Shown here: in pieces, positions 1-64,000 of the stretch | Layout of the letters: each line of letters starts with the position of its first letter | How positions within the stretch are numbered: the stretch's first letter is position 1 | Assembly: GCA_944325555.1 (NCBI GenBank) | Contig: CALVAN010000010.1 | Location: forward strand, 1 to 64,000 | Origin: Candidatus Gastranaerophilales bacterium | GTDB lineage: Bacteria > Cyanobacteriota > Vampirovibrionia > Gastranaerophilales > Gastranaerophilaceae | Reading direction: 5' to 3' | Length of the DNA stretch: 64,000 nucleotides | Position numbers and translations under genes: made by a program | Notes under the pieces: model-generated | Databases searched by the model: none | Told to the model about the DNA's origin: nothing | The model's input: the letters and a program-made list of their open reading frames with translations, nothing else

Positions 1-59
1 TATTGGCAGTTCAAAGTTCTTGCACTCCGTTTTGATTTTCTTACGCAAATCACACTCCG

Positions 60-125
60 TCGAACTTTTACACGGGATGTGCTGGGTCACTTCGTGACAC
101 GGCGCACTTGCCAAAATCCGCCGCA
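60..125 (-). repeat. Dispersed palindromic repeat, family A, copy 1
   Basis: This non-coding stretch contains a hairpin (GTCAC at 86-90, loop TTC, GTGAC at 94-98) flanked by GTGC (79-82) and GCAC (103-106). Its reverse complement shares several blocks in the same order with the stretch near 20265-20305: GCGGATTTTG, then CGCCGTGTC, then GACCCAG. I infer a species-level intergenic repeat. I see no gene in 1-182. Confidence 0.5.
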
Positions 126-182
126 GCCGTTCTCTCTAATCTTTGATTTTTATTTATTGTTCCGCATAGATATAATGCCAAA

Positions 183-317
183 CTATATTGATTGTGCCAT
201 TTTATCAGCTTTATCTATTTTATAAAGAATAATATCAATCTGTTCCTTAATTCCTTCTAAAAGAGTTTTCAATTCAAATTTAAAACTGTATGCACCGGGC
301 CAAAAATATTTATCCAT
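183..317 (-). CDS. Small protein of 44 residues, unknown
   Basis: I do not recognise this protein. The start is the ATG at 315-317, chosen because AAGGAG lies about 8 nt upstream; a longer reading that starts at 371 has no such site. The product is MDKYFWPGAYSF followed by a short amphipathic helix-like segment rich in Leu, Ile and Lys. There is no signal peptide and no clear membrane span. It stands alone, divergent from nifU, with about 240 bp of AT-rich sequence between them that must hold both promoters. A real small gene is likely from the ribosome site, but the function is unknown. Confidence 0.5.
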   Translation of the reverse strand: MDKYFWPGAYSFKFELKTLLEGIKEQIDIILYKIDKADKMAQSI

Positions 318-554
318 ATTAAATACTCCTTCTTTTATTAACACAAAAGCTATCGGCAAGTTTAAAGCCAAACTTTAGCAATAACTTATTCTACGTTAAA
401 AAAGTTTACAAGTTTTGGGGATATAAAGATTAATAAAAATTCTATTTAACATTAATATGTTTTGAGCTAAAATATTGGTGTAAATTTTGAGTATCATATA
501 AATTGCTGTATTTATACGTAAAACGTAAATACTGATATAGAAAAGGAATGTATT

Positions 555-1376
555 ATGTGGGATTATACAGATAAAGTAATGGATCATTATAAAAACCCGA
601 GAAATGTTGGTGAAATAGAAAATCCTTCAGCAATCGGTGAGGCAGGTTCTCTTGTCTGCGGAGATGCACTCAAGCTCTATCTTAAGGTTGATGATAAAGG
701 TGTTATAACTGATGCTAAATTCCAAACCTTCGGCTGTGGTTCTGCTGTTGCTTCTTCCAGCGTTTTAACCGAAATGATCAAGGGGATGACAATTGATGAG
801 GCTTCCAAAATAACCAACCAACAGATTGCTGATGCATTGGGTGGACTTCCGCCTCAAAAAATGCACTGCTCCGTTATGGGGCATGAAGCCTTGGAATCTG
901 CTATTGCTAATTATAAAGGTGAAGATGCGGCAATGCACTGCGATGAAAAAATTATTTGTAAATGCTATCACGTAACAGAAAATGTTATACGTGAAGCAAT
1001 AGAGCAAAATAACCTTACTGATCTTGAAGATGTAATGAATTATACAAAAGCAGGCGGAGCTTGCGGTCAATGCCATGTCGCAGTACAAAAAATAATTGAC
1101 GAATTTAAAAACAAAAAAGAAAAAGTAGACATAAAAAATATGTCAGTAACCCAGCTTGTTTTAAAAATTAACAACGTTATAGAAAAATATATTTCAAACG
1201 AATTGAGAAAAGACGGCGGAGATATCGAACTTATCGATGTAAAAGAAAACAAGGTCTATGTTTCACTCAAGGGAATGTGCAAATCTTGTAAGTTCTCTTC
1301 CAATACCTTGAAAAACTTTGTTGAAGCTTCACTCAAAGAACATATTTCTCCTGATATCGAAGTTGTGGAGGTGTAA
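555..1376 (+). CDS. nifU: NifU, Fe-S cluster assembly scaffold (three-domain form)
   Basis: This is the scaffold on which Fe-S clusters are built from cysteine-derived sulfur and handed to apoproteins. The 273-residue product has all three NifU domains. The N-terminal IscU-like part has ligands C35, C61 and C105 plus D37. The central [2Fe-2S] domain has C135-x-C137 and C170-x2-C173. The C-terminal Nfu domain has C242-x2-C245. Length and order match full NifU. The nifS start lies 1 nt after its stop, so the two are co-transcribed and probably translationally coupled. No nitrogenase genes are near, so it more likely serves general Fe-S needs such as the hydrogenases at 30-35 kb. Confidence 0.95.
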   Translation: MWDYTDKVMDHYKNPRNVGEIENPSAIGEAGSLVCGDALKLYLKVDDKGVITDAKFQTFGCGSAVASSSVLTEMIKGMTIDEASKITNQQIADALGGLPPQKMHCSVMGHEALESAIANYKGEDAAMHCDEKIICKCYHVTENVIREAIEQNNLTDLEDVMNYTKAGGACGQCHVAVQKIIDEFKNKKEKVDIKNMSVTQLVLKINNVIEKYISNELRKDGGDIELIDVKENKVYVSLKGMCKSCKFSSNTLKNFVEASLKEHISPDIEVVEV

Positions 1377-1377
1377 C

Positions 1378-2592
1378 ATGCCGGAAAATAATGCACACAA
1401 AGTTGTCTATCTGGACAACAATGCAACCACTATGGTTGACCCTAAAGTATTTGAAGCAATGAAACCGTATTTTTGTGAATTATACGGCAACCCTTCAAGC
1501 ATGCATGCTTTTGGCGGTCAGGTTCACAAAGCTGTAGATAAAGCACGTGAACAGGTCAAAGATTTTTTAGGCGCAAATGACGCCAAGGAAATTATCTTTA
1601 CCGCCTCAGGTTCAGAAGGCGATAATATGGCGATTAGAGGTGTCTTAGAGGCTAATAAAAGTAAAAAACATATTATTACAACAAAAATAGAACACCCTGC
1701 CGTATTAAATGTCTATAAATACCTTGAAAAGCAAGGCTATGAAGTAACATATCTTGATGTTGACTCTAAGGGGAATCTTGATTTGAACCAGCTGAGCAAT
1801 TCAATAACGGATGATACCGCACTTGTCAGCATTATGTATGCAAATAACGAAACAGGTGTGATTTTGCCTGTTGAAAAAGCTGCCAAAATTGTTAAGCAAA
1901 AAAATCCAAAAATAAAATTCCATGTTGATGCTGTGCAAGCCGCAGGCAAAATTCAAATAGACGTAAAAAACACGGATATAGATTTGCTTACAATTGCAGG
2001 GCACAAAATACATGCCCCGAAAGGTATAGGCGCTTTGTACGTTAAAACCGGAACTTTACTGCCTGCGTTTATTATCGGCGGACATCAGGAGCGAGGTAAA
2101 CGTGCAGGCACTGAGAATGTTCCGTATATTGTAGGGCTTGGACTTGCGTGCGAGATAGCTAAAAATTCGCTCGATTATGAAATGACGGAAGTAAAACGCC
2201 TGAGAGATAAACTCGAACAGGGGATTCTCGAACGTGTATATAACGCAAAAGTCAACGGCTCAACCTCTAACAGGGTGCCAAATACTACAAACATAGGCTT
2301 TCAGTATATTGAAGGAGAACTTATACTGTTGCATTTAAGCGATTTGGGTATCTGTGCAAGCTCAGGAAGCGCCTGCACCTCCGGAAGCCTTGAGCCGAGT
2401 CATGTTTTAAAATCAATGGGTGTGCCGTTTGAATCGCTGCACGGAAGTATTCGTTTCAGCCTGAGCAGGTTTACCACGGAAGAAGAAATCGATTATGTTC
2501 TTGAGGTTCTTCCTGACGTAATTAAAAAGCTCAATCACATTTCTCCGTATCAAAGAGAATTAAAAGAGCTGGAACAAAGACATAATAAATAG
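1378..2592 (+). CDS. nifS: NifS-type cysteine desulfurase
   Basis: This PLP enzyme converts L-cysteine to alanine and passes the sulfur as a persulfide to NifU. The start at 1378 is preferred over an upstream in-frame start at 1318 that would lie inside nifU, because a GGAGG site overlaps the nifU end a few nt before this ATG. The 404-residue product shows the PLP lysine K210 in TIAGHK and the catalytic cysteine C333 in the loop SSGSACTSG. YLDNNATT near residue 11 and the HVDAVQAAGK block (182-191) are typical of the family. A strong terminator follows at about 2682. Confidence 0.95.
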   Translation: MPENNAHKVVYLDNNATTMVDPKVFEAMKPYFCELYGNPSSMHAFGGQVHKAVDKAREQVKDFLGANDAKEIIFTASGSEGDNMAIRGVLEANKSKKHIITTKIEHPAVLNVYKYLEKQGYEVTYLDVDSKGNLDLNQLSNSITDDTALVSIMYANNETGVILPVEKAAKIVKQKNPKIKFHVDAVQAAGKIQIDVKNTDIDLLTIAGHKIHAPKGIGALYVKTGTLLPAFIIGGHQERGKRAGTENVPYIVGLGLACEIAKNSLDYEMTEVKRLRDKLEQGILERVYNAKVNGSTSNRVPNTTNIGFQYIEGELILLHLSDLGICASSGSACTSGSLEPSHVLKSMGVPFESLHGSIRFSLSRFTTEEEIDYVLEVLPDVIKKLNHISPYQRELKELEQRHNK

Positions 2593-2681
2593 GTCTGAGC
2601 GGATTTTGCTTGTAGCGGTGTAAGTAATCTGGTGCTTAAGAATGACAATTAATGGTGCCGGAAAACTATACTAAAAAATAA

Positions 2682-2717
2682 AAAGCCTCTCTGTAAATTT
2701 TACGGAGAGGCTTTTTG
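2682..2717 (+). terminator. Rho-independent terminator after nifUS
   Basis: A long inverted repeat (AAAAGCCTCTCTGTAAA against TTTACGGAGAGGCTTTT, with one G-T pair) is followed by a T run. It ends the nifU-nifS transcript. The 90 bases before it carry GCGGATTTTG and AAGAATGAC, words that recur in other spacers. Confidence 0.85.
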
Positions 2718-2803
2718 TAATCTCATATATATGGCGGTTTTAAAATTATGCAATGCAGTGGATTATTATTATAAATCCCCATAATAAAAGGTTAATTATA
2801 TTT

Positions 2804-3676
2804 ATGCCCTATTTTGTAGTATATATTGTCATAATGATTATAGGTGTTCTGCTTGGTGGTCCTCGCAGGCGGGGGCTGTTCGGCTATGGAAGATATGATG
2901 ACTATTCTTACGGCAATGCTCCGATTGATAATATTTTTTCCTGGGGGGCAAACCTTGTAAATAAAAGAAACAGAAGAATTGCTGCACTAAAAACAGCAGC
3001 AAACTATCTCAAACCTTACGAAAAAATATTTGGCTCTCTTACCCTGTCAAACAAATTCTGCTCACTCAACAGAAACAAAGCCGGTGATACAATTGTTTGT
3101 ATAAGCAAAGAATACGATGAAAACGGCAAATGTATGATGCTTTCTGCAAAACACTTCAGCCCGATGGATGTAGATGAGTATTTCGATTTGATGTGCGAGA
3201 TGTTCAACTACGGCACAAAATATATTGATATTTATAACTCTTTAAGAGCTAACGCTTTAATAACGGAAACAGTTTACTCTTCAAAACCTGTCGAATCTCA
3301 ATCGCAGGTTAATCAGGGAACTCCAAAATCTCAGGTTGCCCAAAAATATGAAGAAGCATCTTCTTCAGTTAAAAAAGAACCTCAAAAACTCAATAAGGAT
3401 ATAGAAAAATTTGTAAAACTCACAGACGGTCTGGTTGATGTAAACAATGCTTCTGAAGCGGAACTCACGGCCCTCAGCGGTATCAATGTCGTAGTTGCCA
3501 AAAAAATCATAAACTATAGAGATACGGTAAGACCATTTAAATCGATTGATGACTTTATAGAGGTTATGGGAATAAAACCACATTTTGCAAAACGTTTGAG
3601 AGAGGAAATTTGTGTAAATAAAGTAAATATGAAAAAAGTCAAAAAAGCAAAGGCGGAAAGAATCATAGACCTGTAA
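2804..3676 (+). CDS. Membrane-anchored helix-hairpin-helix protein
   Basis: The protein has 290 residues from the ATG at 2804, with AAAGG upstream; a longer start at 2753 is possible. An N-terminal hydrophobic segment (PYFVVYIVIMIIGVLLGG) predicts a membrane anchor. A central region of unknown fold (about 60-150) is followed by a Ser/Gln/Lys-rich linker. The C-terminal part, about residues 205-275, is a ComEA-like helix-hairpin-helix domain (VDVNNASEAELTALSGI, then a second HhH near VMGIKPHFAKRL). HhH pairs usually bind DNA or act as protein-interaction modules. It overlaps the next gene by one base (TAATG), so it heads the operon with the radical-SAM and Ycf46-type genes. Confidence 0.7.
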   Translation: MPYFVVYIVIMIIGVLLGGPRRRGLFGYGRYDDYSYGNAPIDNIFSWGANLVNKRNRRIAALKTAANYLKPYEKIFGSLTLSNKFCSLNRNKAGDTIVCISKEYDENGKCMMLSAKHFSPMDVDEYFDLMCEMFNYGTKYIDIYNSLRANALITETVYSSKPVESQSQVNQGTPKSQVAQKYEEASSSVKKEPQKLNKDIEKFVKLTDGLVDVNNASEAELTALSGINVVVAKKIINYRDTVRPFKSIDDFIEVMGIKPHFAKRLREEICVNKVNMKKVKKAKAERIIDL

Positions 3677-4293
3677 TGAATATAAATGTTTTTAAAATAA
3701 TAACCAAAACAACTGCAGAAGGTCCCGGTACAAGATTTTGTTTATGGGTTCAGGGATGTTCACGCCATTGCAGGGGCTGCCATGCAAAAACAACGTGGTC
3801 GCATAATATAAACAAACTTATTGATACAGAAGAAATTTTTAACTTAATAAAAGTTCAAAAAGATATTGAAGGAGTAACATTTCTGGGTGGGGAACCCTTT
3901 GAACAGGCTCAGGCGCTTTCTGAGCTGGCTCAAAAAGTTCGGGGAATCGGACTCTCTGTTGTCACCTTTACAGGCAATTCTTATGAAGATTTAAAACAAA
4001 GTGAAGATATTTTTGTGCAAAAACTTTTGCAATATACGGATTTGCTTATAGACGGTCAATTTATAGAAAATGAATTTGACCTTTCCCGTCCGTGGGTAGG
4101 ATCAAAAAATCAACGTTATATCTTTCTTTCACAGCGTTATTCAATGAGCAAAATTACTCAATACAAAAATAAAATAGAGTTACGTATAGATAAAAACGGA
4201 GTTGTTTTTGTCAACGGAATGGCTGATTTTAAAAAAATCAAAGAATATTTGCTAAAAAATAATAAAATACCGGAGAAAAATTATGCTTGTTAA
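3676..4293 (+). CDS. Radical SAM protein, NrdG/activase-like
   Basis: This 205-residue protein has the radical-SAM cluster motif C-x3-C-x2-C (CSRHCRGC, about residues 29-36), preceded by GPGTRFCLWVQGC, and the SAM-binding GGEPFEQ block near residue 73. Length and motifs resemble activating enzymes of glycyl-radical proteins, especially NrdG of anaerobic ribonucleotide reductase. No glycyl-radical partner (nrdD, pflB) is in the window. The start overlaps the previous stop by one base and its end overlaps the next gene by 11 bases, so it is embedded in the operon. Its substrate may therefore be something encoded here; this is inference. Confidence 0.75.
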   Translation: MNINVFKIITKTTAEGPGTRFCLWVQGCSRHCRGCHAKTTWSHNINKLIDTEEIFNLIKVQKDIEGVTFLGGEPFEQAQALSELAQKVRGIGLSVVTFTGNSYEDLKQSEDIFVQKLLQYTDLLIDGQFIENEFDLSRPWVGSKNQRYIFLSQRYSMSKITQYKNKIELRIDKNGVVFVNGMADFKKIKEYLLKNNKIPEKNYAC

Positions 4294-5911
4294 AAAGTTA
4301 TCCAACCTTATAAGAGCAAGGTTTCCTTACATTTACATTACAACTTATGAAGAAGAAAGAGTTACAAACCTACTGAAAAAAATTGTAAAAGAACCCAAGC
4401 TCGTTAAAGTACCAAGAGATGTTTATATATGGACTCAGACAAACGGTATTGTAAACGACGAAACGGAAAAACCCGTTCCCGGTACAATAACTCCGTCAAA
4501 AGCTCTTGAGTTTGTGGAAAAATGTGATAAAGATGCGATATTTCTTTTTTATGATTTGCATGTAAACTTCGGGGCTAAAAACAGACCCTGCGATTATGAA
4601 CTTGTAAGAAGACTAAGAGATCTGGTCAGTGTATTAAAGACAAGTCAGGTTCGCAAAAATGTTTTTTTCATATCACCTGATTTGATAATTCCCGATACTC
4701 TTCAAAAAGATATCACTATCTGTAATTTCCCTCTGCCTACTTTAAAGGAAATCAGCAACAAATTAAATACAATGATTACACAAAACGTAAAGGTTAAATC
4801 AGATACTCTTACGGAAGAAGACAAGGAAAAACTTTGCAAAGCTGCTTTGGGGCTAACACTGCAGGAAGCAGAAAATGCTTTTGCCCTCGCAATGGTCAAT
4901 GACGGAACAATAAGTATTGACGATCTTAAAATTATTATGGATGAAAAAATGCAGGTTATTAAAAAAACAGGCATTCTGGAGTTTGTAACGACTAATCTTA
5001 ATATTGATGATATAGGCGGTTTGGATAACCTTAAAAGCTGGCTGAAAAAAAGGAACAACTCTTGGGCTGAAAATGCTAAAAAATATTGCATTCCGGCACC
5101 AAAAGGCGTTCTTATTACCGGGGTTCCGGGCTGCGGTAAAAGTTTGACAGCAAAAGCTATGAGCGCAATCTGGCAGCTTCCCTTATTAAGACTTGATTTA
5201 GGCAAAATTTTCAGCGGGCTTGTCGGAAGCTCAGAGGAAAACATGCGCCGAGCTATTGCCACGGCAGAAGCCGTTGCACCTTCTATCCTGTGGGTAGACG
5301 AAATAGAAAAGGGCTTGAGCGGAGTTAACTCCGGCGGTGACAGCGGGGTTACATCAAGAATTTTTGGACAGTTTTTAACCTGGATGCAGGAAAAAGAAGC
5401 CCCCGTATTTGTAATAGCAACCGCCAACAACATCAATAATCTTCCGCCGGAGCTTATGCGAAAGGGAAGGTTTGATGAAATTTTCTTTGTTGATATTCCT
5501 ACATTTAACGAAAGGGTGGAAATTTTCAGACTACACCTTAAAAAAAGATTGAAGGATAAGGATGTAGCAAAGAATATACGGGTAACTGATGAAATTTGCC
5601 GACAACTTGCTTCTCTTACTGAAGGATTTATCGGCGCAGAGATAGAACAGGTTGTTATTTCTGCTCTTTATGAAGCTTTCTTTGAAAAAAGAGCACTCGA
5701 GTTTAAAGATTTGGAAAAAACAATTAAAAACACGGTACCTCTTTCTACCACACAGAGAGAGCAAATTCTGTCACTGAGAGCCTGGGCAAATGTAAGAGCA
5801 GTTGCGGCAACCAAAAAAGAAGATATGACATCTTACAGTAATAATGTGGCAAATGACGATCATCAAAAAGATGTCTCAAAAACCCGTGGCGGTCGCTCAT
5901 TGGACTTTTAA
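4283..5911 (+). CDS. ycf46: Ycf46-type AAA+ ATPase
   Basis: This 542-residue protein has an N-terminal domain of about 230 residues with few motifs, then a classical AAA+ module: Walker A GVPGCGKS (280-287), Walker B SILWVDE (334-340), sensor-1 region ATANN (379-383) and arginine fingers in MRKGRFDE (R393, R396). The full arrangement matches the Ycf46 family of cyanobacteria and red plastids. The ATG at 4283 lies inside the upstream gene and has GGAG 7 nt before it. The acidic C-terminal tail is variable. Ycf46 in cyanobacteria has been linked to carbon or light responses; that role cannot apply here, so an ancestral remodelling function is inferred. Confidence 0.85.
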   Translation: MLVKKLSNLIRARFPYIYITTYEEERVTNLLKKIVKEPKLVKVPRDVYIWTQTNGIVNDETEKPVPGTITPSKALEFVEKCDKDAIFLFYDLHVNFGAKNRPCDYELVRRLRDLVSVLKTSQVRKNVFFISPDLIIPDTLQKDITICNFPLPTLKEISNKLNTMITQNVKVKSDTLTEEDKEKLCKAALGLTLQEAENAFALAMVNDGTISIDDLKIIMDEKMQVIKKTGILEFVTTNLNIDDIGGLDNLKSWLKKRNNSWAENAKKYCIPAPKGVLITGVPGCGKSLTAKAMSAIWQLPLLRLDLGKIFSGLVGSSEENMRRAIATAEAVAPSILWVDEIEKGLSGVNSGGDSGVTSRIFGQFLTWMQEKEAPVFVIATANNINNLPPELMRKGRFDEIFFVDIPTFNERVEIFRLHLKKRLKDKDVAKNIRVTDEICRQLASLTEGFIGAEIEQVVISALYEAFFEKRALEFKDLEKTIKNTVPLSTTQREQILSLRAWANVRAVAATKKEDMTSYSNNVANDDHQKDVSKTRGGRSLDF

Positions 5912-5929
5912 TGAAAGGATTATAAAGCT

Positions 5930-6487
5930 ATGTCTTGTACTATATCAGCTCTCCCTTTTGGTTTGTTATACGCAGTTGTTTCTTCAATAGCATATGGAAT
6001 AAAAACCGAAAGAGAAAGTAAAGAAATCCAAAAAACTATTAACGAAAGAGAAATAAAAGACAGAATCAATGAACAATTAAAAGAATCCTTGACTAATCCG
6101 GCAGAAATTACAAGGGAAAACATTGAAAAAATCTGCAATGAATATGAAACAGTGTTTATGGACAGGGAGTTACTGACGAAAACCTTGCAGGAATATGGAA
6201 TACAGACGCTGCAGGTAAGCAAAAATCAAGTAGAGGCTGATATTGAAAATTTCCATTTGGATTTTTTCAGAGAAGACGAAAATGTACCGTTTAAGCTCAA
6301 AGTAACCTGTGATCAAAACTGCGATGATACAGTTATTATTGAAGATTTAAGCTCCGAATACGGAATGAATGCACAGGAAGAATCTTACATAAAAATAAAG
6401 GAACGTCTGGCACAAAAAAATCTTCAAATTGATGAAGAAGAAGTGCTGGAGGATAATTCCATAGTACTTACTGTCAACATAAATTAA
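5930..6487 (+). CDS. DUF1257-like (Ycf35-like) partner, tentative
   Basis: This 185-residue protein begins after AAAGGAT and lies 18 bases behind the Ycf46-type gene. It has a short hydrophobic N-terminus (LPFGLLYAVVSSIAYGI), a charged coiled-coil-like region (about 25-75), then a C-terminal domain that ends with EEVLEDNSIVLTVNI. That ending, and the preceding pattern of a Tyr/Ile/Lys helix, resemble the end of the DUF1257 (Ycf35) family, which is often found beside DUF2997 proteins. The similarity is weak by eye and the N-terminal half is unlike Ycf35. It overlaps the next gene by one base. Confidence 0.45.
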   Translation: MSCTISALPFGLLYAVVSSIAYGIKTERESKEIQKTINEREIKDRINEQLKESLTNPAEITRENIEKICNEYETVFMDRELLTKTLQEYGIQTLQVSKNQVEADIENFHLDFFREDENVPFKLKVTCDQNCDDTVIIEDLSSEYGMNAQEESYIKIKERLAQKNLQIDEEEVLEDNSIVLTVNIN

Positions 6488-6708
6488 TGGGTTTTAGTAA
6501 AATGAATCAAAAAAAATTAAAAATAACGCTTTTGCCAAACGGCGAGATAAAAATGCATACAGAGGGTATTAAAGGTAAAAAATGCCTTGATTATGCAAAG
6601 CTGCTGGAACAGCTTGCTGATGCTAAAATTACTGCTCAGGAGCTGACTTCCGAATATTATGAAACAGAAGTGTATGAGGACAATAACCTTTATAATACGG
6701 AGCAGTAA
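6487..6708 (+). CDS. DUF2997-like small protein
   Basis: The 73-residue product has the layout of DUF2997: a beta strand (KLKITLLPNGEIKMHTEG), a G-x-x-C-x-D helix start (GKKCLDYAKLLEQL), and a C-terminal TSEYYETEV. In cyanobacteria such proteins sit with DUF1257/Ycf35 proteins, which supports the assignment of both genes here. The start overlaps the previous stop (TAATG); an internal ATG at 6502 is an alternative. It ends the operon; the sequence after it contains GCAAGC/GCTTGC repeats able to form a hairpin. Confidence 0.55.
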   Translation: MGFSKMNQKKLKITLLPNGEIKMHTEGIKGKKCLDYAKLLEQLADAKITAQELTSEYYETEVYEDNNLYNTEQ

Positions 6709-6785
6709 GATTTTGTGTTTACATTGCAAGCATTAGGCCGAATTGCCGCACTAGCTTGCGTTTGCTTGCACAATGACAATCATTT

Positions 6786-8897
6786 TTATATTTTTATCTC
6801 ATAAATCTTAACTTTTTCCTCTGAATTTTTTACCCTAATGGCTCCCATATACTCTGCGGGTATTTTTTCGTCAATGCAGTTAAGCGTGTTTTCTGTAACT
6901 ATAATACTTTTGTTAAATTCAAGACAAATATCTTTTATTCTTTCAACAACATCAACTGTTTCGCCCATGACAGTGAAATCAGACATATTTGATGAACCTA
7001 TCTGCCCGACGAGTGCATCACCGGTATTTATTGCTATTTTTACATCAATGGCATATTTGTTCAGAGATTTTTCTTCAAAAGTTTGTTCGTCGTAATCTTC
7101 AAAATTTATATTGCTTACGCTGGTATTTATTTCGTTAATCTTTTCCTGAATCTCTATTGCCGCCCGCAATGCATTTTCGCTGTCTTTGCGTGAATGTATC
7201 GGGTATCCCCAGTAAACCTGTACGGAATTGCCGACAAATCTGTTTATTGTGCCGTTATATTTGAAAATTATTTTTTCAATAGAATTAAAAATTTTGTTAA
7301 TAAGTTCAACATACTTTTCCGGCGGAAGTTCTTTTGAAATTTGTATGCCGTTGTAAATATTGCACGACATTACCGTAACTTTTTGTACTGTCGATTTAAG
7401 GTTAAGTCTGTGCGGCTTGTTAACGAGCTGTTTTAAAACTTTTTCAGAAACGAGGTTTCCGAAAATACGCTCTATTTTCCTTTTCCTTTTTAGTTCGTGG
7501 TGTGCCTTTAAAGAAAATGCAAGAACAAATATTGTGCAAATCCAGTACAAAGGCTCTGCCATATCAATCAAAAGCCTGAACCTCGGATGAGCAAACATAA
7601 ACACCGCAAACAAAACGTACGTAAGGATTATCAAAATACCGTTAACAAAAGCAAGAGGAAGGTTTGTTGCTATAAGCATAACAATGATTATTGCCATACA
7701 AAATGCAGCAGTAATTATAGCTCCCTTTATCGGTTTAATATGTTTTACAAAGTTTTTTCTGAGTTTGGCCTGCGTGTCTGCATCATTAATGTAGTTGTCT
7801 ATAATGGTTGCTTTTATTTGTGCGTCAGGCATGTCTTTCGCCACTGGGGTGTTGTGTGTTTCCGTTGCAGTTTGTGTTTGTGCTATTATTACAATTTTGT
7901 CTTTAAAAAATTCGAGAGGAATTTTTTGGTTGTCATATTCAAAATAGTTTGTTCCTCTTACCATACTCAAAAGCAGCGCATTGATAGGTATATCCGTATA
8001 GGTGTTAACCTCTTTATGCCAGTTTATCAGTGCTCTACCTTTGTTATCAAGACGTATTGAGTGTTTTGCGCTTTGCAGAACATTGTTTTTTATTATAATT
8101 TCTTCAGTCAGTGGATCAATGCCTTTGTATTTCATCATAGTTGCCAGTGCAACAGAAGGAATATAAAATTCTTTGTTGCCTTTAATCAGTCTGTAAACAG
8201 GCTGCGAATATCTTACATTTGAAGCATTGTTATTTTTATCCGTAACAAGATTTGTCACTGCCATAGTTGTACTGTTTGTAAAAATATCAGGTATCGGCGT
8301 GTGAGAAAAATATGTTATATAAGAATCAAGGCCGTTGTCATATATATGCATGCTCAATGCATCGCTGGATGGTGAATACGGGTTTTCAAAATTATCAAGA
8401 ATTTTGGAGGCATCATATTTTTCACCCTCGCCGACCTGTGTTCTTAAAGCAGTTGCCAACACAATATTTTTGTATGACCCCAGAGTATCGGCCAACTTCA
8501 TATCTGCAGAGGCGTAGTTGCGGGATAAATCCTCGTAGTTTGAAAAATTTAAATCAACAACAAGAACTTTAGGATTCTGTTGTTCAATAAATTTTATAAA
8601 CTTTGCCCAAACGCTTCTTGACCATGGCCATTTTCTAAGGTTAAGTTCCGGTGAGTTTGCTGCTTCATATTGTGTTAAATCGTTTATTGAAACTATTACA
8701 ATATTGTTATCTGCTTGTTTATAGCGTTGTGCATACAAGCCGCCGTCTAATGTCAAACGGCTGCGCATATCAATCAGTTCGCCTTCTAAAACTTCAAAAA
8801 TACCCTTAAAAAATTGTGCAAAAATAAATAACAATATTATTATGACTGCAGTCACAAAGATTTTTAGCTTGTTCACATACTCAACCTTAAAACTCAT
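6786..8897 (-). CDS. CHASE2 membrane protein with degenerate class III cyclase domain
   Basis: The 703-residue protein has an N-terminal membrane segment (about 12-30), a large extracytoplasmic CHASE2 sensory domain to about residue 390, three or so membrane spans (about 395-475), and a C-terminal class III nucleotide cyclase domain (about 510-700). The cyclase domain looks inactive. The first metal aspartate (normally in a motif like FADIRG) is Asn in SCNIYNG, and the second (normally GDAV) is Asn in GNSVQVYWG. The late motif normally DTVNxAxR is ETVDVVERI. I checked both Asn codons on the minus strand (AAT). The start has GAGG five nt upstream. It is probably a sensor that acts by binding rather than by making cAMP. 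Confidence 0.85.
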   Translation of the reverse strand: MSFKVEYVNKLKIFVTAVIIILLFIFAQFFKGIFEVLEGELIDMRSRLTLDGGLYAQRYKQADNNIVIVSINDLTQYEAANSPELNLRKWPWSRSVWAKFIKFIEQQNPKVLVVDLNFSNYEDLSRNYASADMKLADTLGSYKNIVLATALRTQVGEGEKYDASKILDNFENPYSPSSDALSMHIYDNGLDSYITYFSHTPIPDIFTNSTTMAVTNLVTDKNNNASNVRYSQPVYRLIKGNKEFYIPSVALATMMKYKGIDPLTEEIIIKNNVLQSAKHSIRLDNKGRALINWHKEVNTYTDIPINALLLSMVRGTNYFEYDNQKIPLEFFKDKIVIIAQTQTATETHNTPVAKDMPDAQIKATIIDNYINDADTQAKLRKNFVKHIKPIKGAIITAAFCMAIIIVMLIATNLPLAFVNGILIILTYVLFAVFMFAHPRFRLLIDMAEPLYWICTIFVLAFSLKAHHELKRKRKIERIFGNLVSEKVLKQLVNKPHRLNLKSTVQKVTVMSCNIYNGIQISKELPPEKYVELINKIFNSIEKIIFKYNGTINRFVGNSVQVYWGYPIHSRKDSENALRAAIEIQEKINEINTSVSNINFEDYDEQTFEEKSLNKYAIDVKIAINTGDALVGQIGSSNMSDFTVMGETVDVVERIKDICLEFNKSIIVTENTLNCIDEKIPAEYMGAIRVKNSEEKVKIYEIKI

Positions 8898-9120
8898 AAC
8901 ATCCTCATTAAGCTAATTATAATTAATAATTGTTGTTAAAACAATCAATGTTAAGCATTATGTAAAAATACTTTATTTGTCTATTTAATTTAGTGTCGAC
9001 TTTTCAAGGTGGCATTCGCCTACACTTAACTTTGTTAAGTTTCGGTGCAGGCTCACAAGTATCGCTTATGCTTTACTGTTCGTTTTGTCAAAAAATTCGT
9101 TTACATCACTTACCTCTTCC
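8898..9120. other. Intergenic stretch with a long hairpin
   Basis: The non-coding gap between dnaX and the cyclase-like gene holds a perfect hairpin (ACTTAAC, TTT, GTTAAGT, about 9024-9040) nested in a weaker stem formed by GCCT (about 9018) and AGGC (about 9048). The promoter of the cyclase-like gene must be here, but I cannot place it. Two short plus-strand ORFs in the stretch have no ribosome site and look random. Confidence 0.4.
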
Positions 9121-9143
9121 AAAAACAGCCACGGGCTGCTTTT
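9121..9143 (-). terminator. Terminator of dnaX (minus strand)
   Basis: CAGCC (9126-9130), loop ACG and GGCTG (9134-9138), with A5 before and T4 after, form a compact hairpin. Read on the minus strand it lies about 40 nt after the dnaX stop and ends in a T run. Confidence 0.75.
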
Positions 9144-9182
9144 GTTCGGCAGAGTCTTATCACGAATTTTTCTCAAACAATT

Positions 9183-11111
9183 TTAATTAATAAGCTTACC
9201 GTTAAAAAGTTCCATTACCATTCTTGAACGATCTGATACATTTATTGGGATATTATTTTGATTATCGGTCGTAGTTTGCTCTTGTTCACTATTGTTATCT
9301 GCTGCTTTGCTTGAGGGTGTTTGATTTTTAGTTATAAGTGCAACACTTTCTTCCGCTTCTTCTTTTTGTGCAAATGAATTTTCATTTGACGCTGCAGAGG
9401 GTTTGCGCTCAAGTTTCGCAATTGCAGGTTTAGTTGCTGCTTGAGCCATATCATTGGCATCAATAAGCTTTATGTGTATGTTTATATCCGCTACGCCGAA
9501 ATATGCCATAGCTGCTTTTTTTAACGGGGCATTCTTGGCGTTGTCCTGTGCCTGTTTTACAAAAATTTCTTTGTCAAAACCTATTGTTATACCTTCCGGT
9601 GTAAGTTCAACAGGTCTGGAAAGGTTGTAGAAAAACATTCTTGAAGGGATACTTGTAATGTTTTGCAAAATACCGCCCCACACAGTTGCAATATCACCGC
9701 CTGCAGCAGTTTGGACAGCTTGAGGCGCAGCAGCTGGTTGAGGTTCACTTTGAACTGTTTGTGATACTGTTGCCTGTTGCTCTTCTGTTGAAGAGGAAAC
9801 CTGCTCAACTACAGATGTTGGGTGGATTTGTTCTTCTTTTTTTACTGCTTCTTGTACAGGTTGCGTAACCGGTTCTGTATAAGCAGGCGGAACTGCTGCA
9901 GTCACGGGTTTTGGCGCTGCTGCGGCAAATACCGGTGCGGATTGAACGGGTGCTCCCGCCTCAAGACGTTCTATCCTTTCAATAAGCTGTGAGTATGAGG
10001 AAAATTTTACATTTGATGCAAGCTCAATAACACAGAGTTCAAGCCACAGGTATCTGTTTGTGGTGTCTTTAATTTCTTTTGAATAGAAGGAAAGCCTCTC
10101 GATTATGTACAAAATTTGTTCTGATTCCAGATTTTGAGATTGCTCCTTTTGTTGCAGGATATGAGCTTCACTCAGCTGTGTCAGCTCGGCTGCTATTTTT
10201 CTGTCGGCGCAGTTTTTTACTACAAGCAGATTTCTATAATACTGTATAAGGTTTGTTATAATTTGAAAAGGTTCATTCCCTTTGTTGTAAACGGAGTCTA
10301 AAAGAGTAATTGCCTTTTGGGTGTCTGCGTTTGTTATTGCGTTGCTTAAATCAAACAGTGTTTCGAAAGAAAGTCTTCCGAGCATTTCGTTAACGTCATC
10401 GGAGGTAATTTCTTTATCTGCATCCAGTACGCTAATCTGGTCAAGCAAAGCAAGAGAATCTCTCATCCCGCCTGCGGAACTTCTTGCTATGGTGAAGAGC
10501 GCTTCTTCCGTAATTTTAATATTTTCCTGCTCTGATATGTATTTAAGTCTGGCAACTATATCTTCCGTTGTTATTCTTCTGAAATCAAAGCGCTGGCATC
10601 TTGAAATGATTGTATCAAGCACCTTGTGCGGTTCTGTCGTTGCAAGGATGAATATAACATTTTCCGGCGGTTCTTCAAGCGTTTTTAAAAGAGTGTTAAA
10701 CGCTTCTGTTGTAAGCATATGAACTTCGTCTATGATATAGATTTTGTATCTTCCGTTGACAGGAACGAATTGGATTTTTTCAAGGATATTTCTTGCATCC
10801 TCTACTTTTCTGTTTGACGCTGCGTCTATTTCAATAACATCTATCGGGGTAGAATTTGCAATATCTTTGCAGCTCGGGCATTCTCCGCAGGGTTCAAGAG
10901 TCGGTCCTTGGGTACAGTTCAATGATTTCGCAATGATTCTTGCCGTCGTTGTTTTACCTGTGCCTCTGGGGCCGCATAGTAAATACGCATGCGAAATTTT
11001 GTTAAGGTTAATTGCGTTTGTAAGTGCCTTAACGATGTTTTCCTGTCCGATTAGGTCTTTAAAAGTTTGCGGACGGTATTTTCTGTATAAAGGAAGGTAT
11101 CTTTCCGTCAA
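9183..11111 (-). CDS. dnaX: DNA polymerase III subunit gamma/tau
   Basis: This is the clamp-loader ATPase of the replisome. The 642-residue product starts at a TTG (11109-11111) with GGAG seven nt upstream. It has Walker A GPRGTGKT (48-55), four zinc-binding cysteines (C66, C75, C78, C81), the DEVHML Walker B region (128-133) and the SRC sensor (170-172). Domain III ends near 370 and is followed by a Pro/Ala/Gln-rich linker and the tau-specific C-terminus. Inside the linker the codons for V423-K424-K425 make a run of seven A (9837-9843), with a stop in the -1 frame ten codons on. A shorter gamma of about 435 residues is thus possible (see the separate entry). Confidence 0.95.
   Translation of the reverse strand: MTERYLPLYRKYRPQTFKDLIGQENIVKALTNAINLNKISHAYLLCGPRGTGKTTTARIIAKSLNCTQGPTLEPCGECPSCKDIANSTPIDVIEIDAASNRKVEDARNILEKIQFVPVNGRYKIYIIDEVHMLTTEAFNTLLKTLEEPPENVIFILATTEPHKVLDTIISRCQRFDFRRITTEDIVARLKYISEQENIKITEEALFTIARSSAGGMRDSLALLDQISVLDADKEITSDDVNEMLGRLSFETLFDLSNAITNADTQKAITLLDSVYNKGNEPFQIITNLIQYYRNLLVVKNCADRKIAAELTQLSEAHILQQKEQSQNLESEQILYIIERLSFYSKEIKDTTNRYLWLELCVIELASNVKFSSYSQLIERIERLEAGAPVQSAPVFAAAAPKPVTAAVPPAYTEPVTQPVQEAVKKEEQIHPTSVVEQVSSSTEEQQATVSQTVQSEPQPAAAPQAVQTAAGGDIATVWGGILQNITSIPSRMFFYNLSRPVELTPEGITIGFDKEIFVKQAQDNAKNAPLKKAAMAYFGVADINIHIKLIDANDMAQAATKPAIAKLERKPSAASNENSFAQKEEAEESVALITKNQTPSSKAADNNSEQEQTTTDNQNNIPINVSDRSRMVMELFNGKLIN
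9805..9843 (-). promoter_or_regulatory. Candidate -1 frameshift (or slippage) site in dnaX
   Basis: The mRNA reads GTA AAA AAA GAA at residues 423-426, a heptamer A_AAA_AAA in the proper phase for tandem slippage. The -1 frame then continues for ten codons and stops at TGA (9807-9805). A 6-bp hairpin (CTCTTC, AACA, GAAGAG) lies about 40 nt downstream of the slip site. The predicted short product is close in length to the 431-residue gamma of E. coli. This is inferred from sequence only. Confidence 0.45.
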
Positions 11112-11177
11112 AATTTTGCTCCAAGTCTGATATATATAATATAATTATACGAGAAACGAGTAAAAAAGAAAAAACAT

Positions 11178-12077
11178 ATGCAAAAAATTTTTCCTTCAAA
11201 ACTAAAAAAAGGTGATACAATAGGTATTTTGTGTGTTTCAGGAGATATAAAGGATTATGAACGTCTTGAAAAATCCAAAAAATATTTTGAAAATCAAGGC
11301 TTTACAATTGTTGTATCTCCAAATGTAAAAGAGCGTAAAAATTATCTTTGCGGAGATGACAACACCCGTGCAAAAGCGCTGAATGATTTTTTTAAAGATG
11401 ACAATATAGATGCAATTATTGCGGCAAGAGGCGGTTACGGTGCTATAAGACTGATTGATAAGATAGATTATCTTTCCATAAAACAGCATCCTAAAATATT
11501 TTGCGGTTATTCTGATATCACTGCTCTTATGCTTATGATATACAAAAAAACGGGTCTTGTTACATACAATGCTCCTATGGCATATTCCGATTTCGGCACT
11601 GATATTTCACAATATACGGAAAAATCTTTCTTTAATAATCTTATAAACGGGATACGAGAAATAGCAATAGACAAGCCTCTAGTTTATTACGGGGGTGTTA
11701 CCTCGGGTGTTTTGTGGGGCGGCAATCTTTCCACAATACAGTCGCTTTGCGGGCAAAACTTTATCCCTGACGAAAAATTCATATTTGTAGCGGAAGATAT
11801 AAACGAACCTGTTTATAAGATAGACAAAATGTTCACTCAGCTTTTGAATATATCTCAATTCAGAAACAACCTGACAGGTATTGTGCTCGGGGATTTTTCC
11901 GGAATTGACAATGAAATTTACTTTAAAGATTTTTTTGAAGAGCTTGCGCAAAATCTTAAAATTCCTGTCATCGGCGGATTGAAATTCGGCCATTGCAAAG
12001 ATATGCAAACCTTCCAAATCGGGGCTGATGTTATGCTCGATACAAACCTTTGCAAAATTTTTTATAAAAAAGTGTAG
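11178..12077 (+). CDS. ldcA: LD-carboxypeptidase (peptidase S66)
   Basis: This cytoplasmic enzyme removes the terminal D-Ala from tetrapeptides during murein recycling. The 299-residue product has the S66 layout: N-terminal KLKKGDTIGILCVSG, the nucleophile elbow GYSDITAL with the catalytic Ser (near residue 114), the Glu in AEDINEPVY (near 212), and the His in FGHCKDM (near 274). The GGYGAIRL block is also typical. It is divergent from dnaX with a short shared promoter region. The MccF branch of the family (microcin immunity) is possible, but nothing nearby suggests it. Confidence 0.85.
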   Translation: MQKIFPSKLKKGDTIGILCVSGDIKDYERLEKSKKYFENQGFTIVVSPNVKERKNYLCGDDNTRAKALNDFFKDDNIDAIIAARGGYGAIRLIDKIDYLSIKQHPKIFCGYSDITALMLMIYKKTGLVTYNAPMAYSDFGTDISQYTEKSFFNNLINGIREIAIDKPLVYYGGVTSGVLWGGNLSTIQSLCGQNFIPDEKFIFVAEDINEPVYKIDKMFTQLLNISQFRNNLTGIVLGDFSGIDNEIYFKDFFEELAQNLKIPVIGGLKFGHCKDMQTFQIGADVMLDTNLCKIFYKKV

Positions 12078-12079
12078 CT

Positions 12080-12122
12080 GTTCTTTTCTTTCTTTTAATC
12101 ACAAAAAAGAAAGAAAATGAAC
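12080..12122. repeat. Long A/T inverted repeat after ldcA
   Basis: Arms of 13 nt (12084-12096, TTTTCTTTCTTTT, and 12105-12117) match perfectly, and GTTC/GAAC flanks extend the pairing with one bulged base. It starts three bases after the ldcA stop and may end that transcript, although no T run follows it. Confidence 0.55.
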
Positions 12123-12189
12123 ATAAGAAAAAATAAGGACTAAAATTCTTAATACCAAAGCAACAAAACAAAAAGAGAGCCATCAATAT

Positions 12190-12310
12190 TTGTCAGATTC
12201 TGAACACACACGAAATATAAAGGCTTCAATGGTTTGATGCTTCAGAATGACAGTTCAATTTTTGCCTGTTGTGGCGACTAATATCGCTAAACTAAAGTCA
12301 ACACTACGAC
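12190..12310. repeat. Dispersed repeat, family B, copy 1
   Basis: The sequence shares ordered blocks with 20405-20525: GTCAGATTCTGAACACACA, then TGCTTCAGAATGAC, then TTTTGCCT, then GACTAAT followed by AACTAAAGTC or GACTAAAGTC. The spacing between blocks is similar. No ORF is conserved between the copies. The whole gap 12123-12454 otherwise shows no gene. Confidence 0.65.
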
Positions 12311-12454
12311 TTTGTATTACAGTTCATCGCACATAAATAAAATTTATACAATAAGCTAAAGCGATACTCTTACTTGTAATATAGTTGTTTTATCAACTAC
12401 TGTCGACTATATGAAAAATTTGAAAATAACAACAAATTGGTTTATACTTTTGGA

Positions 12455-12688
12455 ATGAAAGATTTACCCACATCAGCACAATCAGCAATAGAATACGGCG
12501 TAGTTGCACTGCTTTTGATGATTATAATAGCCGGCTCTTACAAACTGTATAAGGATTGGACTACTCCCGAGGCTCCGGTTGTGCATCAAACAAATTTGGA
12601 AAAAAGCAAAAAAATACTGGAAAAGCCTTCTAAAGAGCTTTGTTTGTACGTGATGCAACAGTGCAGAACAAAGTATAACCTTCAATAA
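12455..12688 (+). CDS. Small membrane protein, Flp-pilin-like N-terminus
   Basis: From the ATG at 12455 the product has 77 residues; a TTG at 12437 would add six. Near the N-terminus, AQSAIEYGVVALLLMIIIAG resembles the Flp/type IVb pilin signature, in which E-Y sits five and six residues after the prepilin cleavage point. The cleavage residue would be Ala instead of the usual Gly. A Lys/Glu-rich tail with two Cys (CLYVMQQC) follows. No tad or pil genes are nearby, so the pilin assignment is tentative. It lies just upstream of the YkgJ-type gene. Confidence 0.45.
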   Translation: MKDLPTSAQSAIEYGVVALLLMIIIAGSYKLYKDWTTPEAPVVHQTNLEKSKKILEKPSKELCLYVMQQCRTKYNLQ

Positions 12689-12694
12689 AATGTT

Positions 12695-13102
12695 ATGTTT
12701 GATTTAATAAAATCTGTTTACTGGGAAATTATGTCATATTTCGTGCCCGAAAAAATGGAGTACGAAATAACCGGCAAGTGTAAAAAATGCGGAAAATGCT
12801 GTAATTATATGTACAGTTATGATACATATACACCTGAAGAATTTAAAATAATGCAGTTTCTTTTTCCGTCATATAAAAGGTTTTATATAAAGGGAAAAGA
12901 TGAGTACGGAAATCTTATTTTTGCCTGCAAATACGTAACCAAAGAAGGTTTATGTTCTGTATATGATAAAAGGCTGGATATGTGCAAAAGATACCCGCTT
13001 TCTAAAATAAGATATCCAGCTGATATGCACGAAGGATGCGGCTATACCGTCCACAAAAAACATTTTAAAGACTATTTGACCAAATCGTCGAAATTGTCCT
13101 GA
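12695..13102 (+). CDS. YkgJ-family cysteine cluster protein
   Basis: The 135-residue protein contains CKKCGKCC (about residues 29-36), then further cysteines in FACKYV, GLCSVYD, DMCKRYP and EGCGY. This is the pattern of the YkgJ/zinc- or iron-chelating domain family. The biochemical role of the family is not settled; metal binding is inferred from the cysteines. It follows the small pilin-like gene by seven bases. Its 3' end overlaps the convergent acyltransferase gene by 31 bases, with no room for a separate terminator. Confidence 0.75.
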   Translation: MFDLIKSVYWEIMSYFVPEKMEYEITGKCKKCGKCCNYMYSYDTYTPEEFKIMQFLFPSYKRFYIKGKDEYGNLIFACKYVTKEGLCSVYDKRLDMCKRYPLSKIRYPADMHEGCGYTVHKKHFKDYLTKSSKLS

Positions 13103-13728
13103 GCGTATCTGTATAAATCATTGAGAGCTGTTTCTACCTTTTGACGGTACATTTCAGCGTCTTCTTTTGAACAATCAGCAGGTATGTATATAGGTTCACC
13201 ATATACAGCAATTGTTTTAACTCCTAAAAAAGGAAAACGAAACTCATCCCAGGTGTTGAATTTTAAAAGCCATTTTGACGGAGAATACCAGGTCATAGGA
13301 ACGATAGGAATTTGTGTAAGCTTTGCAATATTGATTACTCCGTCTTTAACTATTCCTTTAGGTCCTCTTGGTCCGTCTATGGTGATTGCTGCGTTTTCGC
13401 CCTGCTCAAGCTTTTCTATCATAGCAAGAGAAGCCGATGCTCCAGCTCTTTTGTAAGAGCCTCTGACAACCCTTATACCCATATGTTCAGTTGCTGCAGC
13501 AATGATATCGCCGTCGTTTGATTTTGAAATCATTACATTAAGGCTGCCTCTGTCTTCATTAGCATATAATGCACACTGATGAGCATGCCAGAGGGCAAAT
13601 ATTACGGGTTTTTCTTTAGGGTAGTTAATGTTTTTGCAGTTATAAAAGAGGCTCTCAAAAGCATAGAACCACTTTACTATGAATGATAAAATACTAACCA
13701 GATATCTTTTGTCTATTTTTTTGAACAT
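13072..13728 (-). CDS. DUF374-family lysophospholipid acyltransferase-like protein
   Basis: The 218-residue product matches the DUF374 layout: LWHAHQ near residue 46 (the family's early His motif), SKSNDGDIIAAATEHMGIRVVRGS (about 68-91, quoted here only for its DGD and RGS parts), then TIDGPRGPKG (about 116-125) and a late QIPIVPM strand. The family is related to acyltransferases that modify lipid A or phospholipids at the inner membrane. With LptA, LptC, LpxI and LpxB elsewhere in the window, a role in LPS acylation is plausible but inferred. The start ATG is at 13726-13728. Confidence 0.75.
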   Translation of the reverse strand: MFKKIDKRYLVSILSFIVKWFYAFESLFYNCKNINYPKEKPVIFALWHAHQCALYANEDRGSLNVMISKSNDGDIIAAATEHMGIRVVRGSYKRAGASASLAMIEKLEQGENAAITIDGPRGPKGIVKDGVINIAKLTQIPIVPMTWYSPSKWLLKFNTWDEFRFPFLGVKTIAVYGEPIYIPADCSKEDAEMYRQKVETALNDLYRYAQDNFDDLVK

Positions 13729-13812
13729 ATTTTATATTTTATATGAAACAAAAAAATTTGCATATTTGAATAATAGATTCTGTTATCTCCCTTGCTCAAT
13801 CCTTTGATAATA

Positions 13813-13980
13813 CTAATGTCTGCGCATTAAGTCCGATAGCTTAATTTCTTTTTTGATTTTCTTTTTTGTTTTTTTTACGGCTTGCAGTTGAGGTCTTTTT
13901 AGGCTGCTAAGCCCGACAGCATATCTTGCTTCCGGTTTTAGCATTAATATTTCTTTCATCAAATCAACAATTTCTCTCAC
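13813..13980 (-). CDS. Short basic protein of 55 residues starting with GTG
   Basis: An open frame starts at GTG (13978-13980), with GAGAGGG eight nt upstream, and stops at TAG (13813-13815). The product begins VREIVDLMKEIL, continues with a Pro/Leu-rich middle (KPEARYAVGLSSLKRP) and ends in a Lys-rich tail (KKTKKKIKKEIKLSD, then LMRRH). Basic composition suggests nucleic-acid or ribosome contact, but I recognise no family. It lies upstream of the acyltransferase gene on the same strand, with 84 bases between. Expression is uncertain. Confidence 0.4.
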   Translation of the reverse strand: MREIVDLMKEILMLKPEARYAVGLSSLKRPQLQAVKKTKKKIKKEIKLSDLMRRH

Positions 13981-14100
13981 GATTTTTTCCCTCTCTTTTT
14001 ATTTGTATAAATCTTTATAACCTTCTGATTTCTTCATTATTATGAATTTTAACCTTGCAGAACGCTTTTTTTAATGTCCGCTTATGTTATATTGGAGACT

Positions 14101-14817
14101 ATGAATGATGAGGTTCAAATTTTAAATGAGATAGAAAAAGCTGCTGAACTCTGCGAAAAAGAATATACTCGCAGTGAAATTTTTGCACTGCTTGAAATTG
14201 ACTCTGCCGTAAATCCGGAAATGGATATTGAAAAACAAATTTGTATCTTAAAACTTGCAGATATTCGTTCTGTTGCAGAAGCAGACATTTTAATTCATCA
14301 TCTTACAGGGCATCACGGGTTGATAAGAGAGGCGTGTGCTCAAAAGATAAACGATTTTTTTAAAACGGAAGAATTTGCAAAGTTTTTTCAAAACCAAAAA
14401 ACTTATGACTCTCTGCTAAAAGCCGTAAATGATATAAACCCTAATATTTGCAGGCTTATTGTAGAAATTTTGCCATACGTTGAAGATAAGAATTACTTTT
14501 TAAATAACCTTTATGAACGCTTTCAGGTTATTTTTGACGAGCTTGAAAAACTCAAACGCAGCAACTGGTACACTAAAAAACTTTTTAATCTGTACTGGGG
14601 GCTAGAGGCGTTAAATTCCATGTGTCCGCCATGTGATGAAAAACTCAAATCCGTTATAGAACAGTGTTTGAAAATAAGAGAGTACACAATCCGGGAAAAA
14701 ACAGCAATGCTTCTGTCCAATCTGGACGACAAGGTTGAATTTGTAAAAAAAGCAAGAGAAGAACTCTCTAAAGACACAAATTACTATGTTTTGCGCTATG
14801 CAAAACAATGGTCATAG
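14101..14817 (+). CDS. Helical-repeat (HEAT-like) protein, unknown
   Basis: The start at 14101 is favoured because GGAG lies just before it; an in-frame ATG at 14074 has no ribosome site. The product has 238 residues and is almost all alpha-helical, with helix pairs such as DIRSVAEADILIHHLTGHHG / LIREACAQKINDFF that recall HEAT repeats. The C-terminal third repeats the pattern (IREKTAMLLSNLDD, then KVEFVKKAREEL). There is no signal peptide or membrane span. HEAT-like proteins act as protein-binding scaffolds; no partner is evident. It precedes the ABC-F gene by 100 bases. Confidence 0.55.
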   Translation: MNDEVQILNEIEKAAELCEKEYTRSEIFALLEIDSAVNPEMDIEKQICILKLADIRSVAEADILIHHLTGHHGLIREACAQKINDFFKTEEFAKFFQNQKTYDSLLKAVNDINPNICRLIVEILPYVEDKNYFLNNLYERFQVIFDELEKLKRSNWYTKKLFNLYWGLEALNSMCPPCDEKLKSVIEQCLKIREYTIREKTAMLLSNLDDKVEFVKKAREELSKDTNYYVLRYAKQWS

Positions 14818-14917
14818 AGTTTTAGCGGATTTTGATTTATGGCGTATTCATGTAAGAATATAATAATGTGGGGATTCCCGCTCAGACAAATTATTTACAC
14901 AATACGGAAGCTGAAAA

Positions 14918-16552
14918 ATGATAACTACACAGAATTTAACGGTAAGATTCGGTTCTCAGACATTGTTTGAGAATGTAAACATAAAATTCGTCCCCGGACA
15001 CTGCTACGGCGTAATAGGCGCTAACGGTGCGGGCAAGTCTACCCTGCTCAGGGTTATATCAGGTGACATAGAGCCTACCTCTGGCGAAGTCCATATACAA
15101 AAGGGTATGAGAATCGCAGTCTTAAAACAAGACCACTTTGCTTATGACGCATATCCCGTAATAGATACTGTTATTATGGGGCATAAAAGACTGTATGACG
15201 TTATGAAAGAAAAAGAAGCCCTTTATGCAAAACCTGATTTTACCGACGAAGACGGGATGAAGGTTTCGGAACTTGAAACAGAATTTGCTGAACTTGACGG
15301 CTGGCAGGCGGAATCTCAGGCTGCAACTCTGTTAAGCGATTTGGGTATTGAAGACGACAAACACTATGAACTGATGAGCGAGCTTTCCGGCAGCGAAAAG
15401 GTCAGAGTTCTTCTTGCTCAGGCGCTTTTTGGAAATCCCGATATCCTGCTTCTTGATGAACCGACAAACCACCTTGATATTACGACAATCAAGTGGCTTG
15501 AGGAGTTTTTAATAAACTTCCAGAACACTGTTATTGTTGTTTCTCACGACAGAAATTTTCTTGATAAAGTTTGTACCAATATTGCGGATATTGATTACTG
15601 TAACATACAGCTTTATACGGGCAACTATTCCTTCTGGGCACAGGCAAGCCAGTTGATTCAAAAACAAAAAGAAGAGCAAAACAGAAAAACGGAAGAAAAA
15701 ATTGAAGAGTTAAAAGCCTTTATTGCAAGGTTTAGTGCTAATGCGTCAAAAGCTGCTCAGGCAACTTCAAGAAAAAATATGCTCGATAAACTTACCCTGG
15801 AAGACATAAAACCGTCCTCAAGAAAATTTCCGAGGATACGCTTTAATTACAAAAAAATTCCAGGAAAAGATGTTTTGCATATTGAAAAATTGAACAAATC
15901 AATAGACGGACAGCTTCTTATAAAAAACTTTTCTCTTGATGTTTATCAGGGTAACAAAGTTGCATTTCTAAGCCGTGACCCTATGGTTGTGACTACGCTG
16001 TTTCAGATATTAGCGGGGGAAATTGAACCTGATTCCGGCAAGGTGGAATGGGGTGTAACAGCTACACGCTCTTATTTTCCGAAAGACAATAACGCTTATT
16101 TCGATACAAAAATAAGTCTTATTGACTGGCTCAGACAGTATTCTGAAGAGCAGCACATCAGCTACATAAGAGGGTATCTCGGCAGAATGCTCTTTACCGG
16201 TGAAGAATCGGAAAAAAGCGCAAATGTACTTTCCGGCGGAGAAAGAGTACGCTGTATGCTCGCAAAAATGATGGTTGCGGAATCCAACGTCCTTATCTTC
16301 GACGAGCCGACAAACCATCTTGATCTGGAAGCAATTACCGCCTTAAACAACTCTCTGATAGATTTTAACGGAACGGTGTTGTTTACATCTCAAGACCACG
16401 AGTTTATCCAAACCGTTGCGGATAGAATTGTTGAAATTTCGCCAAACGGCTGGATTGAATCTTATTATAAATATGAAGAATATATGCTTAATCCGGAAAT
16501 GAAGAAAAAACGGGAGCTTTTGTACAGAGATAAAGAGGCTTCAAAAAAATAG
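14918..16552 (+). CDS. ABC-F family ATPase (YkpA/YbiT-like)
   Basis: The 544-residue soluble protein has two ABC ATPase domains joined by a charged coiled-coil linker (about 240-295), and no membrane span. ABC-F proteins act on ribosomes as translation factors or antibiotic-resistance factors. Domain 1 has Walker A GANGAGKS (34-41), signature LSGSEKVR and Walker B ILLLDEPTNHLD. Domain 2 keeps LSGGERVR and VLIFDEPTNHLD, but its P-loop reads FLSRDPMVVTTLF and lacks the Gly-rich loop and the Lys. Some YkpA/YbiT relatives have similar loops, so this may be a subfamily trait. A terminator follows. Confidence 0.85.
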   Translation: MITTQNLTVRFGSQTLFENVNIKFVPGHCYGVIGANGAGKSTLLRVISGDIEPTSGEVHIQKGMRIAVLKQDHFAYDAYPVIDTVIMGHKRLYDVMKEKEALYAKPDFTDEDGMKVSELETEFAELDGWQAESQAATLLSDLGIEDDKHYELMSELSGSEKVRVLLAQALFGNPDILLLDEPTNHLDITTIKWLEEFLINFQNTVIVVSHDRNFLDKVCTNIADIDYCNIQLYTGNYSFWAQASQLIQKQKEEQNRKTEEKIEELKAFIARFSANASKAAQATSRKNMLDKLTLEDIKPSSRKFPRIRFNYKKIPGKDVLHIEKLNKSIDGQLLIKNFSLDVYQGNKVAFLSRDPMVVTTLFQILAGEIEPDSGKVEWGVTATRSYFPKDNNAYFDTKISLIDWLRQYSEEQHISYIRGYLGRMLFTGEESEKSANVLSGGERVRCMLAKMMVAESNVLIFDEPTNHLDLEAITALNNSLIDFNGTVLFTSQDHEFIQTVADRIVEISPNGWIESYYKYEEYMLNPEMKKKRELLYRDKEASKK

Positions 16553-16553
16553 T

Positions 16554-16587
16554 AAAAAAGCGGAAGTTTAACTTTCCGCTTTTTTTA
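16554..16587. terminator. Bidirectional terminator
   Basis: AGCGGAA and TTCCGCT form a stem with an eight-base loop, flanked by A6 and T7. It can end both the ABC-F gene (plus) and the convergent gene at 16605 (minus). Confidence 0.85.
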
Positions 16588-16604
16588 TATGTGTTGTAAT
16601 GATA

Positions 16605-17228
16605 TTACATTTTTGCAGCGTCTGCGTATTTCTGATCAATTTTTCCGTTGTTGTAGCCTTTTTGTTCCGTCAAAGCTAAGACTGAAGTAAGAACCAATGC
16701 TCCGATTAAACCTATGGCTTTGTATTTGCCCGGAAGTTTTGCAAATTTATTTAATGCAGTAGTCGCAAAATTCTTGAGTTTTGAAGCTGCTTTTGCCAGA
16801 GATGGCTTGATTTTGTTAATAACCGGTGCAGCGACTTCTTTTGCTTTGCCAAAAGCTTTGCAGATAGCACTTTTTGCTTTGCCGAAAAATGCAGCAAGTT
16901 TGTTGGTTATTTGGTTTTCAGGTATATGCGTTTTAGCTTTTTGATAAATATTTTTGGCTTTATCTGCGGTTTGTGCATAAACCTTTTTTAACCCGCCGTT
17001 AGCAAGAAACTCTGCACCTTTTGTAAGATCTTTGTCGATTCTTTTAACAAATGCGTTATTTGGATTATCTAAAATAGCTTTACCGGCAACTGTTCCTGCT
17101 CCGAGTACGGCCCCTGCAGCAGCAGTATATTTTATATTGTTAGCTCTTTTTTCCTGCTTATTTTTTCCCTTCAAAATAGCATTGTATTGTACGTTGTTTA
17201 CATCTGTTAAATGAACGCCTGAAACCAT
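16605..17228 (-). CDS. Ala/Lys-rich protein of unknown function
   Basis: The product has 207 residues with AAGG upstream of its ATG. It has a small-residue hydrophobic segment near 35-52 (YTAAAGAVLGAGTVAGKAIL) and a C-terminal hydrophobic segment (AIGLIGALVLTSVLALTE, about 170-187). Between them lie repeated Ala/Lys amphipathic stretches containing FGKAK twice (about 114 and 125). The composition suggests helices that lie on membranes or bind DNA. I recognise no family. It is divergent from the Ycf45-like gene across a 336-bp spacer. Confidence 0.6.
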   Translation of the reverse strand: MVSGVHLTDVNNVQYNAILKGKNKQEKRANNIKYTAAAGAVLGAGTVAGKAILDNPNNAFVKRIDKDLTKGAEFLANGGLKKVYAQTADKAKNIYQKAKTHIPENQITNKLAAFFGKAKSAICKAFGKAKEVAAPVINKIKPSLAKAASKLKNFATTALNKFAKLPGKYKAIGLIGALVLTSVLALTEQKGYNNGKIDQKYADAAKM

Positions 17229-17285
17229 TTATACCTACCTTTTCTAAAAACGATTGAACACTTTTACCACTTCTGTTTTAATAAA

Positions 17286-17307
17286 CAAATTTATTGAAAT
17301 AAATTTG
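17286..17307. promoter_or_regulatory. 22-bp inverted repeat in divergent promoter region
   Basis: CAAATTTATT, GA and AATAAATTTG form perfect 10-bp arms. It lies 58 bp before the minus-strand gene that begins at 17228 and may be an operator. High A/T content weakens the inference. Confidence 0.35.
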
Positions 17308-17426
17308 CTTAAATTCTCAAATTTAGCTTAATGTTTCTTAACAAAAAGAAAAATGCGCTAATTGCAATTTATAATGTTTTAGTTTTAAAAAAGCTATTTG
17401 TTTGTTTTTATAAAGATATGTAAATT

Positions 17427-17481
17427 TACTACGAAAGTAGTATATTTGTATAATGCCGTGTATAAAAAAAGATGTTATAAT
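17427..17481 (+). promoter_or_regulatory. Probable promoter of the Ycf45-like gene with an embedded palindrome
   Basis: Two TATAAT boxes (17449-17454 and 17476-17481) lie about 85-115 bp before the start. Just before the first box is TACTAC-GAAA-GTAGTA (17427-17442), a perfect hairpin with a GNRA-type loop. No good -35 box is visible. A regulator that binds the palindrome is possible. Confidence 0.4.
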
Positions 17482-17564
17482 ATACATGTAAGTTATATTC
17501 ATAATCGTAAAACAGGGAGAATCAACAAACAAAGTATCAGCCGATTGAAAGGGCATAAAATTAT

Positions 17565-19154
17565 ATGAATAAAGTACAATTTCACAGTGACCTGGATAGG
17601 TTAATTGAAATTCTACCGCCAAAGATTACAAAATGTTTGAGCCATGAAGCATTGGATGACGTAATTGAACTGGTATTAGATTTAGGCAGACAGCCCGAAA
17701 TACGGCATGCTGACGGAACAATAGATTACCTCGGCGAGGATAATATTGTTGATGAAGATATAAAATACATAACTGACAGAGTTCAGGAATTTACCAAGGA
17801 CAATCGTTCGGGTATCCCGGGCACACTGCACAGAATCAGTGCAATAAGAAACAGACAGGGCAAAATTGTAGGTCTTACGTGCAGAATAGGGAGAGTTGTT
17901 ACAGGTACAATTGCTTGCATAAAAGATTTTGTCGTACAAAATAAAAGTATTTTGTTCTTAGGACGACCCGGTGTAGGCAAAACAACTAAATTGAGAGAAA
18001 TCTCAAGACTTGTTGCTGACGAGCTGCACAAGCGTGTCGTTGTTGTAGATACCTCTAACGAAATTGCCGGTGACGGTGATACACCGCATCCTGCAATCGG
18101 TCACGCCAGACGTATGCAGGTTACTCAGCCGGAATTTCAAAAAGATATTATGATAGAAGCGGTTGAAAACCATACACCGGAAGTAATTGTTGTGGATGAA
18201 ATCGGCACGGAAGCAGAAGCACAGGCTGCAAGAACAATCGCAGAAAGAGGTGTAATGCTTATTGCAACCGCTCACGGAAATTCTCTTGAAAACCTTATTA
18301 AAAACCCTGTTCTTTCAGACCTTGTCGGCGGTATACAGTCTGTTACCTTAGGTGATGACGAGGCAAAAAGAAGAGCTTCTCAAAAAACGGTTCTCGAAAG
18401 AGAAAAACAGCCGACTTTTGATATTGTAATAGAAATTATCGACAGAAATACTCTTGCTGTTTATCCCGATACTGCTGAGGCGGTGGACTGTATTTTAAGA
18501 GGCTGGCCGATTAAACCCGTAATAAGAAAAGTTGATATGACTCAACCGCAAGAACCGAATCTTATGGAAAAAATAAATCAACTTGATAATAAAATTACTT
18601 CTGCTAACAATGCTCTTAATTTCAGTTTTTCACGAGAAAAATATGTAAAAGAGGTAAAAGGTTATAAAAAAATCTATATTTATGCCGTTAGCCGTTCTAT
18701 AATGGATAAATCCATTGAACGACTCAACCTTAATGCGGAACTGACAAAAAATATTGATGATGCTGATATAATAATTGCACACAAGAATTTTGCCAAAGGC
18801 GGCAATAAGATTTTGAGCATTGCAAATGAATACAGACTTCCTGTTTATTATGTACGCTCAAATTCAACATCTCAGGTTCAAAAAGTGTTAAAAGAAGCCC
18901 TAGGCTTGAAAGACGACAACAGGATAGTTTTTCATGACGAAACAGAAGAAGCTCTTGATGAAACAAAAGAGGCGATTCAAAAAGTTATGGAAACCGGTGA
19001 GTCCGTTGAACTTTCACCGCAAAGCCAGCATATAAGAAAATTGCAGCACGACCTTGTAGACCAGCATAACTTGTCCTCAGTCAGCCTCGGTGAAGGTGAG
19101 GACAGGCACCTTAAAATACTTGGTGCAAAAGAGCTAAAGCAGGATATCGGCTAA
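17565..19154 (+). CDS. ycf45: Ycf45-type P-loop ATPase with R3H domain
   Basis: This 529-residue protein belongs to the Ycf45/SpoIIIAA-like P-loop family found in cyanobacteria and plastids. Residues about 1-110 form an N-terminal domain; Walker A is GRPGVGKTTK (about 134-143); Walker B is VIVVDEIGTEAEA (about 206-218), followed by ATAHGN. After a linker (about 325-365), a second alpha/beta domain (365-450) leads to a C-terminal R3H-like motif R-K-L-Q-H near residue 487, with a following EGEDRHLKI strand. R3H domains bind single-stranded nucleic acid. Its exact cellular role is unknown. The gene overlaps the convergent glycosyltransferase gene by four bases. Confidence 0.85.
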   Translation: MNKVQFHSDLDRLIEILPPKITKCLSHEALDDVIELVLDLGRQPEIRHADGTIDYLGEDNIVDEDIKYITDRVQEFTKDNRSGIPGTLHRISAIRNRQGKIVGLTCRIGRVVTGTIACIKDFVVQNKSILFLGRPGVGKTTKLREISRLVADELHKRVVVVDTSNEIAGDGDTPHPAIGHARRMQVTQPEFQKDIMIEAVENHTPEVIVVDEIGTEAEAQAARTIAERGVMLIATAHGNSLENLIKNPVLSDLVGGIQSVTLGDDEAKRRASQKTVLEREKQPTFDIVIEIIDRNTLAVYPDTAEAVDCILRGWPIKPVIRKVDMTQPQEPNLMEKINQLDNKITSANNALNFSFSREKYVKEVKGYKKIYIYAVSRSIMDKSIERLNLNAELTKNIDDADIIIAHKNFAKGGNKILSIANEYRLPVYYVRSNSTSQVQKVLKEALGLKDDNRIVFHDETEEALDETKEAIQKVMETGESVELSPQSQHIRKLQHDLVDQHNLSSVSLGEGEDRHLKILGAKELKQDIG

Positions 19155-20152
19155 TTTTTGAGGTCTGAGTCTTTTAATTTTTCAAGAATAGTTTTTGCTC
19201 TTGCCGTGTAGCTGTGGCGTTTATATACATTCGTGAAGCCGATGGTTGCTATTTTTTGTGCGATATTAACATTGTTCAGGTAAAATTCTGTTTTATCAAG
19301 CAGGTCATAAACATCTTTGTATGTTTCAAGCTCTTTTGAAACAAGGAAATTTCGTTCAATGTCTTCCAAGTCGTCGGTTAGAAGAAACCCCCGAGAGGCA
19401 AGAACTTCAAATACTCGATAATTTAAACCCGATTTTCCCTGCAAGGTGATATTTATGTTAACAAAACTGTTTGCATAAACTTTAGCAAGCTCTTGTTCCG
19501 TTGTTAAAAAACCTCTGTAGGCACTTTTGTAAATATCAAGTTCTTTATCCGTAAGGAACTGTTTTTCCTTCATATCGTCAAGGCTTTGCAGAAAGTGCCT
19601 TTCATATGAAAAAATATTTACTTTCGAGCCGAATTTTTTTATTAATGCGGCAAGAATTTTTTGTCGTTTTTCTCCGAGCGGGCGTCCTACAAAAGAAATT
19701 GCGTATGTAGGTGTATGTTCGTCAAATTCATCAATTCGGTAGGCTTTTGCGTTTACTGCGAGCGGTAAAAATGAACAATTCGGAAGTTCTTTTGCAAAAC
19801 CTCTATCCCACATAAAAGAGTAGGCATTTAGTTTTTTAAATTCTTCGTACAGATATGGTTTGTTTACACAGGCGTATTTGCCCTGCGGTTCGTCAGCAAA
19901 ATAGTGCACGAGTTTGAACTTGTTTTGATTATCAATAATATAATTTTTTAGTTCGTCGTTGTCGCAGAATAAAAAACCGTAATCGTATCCCAGAATAATA
20001 TCAGGCTTAAATTTTTTAATATCGTCAACCGTAAGCTCTCTTAAGTCTTTGGCCATAACAAAGCAGCCGTTTGACTTAAATCCCTGCTTAAACCCTCGCA
20101 TTATAAGAGTTCCGGCAATACTGTTCGGTAATGTAATTAGCACTTTAATCAT
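19151..20152 (-). CDS. CgeB-like glycosyltransferase family protein
   Basis: Starting at the ATG at 20150-20152 the product has 333 residues; an upstream in-frame start at 20188 would add 12 residues without a better ribosome site. The N-terminal half is a GT-B-like domain (IKVLITLPNSIAGTLIMRGF), with HYFADEP near residue 83. The C-terminal half shows the CgeB/GT1-like block GLNYRVFEVLASRGFLLTDD (about 258-277) and a late helical region. Such enzymes decorate cell-surface polymers or spores; the substrate cannot be told. It stands alone on the minus strand, between the Ycf45-like gene and a repeat-rich gap. Confidence 0.6.
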   Translation of the reverse strand: MIKVLITLPNSIAGTLIMRGFKQGFKSNGCFVMAKDLRELTVDDIKKFKPDIILGYDYGFLFCDNDELKNYIIDNQNKFKLVHYFADEPQGKYACVNKPYLYEEFKKLNAYSFMWDRGFAKELPNCSFLPLAVNAKAYRIDEFDEHTPTYAISFVGRPLGEKRQKILAALIKKFGSKVNIFSYERHFLQSLDDMKEKQFLTDKELDIYKSAYRGFLTTEQELAKVYANSFVNINITLQGKSGLNYRVFEVLASRGFLLTDDLEDIERNFLVSKELETYKDVYDLLDKTEFYLNNVNIAQKIATIGFTNVYKRHSYTARAKTILEKLKDSDLKN

Positions 20153-20203
20153 AACTTTATTGTACTTTCTGTTCTTTGGAAGCGTCAATATTTTAATATA
20201 TAC

Positions 20204-20228
20204 TTCGGCAGATTAAAGTCTGCCCTGC
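20204..20228. repeat. Short palindromic repeat
   Basis: GGCAGA (20207-20212), a six-base loop and TCTGCC (20219-20224) form a hairpin. The same core, GGCAGACTAAAGTCT, recurs at about 20511-20525 inside family B copy 2. Confidence 0.45.
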
Positions 20229-20250
20229 GACTCGCAATGACAAATAATGT

Positions 20251-20380
20251 TCCCTCTCCGACAGGAGCGGATTTTGACGGGCACGCCGTGTCGCAGACCC
20301 AGTGCCCATGTGAGGACGGACGTTACTCCGTCCGAACGTCAAAATTCAAGACAGAGGGCTGGGGTGAGGGTTGGCAAAAT
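20251..20380. repeat. Dispersed repeat, family A, copy 2, with nested inverted repeats
   Basis: Outer arms CCCTCT (20252) and AGAGGG (20355) enclose ATTTTGACG / CGTCAAAAT, which in turn enclose GGGCAC / GTGCCC and GGACGGA-CGTTAC-TCCGTCC. The first part matches the reverse complement of family A copy 1 at the window start. An 88-codon ORF across it looks accidental. Confidence 0.55.
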
Positions 20381-20404
20381 CAAAACCACGTAAATGACAG
20401 CCAA

Positions 20405-20530
20405 GAACATAGGTCAGATTCTGAACACACACAATCATTGCAAAACCGCAAAGACGAATGCTTCAGAATGACGAAACGCCTTTTGCCTTCGGGTGACGAC
20501 TAATCTCGGCAGACTAAAGTCTACTCTACT
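20405..20530. repeat. Dispersed repeat, family B, copy 2
   Basis: It shares ordered blocks with 12190-12310 (GTCAGATTCTGAACACACA, TGCTTCAGAATGAC, TTTTGCCT, GACTAAT, GACTAAAGTC). Together with family A copy 2 it fills the 445-bp gap before the next gene; I see nothing coding there. Confidence 0.65.
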
Positions 20531-20596
20531 TCTTGTTCCCGAATTACTTAACATATAAAATGTTGACGAAGCAAAAAAAATAATTATCATATATTT

Positions 20597-21166
20597 ATGA
20601 AGAAAATAATTACCATCGCAGCATTATTAATAGCTCTTATTCACATACCTGCATTTGCGCAGACTGATTATGCAACCTTGTATCAAGAGGCACAGGTGCC
20701 GGATTTTAAACTTGTGCATGATATAGACCCGTATCAAAATGAAGATTATCAAAAATATGCGTGGTCGCCGTTTCCTTTGTTCAGACTTGCATCTGATGTT
20801 TATTTTAAAGGTCAGACAATTCCGGCAGGATACTATATACTTACCCCCCGTGAGATGAACGGCAAGTACTATATGTTTTTTAAAGAATCGGGAAAGGTAA
20901 AATATATTATACCTATCGTAAAAAAAGAACTTGTACCGGTTGATTTTTATCACAACAAATTGCCTACTCCCAAATACACAAAATGGCAAAAGTTCTGCAA
21001 ATCCGTGCGTGACGGTTTTTATAAGGTGTTCAGAAATTCTTCCAGAAAAGCACCTCCGCCTAACTCATATATCGTAACGGAAAATATTGAGGGCGATATG
21101 TATCTTGTTGTGCTCTATTACGGAGAATCTAAATATTATATGGTTTTTAAGTCAAACAAGTACTAA
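20597..21166 (+). CDS. Secreted protein of unknown function
   Basis: The 189-residue product has a clear signal peptide: MKK, a hydrophobic core (ITIAALLIALIHI) and a likely cleavage after AFA at about residue 21. The mature part is rich in Tyr and Lys. It contains two similar segments, GYYILTPREMNGKYYMFFKESGK and SYIVTENIEGDMYLVVLYYGESKYYM (given here only to show the repeated strand-turn-YYM pattern), which suggests two small beta domains, about 75-100 and 153-185. I recognise no family. Export to the periplasm or surface is inferred. It lies 37 bases before pgi, but no function is shared on present evidence. Confidence 0.6.
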   Translation: MKKIITIAALLIALIHIPAFAQTDYATLYQEAQVPDFKLVHDIDPYQNEDYQKYAWSPFPLFRLASDVYFKGQTIPAGYYILTPREMNGKYYMFFKESGKVKYIIPIVKKELVPVDFYHNKLPTPKYTKWQKFCKSVRDGFYKVFRNSSRKAPPPNSYIVTENIEGDMYLVVLYYGESKYYMVFKSNKY

Positions 21167-21203
21167 AACGCAAAAAAATTTTTTCACGTTTTTTTAACCG
21201 TAC

Positions 21204-22607
21204 ATGATTGGTAAAATTTTTTATAATAATTTAATTAGTAAAAAATCTCACATAGCTTTTAAATCAAATGTACAGCAAACAGACAAGCAAAAAACTGATT
21301 GCGCTATGATGTTTAGCGCTGTTTCCGTGCCTACATTGCTGGCTTATATGAATACTATAAACGCCCCTCAAAATATAAAAATAAAATATTTTAACACACT
21401 ACCTGAGGATAAGCTGCAGCAAAAATATGCACAAATTGCAGCGCAAGAAGCCGAAGAACTTCAGCAAAGAGAACATATTCAGGGGCAGGAGTTAAGCTGG
21501 ATAGAAGAATTACCTGCAACACAGCTGCAACGCCTTGATGAAATTTATGCGCTTGCGGATTCCCTAAAACAAAACGGCGGCGGCAAGCTTGGGATAATAG
21601 GCATAGGCGGTTCAAAACACACTATAGAAAATATGCTTGCTCTTTTCGGTTTGTCGGATAAAGCAGTATTTCTATCCTCTGTAACACCGGAGGATGAGCA
21701 GACTTTTATAAAAAAGCTCGGTGATAAAGATACTGCCGCAATAATGGTTGCATCAAAATCAGGAACAACTCTGGAACCTTCTAATGATTTTGAATATGTT
21801 CAAAAGGTTCTCGGTGAAGATTTTAAAAACTATGTTTGTATAACGGATAAGGATGAAAATAAAAGCAAACTGCGCAAAATTGCCAATGAAAAAGGCTATA
21901 AATGCGGAATTATTCATGACGGCTGCGGCGGAAGGTTCGGCGCTTTTGATGACCACACGCTTGTTGCCCTTGCCTATTGCGGTTTGTCTAAAAATGACAT
22001 GCAAAGGCTTTTGAAGGCTTCAATTAAAGCGCAAAAGAAATTCTTAAATCCCGATATAAAAGCTAATTTAGCTTTGCAAAGAGCTGCTTTTAACACGGAA
22101 TGTGTATTATCCGGCAAACAAAATCAGTATGATTATTACTTTGGCGACAGGTTTGAGGGTACTACCTTGTGGAATACTCAATTGAAAAAAGAATCGCATA
22201 AATCCTTGTACAAGGTCAGCGGTGATCTTGTCGGGCCTGCTTTCCTGCACAACTCAACTGAAAGCGATCTTGATGAAGATAACACAACTTCTTTTTATAC
22301 GTTTAATTCCGTAAAAAATGACGGAACCGAACCGTATAAGGCTTACAATGCATTACTTAACGGCAGTTTGAAGGCTTATGCTGCTGTTCATCCGGTTTCG
22401 CAGATAGAGTTAAAAGATTTTTCTCCGGAGGCTGTTGCGGAATTTATTGAGCTTAAACATTTTGAAACGATTTATACAGGCATGCTGCTAAGGGCAATGA
22501 AAAATACAGCAAATAATAAGACCGAAAAACCTGACCGTCTGCCGGAGGTTCTTCAGCCTCATGTGAATATTTATAAAAAAGAAGTAAATAAAATATTAAA
22601 CAGTTAA
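21204..22607 (+). CDS. pgi: Glucose-6-phosphate isomerase, divergent
   Basis: The enzyme interconverts glucose 6-phosphate and fructose 6-phosphate in glycolysis. The 467-residue product has SIS-type motifs: GIIGIGGSKHTIENM (about 132-146), the phosphate-binding VASKSGTTLEPSNDF near 184, and GGRFGAF near 247. The C-terminal active-site region LQPHVNIYKKEV (near 455) holds the expected Lys. The sequence departs from well-known bacterial enzymes. An N-terminal region of about 80 residues (IAFKSNVQQTDKQ and following) is not part of the usual fold. The gene ends overlap the convergent zinc-ribbon gene by four bases. Confidence 0.8.
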   Translation: MIGKIFYNNLISKKSHIAFKSNVQQTDKQKTDCAMMFSAVSVPTLLAYMNTINAPQNIKIKYFNTLPEDKLQQKYAQIAAQEAEELQQREHIQGQELSWIEELPATQLQRLDEIYALADSLKQNGGGKLGIIGIGGSKHTIENMLALFGLSDKAVFLSSVTPEDEQTFIKKLGDKDTAAIMVASKSGTTLEPSNDFEYVQKVLGEDFKNYVCITDKDENKSKLRKIANEKGYKCGIIHDGCGGRFGAFDDHTLVALAYCGLSKNDMQRLLKASIKAQKKFLNPDIKANLALQRAAFNTECVLSGKQNQYDYYFGDRFEGTTLWNTQLKKESHKSLYKVSGDLVGPAFLHNSTESDLDEDNTTSFYTFNSVKNDGTEPYKAYNALLNGSLKAYAAVHPVSQIELKDFSPEAVAEFIELKHFETIYTGMLLRAMKNTANNKTEKPDRLPEVLQPHVNIYKKEVNKILNS

Positions 22608-23071
22608 AAACTATCCTCTTGAATAAGTCTGTCTAATATAATTTGCATTTTTTCGGATTCCTGAGCGAGTCTTCTGACATCAGCAAGTCTTTCATCATCA
22701 GAGTTATATTGATTTCTCATCGCTTCAAGCTCGCTGTGATCAAAGAATTTACCGCCGCAGAAATAACATTCGTCAATTGTAATGTCCTGTTTTGCACTTA
22801 CGTGGTTTTTAACCATCGGCTTATGGCAGAGGGGGCATTCTCTTTCAACATCTTTGTTTACTTCAATATAATCTCTGTCTTTTTTTGCTTCTGAAATCGG
22901 AGTTATGTCCTCTGCTTTTTCATCGAGTTTTTTTAGCTCTCTGTTGTCCAGCCAGATACCGCCGCAGCCGTCAAGACAAATATCTACCATAAAGTCCTGA
23001 TTTTCAAGGTAAACTTTTTTCATAATTTTGCCGCAAGCCGGGCAGGTAATAATTTCATAATTGTCAGCCAT
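22604..23071 (-). CDS. Double zinc-ribbon (zf-TFIIB-type) protein
   Basis: The 155-residue product has two zf-TFIIB-like units. The first has CPACGK (about 10-15) and CLDGCGGIWLDNREL (about 32-46). The second has CPLCHKPM (about 79-86) and CYFCGGKFFDHSEL (about 101-114). A short helical tail follows. Each unit has two pairs of cysteines expected to bind one zinc. Proteins of this type are common but poorly understood. AAAGGAA lies before the ATG. It is convergent with pgi and divergent from the AsmA-like gene across a 416-bp structured spacer. Confidence 0.8.
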   Translation of the reverse strand: MADNYEIITCPACGKIMKKVYLENQDFMVDICLDGCGGIWLDNRELKKLDEKAEDITPISEAKKDRDYIEVNKDVERECPLCHKPMVKNHVSAKQDITIDECYFCGGKFFDHSELEAMRNQYNSDDERLADVRRLAQESEKMQIILDRLIQEDSF

Positions 23072-23175
23072 CGATAAATTCCTTTATTAATTTTTATATA
23101 ATAAAAGATTATAACATTTTTGATAAAAATTGCTATCATAAATACCCAATATAGAGTATTTTTGCTAAAATATTT

Positions 23176-23350
23176 TCATATAGTCAACTGACCCCGACAA
23201 GGTCAGAATACGGCACGGAAAAATTACATTTTTCCTTTGCCTACCTCTAAAAAACGATATTTAATCGTTTTTCAGAGTTCTTGGGTGCAATAAACAAGTG
23301 CGATATTGACTATACAACAAGGGCACCCGCAACAAGTGCATGGGGTCACT
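23176..23350. repeat. Spacer with crossing long-range inverted repeats
   Basis: Besides local hairpins (CTGACC..GGTCAG near 23185-23203 and AAAAACGAT..ATCGTTTTT near 23251-23273), distant segments match: TATAGTCAA with TTGACTATA, GACCCC with GGGGTC, and GGGTGC with GCACCC. The pairings cross one another, as expected for a knotted RNA or for a decayed, rearranged repeat. Confidence 0.4.
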
Positions 23351-23372
23351 TGAGCAAAATTATAGCTTAGGC

Positions 23373-23448
23373 GATCTCGCTAACTCTCATCAATGTGCCA
23401 GTGGCACATTGACTCAGCAGAGTGTGTACCACTACTACAAGCGAGATC
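23373..23448 (+). promoter_or_regulatory. Large nested stem-loop before the AsmA-like gene
   Basis: GATCTCGCT (23373-23381) pairs with AGCGAGATC (23440-23448); ACTCT (23383-23387) pairs with AGAGT (23419-23423); inside these, CAATGTGCCA (23391-23400) and TGGCACATTG (23402-23411) flank a single base. It ends 39 bp before the start codon, so it could be a 5' leader structure or an operator. Confidence 0.5.
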
Positions 23449-23487
23449 CCTCTTAGACAAATTACGGTTATTAATGAGAGGCAGGTT

Positions 23488-26400
23488 ATGAATTTTATAA
23501 AAAAACATAAAATATTTTTATCAATTATACTTTGTATAATACTTGTTTTATATGTGCTCTTTGTTTTTGCTCTGCCAAAACTGGTTAATCTTAACAACTA
23601 CAAAGACGAAATAAAAAAACTCGTTGAGCAGAGTACAAAATTGTCTTTTGAACTGCAGGACATAAAACTTGTCACCACACCTTCTTTAAAAGCTGGTGCC
23701 AAACTCTCTGGTTTAAAAATAGCTTATCCTGACGGAAAAGAGATTGTAGCAGCCGAAAATGCCGAGGCAAAAATATCTATTCTGCCTTTAATTTTTAAGA
23801 CATTAAAAATCAGCGATGTAACCGTAAACTCTCCGTCTTTCAATTTAGTATTCCTTACAGACGGACAAATTGATATTGTTAAATACATAACAAATAATCT
23901 TGAACAAACTTCTCAAGCCTCACAAACACCTGCTGCGGAATTGCCTTTAAAAATATCAGCGAGTTTGCCTGTTGTTAAAGTTACCGATTATTCTTTAACT
24001 TTAAAAGATGAAAAATCTTCAAATATGTTTGCAGTAAAGGGTAACAATTTTGTATTTGATAAAGCCGTATTGAATAAACATTTAAGAGTTACAACAGACG
24101 GAAAAATTCTTGTTAATGATAATACAAATGTAAACTATGATGTGAGACTCGCAAGCTTCTGGCCTGCGATTACAGCGTCCGAAACAACTGATAATCAACA
24201 GCAGACGATGCCGCAGATTGATTTTATACAGGAGCTTGTCAAATACGACCCCAAAGCTGATATTAAAGCTGATATTACCGCAAAAGAACACAACGGACAC
24301 ATTGATCTTGACGGATATTTGAACGTTGATAAATTAAGTATTAAACTGAACGGGAAAAAACTTCCGGACAGCCATTTTCATTTGTTGTCAAAAGGACATG
24401 AAACAGACATTGACTCCGCTGTTTATGTCAGCGCAAGCGAAAAGGCTAATCTTCAATCCAAAATAACCACAGGTAATAAAACTAAAGTTGATGTTAACCT
24501 TAGTACAGATAAAATTAGTTTTTCAAGCTTACAAAATTTTGCAATTGCGCTTTTGAATTCGCTCAATATGCAAAATGATATTGCTTCGTTAAAAGTTACA
24601 GGCTACATAAAATCAAATTTTAACGTAAAAACTGATTTAAAAACTTTTGAATCTTCTGGAACCTTTAACATTGTGGATGGTTCTGTTGCCCACAAAGTCA
24701 TTCCCGTGACAATTAACGATATAACAGCGTATATTGATTTTTCCGGTAATGCTTTAAATATTAAAGATGCATATACATATGTAAACGGTACAAAAATAAC
24801 AGCAAAGGGTTCTGTGGATTCTTCTTCAAACGCTGATGTTTCTGTTTCTTCCGGAAATATCAATATTGCACCACTGTTCAATGCGTTTGCCCCTGCGGAT
24901 ATGAAAAAATCCTTTGTCTTAAACAGCGGTATTCTCAATATAGATGTAATTTTGAAGGGTAAATTGTCTGAAATTCAACCCGATATAGATGTTGCTTTGA
25001 CAAAATTCCTTCTTAAAACAAAAACTCCAATGCCTGTAATCTCCGTGAATATACCTTCGTTAAAAATCGATGTTAATCCGCAGCAGGCTGTTATAAACCC
25101 TTTCGATATTGTTTTTAATTCTTCCAACGTCAAAGTTTCAGGCAGTGTAAAAGATTACCTTAAAGATATGAAAATAAATATCACTGCCGACGGCTCAATA
25201 AAAGCAAACGATATCAATTTGCTGCTTCCGAAAGAAACAAGAGCTCTGATAGGTACAAAAGGCGCTATACCCGTTAAGGCTCTGATTAGCGGCAATGCGC
25301 AAAAAATTGATATCAAAGCTCAGGCTTATCCTGACGCAAACAACTACTTTTCTCCCGTAAGCGTTAAGAAGATGACGGGCAAAAACGGGCTTGTCAATGC
25401 AGAGTTGTCATATGCAAATGACAATCTTGATATTGTTGATGTCTCTCTTTATATGCCTTCAAAATCAACTGTTTCTGAGGATTTTGCAAAAAACAAAAAG
25501 GGTGCGTCAAAAATGGCGGGAATTTCAGGAACAATTGCGAATATTTCCTCTAGTTATCCGCAGATGAAAATACTCTTTTCAATTCCGGAACCCGTATTGT
25601 TATCACACACTCTCATGCCTGATGCTTCCTTAACGGCAAGGGGGGATTTGAATTTAATCGGTACGCTTAATGCTCCGGCTTATAAAGGTTTTATTTCTAT
25701 AAAAGATATAAATCTTCCTTCATTGCTTACAAAAGTTCAGGGAGTAGATTTGGAATTCAATGACAACACAATCAGTGCAAATATCCAGAATCTCGATATA
25801 AATAAAACGGTTTTGAATATTATTGCTGATGCTTCTGCTGCTTTTGGCGATGTGTTTGTAATAAAATCAATGAAACTCTCCAGCAATGATTTAAATGTTG
25901 ACAATCTCTTTGCCGCTATGGACAAAATGAATGCTCTGTTTGCATCTTCTGCCGGAGCGGGCAGTTCTTCCGGTTCTGCAGCGGGCAATGTTCTGCCGGT
26001 TAAAATTTCCAACGGTACGGCTGAGATTAAAAAATTCACAATGAAACAAATCGGCGGAAACTTTATTGCTTCCGATATTACCGGCGGTTTTACTCTGGTA
26101 AACGACCTTGTAAGAATACCGGATCTTAAAGCTTCTGTATATGGCGGAACCGTAAATGCCGATGTGTCCTACAACGTAAAAACCACCGCTGTAACAGCAA
26201 AAGTTAAGGGCGTGAAAGTAGATGCAAATAAAGCTGTCGGGGTCTTTACAGGATTAAAAGACCAGATTAAGAGTAATCTGGATTTTAATGCAGATATAAA
26301 ACTAAAAGGCACTACTTATGAACAGCAGATGAAATCTCTTAACGGGACTGCTGATTTTGAACTTAAAGACGGACAACTTGGCAGTCTGGGACGTTTTGAG

Positions 26401-27195
26401 TCCTTCTTACAGGCTGACAACCTGTTGTCACAAAGTTTTGTAAAAACAAGTATAGGAAGTCTTGTTAATACGATATCGCCTTATAACACGGGCAAGTTTT
26501 CTTATCTTAACGGCAAAGTTGTTCTCTCCGGCGGAAAAGCCGTACTTCAACAGGTAAAAATGTCAGGCGAGCATATGTCGCTTCTGCTACAGGGAACTGT
26601 AAATATTCTGTCTTTGGATTCCAGTATAGAAATTCTCGGTTCTTTGTCAAATGAAGTAGTGACGGCACTCGGACCGATTGCAGACCTGTCTGTGGAAAAA
26701 TTTGTGTCTTTGATTCCGACCTTCGGAACAAAAATCGCATCGGCAATGAATACATTTAATGCCGCTGCGAACAAGACAGTTTTACAGACTATTCCGCCTC
26801 TGACACCTGCTAAAACAAATACAAAGTCCTTTAAAGTTAATTTAAAAGGCAATTTAAATAAACCTGCTTCTGTTTTTGACGGTTTCAAATGGCTGAATAC
26901 TCCCGAAAAAATTCAAGAAGAGCAAACGGAGTTAAATAAAGAAGTTCAGCAGCAGACAGCGACCGTGACAAAAGAGGAGCTTAAACAACAGGCACAGCAG
27001 GCGGTTTCTCAGACAAAGGAACAAATGAAACAAAACGCTGTTCAGGCTGTTAAAAATAATGAAAAGGTTCAACAACTACAAGAAAATAAAGCGGTAAAGG
27101 TTCTTGGCGGACTTTATAATATATATAAAAATTCTAAAGAATCGCAACAATCACAACAAAACGCAACACCCGCAGCCGAACAGAGTGAAAAATAA
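23488..27195 (+). CDS. AsmA-family envelope protein (large)
   Basis: The start at 23488 has GAGAGG upstream and gives MNFIKK followed by a membrane anchor (FLSIILCIILVLYVLFVFAL); a start at 23422 would lie inside the structured leader. The 1235-residue protein is mostly repeated beta strands of the AsmA/TamB kind, with an N-terminal AsmA domain (to about 120) and a C-terminal AsmA region containing FELKDGQLGSLGRFESFL near 970. Relatives are bridge-like proteins that carry lipids between inner and outer membranes. The last 100 residues are Gln/Lys-rich and coiled-coil-like. The tolC-like gene follows after two bases. Confidence 0.8.
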   Translation: MNFIKKHKIFLSIILCIILVLYVLFVFALPKLVNLNNYKDEIKKLVEQSTKLSFELQDIKLVTTPSLKAGAKLSGLKIAYPDGKEIVAAENAEAKISILPLIFKTLKISDVTVNSPSFNLVFLTDGQIDIVKYITNNLEQTSQASQTPAAELPLKISASLPVVKVTDYSLTLKDEKSSNMFAVKGNNFVFDKAVLNKHLRVTTDGKILVNDNTNVNYDVRLASFWPAITASETTDNQQQTMPQIDFIQELVKYDPKADIKADITAKEHNGHIDLDGYLNVDKLSIKLNGKKLPDSHFHLLSKGHETDIDSAVYVSASEKANLQSKITTGNKTKVDVNLSTDKISFSSLQNFAIALLNSLNMQNDIASLKVTGYIKSNFNVKTDLKTFESSGTFNIVDGSVAHKVIPVTINDITAYIDFSGNALNIKDAYTYVNGTKITAKGSVDSSSNADVSVSSGNINIAPLFNAFAPADMKKSFVLNSGILNIDVILKGKLSEIQPDIDVALTKFLLKTKTPMPVISVNIPSLKIDVNPQQAVINPFDIVFNSSNVKVSGSVKDYLKDMKINITADGSIKANDINLLLPKETRALIGTKGAIPVKALISGNAQKIDIKAQAYPDANNYFSPVSVKKMTGKNGLVNAELSYANDNLDIVDVSLYMPSKSTVSEDFAKNKKGASKMAGISGTIANISSSYPQMKILFSIPEPVLLSHTLMPDASLTARGDLNLIGTLNAPAYKGFISIKDINLPSLLTKVQGVDLEFNDNTISANIQNLDINKTVLNIIADASAAFGDVFVIKSMKLSSNDLNVDNLFAAMDKMNALFASSAGAGSSSGSAAGNVLPVKISNGTAEIKKFTMKQIGGNFIASDITGGFTLVNDLVRIPDLKASVYGGTVNADVSYNVKTTAVTAKVKGVKVDANKAVGVFTGLKDQIKSNLDFNADIKLKGTTYEQQMKSLNGTADFELKDGQLGSLGRFESFLQADNLLSQSFVKTSIGSLVNTISPYNTGKFSYLNGKVVLSGGKAVLQQVKMSGEHMSLLLQGTVNILSLDSSIEILGSLSNEVVTALGPIADLSVEKFVSLIPTFGTKIASAMNTFNAAANKTVLQTIPPLTPAKTNTKSFKVNLKGNLNKPASVFDGFKWLNTPEKIQEEQTELNKEVQQQTATVTKEELKQQAQQAVSQTKEQMKQNAVQAVKNNEKVQQLQENKAVKVLGGLYNIYKNSKESQQSQQNATPAAEQSEK

Positions 27196-27197
27196 AA

Positions 27198-28532
27198 ATG
27201 AAAAACAAAACCATAAAAACAACACTAACCTTTTTAATAACAACTGCTGTAATAATTTCTGCCGTTAATACAGCCTGTGCGGTTGAAGAATTAAAAAAAA
27301 TAAACCTTGATGACGCTATAGAGCTTTCTATTTCCAACAATCTGGATTTGCAGGCTGCCAGGATTGATGTTGAACTTGCAAAAAATGATATTAAAAGCGC
27401 AAACAGGTTAAAGAATCCGGATATCAATATTTTTTATAATTTCGGAAAGGCAGGAAAAAGTGAACCTCAACAGATAGGTCTGTCTGAAACTATTGAAATA
27501 GCAAAACGAGCACCACGTAAAAATTTTGCAAAATCTAATCTTTATAAAAAAGAGATAGATGTAAAATTATCCGAATTTACACTGGAAATGGACGTGCGGG
27601 AAACCTATGCCGATCTTGTCGGTGCAAAAACGATTCTCAGCTCGCTTGAAGAACAGAAAAAACTTTTACAGGAGCTTTTAAAAATTGCACAGAATAAATA
27701 CAAAACAGATACCTATGCTCAAACAGAAGTTATACAGGCCCAAATAGCTCTTAACCAACTTGAAACCAAAATTAATACAGCAAAAACAAGTGTAACTACG
27801 GCAAGGAACAATTTTAACAAAACTCTTAATTTAAAAGAAAACTCTGCAGTAATCTACGATACCAAAGAGGACAATCTCCCTGATGAAACTGTTTTTATTT
27901 CGTTAAAAACACCTGATTTTAATGACCCTATTCCGGATTTTGATTCTATTGCCACAAGGGCGCTTGAAAAAAGACTGGATATTCGTGCAGCAAAGCAGGA
28001 GATTGATATTGCAAAAAAGAATCTTACAGTTGTAGAAAGACAGCGAATCCCCGATGTTGAAATATCCGGCGGATATTCTTACCTGCCGCAATCTCACAGC
28101 GAAACAGGACATTTTGAACCAGGCGCCTACGCTGCTGCGGGAATAAATAATATTCCTCTTTTATATACCTATAAGCCTGAAATTAAAAATGCTAAATTGC
28201 AGATTGAACAGGCTCAAATAAATTATGAATCCGCTAAAAATAAAGCGCTTAAAGATTTGTCCTCGGCTTATGACAAATTTACAACCTCACGCACGAATCT
28301 TTTGTTTTACAAACAAAAGCTGATAAAGGATTCTCAAGAGCTTATAGATATTTCTAAAAAGAATTATAATGCGGGGAAAACTGATCTTACTTCTGTAATT
28401 GTTATGCAGCAGTCTTATCAAGAGATTGTAACCGGTTATATATCCGCTCTGACTGATTATTATACAGATTGGATAGACTTTTTAAGAGAAGTAAATAACG
28501 AAGAATTTGAACTTTATCCGGAGAATTTGTAA
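27198..28532 (+). CDS. tolC: TolC-family outer-membrane efflux/export channel
   Basis: The 444-residue product has a signal peptide (hydrophobic TTLTFLITTAVIISAVNTACA) and the OEP-family pattern of long helices: INLDDAIELSISNNLDLQAARIDVELAKNDI-type segments occur twice (about 33-62 and 253-280). These form the two halves of the alpha-barrel trimer that spans the periplasm and outer membrane. No inner-membrane pump or adaptor is adjacent. It is co-transcribed with the AsmA-like gene, two bases upstream. The gene symbol is by family only. Confidence 0.8.
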   Translation: MKNKTIKTTLTFLITTAVIISAVNTACAVEELKKINLDDAIELSISNNLDLQAARIDVELAKNDIKSANRLKNPDINIFYNFGKAGKSEPQQIGLSETIEIAKRAPRKNFAKSNLYKKEIDVKLSEFTLEMDVRETYADLVGAKTILSSLEEQKKLLQELLKIAQNKYKTDTYAQTEVIQAQIALNQLETKINTAKTSVTTARNNFNKTLNLKENSAVIYDTKEDNLPDETVFISLKTPDFNDPIPDFDSIATRALEKRLDIRAAKQEIDIAKKNLTVVERQRIPDVEISGGYSYLPQSHSETGHFEPGAYAAAGINNIPLLYTYKPEIKNAKLQIEQAQINYESAKNKALKDLSSAYDKFTTSRTNLLFYKQKLIKDSQELIDISKKNYNAGKTDLTSVIVMQQSYQEIVTGYISALTDYYTDWIDFLREVNNEEFELYPENL

Positions 28533-28580
28533 CCCTGCTATCTTTGTTTTGCCCGTAATTATAAGCAAAGAGCATTTGAC

Positions 28581-29201
28581 TTAAACAATATCTTTGCAGG
28601 CAAATTGCAAAAAACTGCCCATTAAATTTTCATTCCATACCTTAACCGTCGGCGGAACTTTTAACACTGCGGGGGTAAAATTCCATATGTATTTAATGTT
28701 TGACTGAATCAAAAAATCGGCTACTTGCTGTGCGGATTGTCTTGGAACGGTTAAAATTGCAAGTTCAACACCAAGGCGCTGCACCAGATTAGGCAGTTTG
28801 GATATATGAAAAATCTGTTTGTTGTTAACCTGTATATCTATTTTCTGCGGGTCATTGTCAAACAGCGCCAGAATATTTAAACCGTAGCTGTTAAAGCTGT
28901 CATACTTTGCAAGTGCAAGCCCCAAATGTCCGGAACCTACAATAAAAGCATCTTTGGTTTTTGAAAAACCAAGAGTTTTTTCAATGGAATCTTTTAGGTC
29001 TTTTACCATGTACCCTACACGACATTTGCCGGCGTTATTCAACAGTTTAAAATCTTTACGCACCTGCGAATCGTCAATACCGAGACGCTGCGCAATTTGC
29101 GGGCTTGATATTGTGTCAATTCCGGCTTCAATATATTCCACCATAATACTGTGATAAAGAGTTAATCTGTTTGAAACTTTTTCTGGTATGTTTTTACTCA
29201 T
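28581..29201 (-). CDS. rex: Redox-sensing transcriptional repressor Rex
   Basis: Rex binds NADH or NAD+ and represses fermentation and hydrogenase genes when NADH is low. The 206-residue product has an N-terminal winged-helix domain (about 1-75, with SSPQIAQRLGIDDSQVRKDF), then a Rossmann domain whose dinucleotide loop reads VGSGHLG (about 88-94). The usual loop is GxGxxG with Asn; His takes that place here. The C-terminal swapped helix (ENLMGSFLQFAC) is present. It is divergent from the hydrogenase operon, a natural target. I could not identify a clear Rex operator. Confidence 0.9.
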   Translation of the reverse strand: MSKNIPEKVSNRLTLYHSIMVEYIEAGIDTISSPQIAQRLGIDDSQVRKDFKLLNNAGKCRVGYMVKDLKDSIEKTLGFSKTKDAFIVGSGHLGLALAKYDSFNSYGLNILALFDNDPQKIDIQVNNKQIFHISKLPNLVQRLGVELAILTVPRQSAQQVADFLIQSNIKYIWNFTPAVLKVPPTVKVWNENLMGSFLQFACKDIV

Positions 29202-29272
29202 GGTTTGCTCAACATTTGTACTTTCATCATTAATTAATAAGAATTATATATCAAATAAAGAAAAAAATCACG

Positions 29273-29317
29273 ATTTACTTATCAAATCTGTTCGAGAAAA
29301 ATTCGTGATAAGTAAAT
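29273..29317. promoter_or_regulatory. Inverted repeat upstream of rex
   Basis: ATTTACTTATCA (29273-29284) and TGATAAGTAAAT (29306-29317) are perfect 12-bp arms with a 21-base loop. TCACGA (29268) and TCGTGA (29303) can pair instead. It lies 70-115 bp upstream of rex and could be an operator or leader hairpin. Confidence 0.4.
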
Positions 29318-29396
29318 TGTCGGTTTGGCATACCTTGATGTGTGCACGTAAAAAACGTAATCAATCAGTGCAGCAGGGCGACTTTAGCTGCCGTTA

Positions 29397-29426
29397 ACAT
29401 ATCGTTGCCTGCAGGCAACGATATGT
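29397..29426. repeat. 30-bp perfect palindrome
   Basis: The arm ACATATCGTTGCCTG (29397-29411) is followed directly by its exact reverse complement (29412-29426). It lies in the rex/hydrogenase divergent spacer, which (29202-29680) otherwise shows only repeat-like words such as GTCATTACGAAGCATCAGG and no supported gene. Confidence 0.7.
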
Positions 29427-29680
29427 ACTGTCATTACGAAGCATCAGGCTTTTGAAGTCTTTATCAATCGTAATCTGCCCAATGTCCTTGGGTGTCTTTC
29501 GTTATCTGCAACTTCAAAGCTTGCTTCTCAGTATTAAATAACAAATGATTTATCCGCTTGCCAATTACGATTAATTAACATAAAATAATAATTGTAAGGG
29601 TGAAAAAAATCACTATTTTATCTATTCATAATAAATATTTAGGAATTAATATTCTGCAGACAGTTAATAAGGAAAAAACA

Positions 29681-29941
29681 ATGGAAAAAGAAAAAGAAAA
29701 CACAAAAACTGTTACCATTAAAGTTTGCATGGGCAGTTCATGCTTTGCAAGAGGAAATGCAGCAAACCTCGATTATATCGAAAATTTTGTTAAAGAACAC
29801 GGTCTTGATGCCAAAATTGAAGTTGTTGGCAGCAGATGCGAAAACAACTGTGCGGTTGGTCCGAATGTTATTATTAACGGCGAAAACTGCGAAGCTGCTT
29901 CACCCGTAAGACTGGAAGCATTACTTAAAAAATATTTATAA
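29681..29941 (+). CDS. Thioredoxin-like [2Fe-2S] ferredoxin
   Basis: Starting at the ATG at 29681 (AAGG upstream) the product has 86 residues. It has the four cysteines of the thioredoxin-like ferredoxin fold: C16-x4-C21 and C53-x3-C57, in KVCMGSSCF and GSRCENNC. Such proteins match the small NuoE-like subunits of electron-bifurcating and sensory hydrogenases. It is the first gene of the hydrogenase operon. It is separated from the next by a 144-bp spacer with a strong hairpin at 29955-29984, which may lower or tune expression of the downstream genes. Confidence 0.8.
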   Translation: MEKEKENTKTVTIKVCMGSSCFARGNAANLDYIENFVKEHGLDAKIEVVGSRCENNCAVGPNVIINGENCEAASPVRLEALLKKYL

Positions 29942-29954
29942 TCATTATCTAAAA

Positions 29955-29984
29955 AGCCTGCCTTTAAAACTTTGAAGGCAGGCT
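29955..29984 (+). terminator. Hairpin between first and second hydrogenase-operon genes
   Basis: AGCCTGCCTT and AAGGCAGGCT form a 10-bp stem, preceded by A5. The downstream side is CTCTCTACTTT rather than a clean T run, so this may be a weak terminator, an attenuator or an mRNA-processing or stabilising structure. Confidence 0.5.
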
Positions 29985-30085
29985 CTCTACTTTATCAGAT
30001 AAACATTACAGAATCTTTGTTTTCCGCATTAATCGTGCGAATTTTGTTTTAATCAAGAATTAATAATCATAATAAGGGGTCTTAA

Positions 30086-31834
30086 ATGAACAGCCAGTAT
30101 CCTATCTATACACTCCAGAACGAATGTGTTGACTGCTACAAATGCGTGCGCCAGTGCAGCATGAAGGCTATCCGCATAGAAAACGGACACGCCTCTGTTA
30201 TTCCTGAAAGATGCATTGCCTGCGGTCACTGTGTTCTTGTTTGCCCGTCGGAAGCTAAAAAAATCAGAAACGATATAAACAAAGCACGAGCAGTCTTGAC
30301 GGCAAAAAGCAGAGTTTTTGTTTCTCTTGCGCCAAGCTGGGCAGGATATTGGAACTGTGGCAGCGAAAAACTCATTTCAGCAATTAAAAAACTCGGATTT
30401 GAAGGCGTATCAGAAACTGCACTCGGCGCTCAAGAAGTTTCCATCGAGGTTACAAAACTTCTCTCAAAACGTGACAGCAAAATTCATATCTCAAGCGCCT
30501 GCCCCGCAATCGTGGACTACGTAAGACTCTACATGCCGGAATACACAAAATATATCACCCCCGTAGGCTCTCCGGCTATGACCCACGCAAAACTTCTAAA
30601 ACAAAGATACGGCGATGACATAGGCGTTGTTTTTGTCGGCCCCTGTATTGCAAAGAAAAACGAAGCCGACAGAAACCCGGAACTTATCGATGTTTCTCTT
30701 ACCTTCCACGAGCTTTCACAGTGGCTTGCTCAAGAAAGCATTGAGCCTGAAAATATCGAGCTTGCTCAGGATACAAGGTTTGTGCCTAAAAAAGCATACG
30801 AAGGTGCATACTATCCTATAGAAGGCGGGATGAATAAGACAATAAGACTCTCGGGCTGCGCAAAAGATATTCAGCTGGTCAGCGTAAGCTCTATTCCTGC
30901 CTTTAGAGATTCTCTGGAAAATCTTAACCCCGAAAGTCTTGACAGAACAATATTTATAGAGGCTCTTGCCTGCCCGGGCGGCTGCGCAAACGGCCCCTGC
31001 AAAGACCCGTCAAAACCGGGGGTTATCACTATGTCTGATATTTTGCGTACAGTGAAACTGAGAGATGATATCCCGACAGAACCCGAAGTTGTAGTTGAAA
31101 AAGAGTATCACGAATCACCGCAAAATACTAAAAAATACACACCGGAGGAAATCGCAGAAGCCATGGCAAGAATCGGCAAACACGGCGTTGAAGACGAACT
31201 CAACTGCGGCGGCTGCGGTTATGATACCTGCAGACAACTTGCGGAAGCTCTCTTAAACGGCGACGCCGAGCCATCGATGTGCGTTTCTTATATGAGAAAA
31301 TTAGCTATCAGAAAGGCCAGTGCAATGCTTCGTTCTATGCCGTCGGCAATTGTTATGGCGGATGCTGATTTGAACATACTTGAAACAAACGAGGCTTTTG
31401 TAAGAATGTTTGCTCCTGACCTTATGGAACTGTTTAACGGCAGACCCGAAGGACTGGCAGGCGGTGCATTAGACAGGGTTGTTCCGTTTACCGATTTGTT
31501 TAAGCGTACTTTAAAATCCGGTAAAGATATACACAAGGAACGCTATCCGATAGGCAAAAACCTATATGATATAGCGGTGTTTGAAATCGAGCGCAACAAA
31601 TTCGTAGGTGCGGTTATCACCGACGTTACCCAGACGGAAATGAAGCGTGAACAAATCGCTAAAAAAGCTCATGAGGTTATCGAAAAAAATATTGCAACCG
31701 TACAAAACATTGCCTGCCTGTTAGGCGAGCATATGGTTGATACGGAATTGTTATTAAGCCAGATTGCTCAAGGGTATGAAGACAACGCACCCGAAACCGA
31801 GGACTCTGAAATAACCGAAAACGGAGAAAATTAA
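30086..31834 (+). CDS. PAS-containing sensor-type [FeFe]-hydrogenase-like protein
   Basis: The 582-residue protein has two 4Fe-4S sites (C14-C24 and C43-C53), then a H-cluster domain: L1 SSACPA (C139), L2 GPCIAKKNEA (C187) and L3 ALACPGGC (C296, C300). A further 4Fe-4S module follows (C374, C377, C382, C399) and then a PAS-like domain (about 415-520). In catalytic enzymes L1 has Cys-Cys; here the proton-relay Cys is Ala, as in sensory hydrogenases. The PAS domain and the phosphatase gene next door support a sensing role. AAGGGG lies upstream, and the stop overlaps the next start (TAATG). Confidence 0.85.
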   Translation: MNSQYPIYTLQNECVDCYKCVRQCSMKAIRIENGHASVIPERCIACGHCVLVCPSEAKKIRNDINKARAVLTAKSRVFVSLAPSWAGYWNCGSEKLISAIKKLGFEGVSETALGAQEVSIEVTKLLSKRDSKIHISSACPAIVDYVRLYMPEYTKYITPVGSPAMTHAKLLKQRYGDDIGVVFVGPCIAKKNEADRNPELIDVSLTFHELSQWLAQESIEPENIELAQDTRFVPKKAYEGAYYPIEGGMNKTIRLSGCAKDIQLVSVSSIPAFRDSLENLNPESLDRTIFIEALACPGGCANGPCKDPSKPGVITMSDILRTVKLRDDIPTEPEVVVEKEYHESPQNTKKYTPEEIAEAMARIGKHGVEDELNCGGCGYDTCRQLAEALLNGDAEPSMCVSYMRKLAIRKASAMLRSMPSAIVMADADLNILETNEAFVRMFAPDLMELFNGRPEGLAGGALDRVVPFTDLFKRTLKSGKDIHKERYPIGKNLYDIAVFEIERNKFVGAVITDVTQTEMKREQIAKKAHEVIEKNIATVQNIACLLGEHMVDTELLLSQIAQGYEDNAPETEDSEITENGEN

Positions 31835-33009
31835 TGGCGGAAAAATCTTTCTTTGTTGATATTGACTGCTTTCAGCAGAAAAAACACGGACAAAATGCCT
31901 TTGGCGACTGCTTTAAGTCAAAACGATTTACGGATGAAGGACGCCTTCTCGCCGTGCTGTCAGACGGTCTTGGCAGCGGAATCAAGGCGAATATTCTTGC
32001 CACAATGACCGCAACAATGATTCTTAAATTCATTGAGGACGGTAAGGACATATTAAAGGCAACGGAGGTTATTATGAACTCTCTGCCTGTTTGTCAGGTC
32101 AGAAAAATCAGCTACTCGACCTTCTCCGCTTTTGAATGCTCTGACGAGGGCGAGATAAAAATAGTAGAAGAAGGCAATCCGGATTTTATTCATATAAGAA
32201 GCGGCAGAATAGTTGAGCATACACCGAGGATTGTCACCTCTAAAAAATTTACAAACCGCCATATGCATCTTTATAACTTCAAACTCGAACCCGAGGACAG
32301 ACTCATTTTTTGCTCGGATGGCGTGACACAGGCTGGTATGGGGACTGACGAATACAAACTCGGCTGGCGAAGAGAAGGCTTGATAGAATTTGTGGAAGCT
32401 GAAATTAAACGTGACCCGTCAATTTCCAGCAGACATCTTGCAATGGAAATAGTTAAAGAATCAATCAGAAAAGAACCCGACCATCAGTCCAAAGACGATG
32501 TATCAGCGCTTGTTCTGTACTTTAGACAGCCGAGAAAGCTTCTTATTTTTACAGGCCCGCCCTATAGACAGGATAGAGATGCAGAGTATTCAAAAATCTT
32601 TGACGACTTTGACGGAAGAAAGGCTATCGTAGGCGGAACTACGGCTAACCTTATCGCAAGAGAGCTCGGGCGTGAAATTACCACGGAAAAATATAACAAG
32701 GGAATGCTTCCTGCATGTTCGCATATGGACGGGGTTGACCTGATAACGGAAGGTATTTTGACGCTTACAAAGGTGCTTGAATACTTGAACGAAGGTTATG
32801 ATCGCTGGCCCGATGACGCAGCAGGCAGATTGATAGAACTTTTGCTTGATTCAGACGTCATAAACTTTATGATAGGGTCAAAGCTTAATCAGGCACATTA
32901 TGACCCTGACCTGCCTTTAGAGCTTGAGATTCGTAAAAATGTCGTAAAACAACTGGAAAAAATTTTATCAGGACGTTATATTAAGAAGGTAAACCTCAAG
33001 TTTATCTGA
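31834..33009 (+). CDS. SpoIIE/PP2C-type serine phosphatase with C-terminal extension
   Basis: The first 225 residues are a SpoIIE-type PP2C phosphatase with metal-binding aspartates in AVLSDGLGSG (about 44-50), FCSDGVTQAG (about 155-162) and KDDVSAL (near 219). Such enzymes remove phosphate from Ser or Thr on regulators such as anti-anti-sigma factors. Residues about 230-391 form an extra domain that contains a GGTTANLIARELG segment and that I do not recognise. Its start overlaps the sensor hydrogenase stop by one base, which strongly suggests that hydrogenase and phosphatase form one signalling unit. No anti-sigma partner is in the window. Confidence 0.8.
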   Translation: MAEKSFFVDIDCFQQKKHGQNAFGDCFKSKRFTDEGRLLAVLSDGLGSGIKANILATMTATMILKFIEDGKDILKATEVIMNSLPVCQVRKISYSTFSAFECSDEGEIKIVEEGNPDFIHIRSGRIVEHTPRIVTSKKFTNRHMHLYNFKLEPEDRLIFCSDGVTQAGMGTDEYKLGWRREGLIEFVEAEIKRDPSISSRHLAMEIVKESIRKEPDHQSKDDVSALVLYFRQPRKLLIFTGPPYRQDRDAEYSKIFDDFDGRKAIVGGTTANLIARELGREITTEKYNKGMLPACSHMDGVDLITEGILTLTKVLEYLNEGYDRWPDDAAGRLIELLLDSDVINFMIGSKLNQAHYDPDLPLELEIRKNVVKQLEKILSGRYIKKVNLKFI

Positions 33010-33060
33010 CGGAATTACAAAATTTCAGACACCACCTAAATTTTTTAAAGGGAGAACTAA

Positions 33061-33321
33061 ATGACTGATACAAAAATATTGTTAGAACTATGTTTCGGTA
33101 CAACATGCTTTGTTATGGGAGCATCAAAATTGCAGGAGATTGAATCTCTTATTCCGCCCCAGTATAAAAACAAAGTCGAAGTTAAAGCACATACTTGTCT
33201 TGATTTGTGCAAAAACTCAACATACATGAAAGCTCCTTTTGTAAAACTTGACGGTGAGATAATTTCAGAGGCTACGGTTGAGAAGATACTTAAAGCAATA
33301 GAGAGAAAGATTGATGGATAA
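33061..33321 (+). CDS. Thioredoxin-like [2Fe-2S] ferredoxin, second copy
   Basis: The 86-residue product has C11-x4-C16 in LCFGTTC and C45-x3-C49 in TCLDLC, the ligand pattern of thioredoxin-fold ferredoxins. It is related to the first gene of the operon in length and pattern, but the sequences differ widely. GGGAG precedes the ATG. The next gene starts inside it (eight-base overlap), so it is probably the redox partner or small subunit of the hydrogenase that follows. Confidence 0.8.
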   Translation: MTDTKILLELCFGTTCFVMGASKLQEIESLIPPQYKNKVEVKAHTCLDLCKNSTYMKAPFVKLDGEIISEATVEKILKAIERKIDG

Positions 33322-34780
33322 TAGCAATACTACCCACATAAAGCGTGAGGTTCTTGTCAGACTTATTCATGCTTTTATAAATCAGGAAATGGGCAATATC
33401 AGAGAATTACCGTTTCAAATGCGCCCAAAAAACGGCGAAGCACCTTACAGATGCTGTATTTATAAGGAAAGAGCAATTCTTCGCCAGAGAGCGATTGCAG
33501 GGCTAGGCTTAAGCGTTGAGTCCGATGACGAAATGACCTCGCTCAATACATACGCTCAACAGGCAATGGACAGAAAAGAGCCGGAGAAAGAAATTTTGAC
33601 GGTTGTCGATGCGGCTTGCAAAGGCTGCGTACCGAGCCGTGTTTATGTTACGGAACTGTGCCAGGGCTGCGTTGCAAGACCTTGCGTGTCTACATGTAAA
33701 TTTGGCGCAATACAGATTAAAGACGGCCGCTCAGTAATTGACGGCGAAAAATGCAAAAACTGCGGTATGTGTATGCAGGTTTGCCCATACAGTGCTATCG
33801 TAAAACTTAAAGTTCCCTGCGAAGATGCTTGCCCTGTCGGTGCAATTCACAAAAATGAAATGGGTCATGCCGTAATAGACTTTGACAAGTGCATAAGCTG
33901 CGGTGCTTGCGTTGGCGCTTGCCCGTTCGCTGCAGTACATGAAAAAAGTCAGGTTATAGATATTTTAAAAGAAATGAAAGCCGGCAAAAAGGTTGTGGCT
34001 ATGGTTGCACCTGCAGTTGTCGGACAGCTGCCTGTTTCTGTTAATAAGATTGCTCAAGCTCTTATTGAATCAGGCTTTTCTGAAGTGTTTGAGGTCGCTC
34101 AAGGCGCTGATACCACTGCAAGAACCGAGGCTGATGATTTTAAAGAAAGAATGGAGCGTGGCGACGAGTTTATGACAACATCGTGCTGTGCAGCTTATAA
34201 TGAGCTTGTTGACAAGCATATACCTGAGTTAAAAGCATTCCGTTCTGATACAAGAACACCGATGTATTACACGGCTAAATTTGTTAAAGAACAGTATCCC
34301 GACTGCGTAACGGTGTTTATCGGCCCGTGCGTTGCAAAAAGAAAAGAAGCGCAAAAAGAAGAATACACCGATTACGTCATGAACTTTGAGGAAATGGGTG
34401 CGTTGTTTGTTGCTTTGAATATAGAAGTTGCAAACTGTGAGGATTACCATTTTGCTAACGAAGCTTCAAAAGAAGGCCGCAACTTTGCCGTAACTGGCGG
34501 TGTTGCCGAATCTGTTAAGGTGGCTTTAAAAGACTTCCCGGAACTGTTCCCGACCTGTGTAAACGGTTTGAACACAAAATCAGTAAAAGATCTCAAAAAT
34601 TGGGCTAAAAAAGGACAGTGTCCGGAAGGTAATCTTGTTGAAGTTATGGCATGTGAAGGCGGCTGTGTTGCCGGTTCTGCATGTTTAAACAACAAACGTA
34701 TAACCACCAAGAAAATTCAGGCTTATGCCGGTGAAAGCAAATGCATTAACGATTTGCCCGTGATTGAGCCTAAAAAATAG
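33314..34780 (+). CDS. [FeFe]-hydrogenase, group B-like, with several Fe-S clusters
   Basis: Starting at the ATG at 33314 (a TTG three bases earlier is in frame) the product has 488 residues. The N-terminal 90 residues are not the usual hydrogenase start. Cysteine clusters follow (C102-C128, C147-C157, C193-C203, with extra Cys at 169 and 173). The H-cluster domain has L1 TTSCCAAY (C291, C292), L2 GPCVAKRKEA (C339) and L3 MACEGGCVAG (C447, C451). Unlike the sensor protein upstream, it keeps both L1 cysteines and so is probably catalytic. The maturases HydE, HydF and HydG are not in the window. A perfect 14-bp terminator follows. Confidence 0.85.
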   Translation: MDNSNTTHIKREVLVRLIHAFINQEMGNIRELPFQMRPKNGEAPYRCCIYKERAILRQRAIAGLGLSVESDDEMTSLNTYAQQAMDRKEPEKEILTVVDAACKGCVPSRVYVTELCQGCVARPCVSTCKFGAIQIKDGRSVIDGEKCKNCGMCMQVCPYSAIVKLKVPCEDACPVGAIHKNEMGHAVIDFDKCISCGACVGACPFAAVHEKSQVIDILKEMKAGKKVVAMVAPAVVGQLPVSVNKIAQALIESGFSEVFEVAQGADTTARTEADDFKERMERGDEFMTTSCCAAYNELVDKHIPELKAFRSDTRTPMYYTAKFVKEQYPDCVTVFIGPCVAKRKEAQKEEYTDYVMNFEEMGALFVALNIEVANCEDYHFANEASKEGRNFAVTGGVAESVKVALKDFPELFPTCVNGLNTKSVKDLKNWAKKGQCPEGNLVEVMACEGGCVAGSACLNNKRITTKKIQAYAGESKCINDLPVIEPKK

Positions 34781-34806
34781 CATAAAATGCATATATTAAA
34801 AATGTG

Positions 34807-34841
34807 AATCGGCAATAAAAATATTTTATTGCCGATTTGTT
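34807..34841 (+). terminator. Terminator of the hydrogenase operon
   Basis: AATCGGCAATAAAA and its perfect complement flank a three-base loop, followed by TTGTTT. It closes the five-gene operon. Confidence 0.85.
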
Positions 34842-34849
34842 TATGGATT

Positions 34850-36886
<2,037 letters not shown>

Positions 36887-36916
36887 TAAATGACTCATAC
36901 ACTCAACCTAATAATT

Positions 36917-36950
36917 AAGCCCTCAAAATTATTTTGAGGGCTTTTTATTT
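36917..36950. terminator. Terminator after dnaK (usable in both directions)
   Basis: AAGCCCTCAAAA, loop TTA and TTTTGAGGGCTT form a perfect 12-bp stem followed by T5. It separates dnaK from the convergent gene at 36963. Confidence 0.85.
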
Positions 36951-36962
36951 TACGTACTTATT

Positions 36963-37325
36963 TTATACGGTTACATTTACGTATTGCGGGTTGTTTTGGT
37001 TATCCGGAAGTACGTTCTGATTATCTGTTGCGCCTAAAACTGCGTCAATGTTATTCTGCCATTGGTCAACATCATATTCGTGCGGTCTGCTGTTGTATCT
37101 TTCCAGCCAGCGCTCAAATTTTTCTTCCATTTTTTGTATATAATTCTTTATGGTTGCCGGCTTTGGTATTCTGTATGCCCTGAGCATTTGGTTCGGCACA
37201 AGCATTTTATGTTCTTGTGTGTTTTCATTATTTTGATCGACAGTTGTGCCTTCGGTATCGTTTTGTTTTACCGGCATTTGATACGGCGTATAAACATATG
37301 GGGATGCATTAACAATAGTTGTCAT
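36963..37325 (-). CDS. Hypothetical protein of 120 residues
   Basis: I do not recognise this protein. The first 40 residues are Tyr/Pro/Asn/Gln-rich and likely disordered. A central helical region (about 52-98: PATIKNYIQKMEEKFERWLERY) carries several aromatic and acidic residues. The tail is again Asn/Gln-rich. There is no signal peptide or membrane span. It lies downstream of ispF on the same strand, but a terminator-like palindrome (37378-37397) stands between them, so it probably has its own promoter. It is convergent with dnaK. Confidence 0.5.
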   Translation of the reverse strand: MTTIVNASPYVYTPYQMPVKQNDTEGTTVDQNNENTQEHKMLVPNQMLRAYRIPKPATIKNYIQKMEEKFERWLERYNSRPHEYDVDQWQNNIDAVLGATDNQNVLPDNQNNPQYVNVTV

Positions 37326-37377
37326 AATCTAATCTACCTACTTTCCTTCACTTATATATATAAAGGAAATTTATGAC

Positions 37378-37398
37378 AAAAAATTGCGCAATTTTTTA
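37378..37398 (-). terminator. Terminator-like palindrome after ispF
   Basis: AAAAAATTGC and GCAATTTTTT make a 20-bp perfect palindrome that begins six bases beyond the ispF stop on the minus strand and ends in a T run. It would close the lptC-to-ispF operon. Confidence 0.6.
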
Positions 37399-37403
37399 TT
37401 AAT

Positions 37404-37889
37404 TTATATTGTTATTTCTTCCAGCATAACAACAGCATCAACTGCAAGGCATTTTCCTTCGCCTATGGGACCCATCATTTCCATAGTTTTTGCTTTAACA
37501 GAAACTTGTGAAATATTTATGTTTAAAACATGGGCAAGATTTGCTCTGATTTCGTTAATAAACGGGGCGAGCCTCGGGTGTTGTGTTTTTATTGTTGCAT
37601 CTATGTTATTAATTTTATAACCTGCTCTTACAACTTCGTAAAGTGTTTGTGCCAGCAGTTCTGTGCTGTCGCAGCCATAATACTGCGGATCTGTATCCGG
37701 AAAATGCTGCCCTATGTCACCCAGCGCAAGTGCTCCCAGCATTGCATCAATAATTGCGTGACAGAGTGCATCGGCATCCGAGTGACCGAGTAATCCTTTG
37801 TTGTGGTCAATTTTTACACCGCCTAGAATCAAATCTCTGTCTACTACAAACTGATGTAAATCAAAACCATGTCCTATTCTAAAGTGCAT
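37404..37889 (-). CDS. ispF: 2-C-methyl-D-erythritol 2,4-cyclodiphosphate synthase
   Basis: IspF closes the cyclic diphosphate ring in the MEP pathway for isoprenoids. The 161-residue product has the metal site GHGFDLHQF (D9, H11 numbering within the motif), the LLGHSDADALCHAIIDAMLGAL block (His near 41) and DIGQHFPDTDP. The usual family signature is kept, although the late KTMEMMGPIGEGK segment departs from the common KTTExLG-type form. It is the last gene of the long minus-strand operon and its start overlaps the HAD gene stop by 11 bases. Confidence 0.92.
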   Translation of the reverse strand: MHFRIGHGFDLHQFVVDRDLILGGVKIDHNKGLLGHSDADALCHAIIDAMLGALALGDIGQHFPDTDPQYYGCDSTELLAQTLYEVVRAGYKINNIDATIKTQHPRLAPFINEIRANLAHVLNINISQVSVKAKTMEMMGPIGEGKCLAVDAVVMLEEITI

Positions 37890-38697
37890 ATTTTTCTCCT
37901 ATGAATTTTACAACAGCGTTTGCAACTCCGTCATTATCAACCGAGTCAGTGATGTAATCAGCTACTTTTTTTAAATCCTCCGTTGCGTTGCCCATGGCAA
38001 CTTTTGTTCCGGCAGCAAGCAGCATTTCAATATCGTTATCTTGATCACCGCAAGCCATAATTTCTTCTTTTTTGATTCCCCACAATCCTGCAAGAAAACG
38101 AACAGCATTGCCTTTTGTTGCTTTGGGGTCTGAAAATTCGCAAAATCTTGGTGTTGAACGAATAACATAAAGTTTGTTTTTATATTTTTCAGCCATTTCT
38201 TTTTGAAGATCGGCTATTAACTCAACATTGTCATCTATTGCAAGTATTTTATTGACGCCCTTTATGTCGAGATTTTCGCAGTCGCCTACAACTTTGTATT
38301 CTATATTTCTGTCATCTACATACTCACGGACAAGCCTGTCATCATGCTCAACCATTAAAACATCATTTATATACAAGTTGAAAAATATATTGCGCTGCTT
38401 TAACTCTCGTATGACGTCTTTTGCCAGTGCCTCGTCCATCGGCTGTTCCCACAGTGTTGAGTCACCGTTTGTAAAATCTTTTATAAGTCCGCCCTGATAA
38501 CAAATCACCGGTGTGTTAAGCCCAAGCTCCTTTGCTATAGATTTTGTAGCTGCATACATTCTTCCCGTGCAAAGTACCACTTTAATTCCGTCTTGCACAA
38601 GTGATTTAAGGGTGTTTTGCACCCTTTGAGTGGCGGTATAATCTTTTCTGAAAATCGTTCCGTCTATATCCAGAACCAGCATTTTTATATTGTTCAT
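37879..38697 (-). CDS. Cof-type HAD hydrolase
   Basis: The 272-residue product is a HAD-superfamily phosphatase of the Cof subgroup with a large C2-type cap. Motif I is LDIDGT (D9, D11), motif II is VLCTGR (Thr near 43), and motifs III/IV are the late Lys and GDQDNDIEML (near 215-224). Such enzymes dephosphorylate sugar phosphates, FMN or similar small molecules; the substrate cannot be told from sequence. It lies between the Nudix gene and ispF in the operon, overlapping ispF by 11 bases. Confidence 0.8.
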   Translation of the reverse strand: MNNIKMLVLDIDGTIFRKDYTATQRVQNTLKSLVQDGIKVVLCTGRMYAATKSIAKELGLNTPVICYQGGLIKDFTNGDSTLWEQPMDEALAKDVIRELKQRNIFFNLYINDVLMVEHDDRLVREYVDDRNIEYKVVGDCENLDIKGVNKILAIDDNVELIADLQKEMAEKYKNKLYVIRSTPRFCEFSDPKATKGNAVRFLAGLWGIKKEEIMACGDQDNDIEMLLAAGTKVAMGNATEDLKKVADYITDSVDNDGVANAVVKFIGEKYAL

Positions 38698-38720
38698 AAT
38701 TTTATTATATTACGACAGGT

Positions 38721-39257
38721 CTAAACACCTGTTATAGCTGACCTTGCAAGTGCACAAATTGTCTTTGCATCATTAATTGTACCATTTTTTATAAGATTTT
38801 GCACATCTGTTAAGGGGAGTTCAAAATAATCCAAAATTTCGCCCTCGTCAGGATCCGGTTTGTCAAAGGTTAAGCCTGTTGCTTTAAACAGATATAATTT
38901 TTCGTTGCAGATACCAAAGGTCGTAAAAATATACCCCAGAGATTCCCAGTTTTTGGCAACATAGCCTGTTTCTTCCCTGAGTTCTCTTTTGGCTGCTTCT
39001 AGAGGACATTCTCCTTTTTCCAGTCTGCCTGCGGGCAGCTCTGTCTGGACGGATTTTACCGCATAGCGATACTGTTTTACCAGCAGCACATTACCGTTAT
39101 TCTTCAGCGCAAAGATAACGACTCCGCCGGGGTGGTGTATAATTTCTCTGTGTCGAACAAGACCGTCGGAGAGGACAATTTCGTCATCTGTTATTTCAAA
39201 AATTTTTCCTTTATAAACAGTCCTGCTCGAGAGTGTTTTTTCTGCATATTTATCCAT
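38721..39257 (-). CDS. nudF: Nudix hydrolase, ADP-ribose pyrophosphatase-like
   Basis: The 178-residue product has a full Nudix box, GRLEKGECPLEAAKRELREETG (about 76-97), with the REEx(T)G catalytic core REELREETG-like at its end. Length and the N-terminal strand pattern resemble ADP-ribose pyrophosphatases. It sits six bases after the upstream phosphatase gene in the operon. Housecleaning of nucleotide sugars is the likely role. Confidence 0.8.
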   Translation of the reverse strand: MDKYAEKTLSSRTVYKGKIFEITDDEIVLSDGLVRHREIIHHPGGVVIFALKNNGNVLLVKQYRYAVKSVQTELPAGRLEKGECPLEAAKRELREETGYVAKNWESLGYIFTTFGICNEKLYLFKATGLTFDKPDPDEGEILDYFELPLTDVQNLIKNGTINDAKTICALARSAITGV

Positions 39258-39263
39258 TTATAA

Positions 39264-39932
39264 TTAATACTCCAAAATTGTTTTCTTCAGCTCGTCAATT
39301 GTCTGCACAATGTTTTGTGCACCATTTTTTATAAGAAAATCTTTATTTTTGTACCCCCAGCAAACACTTATGCAAGGCAGATTTGCATTTTTTGCCGTTT
39401 GAATATCTACTTCGGAATCGCCCACATACAAACATTTACCCTGACAATTAAGCTGTTTTATAATCTTTAAAACTCCGTCAGGACAGGGCTTTTTTCGTAT
39501 ATCTGTACACTCGCCGGCTGCAGTTTTTATTAAATCTCCAAAATAATGTCTGCAAAGCTCCTTTACTGCAGAATCAAATTTGTTTGAAACTACCGCACAG
39601 GTTATACCGTTTTGGTTTAAGGTTTTTAGCATTTCAACAACACCGTCATAGGGGCGTGTTTTTTCATACATTGTTTTTGAATAGTGTTCTTTAAAGATTC
39701 CAAGGCATTTTTCAAAATTCGGGTTGTTTTCTCCGTCTGGGATTGCTCTTTCTATAAGTTTTCTTACTCCGTTTCCAACAAAATCTCTGATTTCATCAAG
39801 AGTTCTTTCTTTGTAGCCGAATTGTTTAAGTGCATAATTTGTGCTTTCATAAAGGTTTTCCAGCGTAAACAAAAGCGTTCCGTCAAGATCAAAGATTACA
39901 GCCTTTAGCTTACACTGCGACTGATTTAGCAT
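39264..39932 (-). CDS. gph: HAD phosphatase, phosphoglycolate phosphatase-like
   Basis: Starting at the ATG at 39930-39932 (AAGGA eight nt upstream) the product has 222 residues; a longer start at 39992 lies inside the upstream gene. Motif I is FDLDGTL (D14, D16), motif II is VVSNKFD (Ser near 113) and motif IV is YVGDSEVDI (near 168-176), with a C1-type helical cap. This is the layout of Gph/PGP-type phosphatases. It overlaps the upstream YihY gene by 23 bases. Confidence 0.75.
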   Translation of the reverse strand: MLNQSQCKLKAVIFDLDGTLLFTLENLYESTNYALKQFGYKERTLDEIRDFVGNGVRKLIERAIPDGENNPNFEKCLGIFKEHYSKTMYEKTRPYDGVVEMLKTLNQNGITCAVVSNKFDSAVKELCRHYFGDLIKTAAGECTDIRKKPCPDGVLKIIKQLNCQGKCLYVGDSEVDIQTAKNANLPCISVCWGYKNKDFLIKNGAQNIVQTIDELKKTILEY

Positions 39933-40791
39933 TTTCTTTTTCCTTTTGTTCAAGCTTTTTGTAGGCTTGCGAGTTGATTTCTCCGCCGACAAGCATCATT
40001 AAAGACGAATAATACAGCCATACCATAAGCATTACAAAAGCCCCGATAGAGCCGTAAACCCTGTTGTAGGTATGCAAATTGTTGATATAAACAGAAAAAC
40101 ACCACGAACCGAACAACCAGCAAAAACAGAAAAATAAAGTTCCTGGCAGCGCAGCCTTGCTTTTTAGCTTGTCAGAACCTTCCCATGCCGGCAGCAGAAA
40201 ATAGTTAAGGTACGCAGTCAGATAAAGTGCAATAAAGGCAAAAAACCAGCGGCCTATCATAAATACACTTATAAACAACGAGGAAAAGTTTATGAAATTA
40301 AGTGCAAATTGCAAAAGCACCTTGCCAAATATTACCATGTTAATAATGATGAACATAAAAAATATGTTAACAAATACCATTAATATAGAAATAGTTCTTG
40401 TTACGATTAAGTTCCTGTGTTCTTCTATTCCCAGTGCTCTGTTCATGCCTTTTATAATACAAAATATTGCGTTTGAAGATAAAAACACGGTAATTACAAA
40501 ACCAAATACCGCCACAAGACCGCCGTGCTGAAATATCAAAACCTCGTTTAAAACTTCTTTTATAAGATTTACGGAGTCTGTCGGAGCAACGGAATCCAGA
40601 AAGTGAATTATCGGCATAAACTGTGATTTTTTGCCAAGCAGTGTAAAAAACGACATCATAAACAGCATAAACGGAAATATTCCGATAGCAAACCAGAACC
40701 CCATTTCGGCTGCCATACCCATAAAATCATCAATGATAATACGGTTTATTAGATTTTTTAAATAATTAAACGATTTTTGCAAAAGGATCAT
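39910..40791 (-). CDS. YihY/BrkB-family inner-membrane protein
   Basis: The 293-residue product has about six membrane segments, among them FWFAIGIFPFMLFMMSFFTLL (near 32-52), LVAVFGFVITVFLSSNAIF (near 93-111) and a final FVMLMVWLYYSSLMMLVGGEINS, which holds the family's conserved GGEIN motif. The family (UPF0761, sometimes miscalled ribonuclease BN) has no settled function. It lies four bases after nrnA in the lpt operon and overlaps the next gene. Confidence 0.85.
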   Translation of the reverse strand: MILLQKSFNYLKNLINRIIIDDFMGMAAEMGFWFAIGIFPFMLFMMSFFTLLGKKSQFMPIIHFLDSVAPTDSVNLIKEVLNEVLIFQHGGLVAVFGFVITVFLSSNAIFCIIKGMNRALGIEEHRNLIVTRTISILMVFVNIFFMFIIINMVIFGKVLLQFALNFINFSSLFISVFMIGRWFFAFIALYLTAYLNYFLLPAWEGSDKLKSKAALPGTLFFCFCWLFGSWCFSVYINNLHTYNRVYGSIGAFVMLMVWLYYSSLMMLVGGEINSQAYKKLEQKEKENAKSVAV

Positions 40792-40795
40792 TTAT

Positions 40796-41767
40796 CTATC
40801 CCAAAACTTTTCTTATTTCTTCAACAAGCTTGTCTTTAGCAATATTAAGAGGCTTGCGTATTGTGCAGCCTGCCGCAAAAGTGTGCCCGCCTCCGCCAAA
40901 TACCTGTGCCACAACGCTTATATCGGCAGTTTTGCTTCTCAGGCTTACCTTTGATGTGTTTTCATCCACTTCTTTGATTACATAAGAAACCTCTGTTGTT
41001 TTTATACGGCGCAATTCTTCAACAAGCCCTTCGGTGTAGTCATTTGTGGCGTTGTATTTTTCCATATCTTTGTTTGTTATGCAGATTCCTGCAATACGAT
41101 TGTTGTCTAAAAATTCTGCGTTAATCATACAGTTAGCGTGCAAAAGCACCATGTTTCGGGGCTTTGATTCATAACAGTATCTGGAAATCTGTGCAGGGTC
41201 TGCGCCCAGCTCTATAAGTTCAGAGGCTTTCAACAGTGTTTGAGCGGTTGTATTTTCGTATCTAAAGCCGCCTGTGTCCGTTAAAATAGCAGCGTATAAT
41301 GCGCAGGCGGTATCTTTATCTATTTTTAAATCAAGTTCTTTAAAAATATCTAACATAACCTCGCCGCAACTGCACGCATTGGCGCATACGTGGTTTATTG
41401 TGCCGAAATTTGTATTTGTTTTGTGGTGATCAATGTTTATTCTGACAGAAGATTTTTCAAACAACGGCAGGGAATCTCCCATTCTGTCTTTTGCTGCAAT
41501 ATCAACGGATATTGCAATATCATATTGTTTTTCTTTGACATTTTCCGGTGAAACCGCTTTATTTATATACGGAATAAAATTATAAATCTCCGGAATTATT
41601 CCGTTGTAGACCATATCCACGCATTGTTCACTTTTGTTAAAGTTGTTTAAAATAACCTGATAAAGTGCACTCATTGATCCCAGGGTGTCCCCATCAGGAT
41701 TGACATGAGAGATAATCAGTATATTATTTGCATTTTGTATTGCTATTTTAAATAATTCTAAATCCAT
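40796..41767 (-). CDS. nrnA: NrnA-type DHH phosphodiesterase
   Basis: NrnA degrades very short RNAs and 3'-phosphoadenosine phosphate. The 323-residue product has the DHH motifs ISHVNPDGDTLGS (about 19-31), a conserved Asp in SVDIAAKD (near 88), NIDHHKTN (near 111-118) and the C-terminal DHHA1 motif GGGGHTFAAG (near 289-298). Length is normal. It lies between lptA and yihY in the operon with gaps of 35 and four bases. Confidence 0.9.
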   Translation of the reverse strand: MDLELFKIAIQNANNILIISHVNPDGDTLGSMSALYQVILNNFNKSEQCVDMVYNGIIPEIYNFIPYINKAVSPENVKEKQYDIAISVDIAAKDRMGDSLPLFEKSSVRINIDHHKTNTNFGTINHVCANACSCGEVMLDIFKELDLKIDKDTACALYAAILTDTGGFRYENTTAQTLLKASELIELGADPAQISRYCYESKPRNMVLLHANCMINAEFLDNNRIAGICITNKDMEKYNATNDYTEGLVEELRRIKTTEVSYVIKEVDENTSKVSLRSKTADISVVAQVFGGGGHTFAAGCTIRKPLNIAKDKLVEEIRKVLG

Positions 41768-41802
41768 AGATGTATTATAATATAAATTTAAAAGTACTTA
41801 AA

Positions 41803-42780
41803 TTATTCCGTTAAATTGTTGCTTTTACTGTCAACATTTCTTATGACTGTTTTTACATTACCTTCTGCAAAGAAGTTTTTCGGGTTAATATACATTTTAA
41901 TTCTGTCTGCTTCTATAGAACGCATTTGTTCCACGATTGTTGAACGACCGATAAATACGATTTCATTAGGTTTGTTGGTTTTCGGGTCGGGATAAACCGT
42001 GGCTTTGGGTCCTTTTGCGTCGTAATCTTTGTATATTACGTGTACTTTGCCTGAGGCCTGTATAATGTTTGATGCTTTGTAATATTCTTGTCTGTCAGAC
42101 CAAACATTTATGCGTGTGCCGTCCATATCCACATCGCTGTGAGCGTTGCCCAAGCCGTATGCAATTTCTTGAACGGCGTCGTATATAAATTTATCTGCGG
42201 TTATAACACTGTCTTTTTGTTTTAATCTTCCGTGTCCGGTGAGGGTTATTTTTTGCAGGTCGCCGTTTTTGTTAAGGTTTGCGACAGCAGAGTCAGAGAA
42301 GGTTTCAACATCTTTGTAATAAATAATTACTCCGCCTCGAGCAGTCAGGGTTTTTGTTTTTGTATCATAAGACTGAGTATCGGCAGTTATTATAACAGTG
42401 GGCTTTTGGGCATCTTTTGGCGTAACGGTTGTTTGCGTGTTGCCTTCCGCTTTTATTGTTTTGTTTAACAAAGACATTTTCAAAATGTTTGCTTTAATTT
42501 CGTTTGTCTTGTCTTGTTTTACCTGTACAACATAAGGCTGGTCGTACATAACCGCATCTGTAAGCTGTTTTGTCTTGGGGTCAATAAAGACCTCAGCTCT
42601 CGGAGATTTTGCGTTTATATCATCCATTTTAACTTTTACGTTGCCGTCAAATTTTGCCTTGTTTTCTTCCATTTTAAAGGTCTGTTTGTCTGATTCAATA
42701 GACAAATCGGCGGCAAGTGCAATGCCTGCACCGGCAAGTAATATAAAAGTTAAAACAACTATATACTTAAATTTTTTCAT
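41803..42780 (-). CDS. lptA: LptA/OstA-like periplasmic LPS-bridge protein
   Basis: LptA forms the periplasmic bridge that carries LPS to the outer membrane. The start ATG is at 42778-42780 with GGGGA seven nt upstream. The 325-residue product has a signal peptide (YIVVLTFILLAGAGIALA). It is about twice the usual LptA length and has two OstA-like beta-jellyroll regions: one from DLSIESDKQTFKME and a second from about residue 190, where ITADKFIYD repeats the pattern. A duplicated or elongated bridge is inferred. The start overlaps the lptC end, and the two are coupled. Confidence 0.8.
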   Translation of the reverse strand: MKKFKYIVVLTFILLAGAGIALAADLSIESDKQTFKMEENKAKFDGNVKVKMDDINAKSPRAEVFIDPKTKQLTDAVMYDQPYVVQVKQDKTNEIKANILKMSLLNKTIKAEGNTQTTVTPKDAQKPTVIITADTQSYDTKTKTLTARGGVIIYYKDVETFSDSAVANLNKNGDLQKITLTGHGRLKQKDSVITADKFIYDAVQEIAYGLGNAHSDVDMDGTRINVWSDRQEYYKASNIIQASGKVHVIYKDYDAKGPKATVYPDPKTNKPNEIVFIGRSTIVEQMRSIEADRIKMYINPKNFFAEGNVKTVIRNVDSKSNNLTE

Positions 42781-43348
42781 CAAAATTCCCCTTTTTATAC
42801 AATTCTGTTCTTGAGCGTCCGATGATTTTTATGTTTGTCATCTTTTCGCTTAATACAGCTTCATTGCTGAAGGTTCTGAGTTCTCCCTTCTTCCTTATCA
42901 CAACATTGCCCTGAGCTGTTATATCTTTATCATTTCCCTGCCAAACAAAGCGGTCTGCACGTACGTCGGTGCCGTCTTTGTATATAAAATAAGAATTGTC
43001 ATAAAGCACTACTTTTTTCTTTTCTTCGCTATAAGTACCCATCGAAGATTCCATGCTTAAGACAACTTCGTCTTTGTCGTAAAAATTGCCTATTACATTA
43101 TAGAGTATTACGACTTTGTTTTTGCTGTCGTAGTATCCTTTTTCTGCGTACAATTCCCAGTATTTTTTATCTTCTTTTGTTTCCGTAATAATCAGATTTT
43201 GTACGTTAACTTCCTGCTTTTCTCCGGCACTTTTCAGGGCCTCTTTTTTAAAGTTTTTTGTAATAACCCCTGCAGCAATAAATGCCCAGCTGCACCCTAT
43301 AACTACCGCCAACAGGATTACAATATATGCAATCTTTCGTTTTGACAT
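42767..43348 (-). CDS. lptC: LptC-family LPS transport protein
   Basis: LptC anchors the LPS bridge to the inner membrane. The 193-residue product has an N-terminal membrane segment (AYIVILLAVVIGCSWAFIAAG) and a periplasmic jellyroll domain with GYYDSKNKVVIL and RADRFVWQGNDKDITAQGNV-type strands. It is the first gene of the long minus-strand operon, and its promoter must lie in the 207-bp gap shared with the RelA/SpoT-domain gene at 43556. Confidence 0.85.
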   Translation of the reverse strand: MSKRKIAYIVILLAVVIGCSWAFIAAGVITKNFKKEALKSAGEKQEVNVQNLIITETKEDKKYWELYAEKGYYDSKNKVVILYNVIGNFYDKDEVVLSMESSMGTYSEEKKKVVLYDNSYFIYKDGTDVRADRFVWQGNDKDITAQGNVVIRKKGELRTFSNEAVLSEKMTNIKIIGRSRTELYKKGNFDEKI

Positions 43349-43555
43349 ATCTATCTTTCTTTTTTGTATCGTTCCGCCATAATTTATTGAAAAAGGGAGA
43401 AACGACCCTTAACGGAAATTTTAACACGAAGGTATTCATCTTGGAATTGATGTAACAAAATATTTCATTTAAAAAATTTTTATTGTACAAATGACAAATT
43501 TTTTTGTTTATGGATTTAATAAATAGTAAGCCGAAAAAATAATGCAGGAATAAAA

Positions 43556-45013
43556 ATGATAAAAATACTAAAAAGCTCAGTAATACCAAGACTGGCAAGA
43601 GCTGCAGCCAAAGCAAAAGCAAAAGCACAACAAATTCAACAAACGGCAACAAACACACTTGAACGTACTCCGGCTCAAGATACTTTTTCTGCTGCGGCAA
43701 CATCTCCGATAACTAAAAACGAAGCTAAAAAGATGATAACTGCAACGCAGCATCAGACTTTAGTTGATTATGAATTTGTAAAAAAAGAAAAACTGTTTAA
43801 TGACGAAATAATGTTTTTGCTACAGCCAAAAACCACTGCAAGCGGAGCAAAAGTTTTTACACCAAACCAGACAAAAGTAATAAATATGGCTATTAAAAAA
43901 GTCACATTTTATAAAGGAATGGCCAAAAGACTTGAATCTATGGGCAATGATACCATAGGCAGAGTCATAAAAGATATAAAAACCGTTTTCGGCGGAGAAA
44001 AAAACTACGGCAAATACCTGCATGCCCGTAATAAAAACGGGGTGCCGTCTTCTAAGGATTCAATTTCTATATACAACAAAATAATAAAAGAATTTAAAGA
44101 TCAAAAAGTTAATACTGAAATAATGAATATCTTTGCAAAAAGATTGTATCAAAAACCTTATAAACTCCTTGATAAAACAGAAAAAGAGCTTGTTAAACTT
44201 TCAATTTTTGATGGTGATGTAAAATTTGAATCAAGGGATTATAAGGTATTTGAAAAAATATTGACAACCGGTAAAAAAGATTATGATGAGGCTGTTTCTT
44301 GGATAAAAGATTTGATAGGATTAAGAATGATTATTCCATCAAATGCCGATATGTCAGCGGTTGCCGAGTATTTGACAAACGGAATACTCTCCGGGAAAGT
44401 TAATGTTACCAGAGTAAGTAATTATCACTCAAATCACATTTATCCTTATATCAGCCAGGATACGGTAAAGCTATGGAAACAATCGGTTCCCGGTATTGAA
44501 CTTGTCCAATCAAGTGCAATCAGAAAACAAAACGGATATACGACAACCCAGCTTAATATTTTGCATCCTGTTAAAGATAAAAGCGGAAAAGTCAGATATG
44601 TTTTTGTTGAACTTCAAGTAAGAAGTGAGGATCTTAACAAAATAGGTCAGATTGAACACTTGATTTATGATATTCTTGCTAAGAAAAACATCGGCAAAAA
44701 TATACCGGAGCTTGAAAAATACTATGATTCCATAGGTATCGAAAAAGCTGTGCACGAAGTTTTTGGCAATACTCATAAAGAAGCTGCCTACACTGATTAC
44801 GAAAGAGCAATGTACTCATGGATACGACATAATGAAACTCCTGAGGCTAAGGCTCGTTTGTCATATACAAAACCGATTTTGACGGACTTTGGGCTGGGAG
44901 AATATGAACATTTGCTCAGTTTTGAAGCCTTGCAGCAAATTGATGACACTGCCAATATATTAAAAGCAAGATACGGAAAACCCGATTTGAATAAATTTAC
45001 ACCTAAGAAATAA
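43556..45013 (+). CDS. RelA/SpoT-domain protein with long novel N-terminal region
   Basis: The 485-residue product begins with a Lys/Ala-rich, probably unstructured segment (1-55) and a helical region (about 60-240) I do not recognise. Residues 245-375 look like a RelA/SpoT nucleotidyltransferase domain: WIKDLIGLRMII (249-260, with the metal Asp), NGYTTTQLNI (326-335, where the usual GYxSxH His is missing), ELQVRS (352-357) and IEHLIYD (366-372). No hydrolase, TGS or ACT domain is present. Activity might be (p)ppGpp synthesis, a toxic variant, or lost. A small gene starts 18 bases later. It is divergent from lptC. Confidence 0.65.
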   Translation: MIKILKSSVIPRLARAAAKAKAKAQQIQQTATNTLERTPAQDTFSAAATSPITKNEAKKMITATQHQTLVDYEFVKKEKLFNDEIMFLLQPKTTASGAKVFTPNQTKVINMAIKKVTFYKGMAKRLESMGNDTIGRVIKDIKTVFGGEKNYGKYLHARNKNGVPSSKDSISIYNKIIKEFKDQKVNTEIMNIFAKRLYQKPYKLLDKTEKELVKLSIFDGDVKFESRDYKVFEKILTTGKKDYDEAVSWIKDLIGLRMIIPSNADMSAVAEYLTNGILSGKVNVTRVSNYHSNHIYPYISQDTVKLWKQSVPGIELVQSSAIRKQNGYTTTQLNILHPVKDKSGKVRYVFVELQVRSEDLNKIGQIEHLIYDILAKKNIGKNIPELEKYYDSIGIEKAVHEVFGNTHKEAAYTDYERAMYSWIRHNETPEAKARLSYTKPILTDFGLGEYEHLLSFEALQQIDDTANILKARYGKPDLNKFTPKK

Positions 45014-45031
45014 TTAATAATGGAGATAAGT

Positions 45032-45448
45032 ATGAATAAGTTAAATGCCACTACCACAACTCAACGAATGCTAAGACCCCATATGAATAATGCCGCAGTG
45101 CAAACAGCATCTCAAAAGCTTGATGCGGCGCTAAAACAGCTTAGAGATAAATTTTCTCAGATTGTAGAAATAGGAAAATTTAAACCTATTAAAGCTGATA
45201 TTCAAGATCCGCTTAAAGATTCTTCAATCAAAAAAGCATCTATTGTTATAGAACCGCTTGCTGACAAAAATGACTTCCGTACAAGAACAATATCCTTTGT
45301 TGCATATTCACCTTTTGAGGAAGGTAAAGTCCACGATGTGACAATCGCAAACGGAAATAAATTTTCTATTGAATCAGCCTTGAAAAATCCTCAAATAAAA
45401 ACAGCTTTTAAAGAATTTATTAAAAAAGCGGAAATAGCTTTGACATAA
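45032..45448 (+). CDS. Small protein paired with the RelA/SpoT-domain gene
   Basis: The start at 45032 has GGAG six nt upstream; a start at 45020 lacks one. The 138-residue product is unknown to me. It has a Thr/Gln/Ala-rich N-terminus, a helix (QKLDAALKQLRDKFSQIVEIG) and a probable alpha/beta domain with FRTRTISFVAYSPFEEGKVHDVTI. It lies 18 bases after the RelA/SpoT-domain gene and just before a terminator, so the two are one transcript. Its partner could be an immunity or regulatory protein; this is inference from arrangement only. Confidence 0.55.
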   Translation: MNKLNATTTTQRMLRPHMNNAAVQTASQKLDAALKQLRDKFSQIVEIGKFKPIKADIQDPLKDSSIKKASIVIEPLADKNDFRTRTISFVAYSPFEEGKVHDVTIANGNKFSIESALKNPQIKTAFKEFIKKAEIALT

Positions 45449-45476
45449 TTGAGCGTACATAAATAAAATTTTTAAT

Positions 45477-45508
45477 AAAAAACGTCCGAAAAAATGGGCG
45501 TTTTTTAT
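45477..45508 (+). terminator. Terminator after the RelA/SpoT-domain pair
   Basis: AAAAAACGTCC and GGGCGTTTTTT pair with one G-T, with an eight-base loop and a T run. Confidence 0.8.
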
Positions 45509-45592
45509 TGTGTAAAAAGTGTACTGTGTTTATATGATGTCTTGCAAAGCCTAAAATGTTATTTTGGCTTAAACCAAAGGAGCTGTTTTGTT

Positions 45593-46087
45593 ATGAAGAT
45601 AAATGATTCGTTGTTTACACCTGATAAGATAATATATGTAATTATCGGGCTTTTTGTGTTTTTGATTATCGGGTATGTTTTTGCTCCGCAAGTTAAATTC
45701 AGTTGCGACAGAAGCAGAAACACCTGCATTTTGTCAAGCTCAACTCCAGTGATTCCGATTGAAATAAATAAAAAATATTATAAACTTGACGCAATAGACT
45801 CTGCCGATTCTTTTGTCAGAAGGCGCAGTTTTTTGGAAAAAAGTACTTTGAGAAGAGAGTCTAAAGTGATGATTTTTGTCAATGGTAAAGAGGAAAATAT
45901 TTTTTCTTCTTGGTGGAGGCAGCGGAGTGAATTTTCTGAAGCAGCAAAGAAAATAAACACATATTTGAAATCTTCCGATAATTTTCTTGAAGTAAATAAC
46001 CCCGGAAATCAGGATAATATGTGGCTGTTTATTGTGATAGTAGTCGCTGCCGGAGTTGAATTTTTCAGACGTATAGAAAAATACTAA
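45593..46087 (+). CDS. Membrane protein of unknown function
   Basis: The ATG at 45593 with AAAGGAG before it is preferred to an upstream start at 45494, which lies in the terminator. The product has 164 residues with two membrane spans, one near 14-35 (IIYVIIGLFVFLIIGYVFA) and one near the C-terminus (MWLFIVIVVAAGVEFF). The loop between them holds two Cys (SCDRSRNTC) and a charged region. Both termini are probably cytoplasmic and the loop periplasmic. I recognise no family. It stands between the RelA/SpoT-domain pair and the lpxI operon. Confidence 0.5.
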   Translation: MKINDSLFTPDKIIYVIIGLFVFLIIGYVFAPQVKFSCDRSRNTCILSSSTPVIPIEINKKYYKLDAIDSADSFVRRRSFLEKSTLRRESKVMIFVNGKEENIFSSWWRQRSEFSEAAKKINTYLKSSDNFLEVNNPGNQDNMWLFIVIVVAAGVEFFRRIEKY

Positions 46088-46088
46088 T

Positions 46089-46119
46089 TTGAAAAAAAAA
46101 TTTGTTATTGTATTATAAT
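46089..46119 (+). promoter_or_regulatory. Candidate promoter of the lpxI operon
   Basis: TTGAAA (46089-46094) and TATAAT (46114-46119) are spaced by 19 bases, slightly long. They lie 71 bases before the lpxI start. Confidence 0.4.
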
Positions 46120-46189
46120 CATACAGGCTGTATCGTTATTTATTTTTAATAACTGATATGTAAAATACGCGTAAAAAAAGGAGAGGAAA

Positions 46190-47005
46190 TTGTCTATTGT
46201 TCTGGATAAAAAACAGTGTTTAATTGCCGGTGACGGCGAACTGCCCGTTGCTATGGCAGAATCTGCACAAAAAAACGGTTTTGATGTTGTGGCAATTTCC
46301 CTGTCGTCTGATAACAGAAACAGACTCAAAAAGTTTTGTACAAAGGTTTACAATTTCGGACCGGGCGAGGTTCTTAAAATTAAACAAACTCTTATTGATG
46401 AAAAAATTACTCAGGTAACATTTATAGGTAAGGTTCATAAAGGTTTGCTTTTAAGACGTCCAAAACTCGATATGGAAGCAATCCGACTTATGAAAGAAGC
46501 TCAAAGGCTCAATGATGATGCTGTTATGCTTATCATTGTCGATCAGCTTGAAAAAATGGGCATAAGAGTTTTGGATCAGACAATATTTATTAAAAACCTT
46601 ATGGCTCCTCCCGGTGTGCTAGGCGTGCATGAACCTGATGAAGAACAGGCATTGGACGTTGAATACGGTTACTGGCTTGCAAAAGAAATGGGCAAGCTGG
46701 ATGTCGGACAGTCAGTTGTTATCAAAAATAAAATGATTATGGCAGTGGAAGCTATTGAAGGTACCGACAAGTGCATTGAAAGAGGCTGCAAACTCGGCGG
46801 AAAAGGCATTACCGTTGTCAAAGTCAGCAAACCCACTCAGGACAAACGCTTTGATATCCCTGCAATAGGACTTAATACTTTAAAAACAATGGATAGATTC
46901 GGCGCAAAAATTCTTGCCATAGAAGCCAACGAAACAATTATTGTTGACCAGAAAAAGGTTATCGATTTTGCCAATAAAAAAGGCATTATCGTTATGGCTA
47001 TATAG
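46190..47005 (+). CDS. lpxI: UDP-2,3-diacylglucosamine pyrophosphatase LpxI
   Basis: LpxI hydrolyses UDP-2,3-diacylglucosamine to lipid X in lipid A synthesis. It is the alternative to LpxH used by many non-enteric bacteria and cyanobacterial relatives. The 271-residue product matches DUF1009: GDGELPVAMAESAQKNG (near 14-30), IGKVHKGLL (near 79), LNDDAVML (near 107) and the late VVIKNKMIMAVEAIEGTD block. The start is TTG with GGAGAGG upstream. The next gene, lpxB, makes the next step of the pathway, which supports the call. Confidence 0.92.
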   Translation: MSIVLDKKQCLIAGDGELPVAMAESAQKNGFDVVAISLSSDNRNRLKKFCTKVYNFGPGEVLKIKQTLIDEKITQVTFIGKVHKGLLLRRPKLDMEAIRLMKEAQRLNDDAVMLIIVDQLEKMGIRVLDQTIFIKNLMAPPGVLGVHEPDEEQALDVEYGYWLAKEMGKLDVGQSVVIKNKMIMAVEAIEGTDKCIERGCKLGGKGITVVKVSKPTQDKRFDIPAIGLNTLKTMDRFGAKILAIEANETIIVDQKKVIDFANKKGIIVMAI

Positions 47006-47053
47006 TTTTTGTGTTGATTGGGATAATTTCGGGCATGCGGGGAGTTAAAAATT

Positions 47054-48187
47054 ATGGAGAAAAAAAAGCTATTTATTATAACCGGCGAACTCTCAGGCGA
47101 CAAACATGCCTCGCTTGTTGTTGAAAATCTTTTGCAAAGCCGAAACGATATAGAAATCGAAGCAATCGGCGGAGAAAATCTTAAAAAAGCAGGAGTAAAG
47201 CTTTTTGTTGACCACACAAAAGCTCACATGTCGGCTATGGGGTTGACTCCTAAAATTTTATTTGACCATTTGACTCTCGGTAAAAGGGTTGTGGATTATC
47301 TTACAAAAGAATACAAACCCGATTTGGTTTTGCTTATAGATTACGGCGGGTTTAACCTTAATATTTCAAAGTTTTTAAAAAAAGCGGGGATAAAAGTTTT
47401 TTACTATATTCCGCCGCAGATTTGGGCTTCTCGCAAATGGAGAATTAAAACCGTTAAAAAAAATATAGCAAAGGTTATGACGATTTTTCCGTTTGAAGAG
47501 GATATGTATAAAAAAGAAGGAATTAACGTTCAATTTGTCGGTCATCCGCTTGTGTCACAAATGCCTGCTCCCGCAAACAGGGAGGATGTTTTTGAAAAAT
47601 ACGGTCTTGATAAAAATAAAAAACTCGTTTCTATTTTCCCGGGAAGCAGAACTTTTGAGCTTCATTATCTGGCAAAGACCTTTCTTGATTCCGCAAAAAT
47701 CATTAAGGAAAAGTATGACGGCGTGCAGTTTGTAATTGCACAGGCAGACAGCTTGAACGACAAAACTTTTAAAAAATTTGTTAAAGATACTGATATTAAA
47801 ATTGTTAAAAACGCAAACTATGAACTTTTGAGCACATCTGATGCTTTGATTCTTGCATCGGGCACGGTTGCTCTCGAGGCGGCTTTGTACAATACCCCTA
47901 TGATAATCAGCTATAAAGGTCCGTGGTTTGCTTATGTTATATACAGGCTTGTAAGATGTATAGACAGGGTTTGCCTGCCGAATATTATTATGGACAAAGA
48001 TATCGTGCCTGAACTTTTGATGGCGGATTCCAACCCACACACAATAGCTGAGTATATTTTGAAAATTTTAAAAGATGTGCAATACAGACAAAATATGGTA
48101 CAGGATTTGTCACATGTAAAGGCGATTCTTTCAAAGCATGAGGCCGCAAAAGAGGTTGCGCAAATCTTAAGTGCGGAGTTGAGCTAA
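47054..48187 (+). CDS. lpxB: Lipid-A-disaccharide synthase LpxB
   Basis: LpxB joins lipid X and UDP-2,3-diacylglucosamine into the lipid A disaccharide. The 377-residue product shows the GT19 pattern: ITGELSGDKHASLVVENL (near 8-25), AMGLTPKIL (near 61), LLIDYGGFNL (near 95), YYIPPQIWASRKWR (near 117) and the donor-site motif FPGSRTFEL, followed by ASGTVALEAAL (near 271) and later EYILKIL. Length is normal. It overlaps the next gene by one base. Confidence 0.93.
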   Translation: MEKKKLFIITGELSGDKHASLVVENLLQSRNDIEIEAIGGENLKKAGVKLFVDHTKAHMSAMGLTPKILFDHLTLGKRVVDYLTKEYKPDLVLLIDYGGFNLNISKFLKKAGIKVFYYIPPQIWASRKWRIKTVKKNIAKVMTIFPFEEDMYKKEGINVQFVGHPLVSQMPAPANREDVFEKYGLDKNKKLVSIFPGSRTFELHYLAKTFLDSAKIIKEKYDGVQFVIAQADSLNDKTFKKFVKDTDIKIVKNANYELLSTSDALILASGTVALEAALYNTPMIISYKGPWFAYVIYRLVRCIDRVCLPNIIMDKDIVPELLMADSNPHTIAEYILKILKDVQYRQNMVQDLSHVKAILSKHEAAKEVAQILSAELS

Positions 48188-48840
48188 TGGACGGCGAAAA
48201 AAAGGTCGAAGCAAAAAAAATCAGTCTGCTGAAACTGTTCTGGATATTTTTTAAAATAGGACTGGTGCTTTTTGGCGGCGGTTATGCAATTTTGCCGTTT
48301 TTAAAAAGCGAAATGTGTGATAAAGAAAATATCTGTACAATGGAAGAAATAACAAACTATTACGCTCTCAGCCAGTGCTTTCCTGGGCTTGTTGCCGGTA
48401 ACGTATCAATGTTCACAGGATACAAAGCAAGAGGCGTTGCAGGCGCAATAGCCGCTGTAACGGGTGTTTGTCTGCCGGCGTATTTGAGCATTGTTTTGAT
48501 ATTTTCTTTTTTGTCTGTTATTACTCATTACCCGATTGTGCAAAGCATTTTTTCCGTGCTGGATATAGCTGTTTGTGTGCTGATATTTTTGACGATACTG
48601 GAGCTTTGGAATTTTTCCGTTTATGACAAATTTACGACATTAATTTTTGTGCTTGCAGTGAGCGCAGCATTGTTGAATGTTTCACCGTTTATTATTGTTA
48701 TTTCCGCAGGGCTTTTGGGGTTGTTCAGACATTTTGCCTTTCCCAAAAGAGAGGCTCCGTGCGCCTGTTCAACTAAATGCGGTGAAAATATAAACGAAAA
48801 CGAGATCGAAAACGGGAAGGGGCACCAAGAAGATGCATAA
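48187..48840 (+). CDS. chrA: Chromate transporter family, short subunit 1
   Basis: The 217-residue product is a CHR-domain membrane protein with the family motif FGGGYAILPFL (about 31-41), FPGLVAGNVSMFTGYKA (about 77-93) and five or six membrane spans. Short CHR proteins work as pairs. The C-terminal tail is charged and cytoplasmic and contains CACSTKCG. It starts at the lpxB stop (TAATG) and overlaps the next gene by eight bases. Transport of chromate or another oxyanion such as sulfate is inferred from the family. Confidence 0.85.
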   Translation: MDGEKKVEAKKISLLKLFWIFFKIGLVLFGGGYAILPFLKSEMCDKENICTMEEITNYYALSQCFPGLVAGNVSMFTGYKARGVAGAIAAVTGVCLPAYLSIVLIFSFLSVITHYPIVQSIFSVLDIAVCVLIFLTILELWNFSVYDKFTTLIFVLAVSAALLNVSPFIIVISAGLLGLFRHFAFPKREAPCACSTKCGENINENEIENGKGHQEDA

Positions 48841-49399
48841 CATTTTGCTTCTCGCTTTTGAATACATGAAAATCGGTGCAGTTGCAATCGGCGGCGGTTA
48901 TACTGTTATTCCCTTTTTGTATTACCTTGTTGAAAAATACAACTGGTTTAATGTTTCGGAAATTACACAGATGATTGCCGTATCGAACCTTACCCCCGGA
49001 CCTATAGGTATAAATATGGCAACTTTTGTCGGGGTAAAAGTCGGCGGCGCTTTGGGCTCTCTGTTTACAACGATTGCCTTTATGGTTCCGTCCGTGATAA
49101 TCATCTGCTGCCTTGCAAAGTTTTTGAAAAAAAACAATGAGAATAAATATATAAAATATGTTATGTACGGCTTGCGTCCTGCTGCTGTAGCGCTAATTGG
49201 TGTAGCCGGATTGAAAATTATGAATACAACCTTTTTCTATTTCGAAAAATTTAAAAATGCACATAATCTGTTTGATATAATTTCATTGAAAGCATTTATT
49301 TTGCTGGCCTTATTTACCGTAATAGGGTTAAAATTAAGAAAAAATCCAATGATATTGATTGTTTTGGCAATTGTTCTCGGGTGTTTTATAAAAATATAG
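48833..49399 (+). CDS. chrA: Chromate transporter family, short subunit 2
   Basis: The 188-residue product is the second CHR half: IGGGYTVIPFLYYLVEKYNWF (about 18-38, family GGGY motif), NLTPGPIGINMATFVGVKVGG (about 60-80) and five or six spans. The two genes overlap and probably make a heterodimer in place of one long ChrA. It is the last gene of the lpxI operon. No terminator is obvious before the ribosomal promoter region. Confidence 0.85.
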   Translation: MHNILLLAFEYMKIGAVAIGGGYTVIPFLYYLVEKYNWFNVSEITQMIAVSNLTPGPIGINMATFVGVKVGGALGSLFTTIAFMVPSVIIICCLAKFLKKNNENKYIKYVMYGLRPAAVALIGVAGLKIMNTTFFYFEKFKNAHNLFDIISLKAFILLALFTVIGLKLRKNPMILIVLAIVLGCFIKI

Positions 49400-49510
49400 T
49401 ATTTGTTATTTTGTTAACATTAAAATCCCTTGTCATTTGTTATTTTTAAATGCTATTTATAAACTTTTGTAAATTTTTTAAAATTTGAAATAAAATCTTA
49501 AATATACCTG

Positions 49511-49600
49511 TTGACGAGCAATTTTGTTTAATATAAGGTTATTATTACACTAGCTGGCTGTGCGCATAAATGTGTGCGCTTTTAATAAAAATAAAAAGCC
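49511..49600 (+). promoter_or_regulatory. Promoter and leader of the ribosomal operon, with a hairpin
   Basis: TTGACG (about 49512-49517) and TAAGGT (17 bases later) are a candidate promoter. Farther on, GCGCA..TGCGC (about 49562-49580) followed by TTTTA may be a leader hairpin or attenuator. Other promoter choices are possible in this A/T-rich stretch. Apart from this I see nothing in 49400-49675. Confidence 0.35.
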
Positions 49601-49675
49601 CCATCACACAAGCGTACCCCGGCAGTTAACAAAGACTTACAAACAATAATAAGTAAAGCAAAGGAAGTATAACAA

Positions 49676-49993
49676 ATGAGTACAGCTCAAAGACAAAGAA
49701 TCAGAGTTTGCTTAAAAGCATATGATCATAAACTCATTGACGTTTCAGCAGAAAAAATCGTTGAAACAGCAAAGAGAACTGATGCTAAGGTTGCAGGTCC
49801 TATTCCTCTTCCTACAAAAAGAAGATTGTATTGCGTTTTAAGATCACCTCACGTTGATAAAAAATCAAGAGAGCATTTTGAAATGCGTATCCACAAAAGA
49901 ATTATCGACATCTATGACCCGACTCAACAGACTACTGAAGAGTTAAGCAGAATGGATTTACCTGCCGGTGTTGATATTGAAGTAAAACTCTAA
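49676..49993 (+). CDS. rpsJ: Ribosomal protein uS10
   Basis: The 105-residue product is S10 of the small subunit, which also takes part in antitermination. It shows [17 protein letters not shown], the [31 protein letters not shown]-type core (given in part) and an ending VDIEVKL. In many cyanobacteria rpsJ sits with tufA; here it heads the S10 operon. A 278-bp structured spacer separates it from rplC, far longer than usual. Confidence 0.96.
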
Positions 49994-50014
49994 GGTGTGT
50001 TGAGGCTTTAGGGA

Positions 50015-50113
50015 CTTTCAGAACTGAAAGGCCAAAAGCCGAAACCGTTCCAATCCGCCGTTGTGGAGTTAACAAAGTTAACGGAACGAACAAATCTTTG
50101 ATTTGACAGGCGG
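50015..50113 (+). ncRNA. Structured spacer element, copy 1 (rpsJ-rplC)
   Basis: A hairpin CTTTCAG/CTGAAAG (50015-50030) precedes a core in which CGTTCC (50046-50051) can pair with GGAACG (50083-50088) and CCGCC (50055-50059) with GGCGG (50109-50113). The pairings interlock as in a pseudoknot. Hairpins GTTAAC-AAA-GTTAAC (50068-50082) and CAAATC-TTT-GATTTG (50091-50105) fill the loops. The core recurs at 55727-55793. Confidence 0.6.
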
Positions 50114-50260
50114 AAATAAGCAAACTTCAATAAGGGTTAATAAATCCGAAACAAATAACACATTACAATTGAATATGATTTAATGTGATCTACGGTCCGT
50201 AACAACAAAGAGGCGGCAGGGACATCCGCCCGAAGTAAGAAGAGTAGCGCTCACAAGGAG
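50114..50260 (+). other. Rest of the rpsJ-rplC spacer
   Basis: It holds two more hairpins: CACATTA..TAATGTG (about 50159-50186) and GGCGG..CCGCC (about 50213-50231). It leads to an AAGGAG-type site before rplC. I see no ORF. Confidence 0.4.
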
Positions 50261-50271
50261 AAAGGTAGAAT

Positions 50272-50949
50272 ATGACTACAAACGCTAAAAGCGCCCAAAA
50301 ATCTGCCAACAAAAACAGATTAGGCGTTATCGGTAAAAAATTAGGAATGACTCAAGTCTTTAATGAACATGGACTTGCAATTCCTGTAACAGTTATCAAA
50401 GTTGACCCGATGACTATCACTCAGGTTAAAACTGTTGACTCTGACGGTTACAATGCAATTCAGGTTGGTTATGAGCCTGCTAAAGAAAAACATCTTTCTA
50501 AAGCTCAAATCGGTCACTTTGCTAAAAACGGTCTTGATAACTTCAGACATTTGCAGGAATTCAGAGTAGAAAACTCATCAGAATATACAGTTGGACAACA
50601 AATCGACTTATCTGTACTTGAAAACGTTGCAAAAGTTGACGTAACAGGTAAATCAGTAGGTAAAGGTTTCCAGGGTACCGTTAAGAGATGGAACTTCTCA
50701 AGAGGACCTATGGGCCACGGTTCTAAAAACCACAGAGAACCCGGTTCTATCGGTGCAGGTACTACCCCGAGCCGTGTAATCAAAGGTAAAAGAATGGCCG
50801 GAAACATGGGGAACGAAAAAGTAACTATTACTAAGTTAACTGTTGTTCAAGTTGACAAAGACAGCAACTTGCTTCTGGTTAAGGGTTCAGTTCCCGGACC
50901 GGAAGGAAAAATGGTTACTATCATCCCTTCAAGAGTTAAATGGAACTAG
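50272..50949 (+). CDS. rplC: Ribosomal protein uL3
   Basis: L3 binds 23S rRNA near the peptidyl transferase centre. The 225-residue product has a hydrophilic extension of about 16 residues (TTNAKSAQKSANKNR) before the normal start LGVIGKKLGMTQVF. It carries the signature FSRGPMGHGSKNHREPGSIGAGTTP-type block (near 142-165). AAGGAG lies before the ATG. The spacer to rplD is 60 bases. Confidence 0.96.
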   Translation: MTTNAKSAQKSANKNRLGVIGKKLGMTQVFNEHGLAIPVTVIKVDPMTITQVKTVDSDGYNAIQVGYEPAKEKHLSKAQIGHFAKNGLDNFRHLQEFRVENSSEYTVGQQIDLSVLENVAKVDVTGKSVGKGFQGTVKRWNFSRGPMGHGSKNHREPGSIGAGTTPSRVIKGKRMAGNMGNEKVTITKLTVVQVDKDSNLLLVKGSVPGPEGKMVTIIPSRVKWN

Positions 50950-51009
50950 CGAAAATTTCGCTTATAAATAAACAACTCAAACATAACAAATTTAATTGAG
51001 GTTAAAAAA

Positions 51010-51645
51010 ATGACAAAAGAAGTTTCAATATTAAATACAAAAGGAAGTGCAGTAGGACAAATCGCCCTCGACGAAAAAGTCTTCGGTGTTGAACCTAACC
51101 TGCATGTTATGCACCTTGCTTTAAGACGCCAGTTGAACAACGGCAGAGCAGGCACTGCATGCACAAAAACAAGAGCCGAAGTATCAGGCGGCGGAAGAAA
51201 ACCCTGGAAACAAAAAGGTACAGGTCGTGCAAGAGCAGGTTCATTAAGATCACCTCTGTTCGCAGGCGGCGGCGTTATCTTTGGACCAAAACCGAGAGAT
51301 TACGGTTTCTCTATGCCTTCCAAAGCAAGAAGACTCGCTCTTAAATCAGCTTTATCAGCAAGAATCGAAAATACTGTTCTGGTTAAAGATTTCTCCGAAA
51401 TCAACGAACCTAAAACAAAATTGATGGCTGAAACTCTTAAAGCTCTTAAAGTTGAAGGTAAAGTTTTAATCATCGCTGATGTTAAAGCAGCAGAAAACGC
51501 TTACCTTGAATTGAGCGCAAGAAATTTACCGAATGTAAGAATTATATTACCTTCTAACTTGAACGTAAAAGACCTGTTAGAAGCAGATAACGTAATTATT
51601 ACAGAAGCAGCAATAAAAGAAATTACTGAAAGGTTATCTAAATAA
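51010..51645 (+). CDS. rplD: Ribosomal protein uL4
   Basis: L4 binds 23S rRNA and lines the exit tunnel. The 211-residue product shows the extended loop TRAEVSGGGRKPWKQKGTGRARAGS-like region (near 54-78, with GGRKPWKQKGTG) and GGVIFGPKPRDY (near 85-96). It overlaps rplW by one base (TAATG). Confidence 0.96.
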   Translation: MTKEVSILNTKGSAVGQIALDEKVFGVEPNLHVMHLALRRQLNNGRAGTACTKTRAEVSGGGRKPWKQKGTGRARAGSLRSPLFAGGGVIFGPKPRDYGFSMPSKARRLALKSALSARIENTVLVKDFSEINEPKTKLMAETLKALKVEGKVLIIADVKAAENAYLELSARNLPNVRIILPSNLNVKDLLEADNVIITEAAIKEITERLSK

Positions 51646-51953
51646 TGAGCAGCATGAAAAACAATACGGAAAGATTGTACGACATCATTAAAAGACCTAT
51701 CATCACAGAAAAGTCTATGGAAGCAACTTCATTGCAGCAATACACTTTCGAAGTGGTTAAAGATGCAACAAAAGTAGAAATTGCTCAAGCTGTCGAACTG
51801 GCTTTCCCGGGCAGAAAAGTTAAAAAAGTAAGAACAGTCTATATGCCTTCTCACGCAAAACGTGTAGGCTATAGCGCAGGCAGAACTCAATCAGGAAAGA
51901 AAGCTATCGTTTCCATTGAGGGTGAGCCGATTGAAGAATTAATCGGTGCATAA
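51645..51953 (+). CDS. rplW: Ribosomal protein uL23
   Basis: L23 sits at the tunnel exit and is a docking site for trigger factor and SRP. The 102-residue product has IIKRPIITEKSM (near 14-25), the KVKKVRTVYMPSHAKRVGY loop (near 55-73) and a final KKAIVSIEGE. A gap of about 100 bases to rplB contains AGGAG. Confidence 0.95.
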   Translation: MSSMKNNTERLYDIIKRPIITEKSMEATSLQQYTFEVVKDATKVEIAQAVELAFPGRKVKKVRTVYMPSHAKRVGYSAGRTQSGKKAIVSIEGEPIEELIGA

Positions 51954-52052
51954 TCGTTACCGATTTAGGAAAAGTACACAAAGGACATAACGGTGGCAAA
52001 AACTTAACAGCCGATGGTTATGTATCCCCCAGAAAACAGGAGCAAAAGAAAA

Positions 52053-52886
52053 ATGGGTATAAAAACACTTAATCCGACTTCTCCGGGACAAAGAGGAATG
52101 ACGAAGAGTGATTTCGAAGAAATTACAGCTTCCAAACCCGAAAAATCCCTGTTGAAGCCAATAAGAAAAACAGCAGGAAGAAATAACACAGGTCGCATTA
52201 CATGTCGTCACAAAGGCGGCGGCGTAAAAAAAGCTTACCGTGTAATCGACTTCAAACGTGAAAAATTCGGTATCCCTGCAACAGTTAAAACAATCGAATA
52301 CGATCCGAACAGAAACGTAAGAATTTCATTGGTATTCTACGCAGACGGTGAAAAAAGATATATCTTAACACCTCAGGGCTTGAATGTCGGTGATACAATC
52401 GTTTCCGGTCCGAATGCAGATATTATCACAGGTAACGCATTGCCGTTGGAATTGATTCCGTTAGGTACTATGGTACATAACATCGAAATGATTCCCGGAC
52501 GTGGAGCAAAATTAGTCAGAACAGCAGGTGCTGCTGCCCAATTAATGGCTAAAGAAGGCAACTACGTAACAATCAAGTTACCCAGCTCAGAAATGAGAAT
52601 GATAAGAAAAGAATGCATCGCAACAGTAGGCGTTTTAGGCAATGCCGAACAGAAAAACATGAAAATCGGTAAAGCCGGACGTAAAAGATACATGGGTATC
52701 AGACCTACTGTCCGTGGTGTAACAATGAACCCTTGCGATCACCCGCATGGTGGTGGTGAAGGTAAAACAGGTCCCGGCGGACACCCGAAAACTCCATGGG
52801 GTAAACCGGCTCTTGGTTATAAAACTAGAAAATCTAACAAGCACTCTGACAAATATATTGTAAGAGGCAGAAAACGTAATAAGTAA
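52053..52886 (+). CDS. rplB: Ribosomal protein uL2
   Basis: L2 is essential for subunit association and peptidyl transfer. The start at 52053 ([15 protein letters not shown]) has AGGAG upstream and gives 277 residues, the usual length; a start at 52014 would add 13 odd residues. [22 protein letters not shown] and the late [17 protein letters not shown] with the conserved active-region His are present. The rpsS gene follows 11 bases later. Confidence 0.97.
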
Positions 52887-52897
52887 GGAGATAATGA

Positions 52898-53179
52898 ATG
52901 GCTCGTTCGCTAAAAAAAGGTCCATTTGTACAAGAATCACTTCAGAAGAAAATCGCTAAGATGAACGAAGCTGGAGAGAAAAAAGTAATAAAAACTTGGT
53001 CAAGAGCATCAATGATTGTACCCGATATGCTCGGTCACACAATCGCTGTTCACAATGGCAAAAGCCACGTACCGGTTTATGTTACTGAACAAATGGTTGG
53101 TCATAAATTAGGTGAATTTGCACCTACAAGGTTATTCAGAGGCCATGCAGGTCAAGATAAAACAGCTAAAAGGAAGTAA
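52898..53179 (+). CDS. rpsS: Ribosomal protein uS19
   Basis: S19 lies in the head of the 30S subunit. The 93-residue product begins [14 protein letters not shown] and has [24 protein letters not shown]-like family core (near 31-54) and [15 protein letters not shown] precedes it. rplV follows after three bases. Confidence 0.96.
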
Positions 53180-53182
53180 ATT

Positions 53183-53524
53183 ATGCAAGAATCAATGGCA
53201 AGACAAACTAATATAAGCATGCCGGCTCGCAAATTACGCAGAGTAATCAACGAGTTAAGAGGCAAATCTGCTTTAGAAGCAGCTAAAATCTTAAAATTTA
53301 TGCCATACTTCGCAGCAAGAGTTGTTGAAAAAAACTTGGTTGCAGCAATTGCTAACGCTAATGAAAAATTCGGTGCAAATGCTGAAGACCTCAAAATTTC
53401 AGAAATCTTTGCCGACGAAAGTAAAACATATAAGAGAGGTAAACCGAGAGCTCAAGGCAGAATCTACAGAAGACTCAAAAGAACTTCTCATTTAACAGTT
53501 AAATTAGCAAGTAATAAGAATTAA
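53183..53524 (+). CDS. rplV: Ribosomal protein uL22
   Basis: L22 lines the exit tunnel. The 113-residue product has [25 protein letters not shown] (in part near 13-37), and the tunnel hairpin [20 protein letters not shown] (about 83-102). The start at 53183 follows AGGAAG; the ATG at 53195 is an alternative. rpsC follows after 11 bases. Confidence 0.95.
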
Positions 53525-53535
53525 GGAGGCTGACC

Positions 53536-54273
53536 TTGGGACAAAAGACACATCCAAAAGGATTCAGAGTAGGTATAATCGAACCTTGGGAAAGCACATG
53601 GTACGCTAAGAGAAAAGATTATCCCGAATTCGTTAAAGAAGACGATAAATTAAGAAAATACATTAAGAAAAGACTCTATGCAGCAGGCATTTCTAAGATA
53701 TTAATTGACAGAAAAGCTCAAAACCTTAACATCACCGTTGTAACAGCAAAACCCGGTATTGTTGTAGGCAGAGGCGGTCAGGGTATCGAAGAATTGAGAG
53801 CTGACATAGCAAAACTGGTTAACAGAACAGTTTCAATCGACGTGGTTGAAGTTGCAAGAACAGATGCCGATGCTCAACTGGTAGCAGAAAACATCGCTCT
53901 TCAATTGGAAAAACGTATCGCTTTCAGAAGAGCAATGAAACAGTCTATCCAAAGAACAATGAGATCAGGCGTTCAAGGTATCAAAATTATGGTATCAGGA
54001 CGTTTGGGCGGTGCTGAAATTGCAAGAAGCGAATGGGTAAAAGAAGGAAGAATTCCTCTTCAAACTCTCAGAGCTGATGTTGACTACGGCTTTGCTGAAG
54101 CTGACACAATCATGGGTAAAATCGGCGTAAAAGTTTGGATTTTCAAAGGCAACTTGATGCCCGGCGAAAAAGCTGATATGAATATCAAATCCAAAAAAGC
54201 AACCGGCAACCATGAAGACAAACCGGTAGGCGGCAGAAGAAGAAAAAGAAACGCTGAAGCTGCTGCAGAATAA
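53536..54273 (+). CDS. rpsC: Ribosomal protein uS3
   Basis: S3 helps form the mRNA entry channel. The start is TTG with AAGGAGG upstream and yields [14 protein letters not shown]. The 245-residue product has a KH domain ([13 protein letters not shown], near 75-87) and the C-terminal [14 protein letters not shown]-type block (near 150-162). The tail is Lys/Arg/Glu-rich. Confidence 0.96.
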
Positions 54274-54315
54274 CAGTTAATTTAATACAAAATAATAATT
54301 AGGAGCGACACTAAA

Positions 54316-54735
54316 ATGTTAATGCCCAAAAAAACTAAATATCGTAAAAAAATGAAAGGCAGAATGAAAGGACACGAAACCAGAGGTACCAAACTCGAAT
54401 TCGGTAACTTCGGTCTTATTGCCTGTGATCCTGCCTGGATTACATCAAGACAAATAGAAGCCGCAAGACGTGCGATGACTCGTAACATCAAAAGAGGCGG
54501 TAATGTTTGGATTAAAATATTCCCGGATAAACCTATCACTGCAAAACCTGCTGAAACTCGTATGGGTAAAGGTAAAGGTAACCCCGAATACTGGGTTGCG
54601 GTAGTTAAACCGGGCAGAGTTCTCTTTGAACTTGATTTCCCTCAAAGAGATGTTGCTATCGAATCACTTAAATTAGCAGCTCAAAAGCTTCCAATCAAAG
54701 TTAAAATTATTGAAAAAGAAGCTGCTGAAGCTTAA
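54316..54735 (+). CDS. rplP: Ribosomal protein uL16
   Basis: L16 contacts the A-site tRNA region. The 139-residue product starts [19 protein letters not shown] and has [25 protein letters not shown]-like core (in part near 34-58), then [24 protein letters not shown] lies upstream. Confidence 0.96.
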
Positions 54736-54776
54736 GGAAAGTGAATAATTACCAATCGTAATTAAAGGAAAAAACA

Positions 54777-54971
54777 ATGAAATTAAAAGAACTTAAAGAA
54801 AAATCAATAGATGAGCTTAACACGCTGATTGCTGATACAAAAAAGCAGCTGTTTGATTTGAGATTGCAAAAAGCATTGCAAAAACTTGAAAACACTGCAC
54901 AAATTCGTCAGTTAAAAACCGTTATAGCTCAGGCTAAAACGTTAATTAAAGAAAAGTCAGAGGTAAAATAA
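54777..54971 (+). CDS. rpmC: Ribosomal protein uL29
   Basis: This 64-residue helical protein sits near the tunnel exit. It has LKELKEKSIDELNTLIADTKKQLFDLRLQKA-type sequence, given here by its KQLFDLRLQ motif (near 28-36), and a second helix. AAGGA precedes the ATG, and rpsQ follows after one base. Confidence 0.93.
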   Translation: MKLKELKEKSIDELNTLIADTKKQLFDLRLQKALQKLENTAQIRQLKTVIAQAKTLIKEKSEVK

Positions 54972-54972
54972 G

Positions 54973-55218
54973 ATGCCGAAGAAAGAAAAACAAGGTGTTG
55001 TTGTAAGCAACAAAATGGACAAAACAGCTGTTATACAGGTAGCTGAATATAATAAACACCCTAAATACCACAAAATCATCGAAACTCACAAAAAATATAA
55101 AGCTCATGATGCTGAAAATGTTTGTAACGTTGGCGATGTGGTAAGAATCGTTGAGTCAAAACCCATCTCATCAGACAAACGCTGGGTTATCTCGGAAATA
55201 GTTGAAAAGGCTAACTAG
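54973..55218 (+). CDS. rpsQ: Ribosomal protein uS17
   Basis: S17 is a primary 16S rRNA binder. The 81-residue product has GVVVSNKMDKTAVIQV (near 8-23), KKYKAHDAENVCNVGDVVRI and SKRW-like SSDKRWVI. The spacer to rplN contains a hairpin (GTCAAAAA / TTTTTGAC). Confidence 0.95.
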   Translation: MPKKEKQGVVVSNKMDKTAVIQVAEYNKHPKYHKIIETHKKYKAHDAENVCNVGDVVRIVESKPISSDKRWVISEIVEKAN

Positions 55219-55307
55219 ATAAGGGATTGATTCTGATTTTAGGGACTTAACTGTCAAAAAAAATTTTTGACGGGATTTCTTAAATAATAGAAATAAAGGA
55301 TAAGACA

Positions 55308-55676
55308 ATGATACAAAATGAAACCAGATTAGTAGTGGCTGACAATACAGGTGCAAAAGAGCTTCTTGTTATCCGTGTTATGGGCAGTTCTAACAAAAAA
55401 TATGCTCACGTGGGTGACGTTGTAGTTGCAGCTGTAAAAGATGCTACACCTAATATGGCTGTTAAAAAATCTGATGTAGTAAAAGCGGTTATCGTTAGAA
55501 CAAAAGCGGATATCAAACGTGCTGACGGTTCCGTAATCAGATTCGACGAAAATGCAGCCGTAATTATTAACAAAGACGGCAACCCCAGAGGAACCCGTGT
55601 ATTCGGTCCTGTTGCCCGTGAGTTAAGAGATAAAAACTTCATGAAGATTATCTCTCTTGCACCGGAAGTTATTTAA
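55308..55676 (+). CDS. rplN: Ribosomal protein uL14
   Basis: L14 takes part in subunit bridging. The 122-residue product starts [18 protein letters not shown] and has the signature [37 protein letters not shown] in its usual place (near 71-107; core [13 protein letters not shown]). A 144-bp structured spacer follows before rplX. Confidence 0.96.
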
Positions 55677-55684
55677 GGTGTGTG

Positions 55685-55793
55685 AAACCCGTCGGGGTTT
55701 GAGAACTCGAAGCCCGGAGGTGTAACCGTTCCAACCCGCCGTTGTGACGGAGCGAAAGCGAAGGAACGAACAAATCTTTGATTTGACAGGCGG
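55685..55793 (+). ncRNA. Structured spacer element, copy 2 (rplN-rplX)
   Basis: The core matches copy 1 in all pairing segments: CGTTCC (55727-55732) with GGAACG (55763-55768), CCGCC (55736-55740) with GGCGG (55789-55793), and CAAATC-TTT-GATTTG (55771-55785). The leading hairpin differs in sequence but is also paired (AAACCC/GGGTTT, 55685-55700). The inner loop differs (GAGCGAAAGCGAAGG, with only a short possible stem). Confidence 0.6.
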
Positions 55794-55820
55794 ATAAACA
55801 ACTTAATTAAGGAAAGAACA

Positions 55821-56192
55821 ATGAGAAAGACTAAGAAACAAATAGAAAAACATGATTTGCACGTTAAAGCCGGCGACCGTGTTATTTTGATTTCAGGTAA
55901 AGATAAATACAACAAGGACGCTAAAGATCCTAAAATCGCTAACGTGAAAAAAGTGCTTAAGTCTGAAAACAAAGTAATTGTTGAAGGCTTAAACATGGTA
56001 ACAAAAGCACAAAAGCCTAACCCTATGGCAGGTATTCAAGGCGGCTTGAATAAAATTGAAGCTCCCGTTGATTCTTCAAAGGTTATGCTTTATTGCATGG
56101 CTTGTGAAAGCCCGACAAAAGCAAGACATGAAATCGTTGACGGCAAAAAAGTACGTGTTTGCAAAAAATGCGGTCAACAAATTGATGACTAA
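55821..56192 (+). CDS. rplX: Ribosomal protein uL24, zinc-ribbon (C+) form
   Basis: L24 starts 50S assembly. The 123-residue product has the KOW motif (VKAGDRVILISGKDK, near 14-28). The tail carries two Cys pairs (YCMACE and VCKKCGQ), so it can bind zinc; such forms are common in bacteria with several zinc-type ribosomal proteins. AAGGA precedes the start. Confidence 0.95.
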   Translation: MRKTKKQIEKHDLHVKAGDRVILISGKDKYNKDAKDPKIANVKKVLKSENKVIVEGLNMVTKAQKPNPMAGIQGGLNKIEAPVDSSKVMLYCMACESPTKARHEIVDGKKVRVCKKCGQQIDD

Positions 56193-56274
56193 TTACTAAG
56201 TATGGGTGCCTTGTTATACATAAATGTTGTGTTTGTGGCATAATGAAGGTACATTCTGCGAAAAGGAAAGAAAA

Positions 56275-56838
56275 ATGACAACAATAACTAAAGACTTAAA
56301 AGTAAGATACGAAGAAGAAGTAAAAGAATCTTTAAAATCTCAATTTGGTTATGAAAACGTTAACCAGATTCCCAGATTAAATAAAATCGTTATAAACATG
56401 GGTGTTGGCGAAGCTTGCCACAACTCAAAATTAGCTGAAACTATCGTAAAGCAATTGACAAAAATTGCAGGTCAAAAAGCTGTAATCACAAGAGCAAAAC
56501 AGTCAATTTCTTCTTTCAAATTGAGAGAAGGTATGCCGGTTGGTTGTATGGTTACACTCCGTGGCGAAAGAATGTATGACTTTTTGCAAAAACTCATCTG
56601 CGTAGTTTTACCGAGAATCCGTGACTTTAGAGGTATTTCTTCAAAAAGTTTTGACGGCAGAGGCAACTACACATTAGGTTTGAAAGAACAGACTCTGTTC
56701 CCTGAAATTTCTTACGACGAAGTTGATGCAGTATTCGGTATGAATATTTCTATCATCACTACTGCAAAAACTGACGAAGAAGCAAGAGCTTTGCTTGCTG
56801 ATTTGGGAATGCCGTTCAAGAAAAAATCACACTCATAA
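56275..56838 (+). CDS. rplE: Ribosomal protein uL5
   Basis: L5 binds 5S rRNA and the P-site tRNA. The start at 56275 with AAGGAAAG upstream gives 187 residues; an earlier start at 56224 would add 17 unlikely residues. Landmarks are [34 protein letters not shown] and [17 protein letters not shown]. Confidence 0.96.
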
Positions 56839-56932
56839 ACATACAAAAAAGAGTGTGCGAAGCCAAAACATACAGGCTTTAATAAACTAAAACGAAAAAA
56901 ATCAATGCAATTTGCATAAAAAGGAGAAAATC

Positions 56933-57139
56933 GTGGCTAAAAAATCAATGATAGCTAAAGAAGAAAGAAGAAAATTACTCGTATCAAAGGGCAAATACCC
57001 CAGAGTAAGACTTCATAACAGATGTTCCATTTGCGGACGTCCTCACGGATATCACAGAGATTTCGGTCTTTGCAGAATCTGTTTGAGAAAAATGGCTCAT
57101 GAAGGTTTGTTACCCGGTGTAGTTAAAGCAAGCTGGTAG
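56933..57139 (+). CDS. rpsZ: Ribosomal protein uS14, zinc-binding type
   Basis: The start is GTG (56933-56935) with AAGGAG upstream and yields [14 protein letters not shown]. The 68-residue product has [20 protein letters not shown] (the two CxxC pairs), the C+ type of S14. A 166-bp structured spacer follows before rpsH. Confidence 0.95.
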
Positions 57140-57305
57140 TAATTGCCGGATTTCGCTTAACTATACTGCTCGACAAATTTTCATAACCGAAATTGTTCAA
57201 GTAAGTAGTTAAGGGGGCTGCGAAGGCAGCGGAAGAAAAAGGGTAATCCATTTTTTTGATTGACGTTGTAACAAACTTCAAGCCCCGAAGAAAAGGAAAA
57301 TAAAT
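57140..57305 (+). other. Structured rpsZ-rpsH spacer
   Basis: CTTAACTA (about 57157) pairs with TAGTTAAG (about 57206), GCTGC-GAAG-GCAGC forms a tight hairpin, and CTTC..GAAG lies before the ribosome site. I see no ORF. The structure differs from the two repeated elements. Confidence 0.4.
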
Positions 57306-57701
57306 ATGTTTACAGATCCAATAGCAGATATGCTGACAAGAATCAGAAACGCTAACATCGTTTCTCATCCGGAAGTTGAAATGCCATCTTCCAAATTAAA
57401 ATTAGAATTGGCTAAAGTTCTTAAAGAAGAAGGCTACATCACCGATTACACAGAAAAAGAAGTAGGAAAATTCAAAGTTTTATCAATCACTTTGAAATAT
57501 GACGAAAGAAACAAACCCGTTATTTCTAACTTGAAAAGAATTTCTAAAACAGGTTTGAGAGTATATTCAAAAGCTAAAGACCTTCCGCAGGTATTTGGCG
57601 GTCTGGGTATCGCAATCATTTCTACAAGCAAAGGTCTTATGACAGACAGAAAAGCAAGAAAAGAAAACCTTGGCGGCGAAGTTCTTTGCTACGTATGGTA
57701 A
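57306..57701 (+). CDS. rpsH: Ribosomal protein uS8
   Basis: S8 binds 16S rRNA and in E. coli represses the spc operon. The 131-residue product has [29 protein letters not shown] and a final VLCYVW. AAGGAAAAT precedes the ATG. The spacer to rplF contains an AATTCAA/TTGAATT hairpin. Confidence 0.96.
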
Positions 57702-57779
57702 CCATTTAGTAATTCAAACTTGAATTGCAAGGATGTAACAGATAAAAAAGATATTAATAATTAAATTGGAGATAAAAAA

Positions 57780-58322
57780 ATGTCACGTATAGGTAAAAAA
57801 CCTGTTATAATACCGGATGGCGTTGAAGTAAAAATTGAAGATCACGTATTGACTGCTAAAGGACCTCTTGGTACTGAATCAGTTGAATTCCGTCCGGAAA
57901 TTTCAGTTAAAATTGAAGATAAAGAAATCATTGTTGATGTTCACAATCACGATGACAGAAAATCAAGAGCTCTCTGGGGCTTAACAAGAACATTAATCCA
58001 CAACGCTGTTGACGGCGTAAAAACAGGATTCACTAAAAAATTGGAAATCCAGGGTGTTGGTTACAGAGCTAACATGGAAGGTTCTAACCTCAACCTCGTT
58101 TTAGGTTATTCTCACCCGATTTTGATTACTCCTCCTGAAGGCATCAAAATTGCTGTTGAAGCTAACACAAAAATCACTGTATCAGGCTCCAACAAACAAC
58201 TAGTCGGCGACGTTGCAGCTGAAATCAGAAGCAAACGTCCTCCTGAAGTTTACAAAGGAAAAGGTGTCAGATACGAAGGCGAATACGTTAGACGTAAAGC
58301 CGGTAAAACAGGTAAGAAGTAA
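57780..58322 (+). CDS. rplF: Ribosomal protein uL6
   Basis: L6 lies near the GTPase centre. The 180-residue product has MSRIGKKPVIIPDGV, GVKTGFTKKLEIQGVGYRA (near 80-98) and the late RPPEVYKGKGVRYEGEYV. A 176-bp spacer follows, with CC-TTCG-GG and A/T hairpins, before rplR. Confidence 0.96.
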   Translation: MSRIGKKPVIIPDGVEVKIEDHVLTAKGPLGTESVEFRPEISVKIEDKEIIVDVHNHDDRKSRALWGLTRTLIHNAVDGVKTGFTKKLEIQGVGYRANMEGSNLNLVLGYSHPILITPPEGIKIAVEANTKITVSGSNKQLVGDVAAEIRSKRPPEVYKGKGVRYEGEYVRRKAGKTGKK

Positions 58323-58498
58323 GACAGTTACCGGTGAAATAATTGAGCCGTGTAAATTTCTTATCCTGAATTTCCTTCGGGAGCTGATAAATATATTAAT
58401 AATATTGAAATACATAACAAAGCCGGCATAAGCCCTTATAGATATTTTGAATGAAATCAAAATTCCAAGTAAGAAGGCTTCGGTGAAAGGAAAGAAAA

Positions 58499-58867
58499 AT
58501 GATTAAAACAAGAAACAGAAAAGAACAAATTAGAAAAAGACACCAGCGTGTAAGAACAAAAATTTTCGGTACTGCAGAATCTCCGAGATTGGCAGTGTAC
58601 AGAAGCACAAAACACATTTACGCTCAATTGATTGACGACGTAAATAAAGTTACACTTTGCTCCGCTTCTTCTATTGACAAAGACCTGAGAGAAAAACTTT
58701 CTCACGGCGGCAACATTGAAGCAGCAAAAGTAGTTGGTGAAGCTATTGCTAAGAAAGCTTTAAAAGCAGGCGTTAAAGAATGCGTTTTCGACAGAGGCGG
58801 ATTCCTTTATCACGGCAGAGTTTCAGCTCTTGCTGAAGCTGCAAGAGAAGCCGGCTTAGACTTCTAA
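58499..58867 (+). CDS. rplR: Ribosomal protein uL18
   Basis: L18 binds 5S rRNA. The 122-residue product starts [22 protein letters not shown] and ends with [31 protein letters not shown] precedes the start. It is the last gene of the operon here: a terminator follows and rpsE is missing, which is unusual. Confidence 0.96.
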
Positions 58868-58916
58868 TTTGTTCAGGATTTCGCTTTATATCGGCGAGTT
58901 TATTAAGATATCCAAC

Positions 58917-58947
58917 AAAAAGCCTTCCTTACAAGGGAAGGCTTTTT
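58917..58947 (+). terminator. Terminator after rplR
   Basis: AAAAAGCCTTCC and GGAAGGCTTTTT form a strong stem with a short loop and T5. It closes the ribosomal operon before rpsE. Confidence 0.88.
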
Positions 58948-59021
58948 GCTGCAATTAACAATAGCAGTAGTTGTTTATTATTTGCTGCCAATCCGTCTGT
59001 TTAGATGTTAGGAGAACTAAA

Positions 59022-59096
59022 GTGGCGCCAAGGGCGGTGGACGCCCTATACAAAAAAGCTACAAATGCTGTGAAATATAATAACAATGTGGATTAA
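59022..59096 (+). CDS. Possible 24-residue ORF (low confidence)
   Basis: A GTG start with AGGAG seven nt upstream opens a 24-codon frame (VAPRAVDALYKKA and a short Asn-rich tail) that ends at TAA. It lies in the 510-bp gap after the ribosomal operon. Chance is possible; there is a hairpin GGGCG..CGCCC in the frame. Confidence 0.25.
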   Translation: MAPRAVDALYKKATNAVKYNNNVD

Positions 59097-59201
59097 ATAT
59101 TGACTCGTATTGGAGTGAGCGTATTTTTGCTTTTAGTGAATATTGGTAAAAATATTTCGTCTGGTAGACTTTTGGAATATCATTTTCTAACACTTTGCAA
59201 T

Positions 59202-59325
59202 AGAGTATATACTCTTGTATGTAAATAGAAAATTAAGCTATAGGCTAAATACAGCTGTTTTTATATTTTATTTGTAAAGTTATGTTAAGCAAAGTATATA
59301 CAAAAAAGCAATTTTTATATACTTT
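59202..59325 (+). promoter_or_regulatory. Palindromic sites before the 59379 gene
   Basis: A 14-bp palindrome AGAGTATATACTCT (59202-59215) is followed by AAAGTATATA (59291-59300) and its reverse complement TATATACTTT (59316-59325). The shared word AGTATATA suggests binding sites for one regulator. A TTGACT/TATTTT pair at 59100-59127 is a possible promoter. Confidence 0.4.
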
Positions 59326-59378
59326 TTAACTTTATATATATACGAGAGATAAGTAAAGTAAGAAAAGAGGACAAAGAG

Positions 59379-59774
59379 ATGGGCTTCGCAGTATCAGCAT
59401 TAGCAACTCAAACAACAATGAACGTACAGTCAGATTGTGAGTATCTTTTAACAAGAATTACAAATACACTTTCCAGATTAGCAATGGAATCTCAATCAAT
59501 AGTAGAACAGCAAATGGCAGCAGGCCAAGCTTATATGGCTGCTCACACTGATGAAGAAGGCGAACCTACTCAAGAAGCAATTGAATGGGTTAACAGTACA
59601 GCTTTTAACGCAATATTCAATGCAAAATTAAAAGAAATCCAAACAAAAGAACAACAATTAAACATCCAAAAACAACAAATTGAAACAAATCAAAAAATGA
59701 ATTCCACTTTGAAAGAAAGCTGGGAAAAGAGCGTACAATCCAACATTGAAAAAACTTTCAAATACGGTAACTAA
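59379..59774 (+). CDS. Coiled-coil protein of unknown function
   Basis: The 131-residue product has an Ala/Thr-rich N-terminus (GFAVSALATQTTMNVQSD), then two long helices: one about 18-50, and one about 75-122 that is rich in Gln, Lys and Glu (NAKLKEIQTKEQQLNIQ). An EWV motif lies between them. There is one Cys. The size and two-helix shape recall small secreted or structural proteins, but I recognise no family and see no signal peptide. AGAGGA lies before the ATG. A long leader with palindromic sites precedes it, which suggests regulated expression. Confidence 0.5.
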   Translation: MGFAVSALATQTTMNVQSDCEYLLTRITNTLSRLAMESQSIVEQQMAAGQAYMAAHTDEEGEPTQEAIEWVNSTAFNAIFNAKLKEIQTKEQQLNIQKQQIETNQKMNSTLKESWEKSVQSNIEKTFKYGN

Positions 59775-59835
59775 TTTAAGTAACTGATAAATTCAACAAA
59801 CACGGCACTACTAGACTAATAAGAGAGAGAAAAAA

Positions 59836-60024
59836 ATGAGCGTAAATACTAATCCTTTTGCAAATTACACATTATCAATAGCAGCACAATATCAAGATAC
59901 AAAAAAAGGTTTACAGGAAACCCAGAAAAAACCATCAAGAAAGCTTTACAGAACAATGGATGCAATGCTTCAAGAATGCGTATTCTTAGGCGCTACCAGA
60001 TTTGGCACCAATTATATAGCTTAA
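59836..60024 (+). CDS. Small protein of 62 residues
   Basis: The product begins MSVNTNPFANYTLSIAAQYQDTKKG, has a basic middle (KKPSRKLYRTMDAML) and ends CVFLGATRFGTNYIA. There is no signal peptide or membrane span. An AGAGAGAG-type site is upstream. It lies 61 bases after the coiled-coil gene and 39 before the membrane-protein gene, and is probably on one transcript with at least the former. Function is unknown. Confidence 0.45.
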   Translation: MSVNTNPFANYTLSIAAQYQDTKKGLQETQKKPSRKLYRTMDAMLQECVFLGATRFGTNYIA

Positions 60025-60063
60025 CTTCTTGATTTTAAACAGAATTATTTTTATAATACAAAA

Positions 60064-62469
60064 ATGAATCTGGGAACGGGATATTTTAAAAATTTTTTTA
60101 ATAAACTGAATACAATGGATTTAATATTGAATTCAATACTATCCTTTTGTATTTCAGTTTTTTTATTTTATGTATTTTTTCCTAATCCCGGTTATTCATC
60201 ACTTAAAGATTTTTTTGTCGGCGAAACAATTTATGCTGATTACAATAAATATTTTGACATATTCTTTGTCTTTTTATATATTGCGGTTTTCTTTTTGTTT
60301 TCGTTCGTATATGGAAAAATTAAAAATCTTGTATTTAAACCAAAGATAAAAGCGGGTAATTTAACCTCTAAAATAGTGTATGCGCTGCAATATATTTCCT
60401 TGGTATGCTATTTTTTGTTGTATCCGTCTGACGGTAATTTTTATCCGGTTTTGCTCGGTGTAATTATTTTACTTATTGTAGCCGGTGTGATTGAAATAAG
60501 AAAAAAACAAAGGATAAGTCAAAATGACGGTCTTGTGCATTTTTCATATATTGCAGTTACTGCATTAGTGCTGCTTTGTTTTGGACGAATATACAGCTTT
60601 CAGCAGATTTTTATAGACCCTCATCATGATGCCGAACACATAACCGCATTTTTTATGCACACAAAATACAATATGCAGTATTACAAAGATATTATGCTCG
60701 TGCACGGGTATAGAGATACAATTGAAAGCTGGCTTGGGTTGTTTGTTTTCGGTAATGAAAATCTCTACACGTATTTTCTCGGCAAGACATTGTATTACAA
60801 TTTGCTTGTTGTAATATTCGGTTTATTCTCTTTATTTGTTTTCAGAGGGAACCCTGTTGCATTGATAACATTTGCAAGCTTATACAGAAACGATGATTTA
60901 ACTCTTCTGTTCGGTATATACATATTAACATTCTATGCTATTGTTCAGAAAAAAATATTTGATAATAAACAACTGTTTTTATCTTTATATGTCTTTTTGT
61001 CTTTTGTGTTTATTCAATACTGGACTACAATGGGCATATTGTGGGCAATCTCTGTTTTACCTGCTGTTGTTTGTTCGTTAATAGAAATAATTAAGAAAAA
61101 GCAATTTAAACAGTTAACAATACCGGCGGTTACGCTTGCAGTTTGTACGGCAATATGTGCAAAAGATTTGTATTACTTTTGTCAGCAGGCAGCATTTTAC
61201 ACAAAAGGCAATTTGTTCGGTTTCGGTACTGTTATGCCGCCTCTTAATCTTCAAAAATTTGAACTTTATTACAGAATGTCTGCAATAATAGCACTTCCTG
61301 CTTTAATGATAATTGCGGCTAAAGAAATAAGTAAAAAGACAGAAAAAAACACTGAGTATTTATTCCTGCTTGCATTCACTATCATACTGATATTTGTATC
61401 GTTAAATTATACAATGGGAAGAATTGATGCGGACAGCTTTACAAGACTGTTAAATATATCAGTGAATCTTATTTTTATAATAATTCCGTATATTGCATAC
61501 AGATTTTATAACAAAAATCAACTGTTAATGAATTATGTGCTGACAGCTCTTATTTTTGTATTGATTTATACGGGATTGAACAAAATCGTAGAGTTAAAAA
61601 CAATGCCCAGACTCCCCAAACAGCAGATAGAAAGGCTGGAAAAACAGGGGCTGCTGGATTTAAGAAATGATGAAAAAAGTTCATTAACGGATATGACGGA
61701 GTTTATCAAGCGGAATTTCCAAAAAGGCGATACCTTTTTGGATCTTACAAATGAGGGGTTGTTATATTACCTGCTTGATAAAAAAATCCCTATACCGTAC
61801 ACCTCTTATTACAATATAGTTTCTGATAAGCAGGCTGCATTTGCTTTGAAAAAAATAAAAAGTAATGAACCCGATGTTATATATATGGATAATTTGAGCA
61901 GAAAGCTTGATGATTCATTTCCTTCTTTAAGAATTAATCCTATATACAGACATTTACTTTTGAGCAAAAAATACAAACTGGTTACGGATGAAAATAAAAA
62001 TAAGGCTTTGTTGGTTAACACTGGTACAAATAATAACCGGTTTAATTATTCGGAACTTCAAACCCTTGACAAAATGTTGGCAACAAACAATATTGAAAAA
62101 CTCCCTGATGCCTGGGGTAAATCAATAAAAACTCTTCCTGTTGAGGAATTTAACCCTCAATTTGTACTGAGCGGATTTAAAATGGATTCTGCAACGGTTA
62201 TAAACATACATTTTAACACACCGGTTAACGGCAAGGATTTGGAGCTGCTCTATATATCAGCACCCGGCAGCGGGGAAACAAACTGGGTGATGCAGCCGAA
62301 TAATACGGCTTCTATGTTATTTTTCCAATCTAAAACCGGCAAAATGCTTGTTCCGTTGGATAATTTACCTTCGTGGATGTTAAATGACTCCGTAACTGAC
62401 ATAACAGTAAAAACAAATGCAAATATAAACCAAAATACAACAATAAAATTTTACAAAAGAAAATATTAA
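60064..62469 (+). CDS. Large multi-span membrane protein, GT-C-like, paralog 1
   Basis: The 801-residue protein has roughly twelve membrane spans (about 20-510), then a soluble C-terminal domain (about 530-801). The first external loop carries GYSSLKDFFVGETIYADYNKYFD-like sequence (in part near 43-65), and a later loop has DPHHDAEH. These acidic and His motifs, and a soluble C-terminal part, are like GT-C glycosyltransferases (ArnT and PMT types) that use lipid-linked sugars, but I cannot name a family. A close paralog starts 37 bases after it. The gene start has only a weak ribosome site. Confidence 0.6.
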   Translation: MNLGTGYFKNFFNKLNTMDLILNSILSFCISVFLFYVFFPNPGYSSLKDFFVGETIYADYNKYFDIFFVFLYIAVFFLFSFVYGKIKNLVFKPKIKAGNLTSKIVYALQYISLVCYFLLYPSDGNFYPVLLGVIILLIVAGVIEIRKKQRISQNDGLVHFSYIAVTALVLLCFGRIYSFQQIFIDPHHDAEHITAFFMHTKYNMQYYKDIMLVHGYRDTIESWLGLFVFGNENLYTYFLGKTLYYNLLVVIFGLFSLFVFRGNPVALITFASLYRNDDLTLLFGIYILTFYAIVQKKIFDNKQLFLSLYVFLSFVFIQYWTTMGILWAISVLPAVVCSLIEIIKKKQFKQLTIPAVTLAVCTAICAKDLYYFCQQAAFYTKGNLFGFGTVMPPLNLQKFELYYRMSAIIALPALMIIAAKEISKKTEKNTEYLFLLAFTIILIFVSLNYTMGRIDADSFTRLLNISVNLIFIIIPYIAYRFYNKNQLLMNYVLTALIFVLIYTGLNKIVELKTMPRLPKQQIERLEKQGLLDLRNDEKSSLTDMTEFIKRNFQKGDTFLDLTNEGLLYYLLDKKIPIPYTSYYNIVSDKQAAFALKKIKSNEPDVIYMDNLSRKLDDSFPSLRINPIYRHLLLSKKYKLVTDENKNKALLVNTGTNNNRFNYSELQTLDKMLATNNIEKLPDAWGKSIKTLPVEEFNPQFVLSGFKMDSATVINIHFNTPVNGKDLELLYISAPGSGETNWVMQPNNTASMLFFQSKTGKMLVPLDNLPSWMLNDSVTDITVKTNANINQNTTIKFYKRKY

Positions 62470-62506
62470 ACCAGTTTTGCGGCAGAGATAGGGAGCAAAT
62501 CCGAAA

Positions 62507-64000
62507 ATGAATCCGGTTACGGAATATTTTAAAGAGATTTTTAACAAACTGAATACAACGGATATGATATTAAATGCAATACTGTCTTTTTGTATTTCTG
62601 TTGTTGCTTTTTATTTGTTTTTACCGAATCCCGGCTATTCTTCGCTTAAAGATTTTTTCGTCGGAGAAACAATTTATGCAGACTACAATAAATATTTTGA
62701 CCTACTGTTTGTTTTTCTGTATGTAATATTATTTTTTATGTTGCTTTTGTTTTATAAAAAAATAAAAACAGCTGTTTTTGAACAAAAGATTATCAGAAGC
62801 AGGCTAACAAACAATATCATATACCCGCTTCAGTATTTATCATTGCTTGGATACTTTATAATATATCCTTTTGACGGGCATCTGTACAAAGGTCTGCTTG
62901 TCATCGTACTTATGCTAATTTGTGCTGGTATTTATGATATACGCAGGTTGCAAAAAATAGGAAAGAATGACGGATTAATACATTTTTCGATATTTTCAAT
63001 AACAGCTGTTGTATTGTTGTGTTTTGGCAGATTTTATTGTACACAAAATTTCCGTCTGGACGCTCACCACGATGCGGAGCATTTTAGTACATATTACATG
63101 CATACCGTACACAAAATGAGTTATTACAAAGATATTATGTTAGTACACGGCGGAAGAGATTTGTCGGAAAGTTGGCTTGCTCAGCATTTGTTGGGTACAA
63201 ACAATCTGTACACATATCTTCTTGGAAAAACTCTGTTTTTTAATATAGTTGTAATACTTTTTACTTTTTTATCATTATTTGTTTTTGATAAAAAACTGAT
63301 AGCGCTTCTGCCATTGATAAGTTTGTATAGAAACGACGAAACAACAACTCTTTTGGGTATTTATTTTCTTGTGTTTTTTATATTGCTGAAAGATAAAATC
63401 TTTAACAATGCTTCAATATTCTTGTCATTGTATCTTTTATTTACATTTATATTTTTTCAATTTTGGACGACTTTTGGAATACTATGGGCTGTATCCTTTC
63501 TCCCTGCAGTTATATATAGAATAATACAAACCTGTAAACAAAAAGATTTTAAACAGTTAATTATTCCATCTATTGCATTATTTGCAGGGTTAGTGCTGTT
63601 TGCACAAGACATATACTATTTTTCCAAGCAGGCTGGTTTTTATACTGCAGGCAATCTGTATGGGTTCGGAACTGTAATGCCTGCATTGAATATAAAAAAA
63701 TATTTTATTTATTTCAGGCTTGCAGCAATACTTGCTTTACCCTCTTTTATACTGCTGTTTTTAAAAGAATTCTTTAAAGAAACCAAAAACATAAAATATT
63801 TATATGTGCTGGTATTTTCCATACTGTTTGTTATGCTTTCTTTAAATTATTCTCTGGGGAGAATTGATAACACTCAATTTTCAAGAATATTTATAATATC
63901 GATAAACACTCTATTTGTGATAATACCTTTCCTGCTTTATGTTAAAAGATATAGTTGCAATGTTCTAAAATACGTAATTCTCGTATCAATATTTTTATTT
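62507..64000 (+). CDS. Paralog 2 of the membrane protein, partial (cut by the window end)
   Basis: An open frame runs from the ATG at 62507 to the window end, 498 codons without a stop. It matches paralog 1 over its whole visible length. Shared blocks are FNKLNT, NPGYSSLKDFFVGETIYADY, HHDAEH, YYKDIMLVHG, SLYRND, GFGTVMP, and NYSLGRID against NYTMGRID. The divergence is even along the protein, so this is an old tandem duplication, not a recent one. GGGAG lies 12 nt before the start. The soluble C-terminal domain lies outside the window. Confidence 0.7.
   Translation, partial: MNPVTEYFKEIFNKLNTTDMILNAILSFCISVVAFYLFLPNPGYSSLKDFFVGETIYADYNKYFDLLFVFLYVILFFMLLLFYKKIKTAVFEQKIIRSRLTNNIIYPLQYLSLLGYFIIYPFDGHLYKGLLVIVLMLICAGIYDIRRLQKIGKNDGLIHFSIFSITAVVLLCFGRFYCTQNFRLDAHHDAEHFSTYYMHTVHKMSYYKDIMLVHGGRDLSESWLAQHLLGTNNLYTYLLGKTLFFNIVVILFTFLSLFVFDKKLIALLPLISLYRNDETTTLLGIYFLVFFILLKDKIFNNASIFLSLYLLFTFIFFQFWTTFGILWAVSFLPAVIYRIIQTCKQKDFKQLIIPSIALFAGLVLFAQDIYYFSKQAGFYTAGNLYGFGTVMPALNIKKYFIYFRLAAILALPSFILLFLKEFFKETKNIKYLYVLVFSILFVMLSLNYSLGRIDNTQFSRIFIISINTLFVIIPFLLYVKRYSCNVLKYVILVSIFLF

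Follow-up and report, generated by a model that had tools for sequence, protein, structure and literature searches.

Five forward-strand genes fill positions 29681 to 34780 of the window, the 64,000-nt stretch of DNA analysed here, whose host is a non-photosynthetic relative of cyanobacteria, grouped in one phylum with a genome that has the identical phosphatase of Planktothrix PCC 7821. They encode a thioredoxin (Trx)-like ferredoxin (Trx1), a sensory-type [FeFe]-hydrogenase (HydS), a SpoIIE/PP2C-type phosphatase, a second Trx-like ferredoxin (Trx2) and a group B [FeFe]-hydrogenase, with rex as their divergent neighbour (Table 1). Open reading frame and domain searches of the window recovered every gene where an earlier, sequence-only reading had placed it, including the adjacent rex. 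The start of the phosphatase overlaps HydS, as that reading had noted, through one base common to the HydS stop codon and the phosphatase start codon (TAATG). The start of the group B hydrogenase likewise overlaps Trx2. Both predicted Trx-like ferredoxins keep all four cysteine ligands of the cluster (C-x4-C ... C-x3-C), Trx2 scoring just under the Pfam cut-off. The second hydrogenase, previously described as catalytic-looking, retains the L1 motif TSCC and is now refined to a group B enzyme. Plasmid copies were looked for, and none were found.

Table 1. Features of the operon and its flank (positions of the window)
Feature	Position	Strand	Basis
rex, redox-sensing repressor, divergent neighbour	28581..29201	-	NCBIfam Rex models above cut-off
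Sigma-70-like promoter, TTGCCA-17-TAAAAT	29558..29586	+	10/12 matches; hits in region at chance number
GTGA-N6-TCAC palindrome directly after the -10, possible Rex/CRP-type operator	29600..29613	+	Same-genus conservation
Trx1, Trx-like [2Fe-2S] ferredoxin	29681..29941	+	PF01257, E 5.7e-9, above Pfam cut-off
HydS, sensory-type [FeFe]-hydrogenase	30086..31834	+	Fe_hyd_lg_C, E 3e-45; two Fer4; PF04060
C-terminal output helix of HydS (VIEKNIATVQNIACLLGEHMVDTELLL), local form of AQEIAxLLGETTAETK	31646..31783	+	Comparison of sensors
SpoIIE/PP2C-type phosphatase with extra C-terminal domain	31834..33009	+	Domain match, E 2.3e-13
Phosphatase C-terminal domain (residues 233-391), Rossmann-like	32530..33006	+	Model, pLDDT 92
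Trx2, second Trx-like [2Fe-2S] ferredoxin	33061..33321	+	PF01257, 21.0 bits, below cut-off of 24.8
Group B monomeric [FeFe]-hydrogenase (HfsD-like)	33314..34780	+	TIGR04105, 521.9 bits vs cut-off of 450

HydS is organized into two Fer4 domains, an H-domain (residues 76-304), a Cx2Cx4Cx16C cluster (C374/C377/C382/C399), a PAS domain and a C-terminal helix. The PAS domain is borderline by Pfam (22.3 vs 22.6 bits) and clear in homologues. The H-cluster cysteines C139, C187, C296 and C300 are invariant among 17 sequences. The sensor-type L1 motif attributed earlier to this PAS-bearing protein is borne out: it reads SSACP, in which alanine replaces the proton-transfer Cys299 (CpI numbering), and the positions of M353 and M497 are altered as well (GPCIAKKNE and EALAC). 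Changes at Cys299 and at these methionines are features of sensory enzymes, and H2 reacts with both TmHydS and TamHydS (PMC8163306, PMC10055695). Judged by its sequence, HydS likely senses H2 directly. TamHydS, a group D protein devoid of PAS, has a C-terminal [4Fe-4S] cluster that is not reduced under H2 (PMC13104023), which makes a simple electron relay to PAS doubtful; the relay may be conformational.

Exactly three [FeFe] H-domain proteins are encoded in the genome, namely HydS, the group B enzyme and a group A trimer. This bifurcating trimer is encoded away from the operon (G000:C42). Of the maturation proteins to which the sequence-only reading had pointed, HydG is present (G000:C2:106510-107925, 881.7 bits); at that locus, no HydE or HydF was recognised adjoining hydG.

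The operon is of a kind that already bears a name. HydDB designates [FeFe]-hydrogenase group C3 as 'phosphatase-linked (putative)' (PMC5037454), and the window displays its features: the H-cluster cysteines, the altered Cys299/M353/M497, the C-terminal cluster and PAS, and the adjacent phosphatase. The two have in common a sensory-type H-domain, PAS and a neighbouring Ser/Thr phosphatase, but HydDB gives no mechanism for C3, and its definition covers neither the forms free of an H-domain nor the near-invariant output helix after PAS, which is new here. At the operon level, the counterpart is hfsABCD of Thermoanaerobacterium, where the PAS sensor HfsB, the serine phosphatase HfsC and HfsD lie in one operon (PMC5707799, PMC11837493), HfsD having been assigned to group B (PMC8924675). 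Comparison with HfsB, HfsC and HfsD reveals the same combination of PAS [FeFe] sensor, serine phosphatase and group B hydrogenase, whereas the second Trx-like ferredoxin ahead of the group B gene and the divergent rex set the window apart. The R. albus hydS/phosphatase/hydA operon also cotranscribes a group C sensor and a phosphatase with a hydrogenase (PMC6776011), although that hydrogenase belongs to group A1, not group B, and is accompanied by an alcohol/aldehyde dehydrogenase.

Genetics of the Thermoanaerobacterium unit gives an indication of its logic. Strains deleted for hfsB show more hydrogenase activity, adhE transcript and ethanol, while ethanol is not raised by deleting hfsC, hfsD or the whole hfs operon (PMC5707799). 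These phenotypes are consistent with a sensor that holds the other components in check and, by analogy, HydS probably restrains the output of its own operon. A strain deleted for hfsABCD regains the ethanol phenotype when only hfsD is overexpressed (PMC11837493), which makes the hydrogenase a possible effector in its own right.

The sequence-only reading had supposed that such a set is less known in a cyanobacterial relative. Such sets are no rarity in the lineage: the phosphatase is encoded by 102 of the 146 genomes sampled in the order, and HydDB lists the type as C3 (PMC5037454). The order Trx-HydS-SpoIIE-Trx-HydB is kept in most of 20 loci read, often with rex adjacent, and persists in other genera at 55-60% protein identity, far beyond chance. 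A contig of Halanaerobium (L123) shares it. Loci L031 and L032, from two other families, have a group A HydA after the sensor and phosphatase instead, and another locus (L034) carries a further [FeFe]-hydrogenase downstream and no group B gene. The catalytic partner is thus exchangeable. Apparent sensor-phosphatase fusions of 970 aa in three genomes (G025, G033, G054) were rejected as in-frame neighbours: both loci that were read (L040, L041) have a TAG between the genes.

No part of the sensor is better conserved than the helix that follows PAS. Its fuller consensus is VI..QM..AQEIA.LLGETTAETK, with the form KNIATVQNIACLLGEHMVDTE in the window, and a threonine within it (LLGExxxxT) is invariant. 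Among 29 sensors, the mean pairwise identity of its 20-residue core is 85%, vs 29% for PAS. The same helix ends every sensor type compared, with or without an H-domain. A helix profile (threshold E up to 1e-6) matches 145 of 386 genomes of the phylum, with one copy each, and these are the same 145 that contain a full-length phosphatase; the genome lists were compared by eye, six weak matches to other PP2C proteins (E 5e-6 to 7e-4) were set aside from the phosphatase count, 132 of the 145 come from one family and are not independent, and such co-occurrence is not proof of interaction. Judging from positions, the two genes are unlinked yet both retained in four genomes (G211, G216, G232, G251), which inspection of the sequences confirmed for G211 and G251. 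The latter genome has its Trx and PAS genes after hoxH and a solitary phosphatase gene ~950 kb away.

The phosphatase begins directly at its PP2C domain, with no N-terminal linker. Its acidic metal-site residues D25, D44, D162, D221 and D222 are invariant in the family, and its model (pLDDT 93) matches SpoIIE with a Z of 23.9 and an rmsd of 2.7 over 214 residues, as expected of a PP2C fold. The C-terminal domain bears GPP, GGTT and TEG motifs conserved family-wide; it yielded no Pfam or PDB sequence match and no Foldseek hit with E below 0.001. Its best VIA match is FhcA (6s6y_F; Z 9.8, rmsd 2.7, 113 residues), and the best matches as a whole (FhcA/FwdB domains and complex I 75-kDa subunits) stand only slightly above the usual background. 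The modelled likeness to FhcA does not suffice for a functional assignment.

In RsbU and RsbP, too, a sensor domain is followed by a helix and then by the PP2C phosphatase, and helical linkers between sensor and PPM domain switch the RsbU-type phosphatases (PMC12143880). The window differs by splitting this order over two genes, and its phosphatase lacks the N-terminal linker and carries the Rossmann-like C-terminal domain. Building on the gene content, the intact H-cluster and phosphatase metal ligands, the conserved order and the exact co-occurrence of helix and phosphatase, all of them observed, we consider it rather probable that the operon is a sensory unit of the hfs type and of HydDB group C3, in which HydS signals through the helix to the phosphatase, with an output on hydrogenase and fermentation genes. 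In this model, Trx1 and the Fer4 clusters would feed the HydS H-domain, which would read H2 or the state of reduced ferredoxin. The resulting change would travel through PAS to the AQEIAxLLGE helix, which would act in trans on the separate phosphatase, giving a PAS-helix-PPM arrangement distributed over two genes. The phosphatase would then dephosphorylate a protein substrate, thereby adjusting the expression of hydrogenase and fermentation genes. We infer both the identity of the sensed signal and its effect on phosphatase activity.

Relatives of SpoIIE and RsbU dephosphorylate a STAS anti-anti-sigma factor and so free a sigma factor, and the genome does encode three STAS domains. These belong to the tail of a SulP transporter, a receiver-STAS protein and a 103-aa protein, and the last two have, by eye, no Ser/Thr at the SpoIIAA phospho-site; no clear phospho-acceptor was visible in any of the three. 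No RsbW-like anti-sigma kinase (HATPase_c_2) scored above cut-off anywhere in the genome in a search whose control works; the matches below cut-off lie within larger histidine-kinase-like proteins. The route through anti-sigma or STAS partners suggested by the sequence-only reading thus finds no support, canonical partner switching is rejected for want of a kinase above cut-off, and a classical route of this sort is very improbable here. The main target of the phosphatase might instead lie within the proteins of its own operon, such as the group B hydrogenase or an amino acid of the sensor helix, rather than in a transcription pathway. The invariant threonine of the helix would suit such a target, as would a genome with no other SpoIIE phosphatase, no RsbW-like kinase above cut-off and one odd kinase-like protein. 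We regard this as improbable, given that hfsB deletion alters transcripts of adhE, a gene outside the operon (PMC5707799).

Returning to the proposed signalling from sensor helix to phosphatase, further configurations emerged when public genomes were scanned with the phosphatase as query, which gave at least 557 relatives. Most of the best 80, which were read, show a full HydS of ~560-600 aa upstream of the phosphatase and NuoE-NuoF-HydA or a group B-like hydrogenase downstream. In cyanobacteria, Chloroflexota and some Planctomycetota and Fibrobacterota, the upstream gene encodes only a PAS protein of ~165-190 aa, with no H-domain or iron-sulfur motif. Planktothrix rubescens PCC 7821, for example, has the order HoxF, Hcp, HoxU, HoxY, HoxH, Trx-ferredoxin, PAS, phosphatase, HoxW. 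Eleven of the 145 co-occurrence genomes are photosynthetic and come from four families; HoxH is encoded in all 11, and the phosphatase lies ~1 kb from hoxH in seven. Two bare-PAS loci from Planctomycetota and Fibrobacterota (L053, L079) neighbour NuoE, NuoF and CODH/ACS genes, another (L114) combines bare PAS with an [FeFe] HydABC, and in two deltaproteobacterial contigs (L106, L115) PAS forms the end of a Cache-HAMP-receiver (REC) protein. Bare-PAS forms occupy at least two separate places in the phosphatase tree, which implies repeated exchange of the input. A description of the cassette was not found in the open-licence hox papers covered, including PMC3858816 and PMC2674450.

These arrangements bear directly on the nature of the signal. 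The operon could be a general redox cassette that reports the state of the ferredoxin or thiol pool via the Trx-like ferredoxin, the H-domain being one coupling route and H2 not the ligand. Pairs of PAS-helix and phosphatase without an H-domain in hox loci, beside CODH/ACS genes and on Cache-HAMP-REC proteins argue for it, as do the absence of PF02906 from 11/11 photosynthetic genomes with the phosphatase and the Trx-ferredoxin gene that stays beside the PAS gene even where the phosphatase is elsewhere. HydS, however, keeps all H-cluster cysteines together with the sensory-type active-site changes, pointing to H2 input here, and TmHydS and TamHydS do react with H2 (PMC10055695, PMC8163306). 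On balance, this account is possible but doubtful for the window.

Since the helix and phosphatase also occur without an H-cluster domain, the pair looks, from sequence comparison, like a portable output cassette for which the H-cluster is one of several inputs. The earlier proposal that the sensor read-out is passed to the phosphatase gains from adjacency, the TAATG overlap, the helix co-occurrence (unlinked genomes included) and hfs genetics (PMC5707799); its other half, H2 itself as the signal, is no more than a proposal, since the same pair also occurs with no H-cluster domain. With moderate confidence, we propose that PAS-helix, Trx-like ferredoxin and the SpoIIE phosphatase with its C-terminal domain form a portable redox output cassette, in which the helix would dock onto and switch the phosphatase and the inputs would be swapped between lineages (H-cluster hydrogenase, bare PAS by [NiFe]-hox or CODH/ACS, membrane Cache-HAMP-REC). 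For putative H2-sensing [FeFe]-hydrogenases, recent studies speak against the C-terminal FeS cluster as the relay of the signal. The comparison narrows the candidate output to a single short helix and a single family of phosphatases. If true, the cassette would supply the missing output step of the sensory [FeFe]-hydrogenases as well as an unrecognised hox regulator, and photosynthetic cyanobacteria with the same pair and no H-cluster are where genetics could test it.

Upstream of Trx1, no good site for a Rex operator of the form TTGTTAANNNNTTAACAA or TTGTGAANNNNTTCACAA was found in the window, and the link of Rex to the operon is weak. In several other genera, rex adjoins or sits within the operon at the loci read. 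The GTGA-N6-TCAC palindrome, not significant in the window alone, is kept or nearly kept in eight same-genus genomes, and the promoter hexamers are conserved across genomes of the genus.

Among the loci found by scanning public genomes for relatives of the phosphatase, the cassette of Trx-like ferredoxin, PAS protein and SpoIIE/PP2C-type phosphatase occurs in several settings. In one Pirellulales contig (L053) and one Fibrobacterota contig (L079) it lacks the [FeFe] hydrogenase domain, and the genes that come after it encode NuoE, NuoF and CODH/ACS. In Planktothrix rubescens PCC 7821 (L103), it is flanked by hoxH and hoxW, with hcp placed between hoxF and hoxU. In L106 and L115, the phosphatase adjoins a Cache-HAMP-receiver-PAS protein that ends in the AQEIAGLLGETTAETK helix, as in the cassette sensors.

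Within the window, Trx1 and HydS are separated by 145 bases, and this spacer contains a 13-pair hairpin that lacks a strong T-run and could attenuate the transcript. The rex-Trx1 gap holds a 30-base palindrome without mismatches, along with other inverted repeats; in genomes of the same genus its length varies from roughly 0.2 kb to more than 1 kb.

Elsewhere in the genome, a short frame shares 46% identity with the C-terminal 37 residues of the phosphatase and is possibly a remnant copy; it is also present in three other genomes. The sole Pkinase match in the genome is a protein of 505 aa that carries the kinase motifs HxDLxxxN and DFG. Two further signalling proteins are encoded in the window.

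Coordinates of cassette loci, non-coding elements and other signalling genes
Sequence	Position	Feature
L053	5690-13298	cassette to CODH/ACS genes
L079	5694-11873	cassette to CODH/ACS genes
L103	154-7984	cassette in hox locus
L106	4102-6492	Cache-HAMP-receiver-PAS protein beside phosphatase
L115	4192-6492	Cache-HAMP-receiver-PAS protein beside phosphatase
Window	29270-29320	inverted repeats
Window	29397-29426	palindrome
Window	29955-29984	hairpin
L051 (G000:C20)	5663-5773	phosphatase-end-like frame
L142	185-1702	Pkinase match
Window	6786-8897	CHASE2-adenylate/guanylate cyclase
Window	43556-45013	protein with RelA/SpoT region
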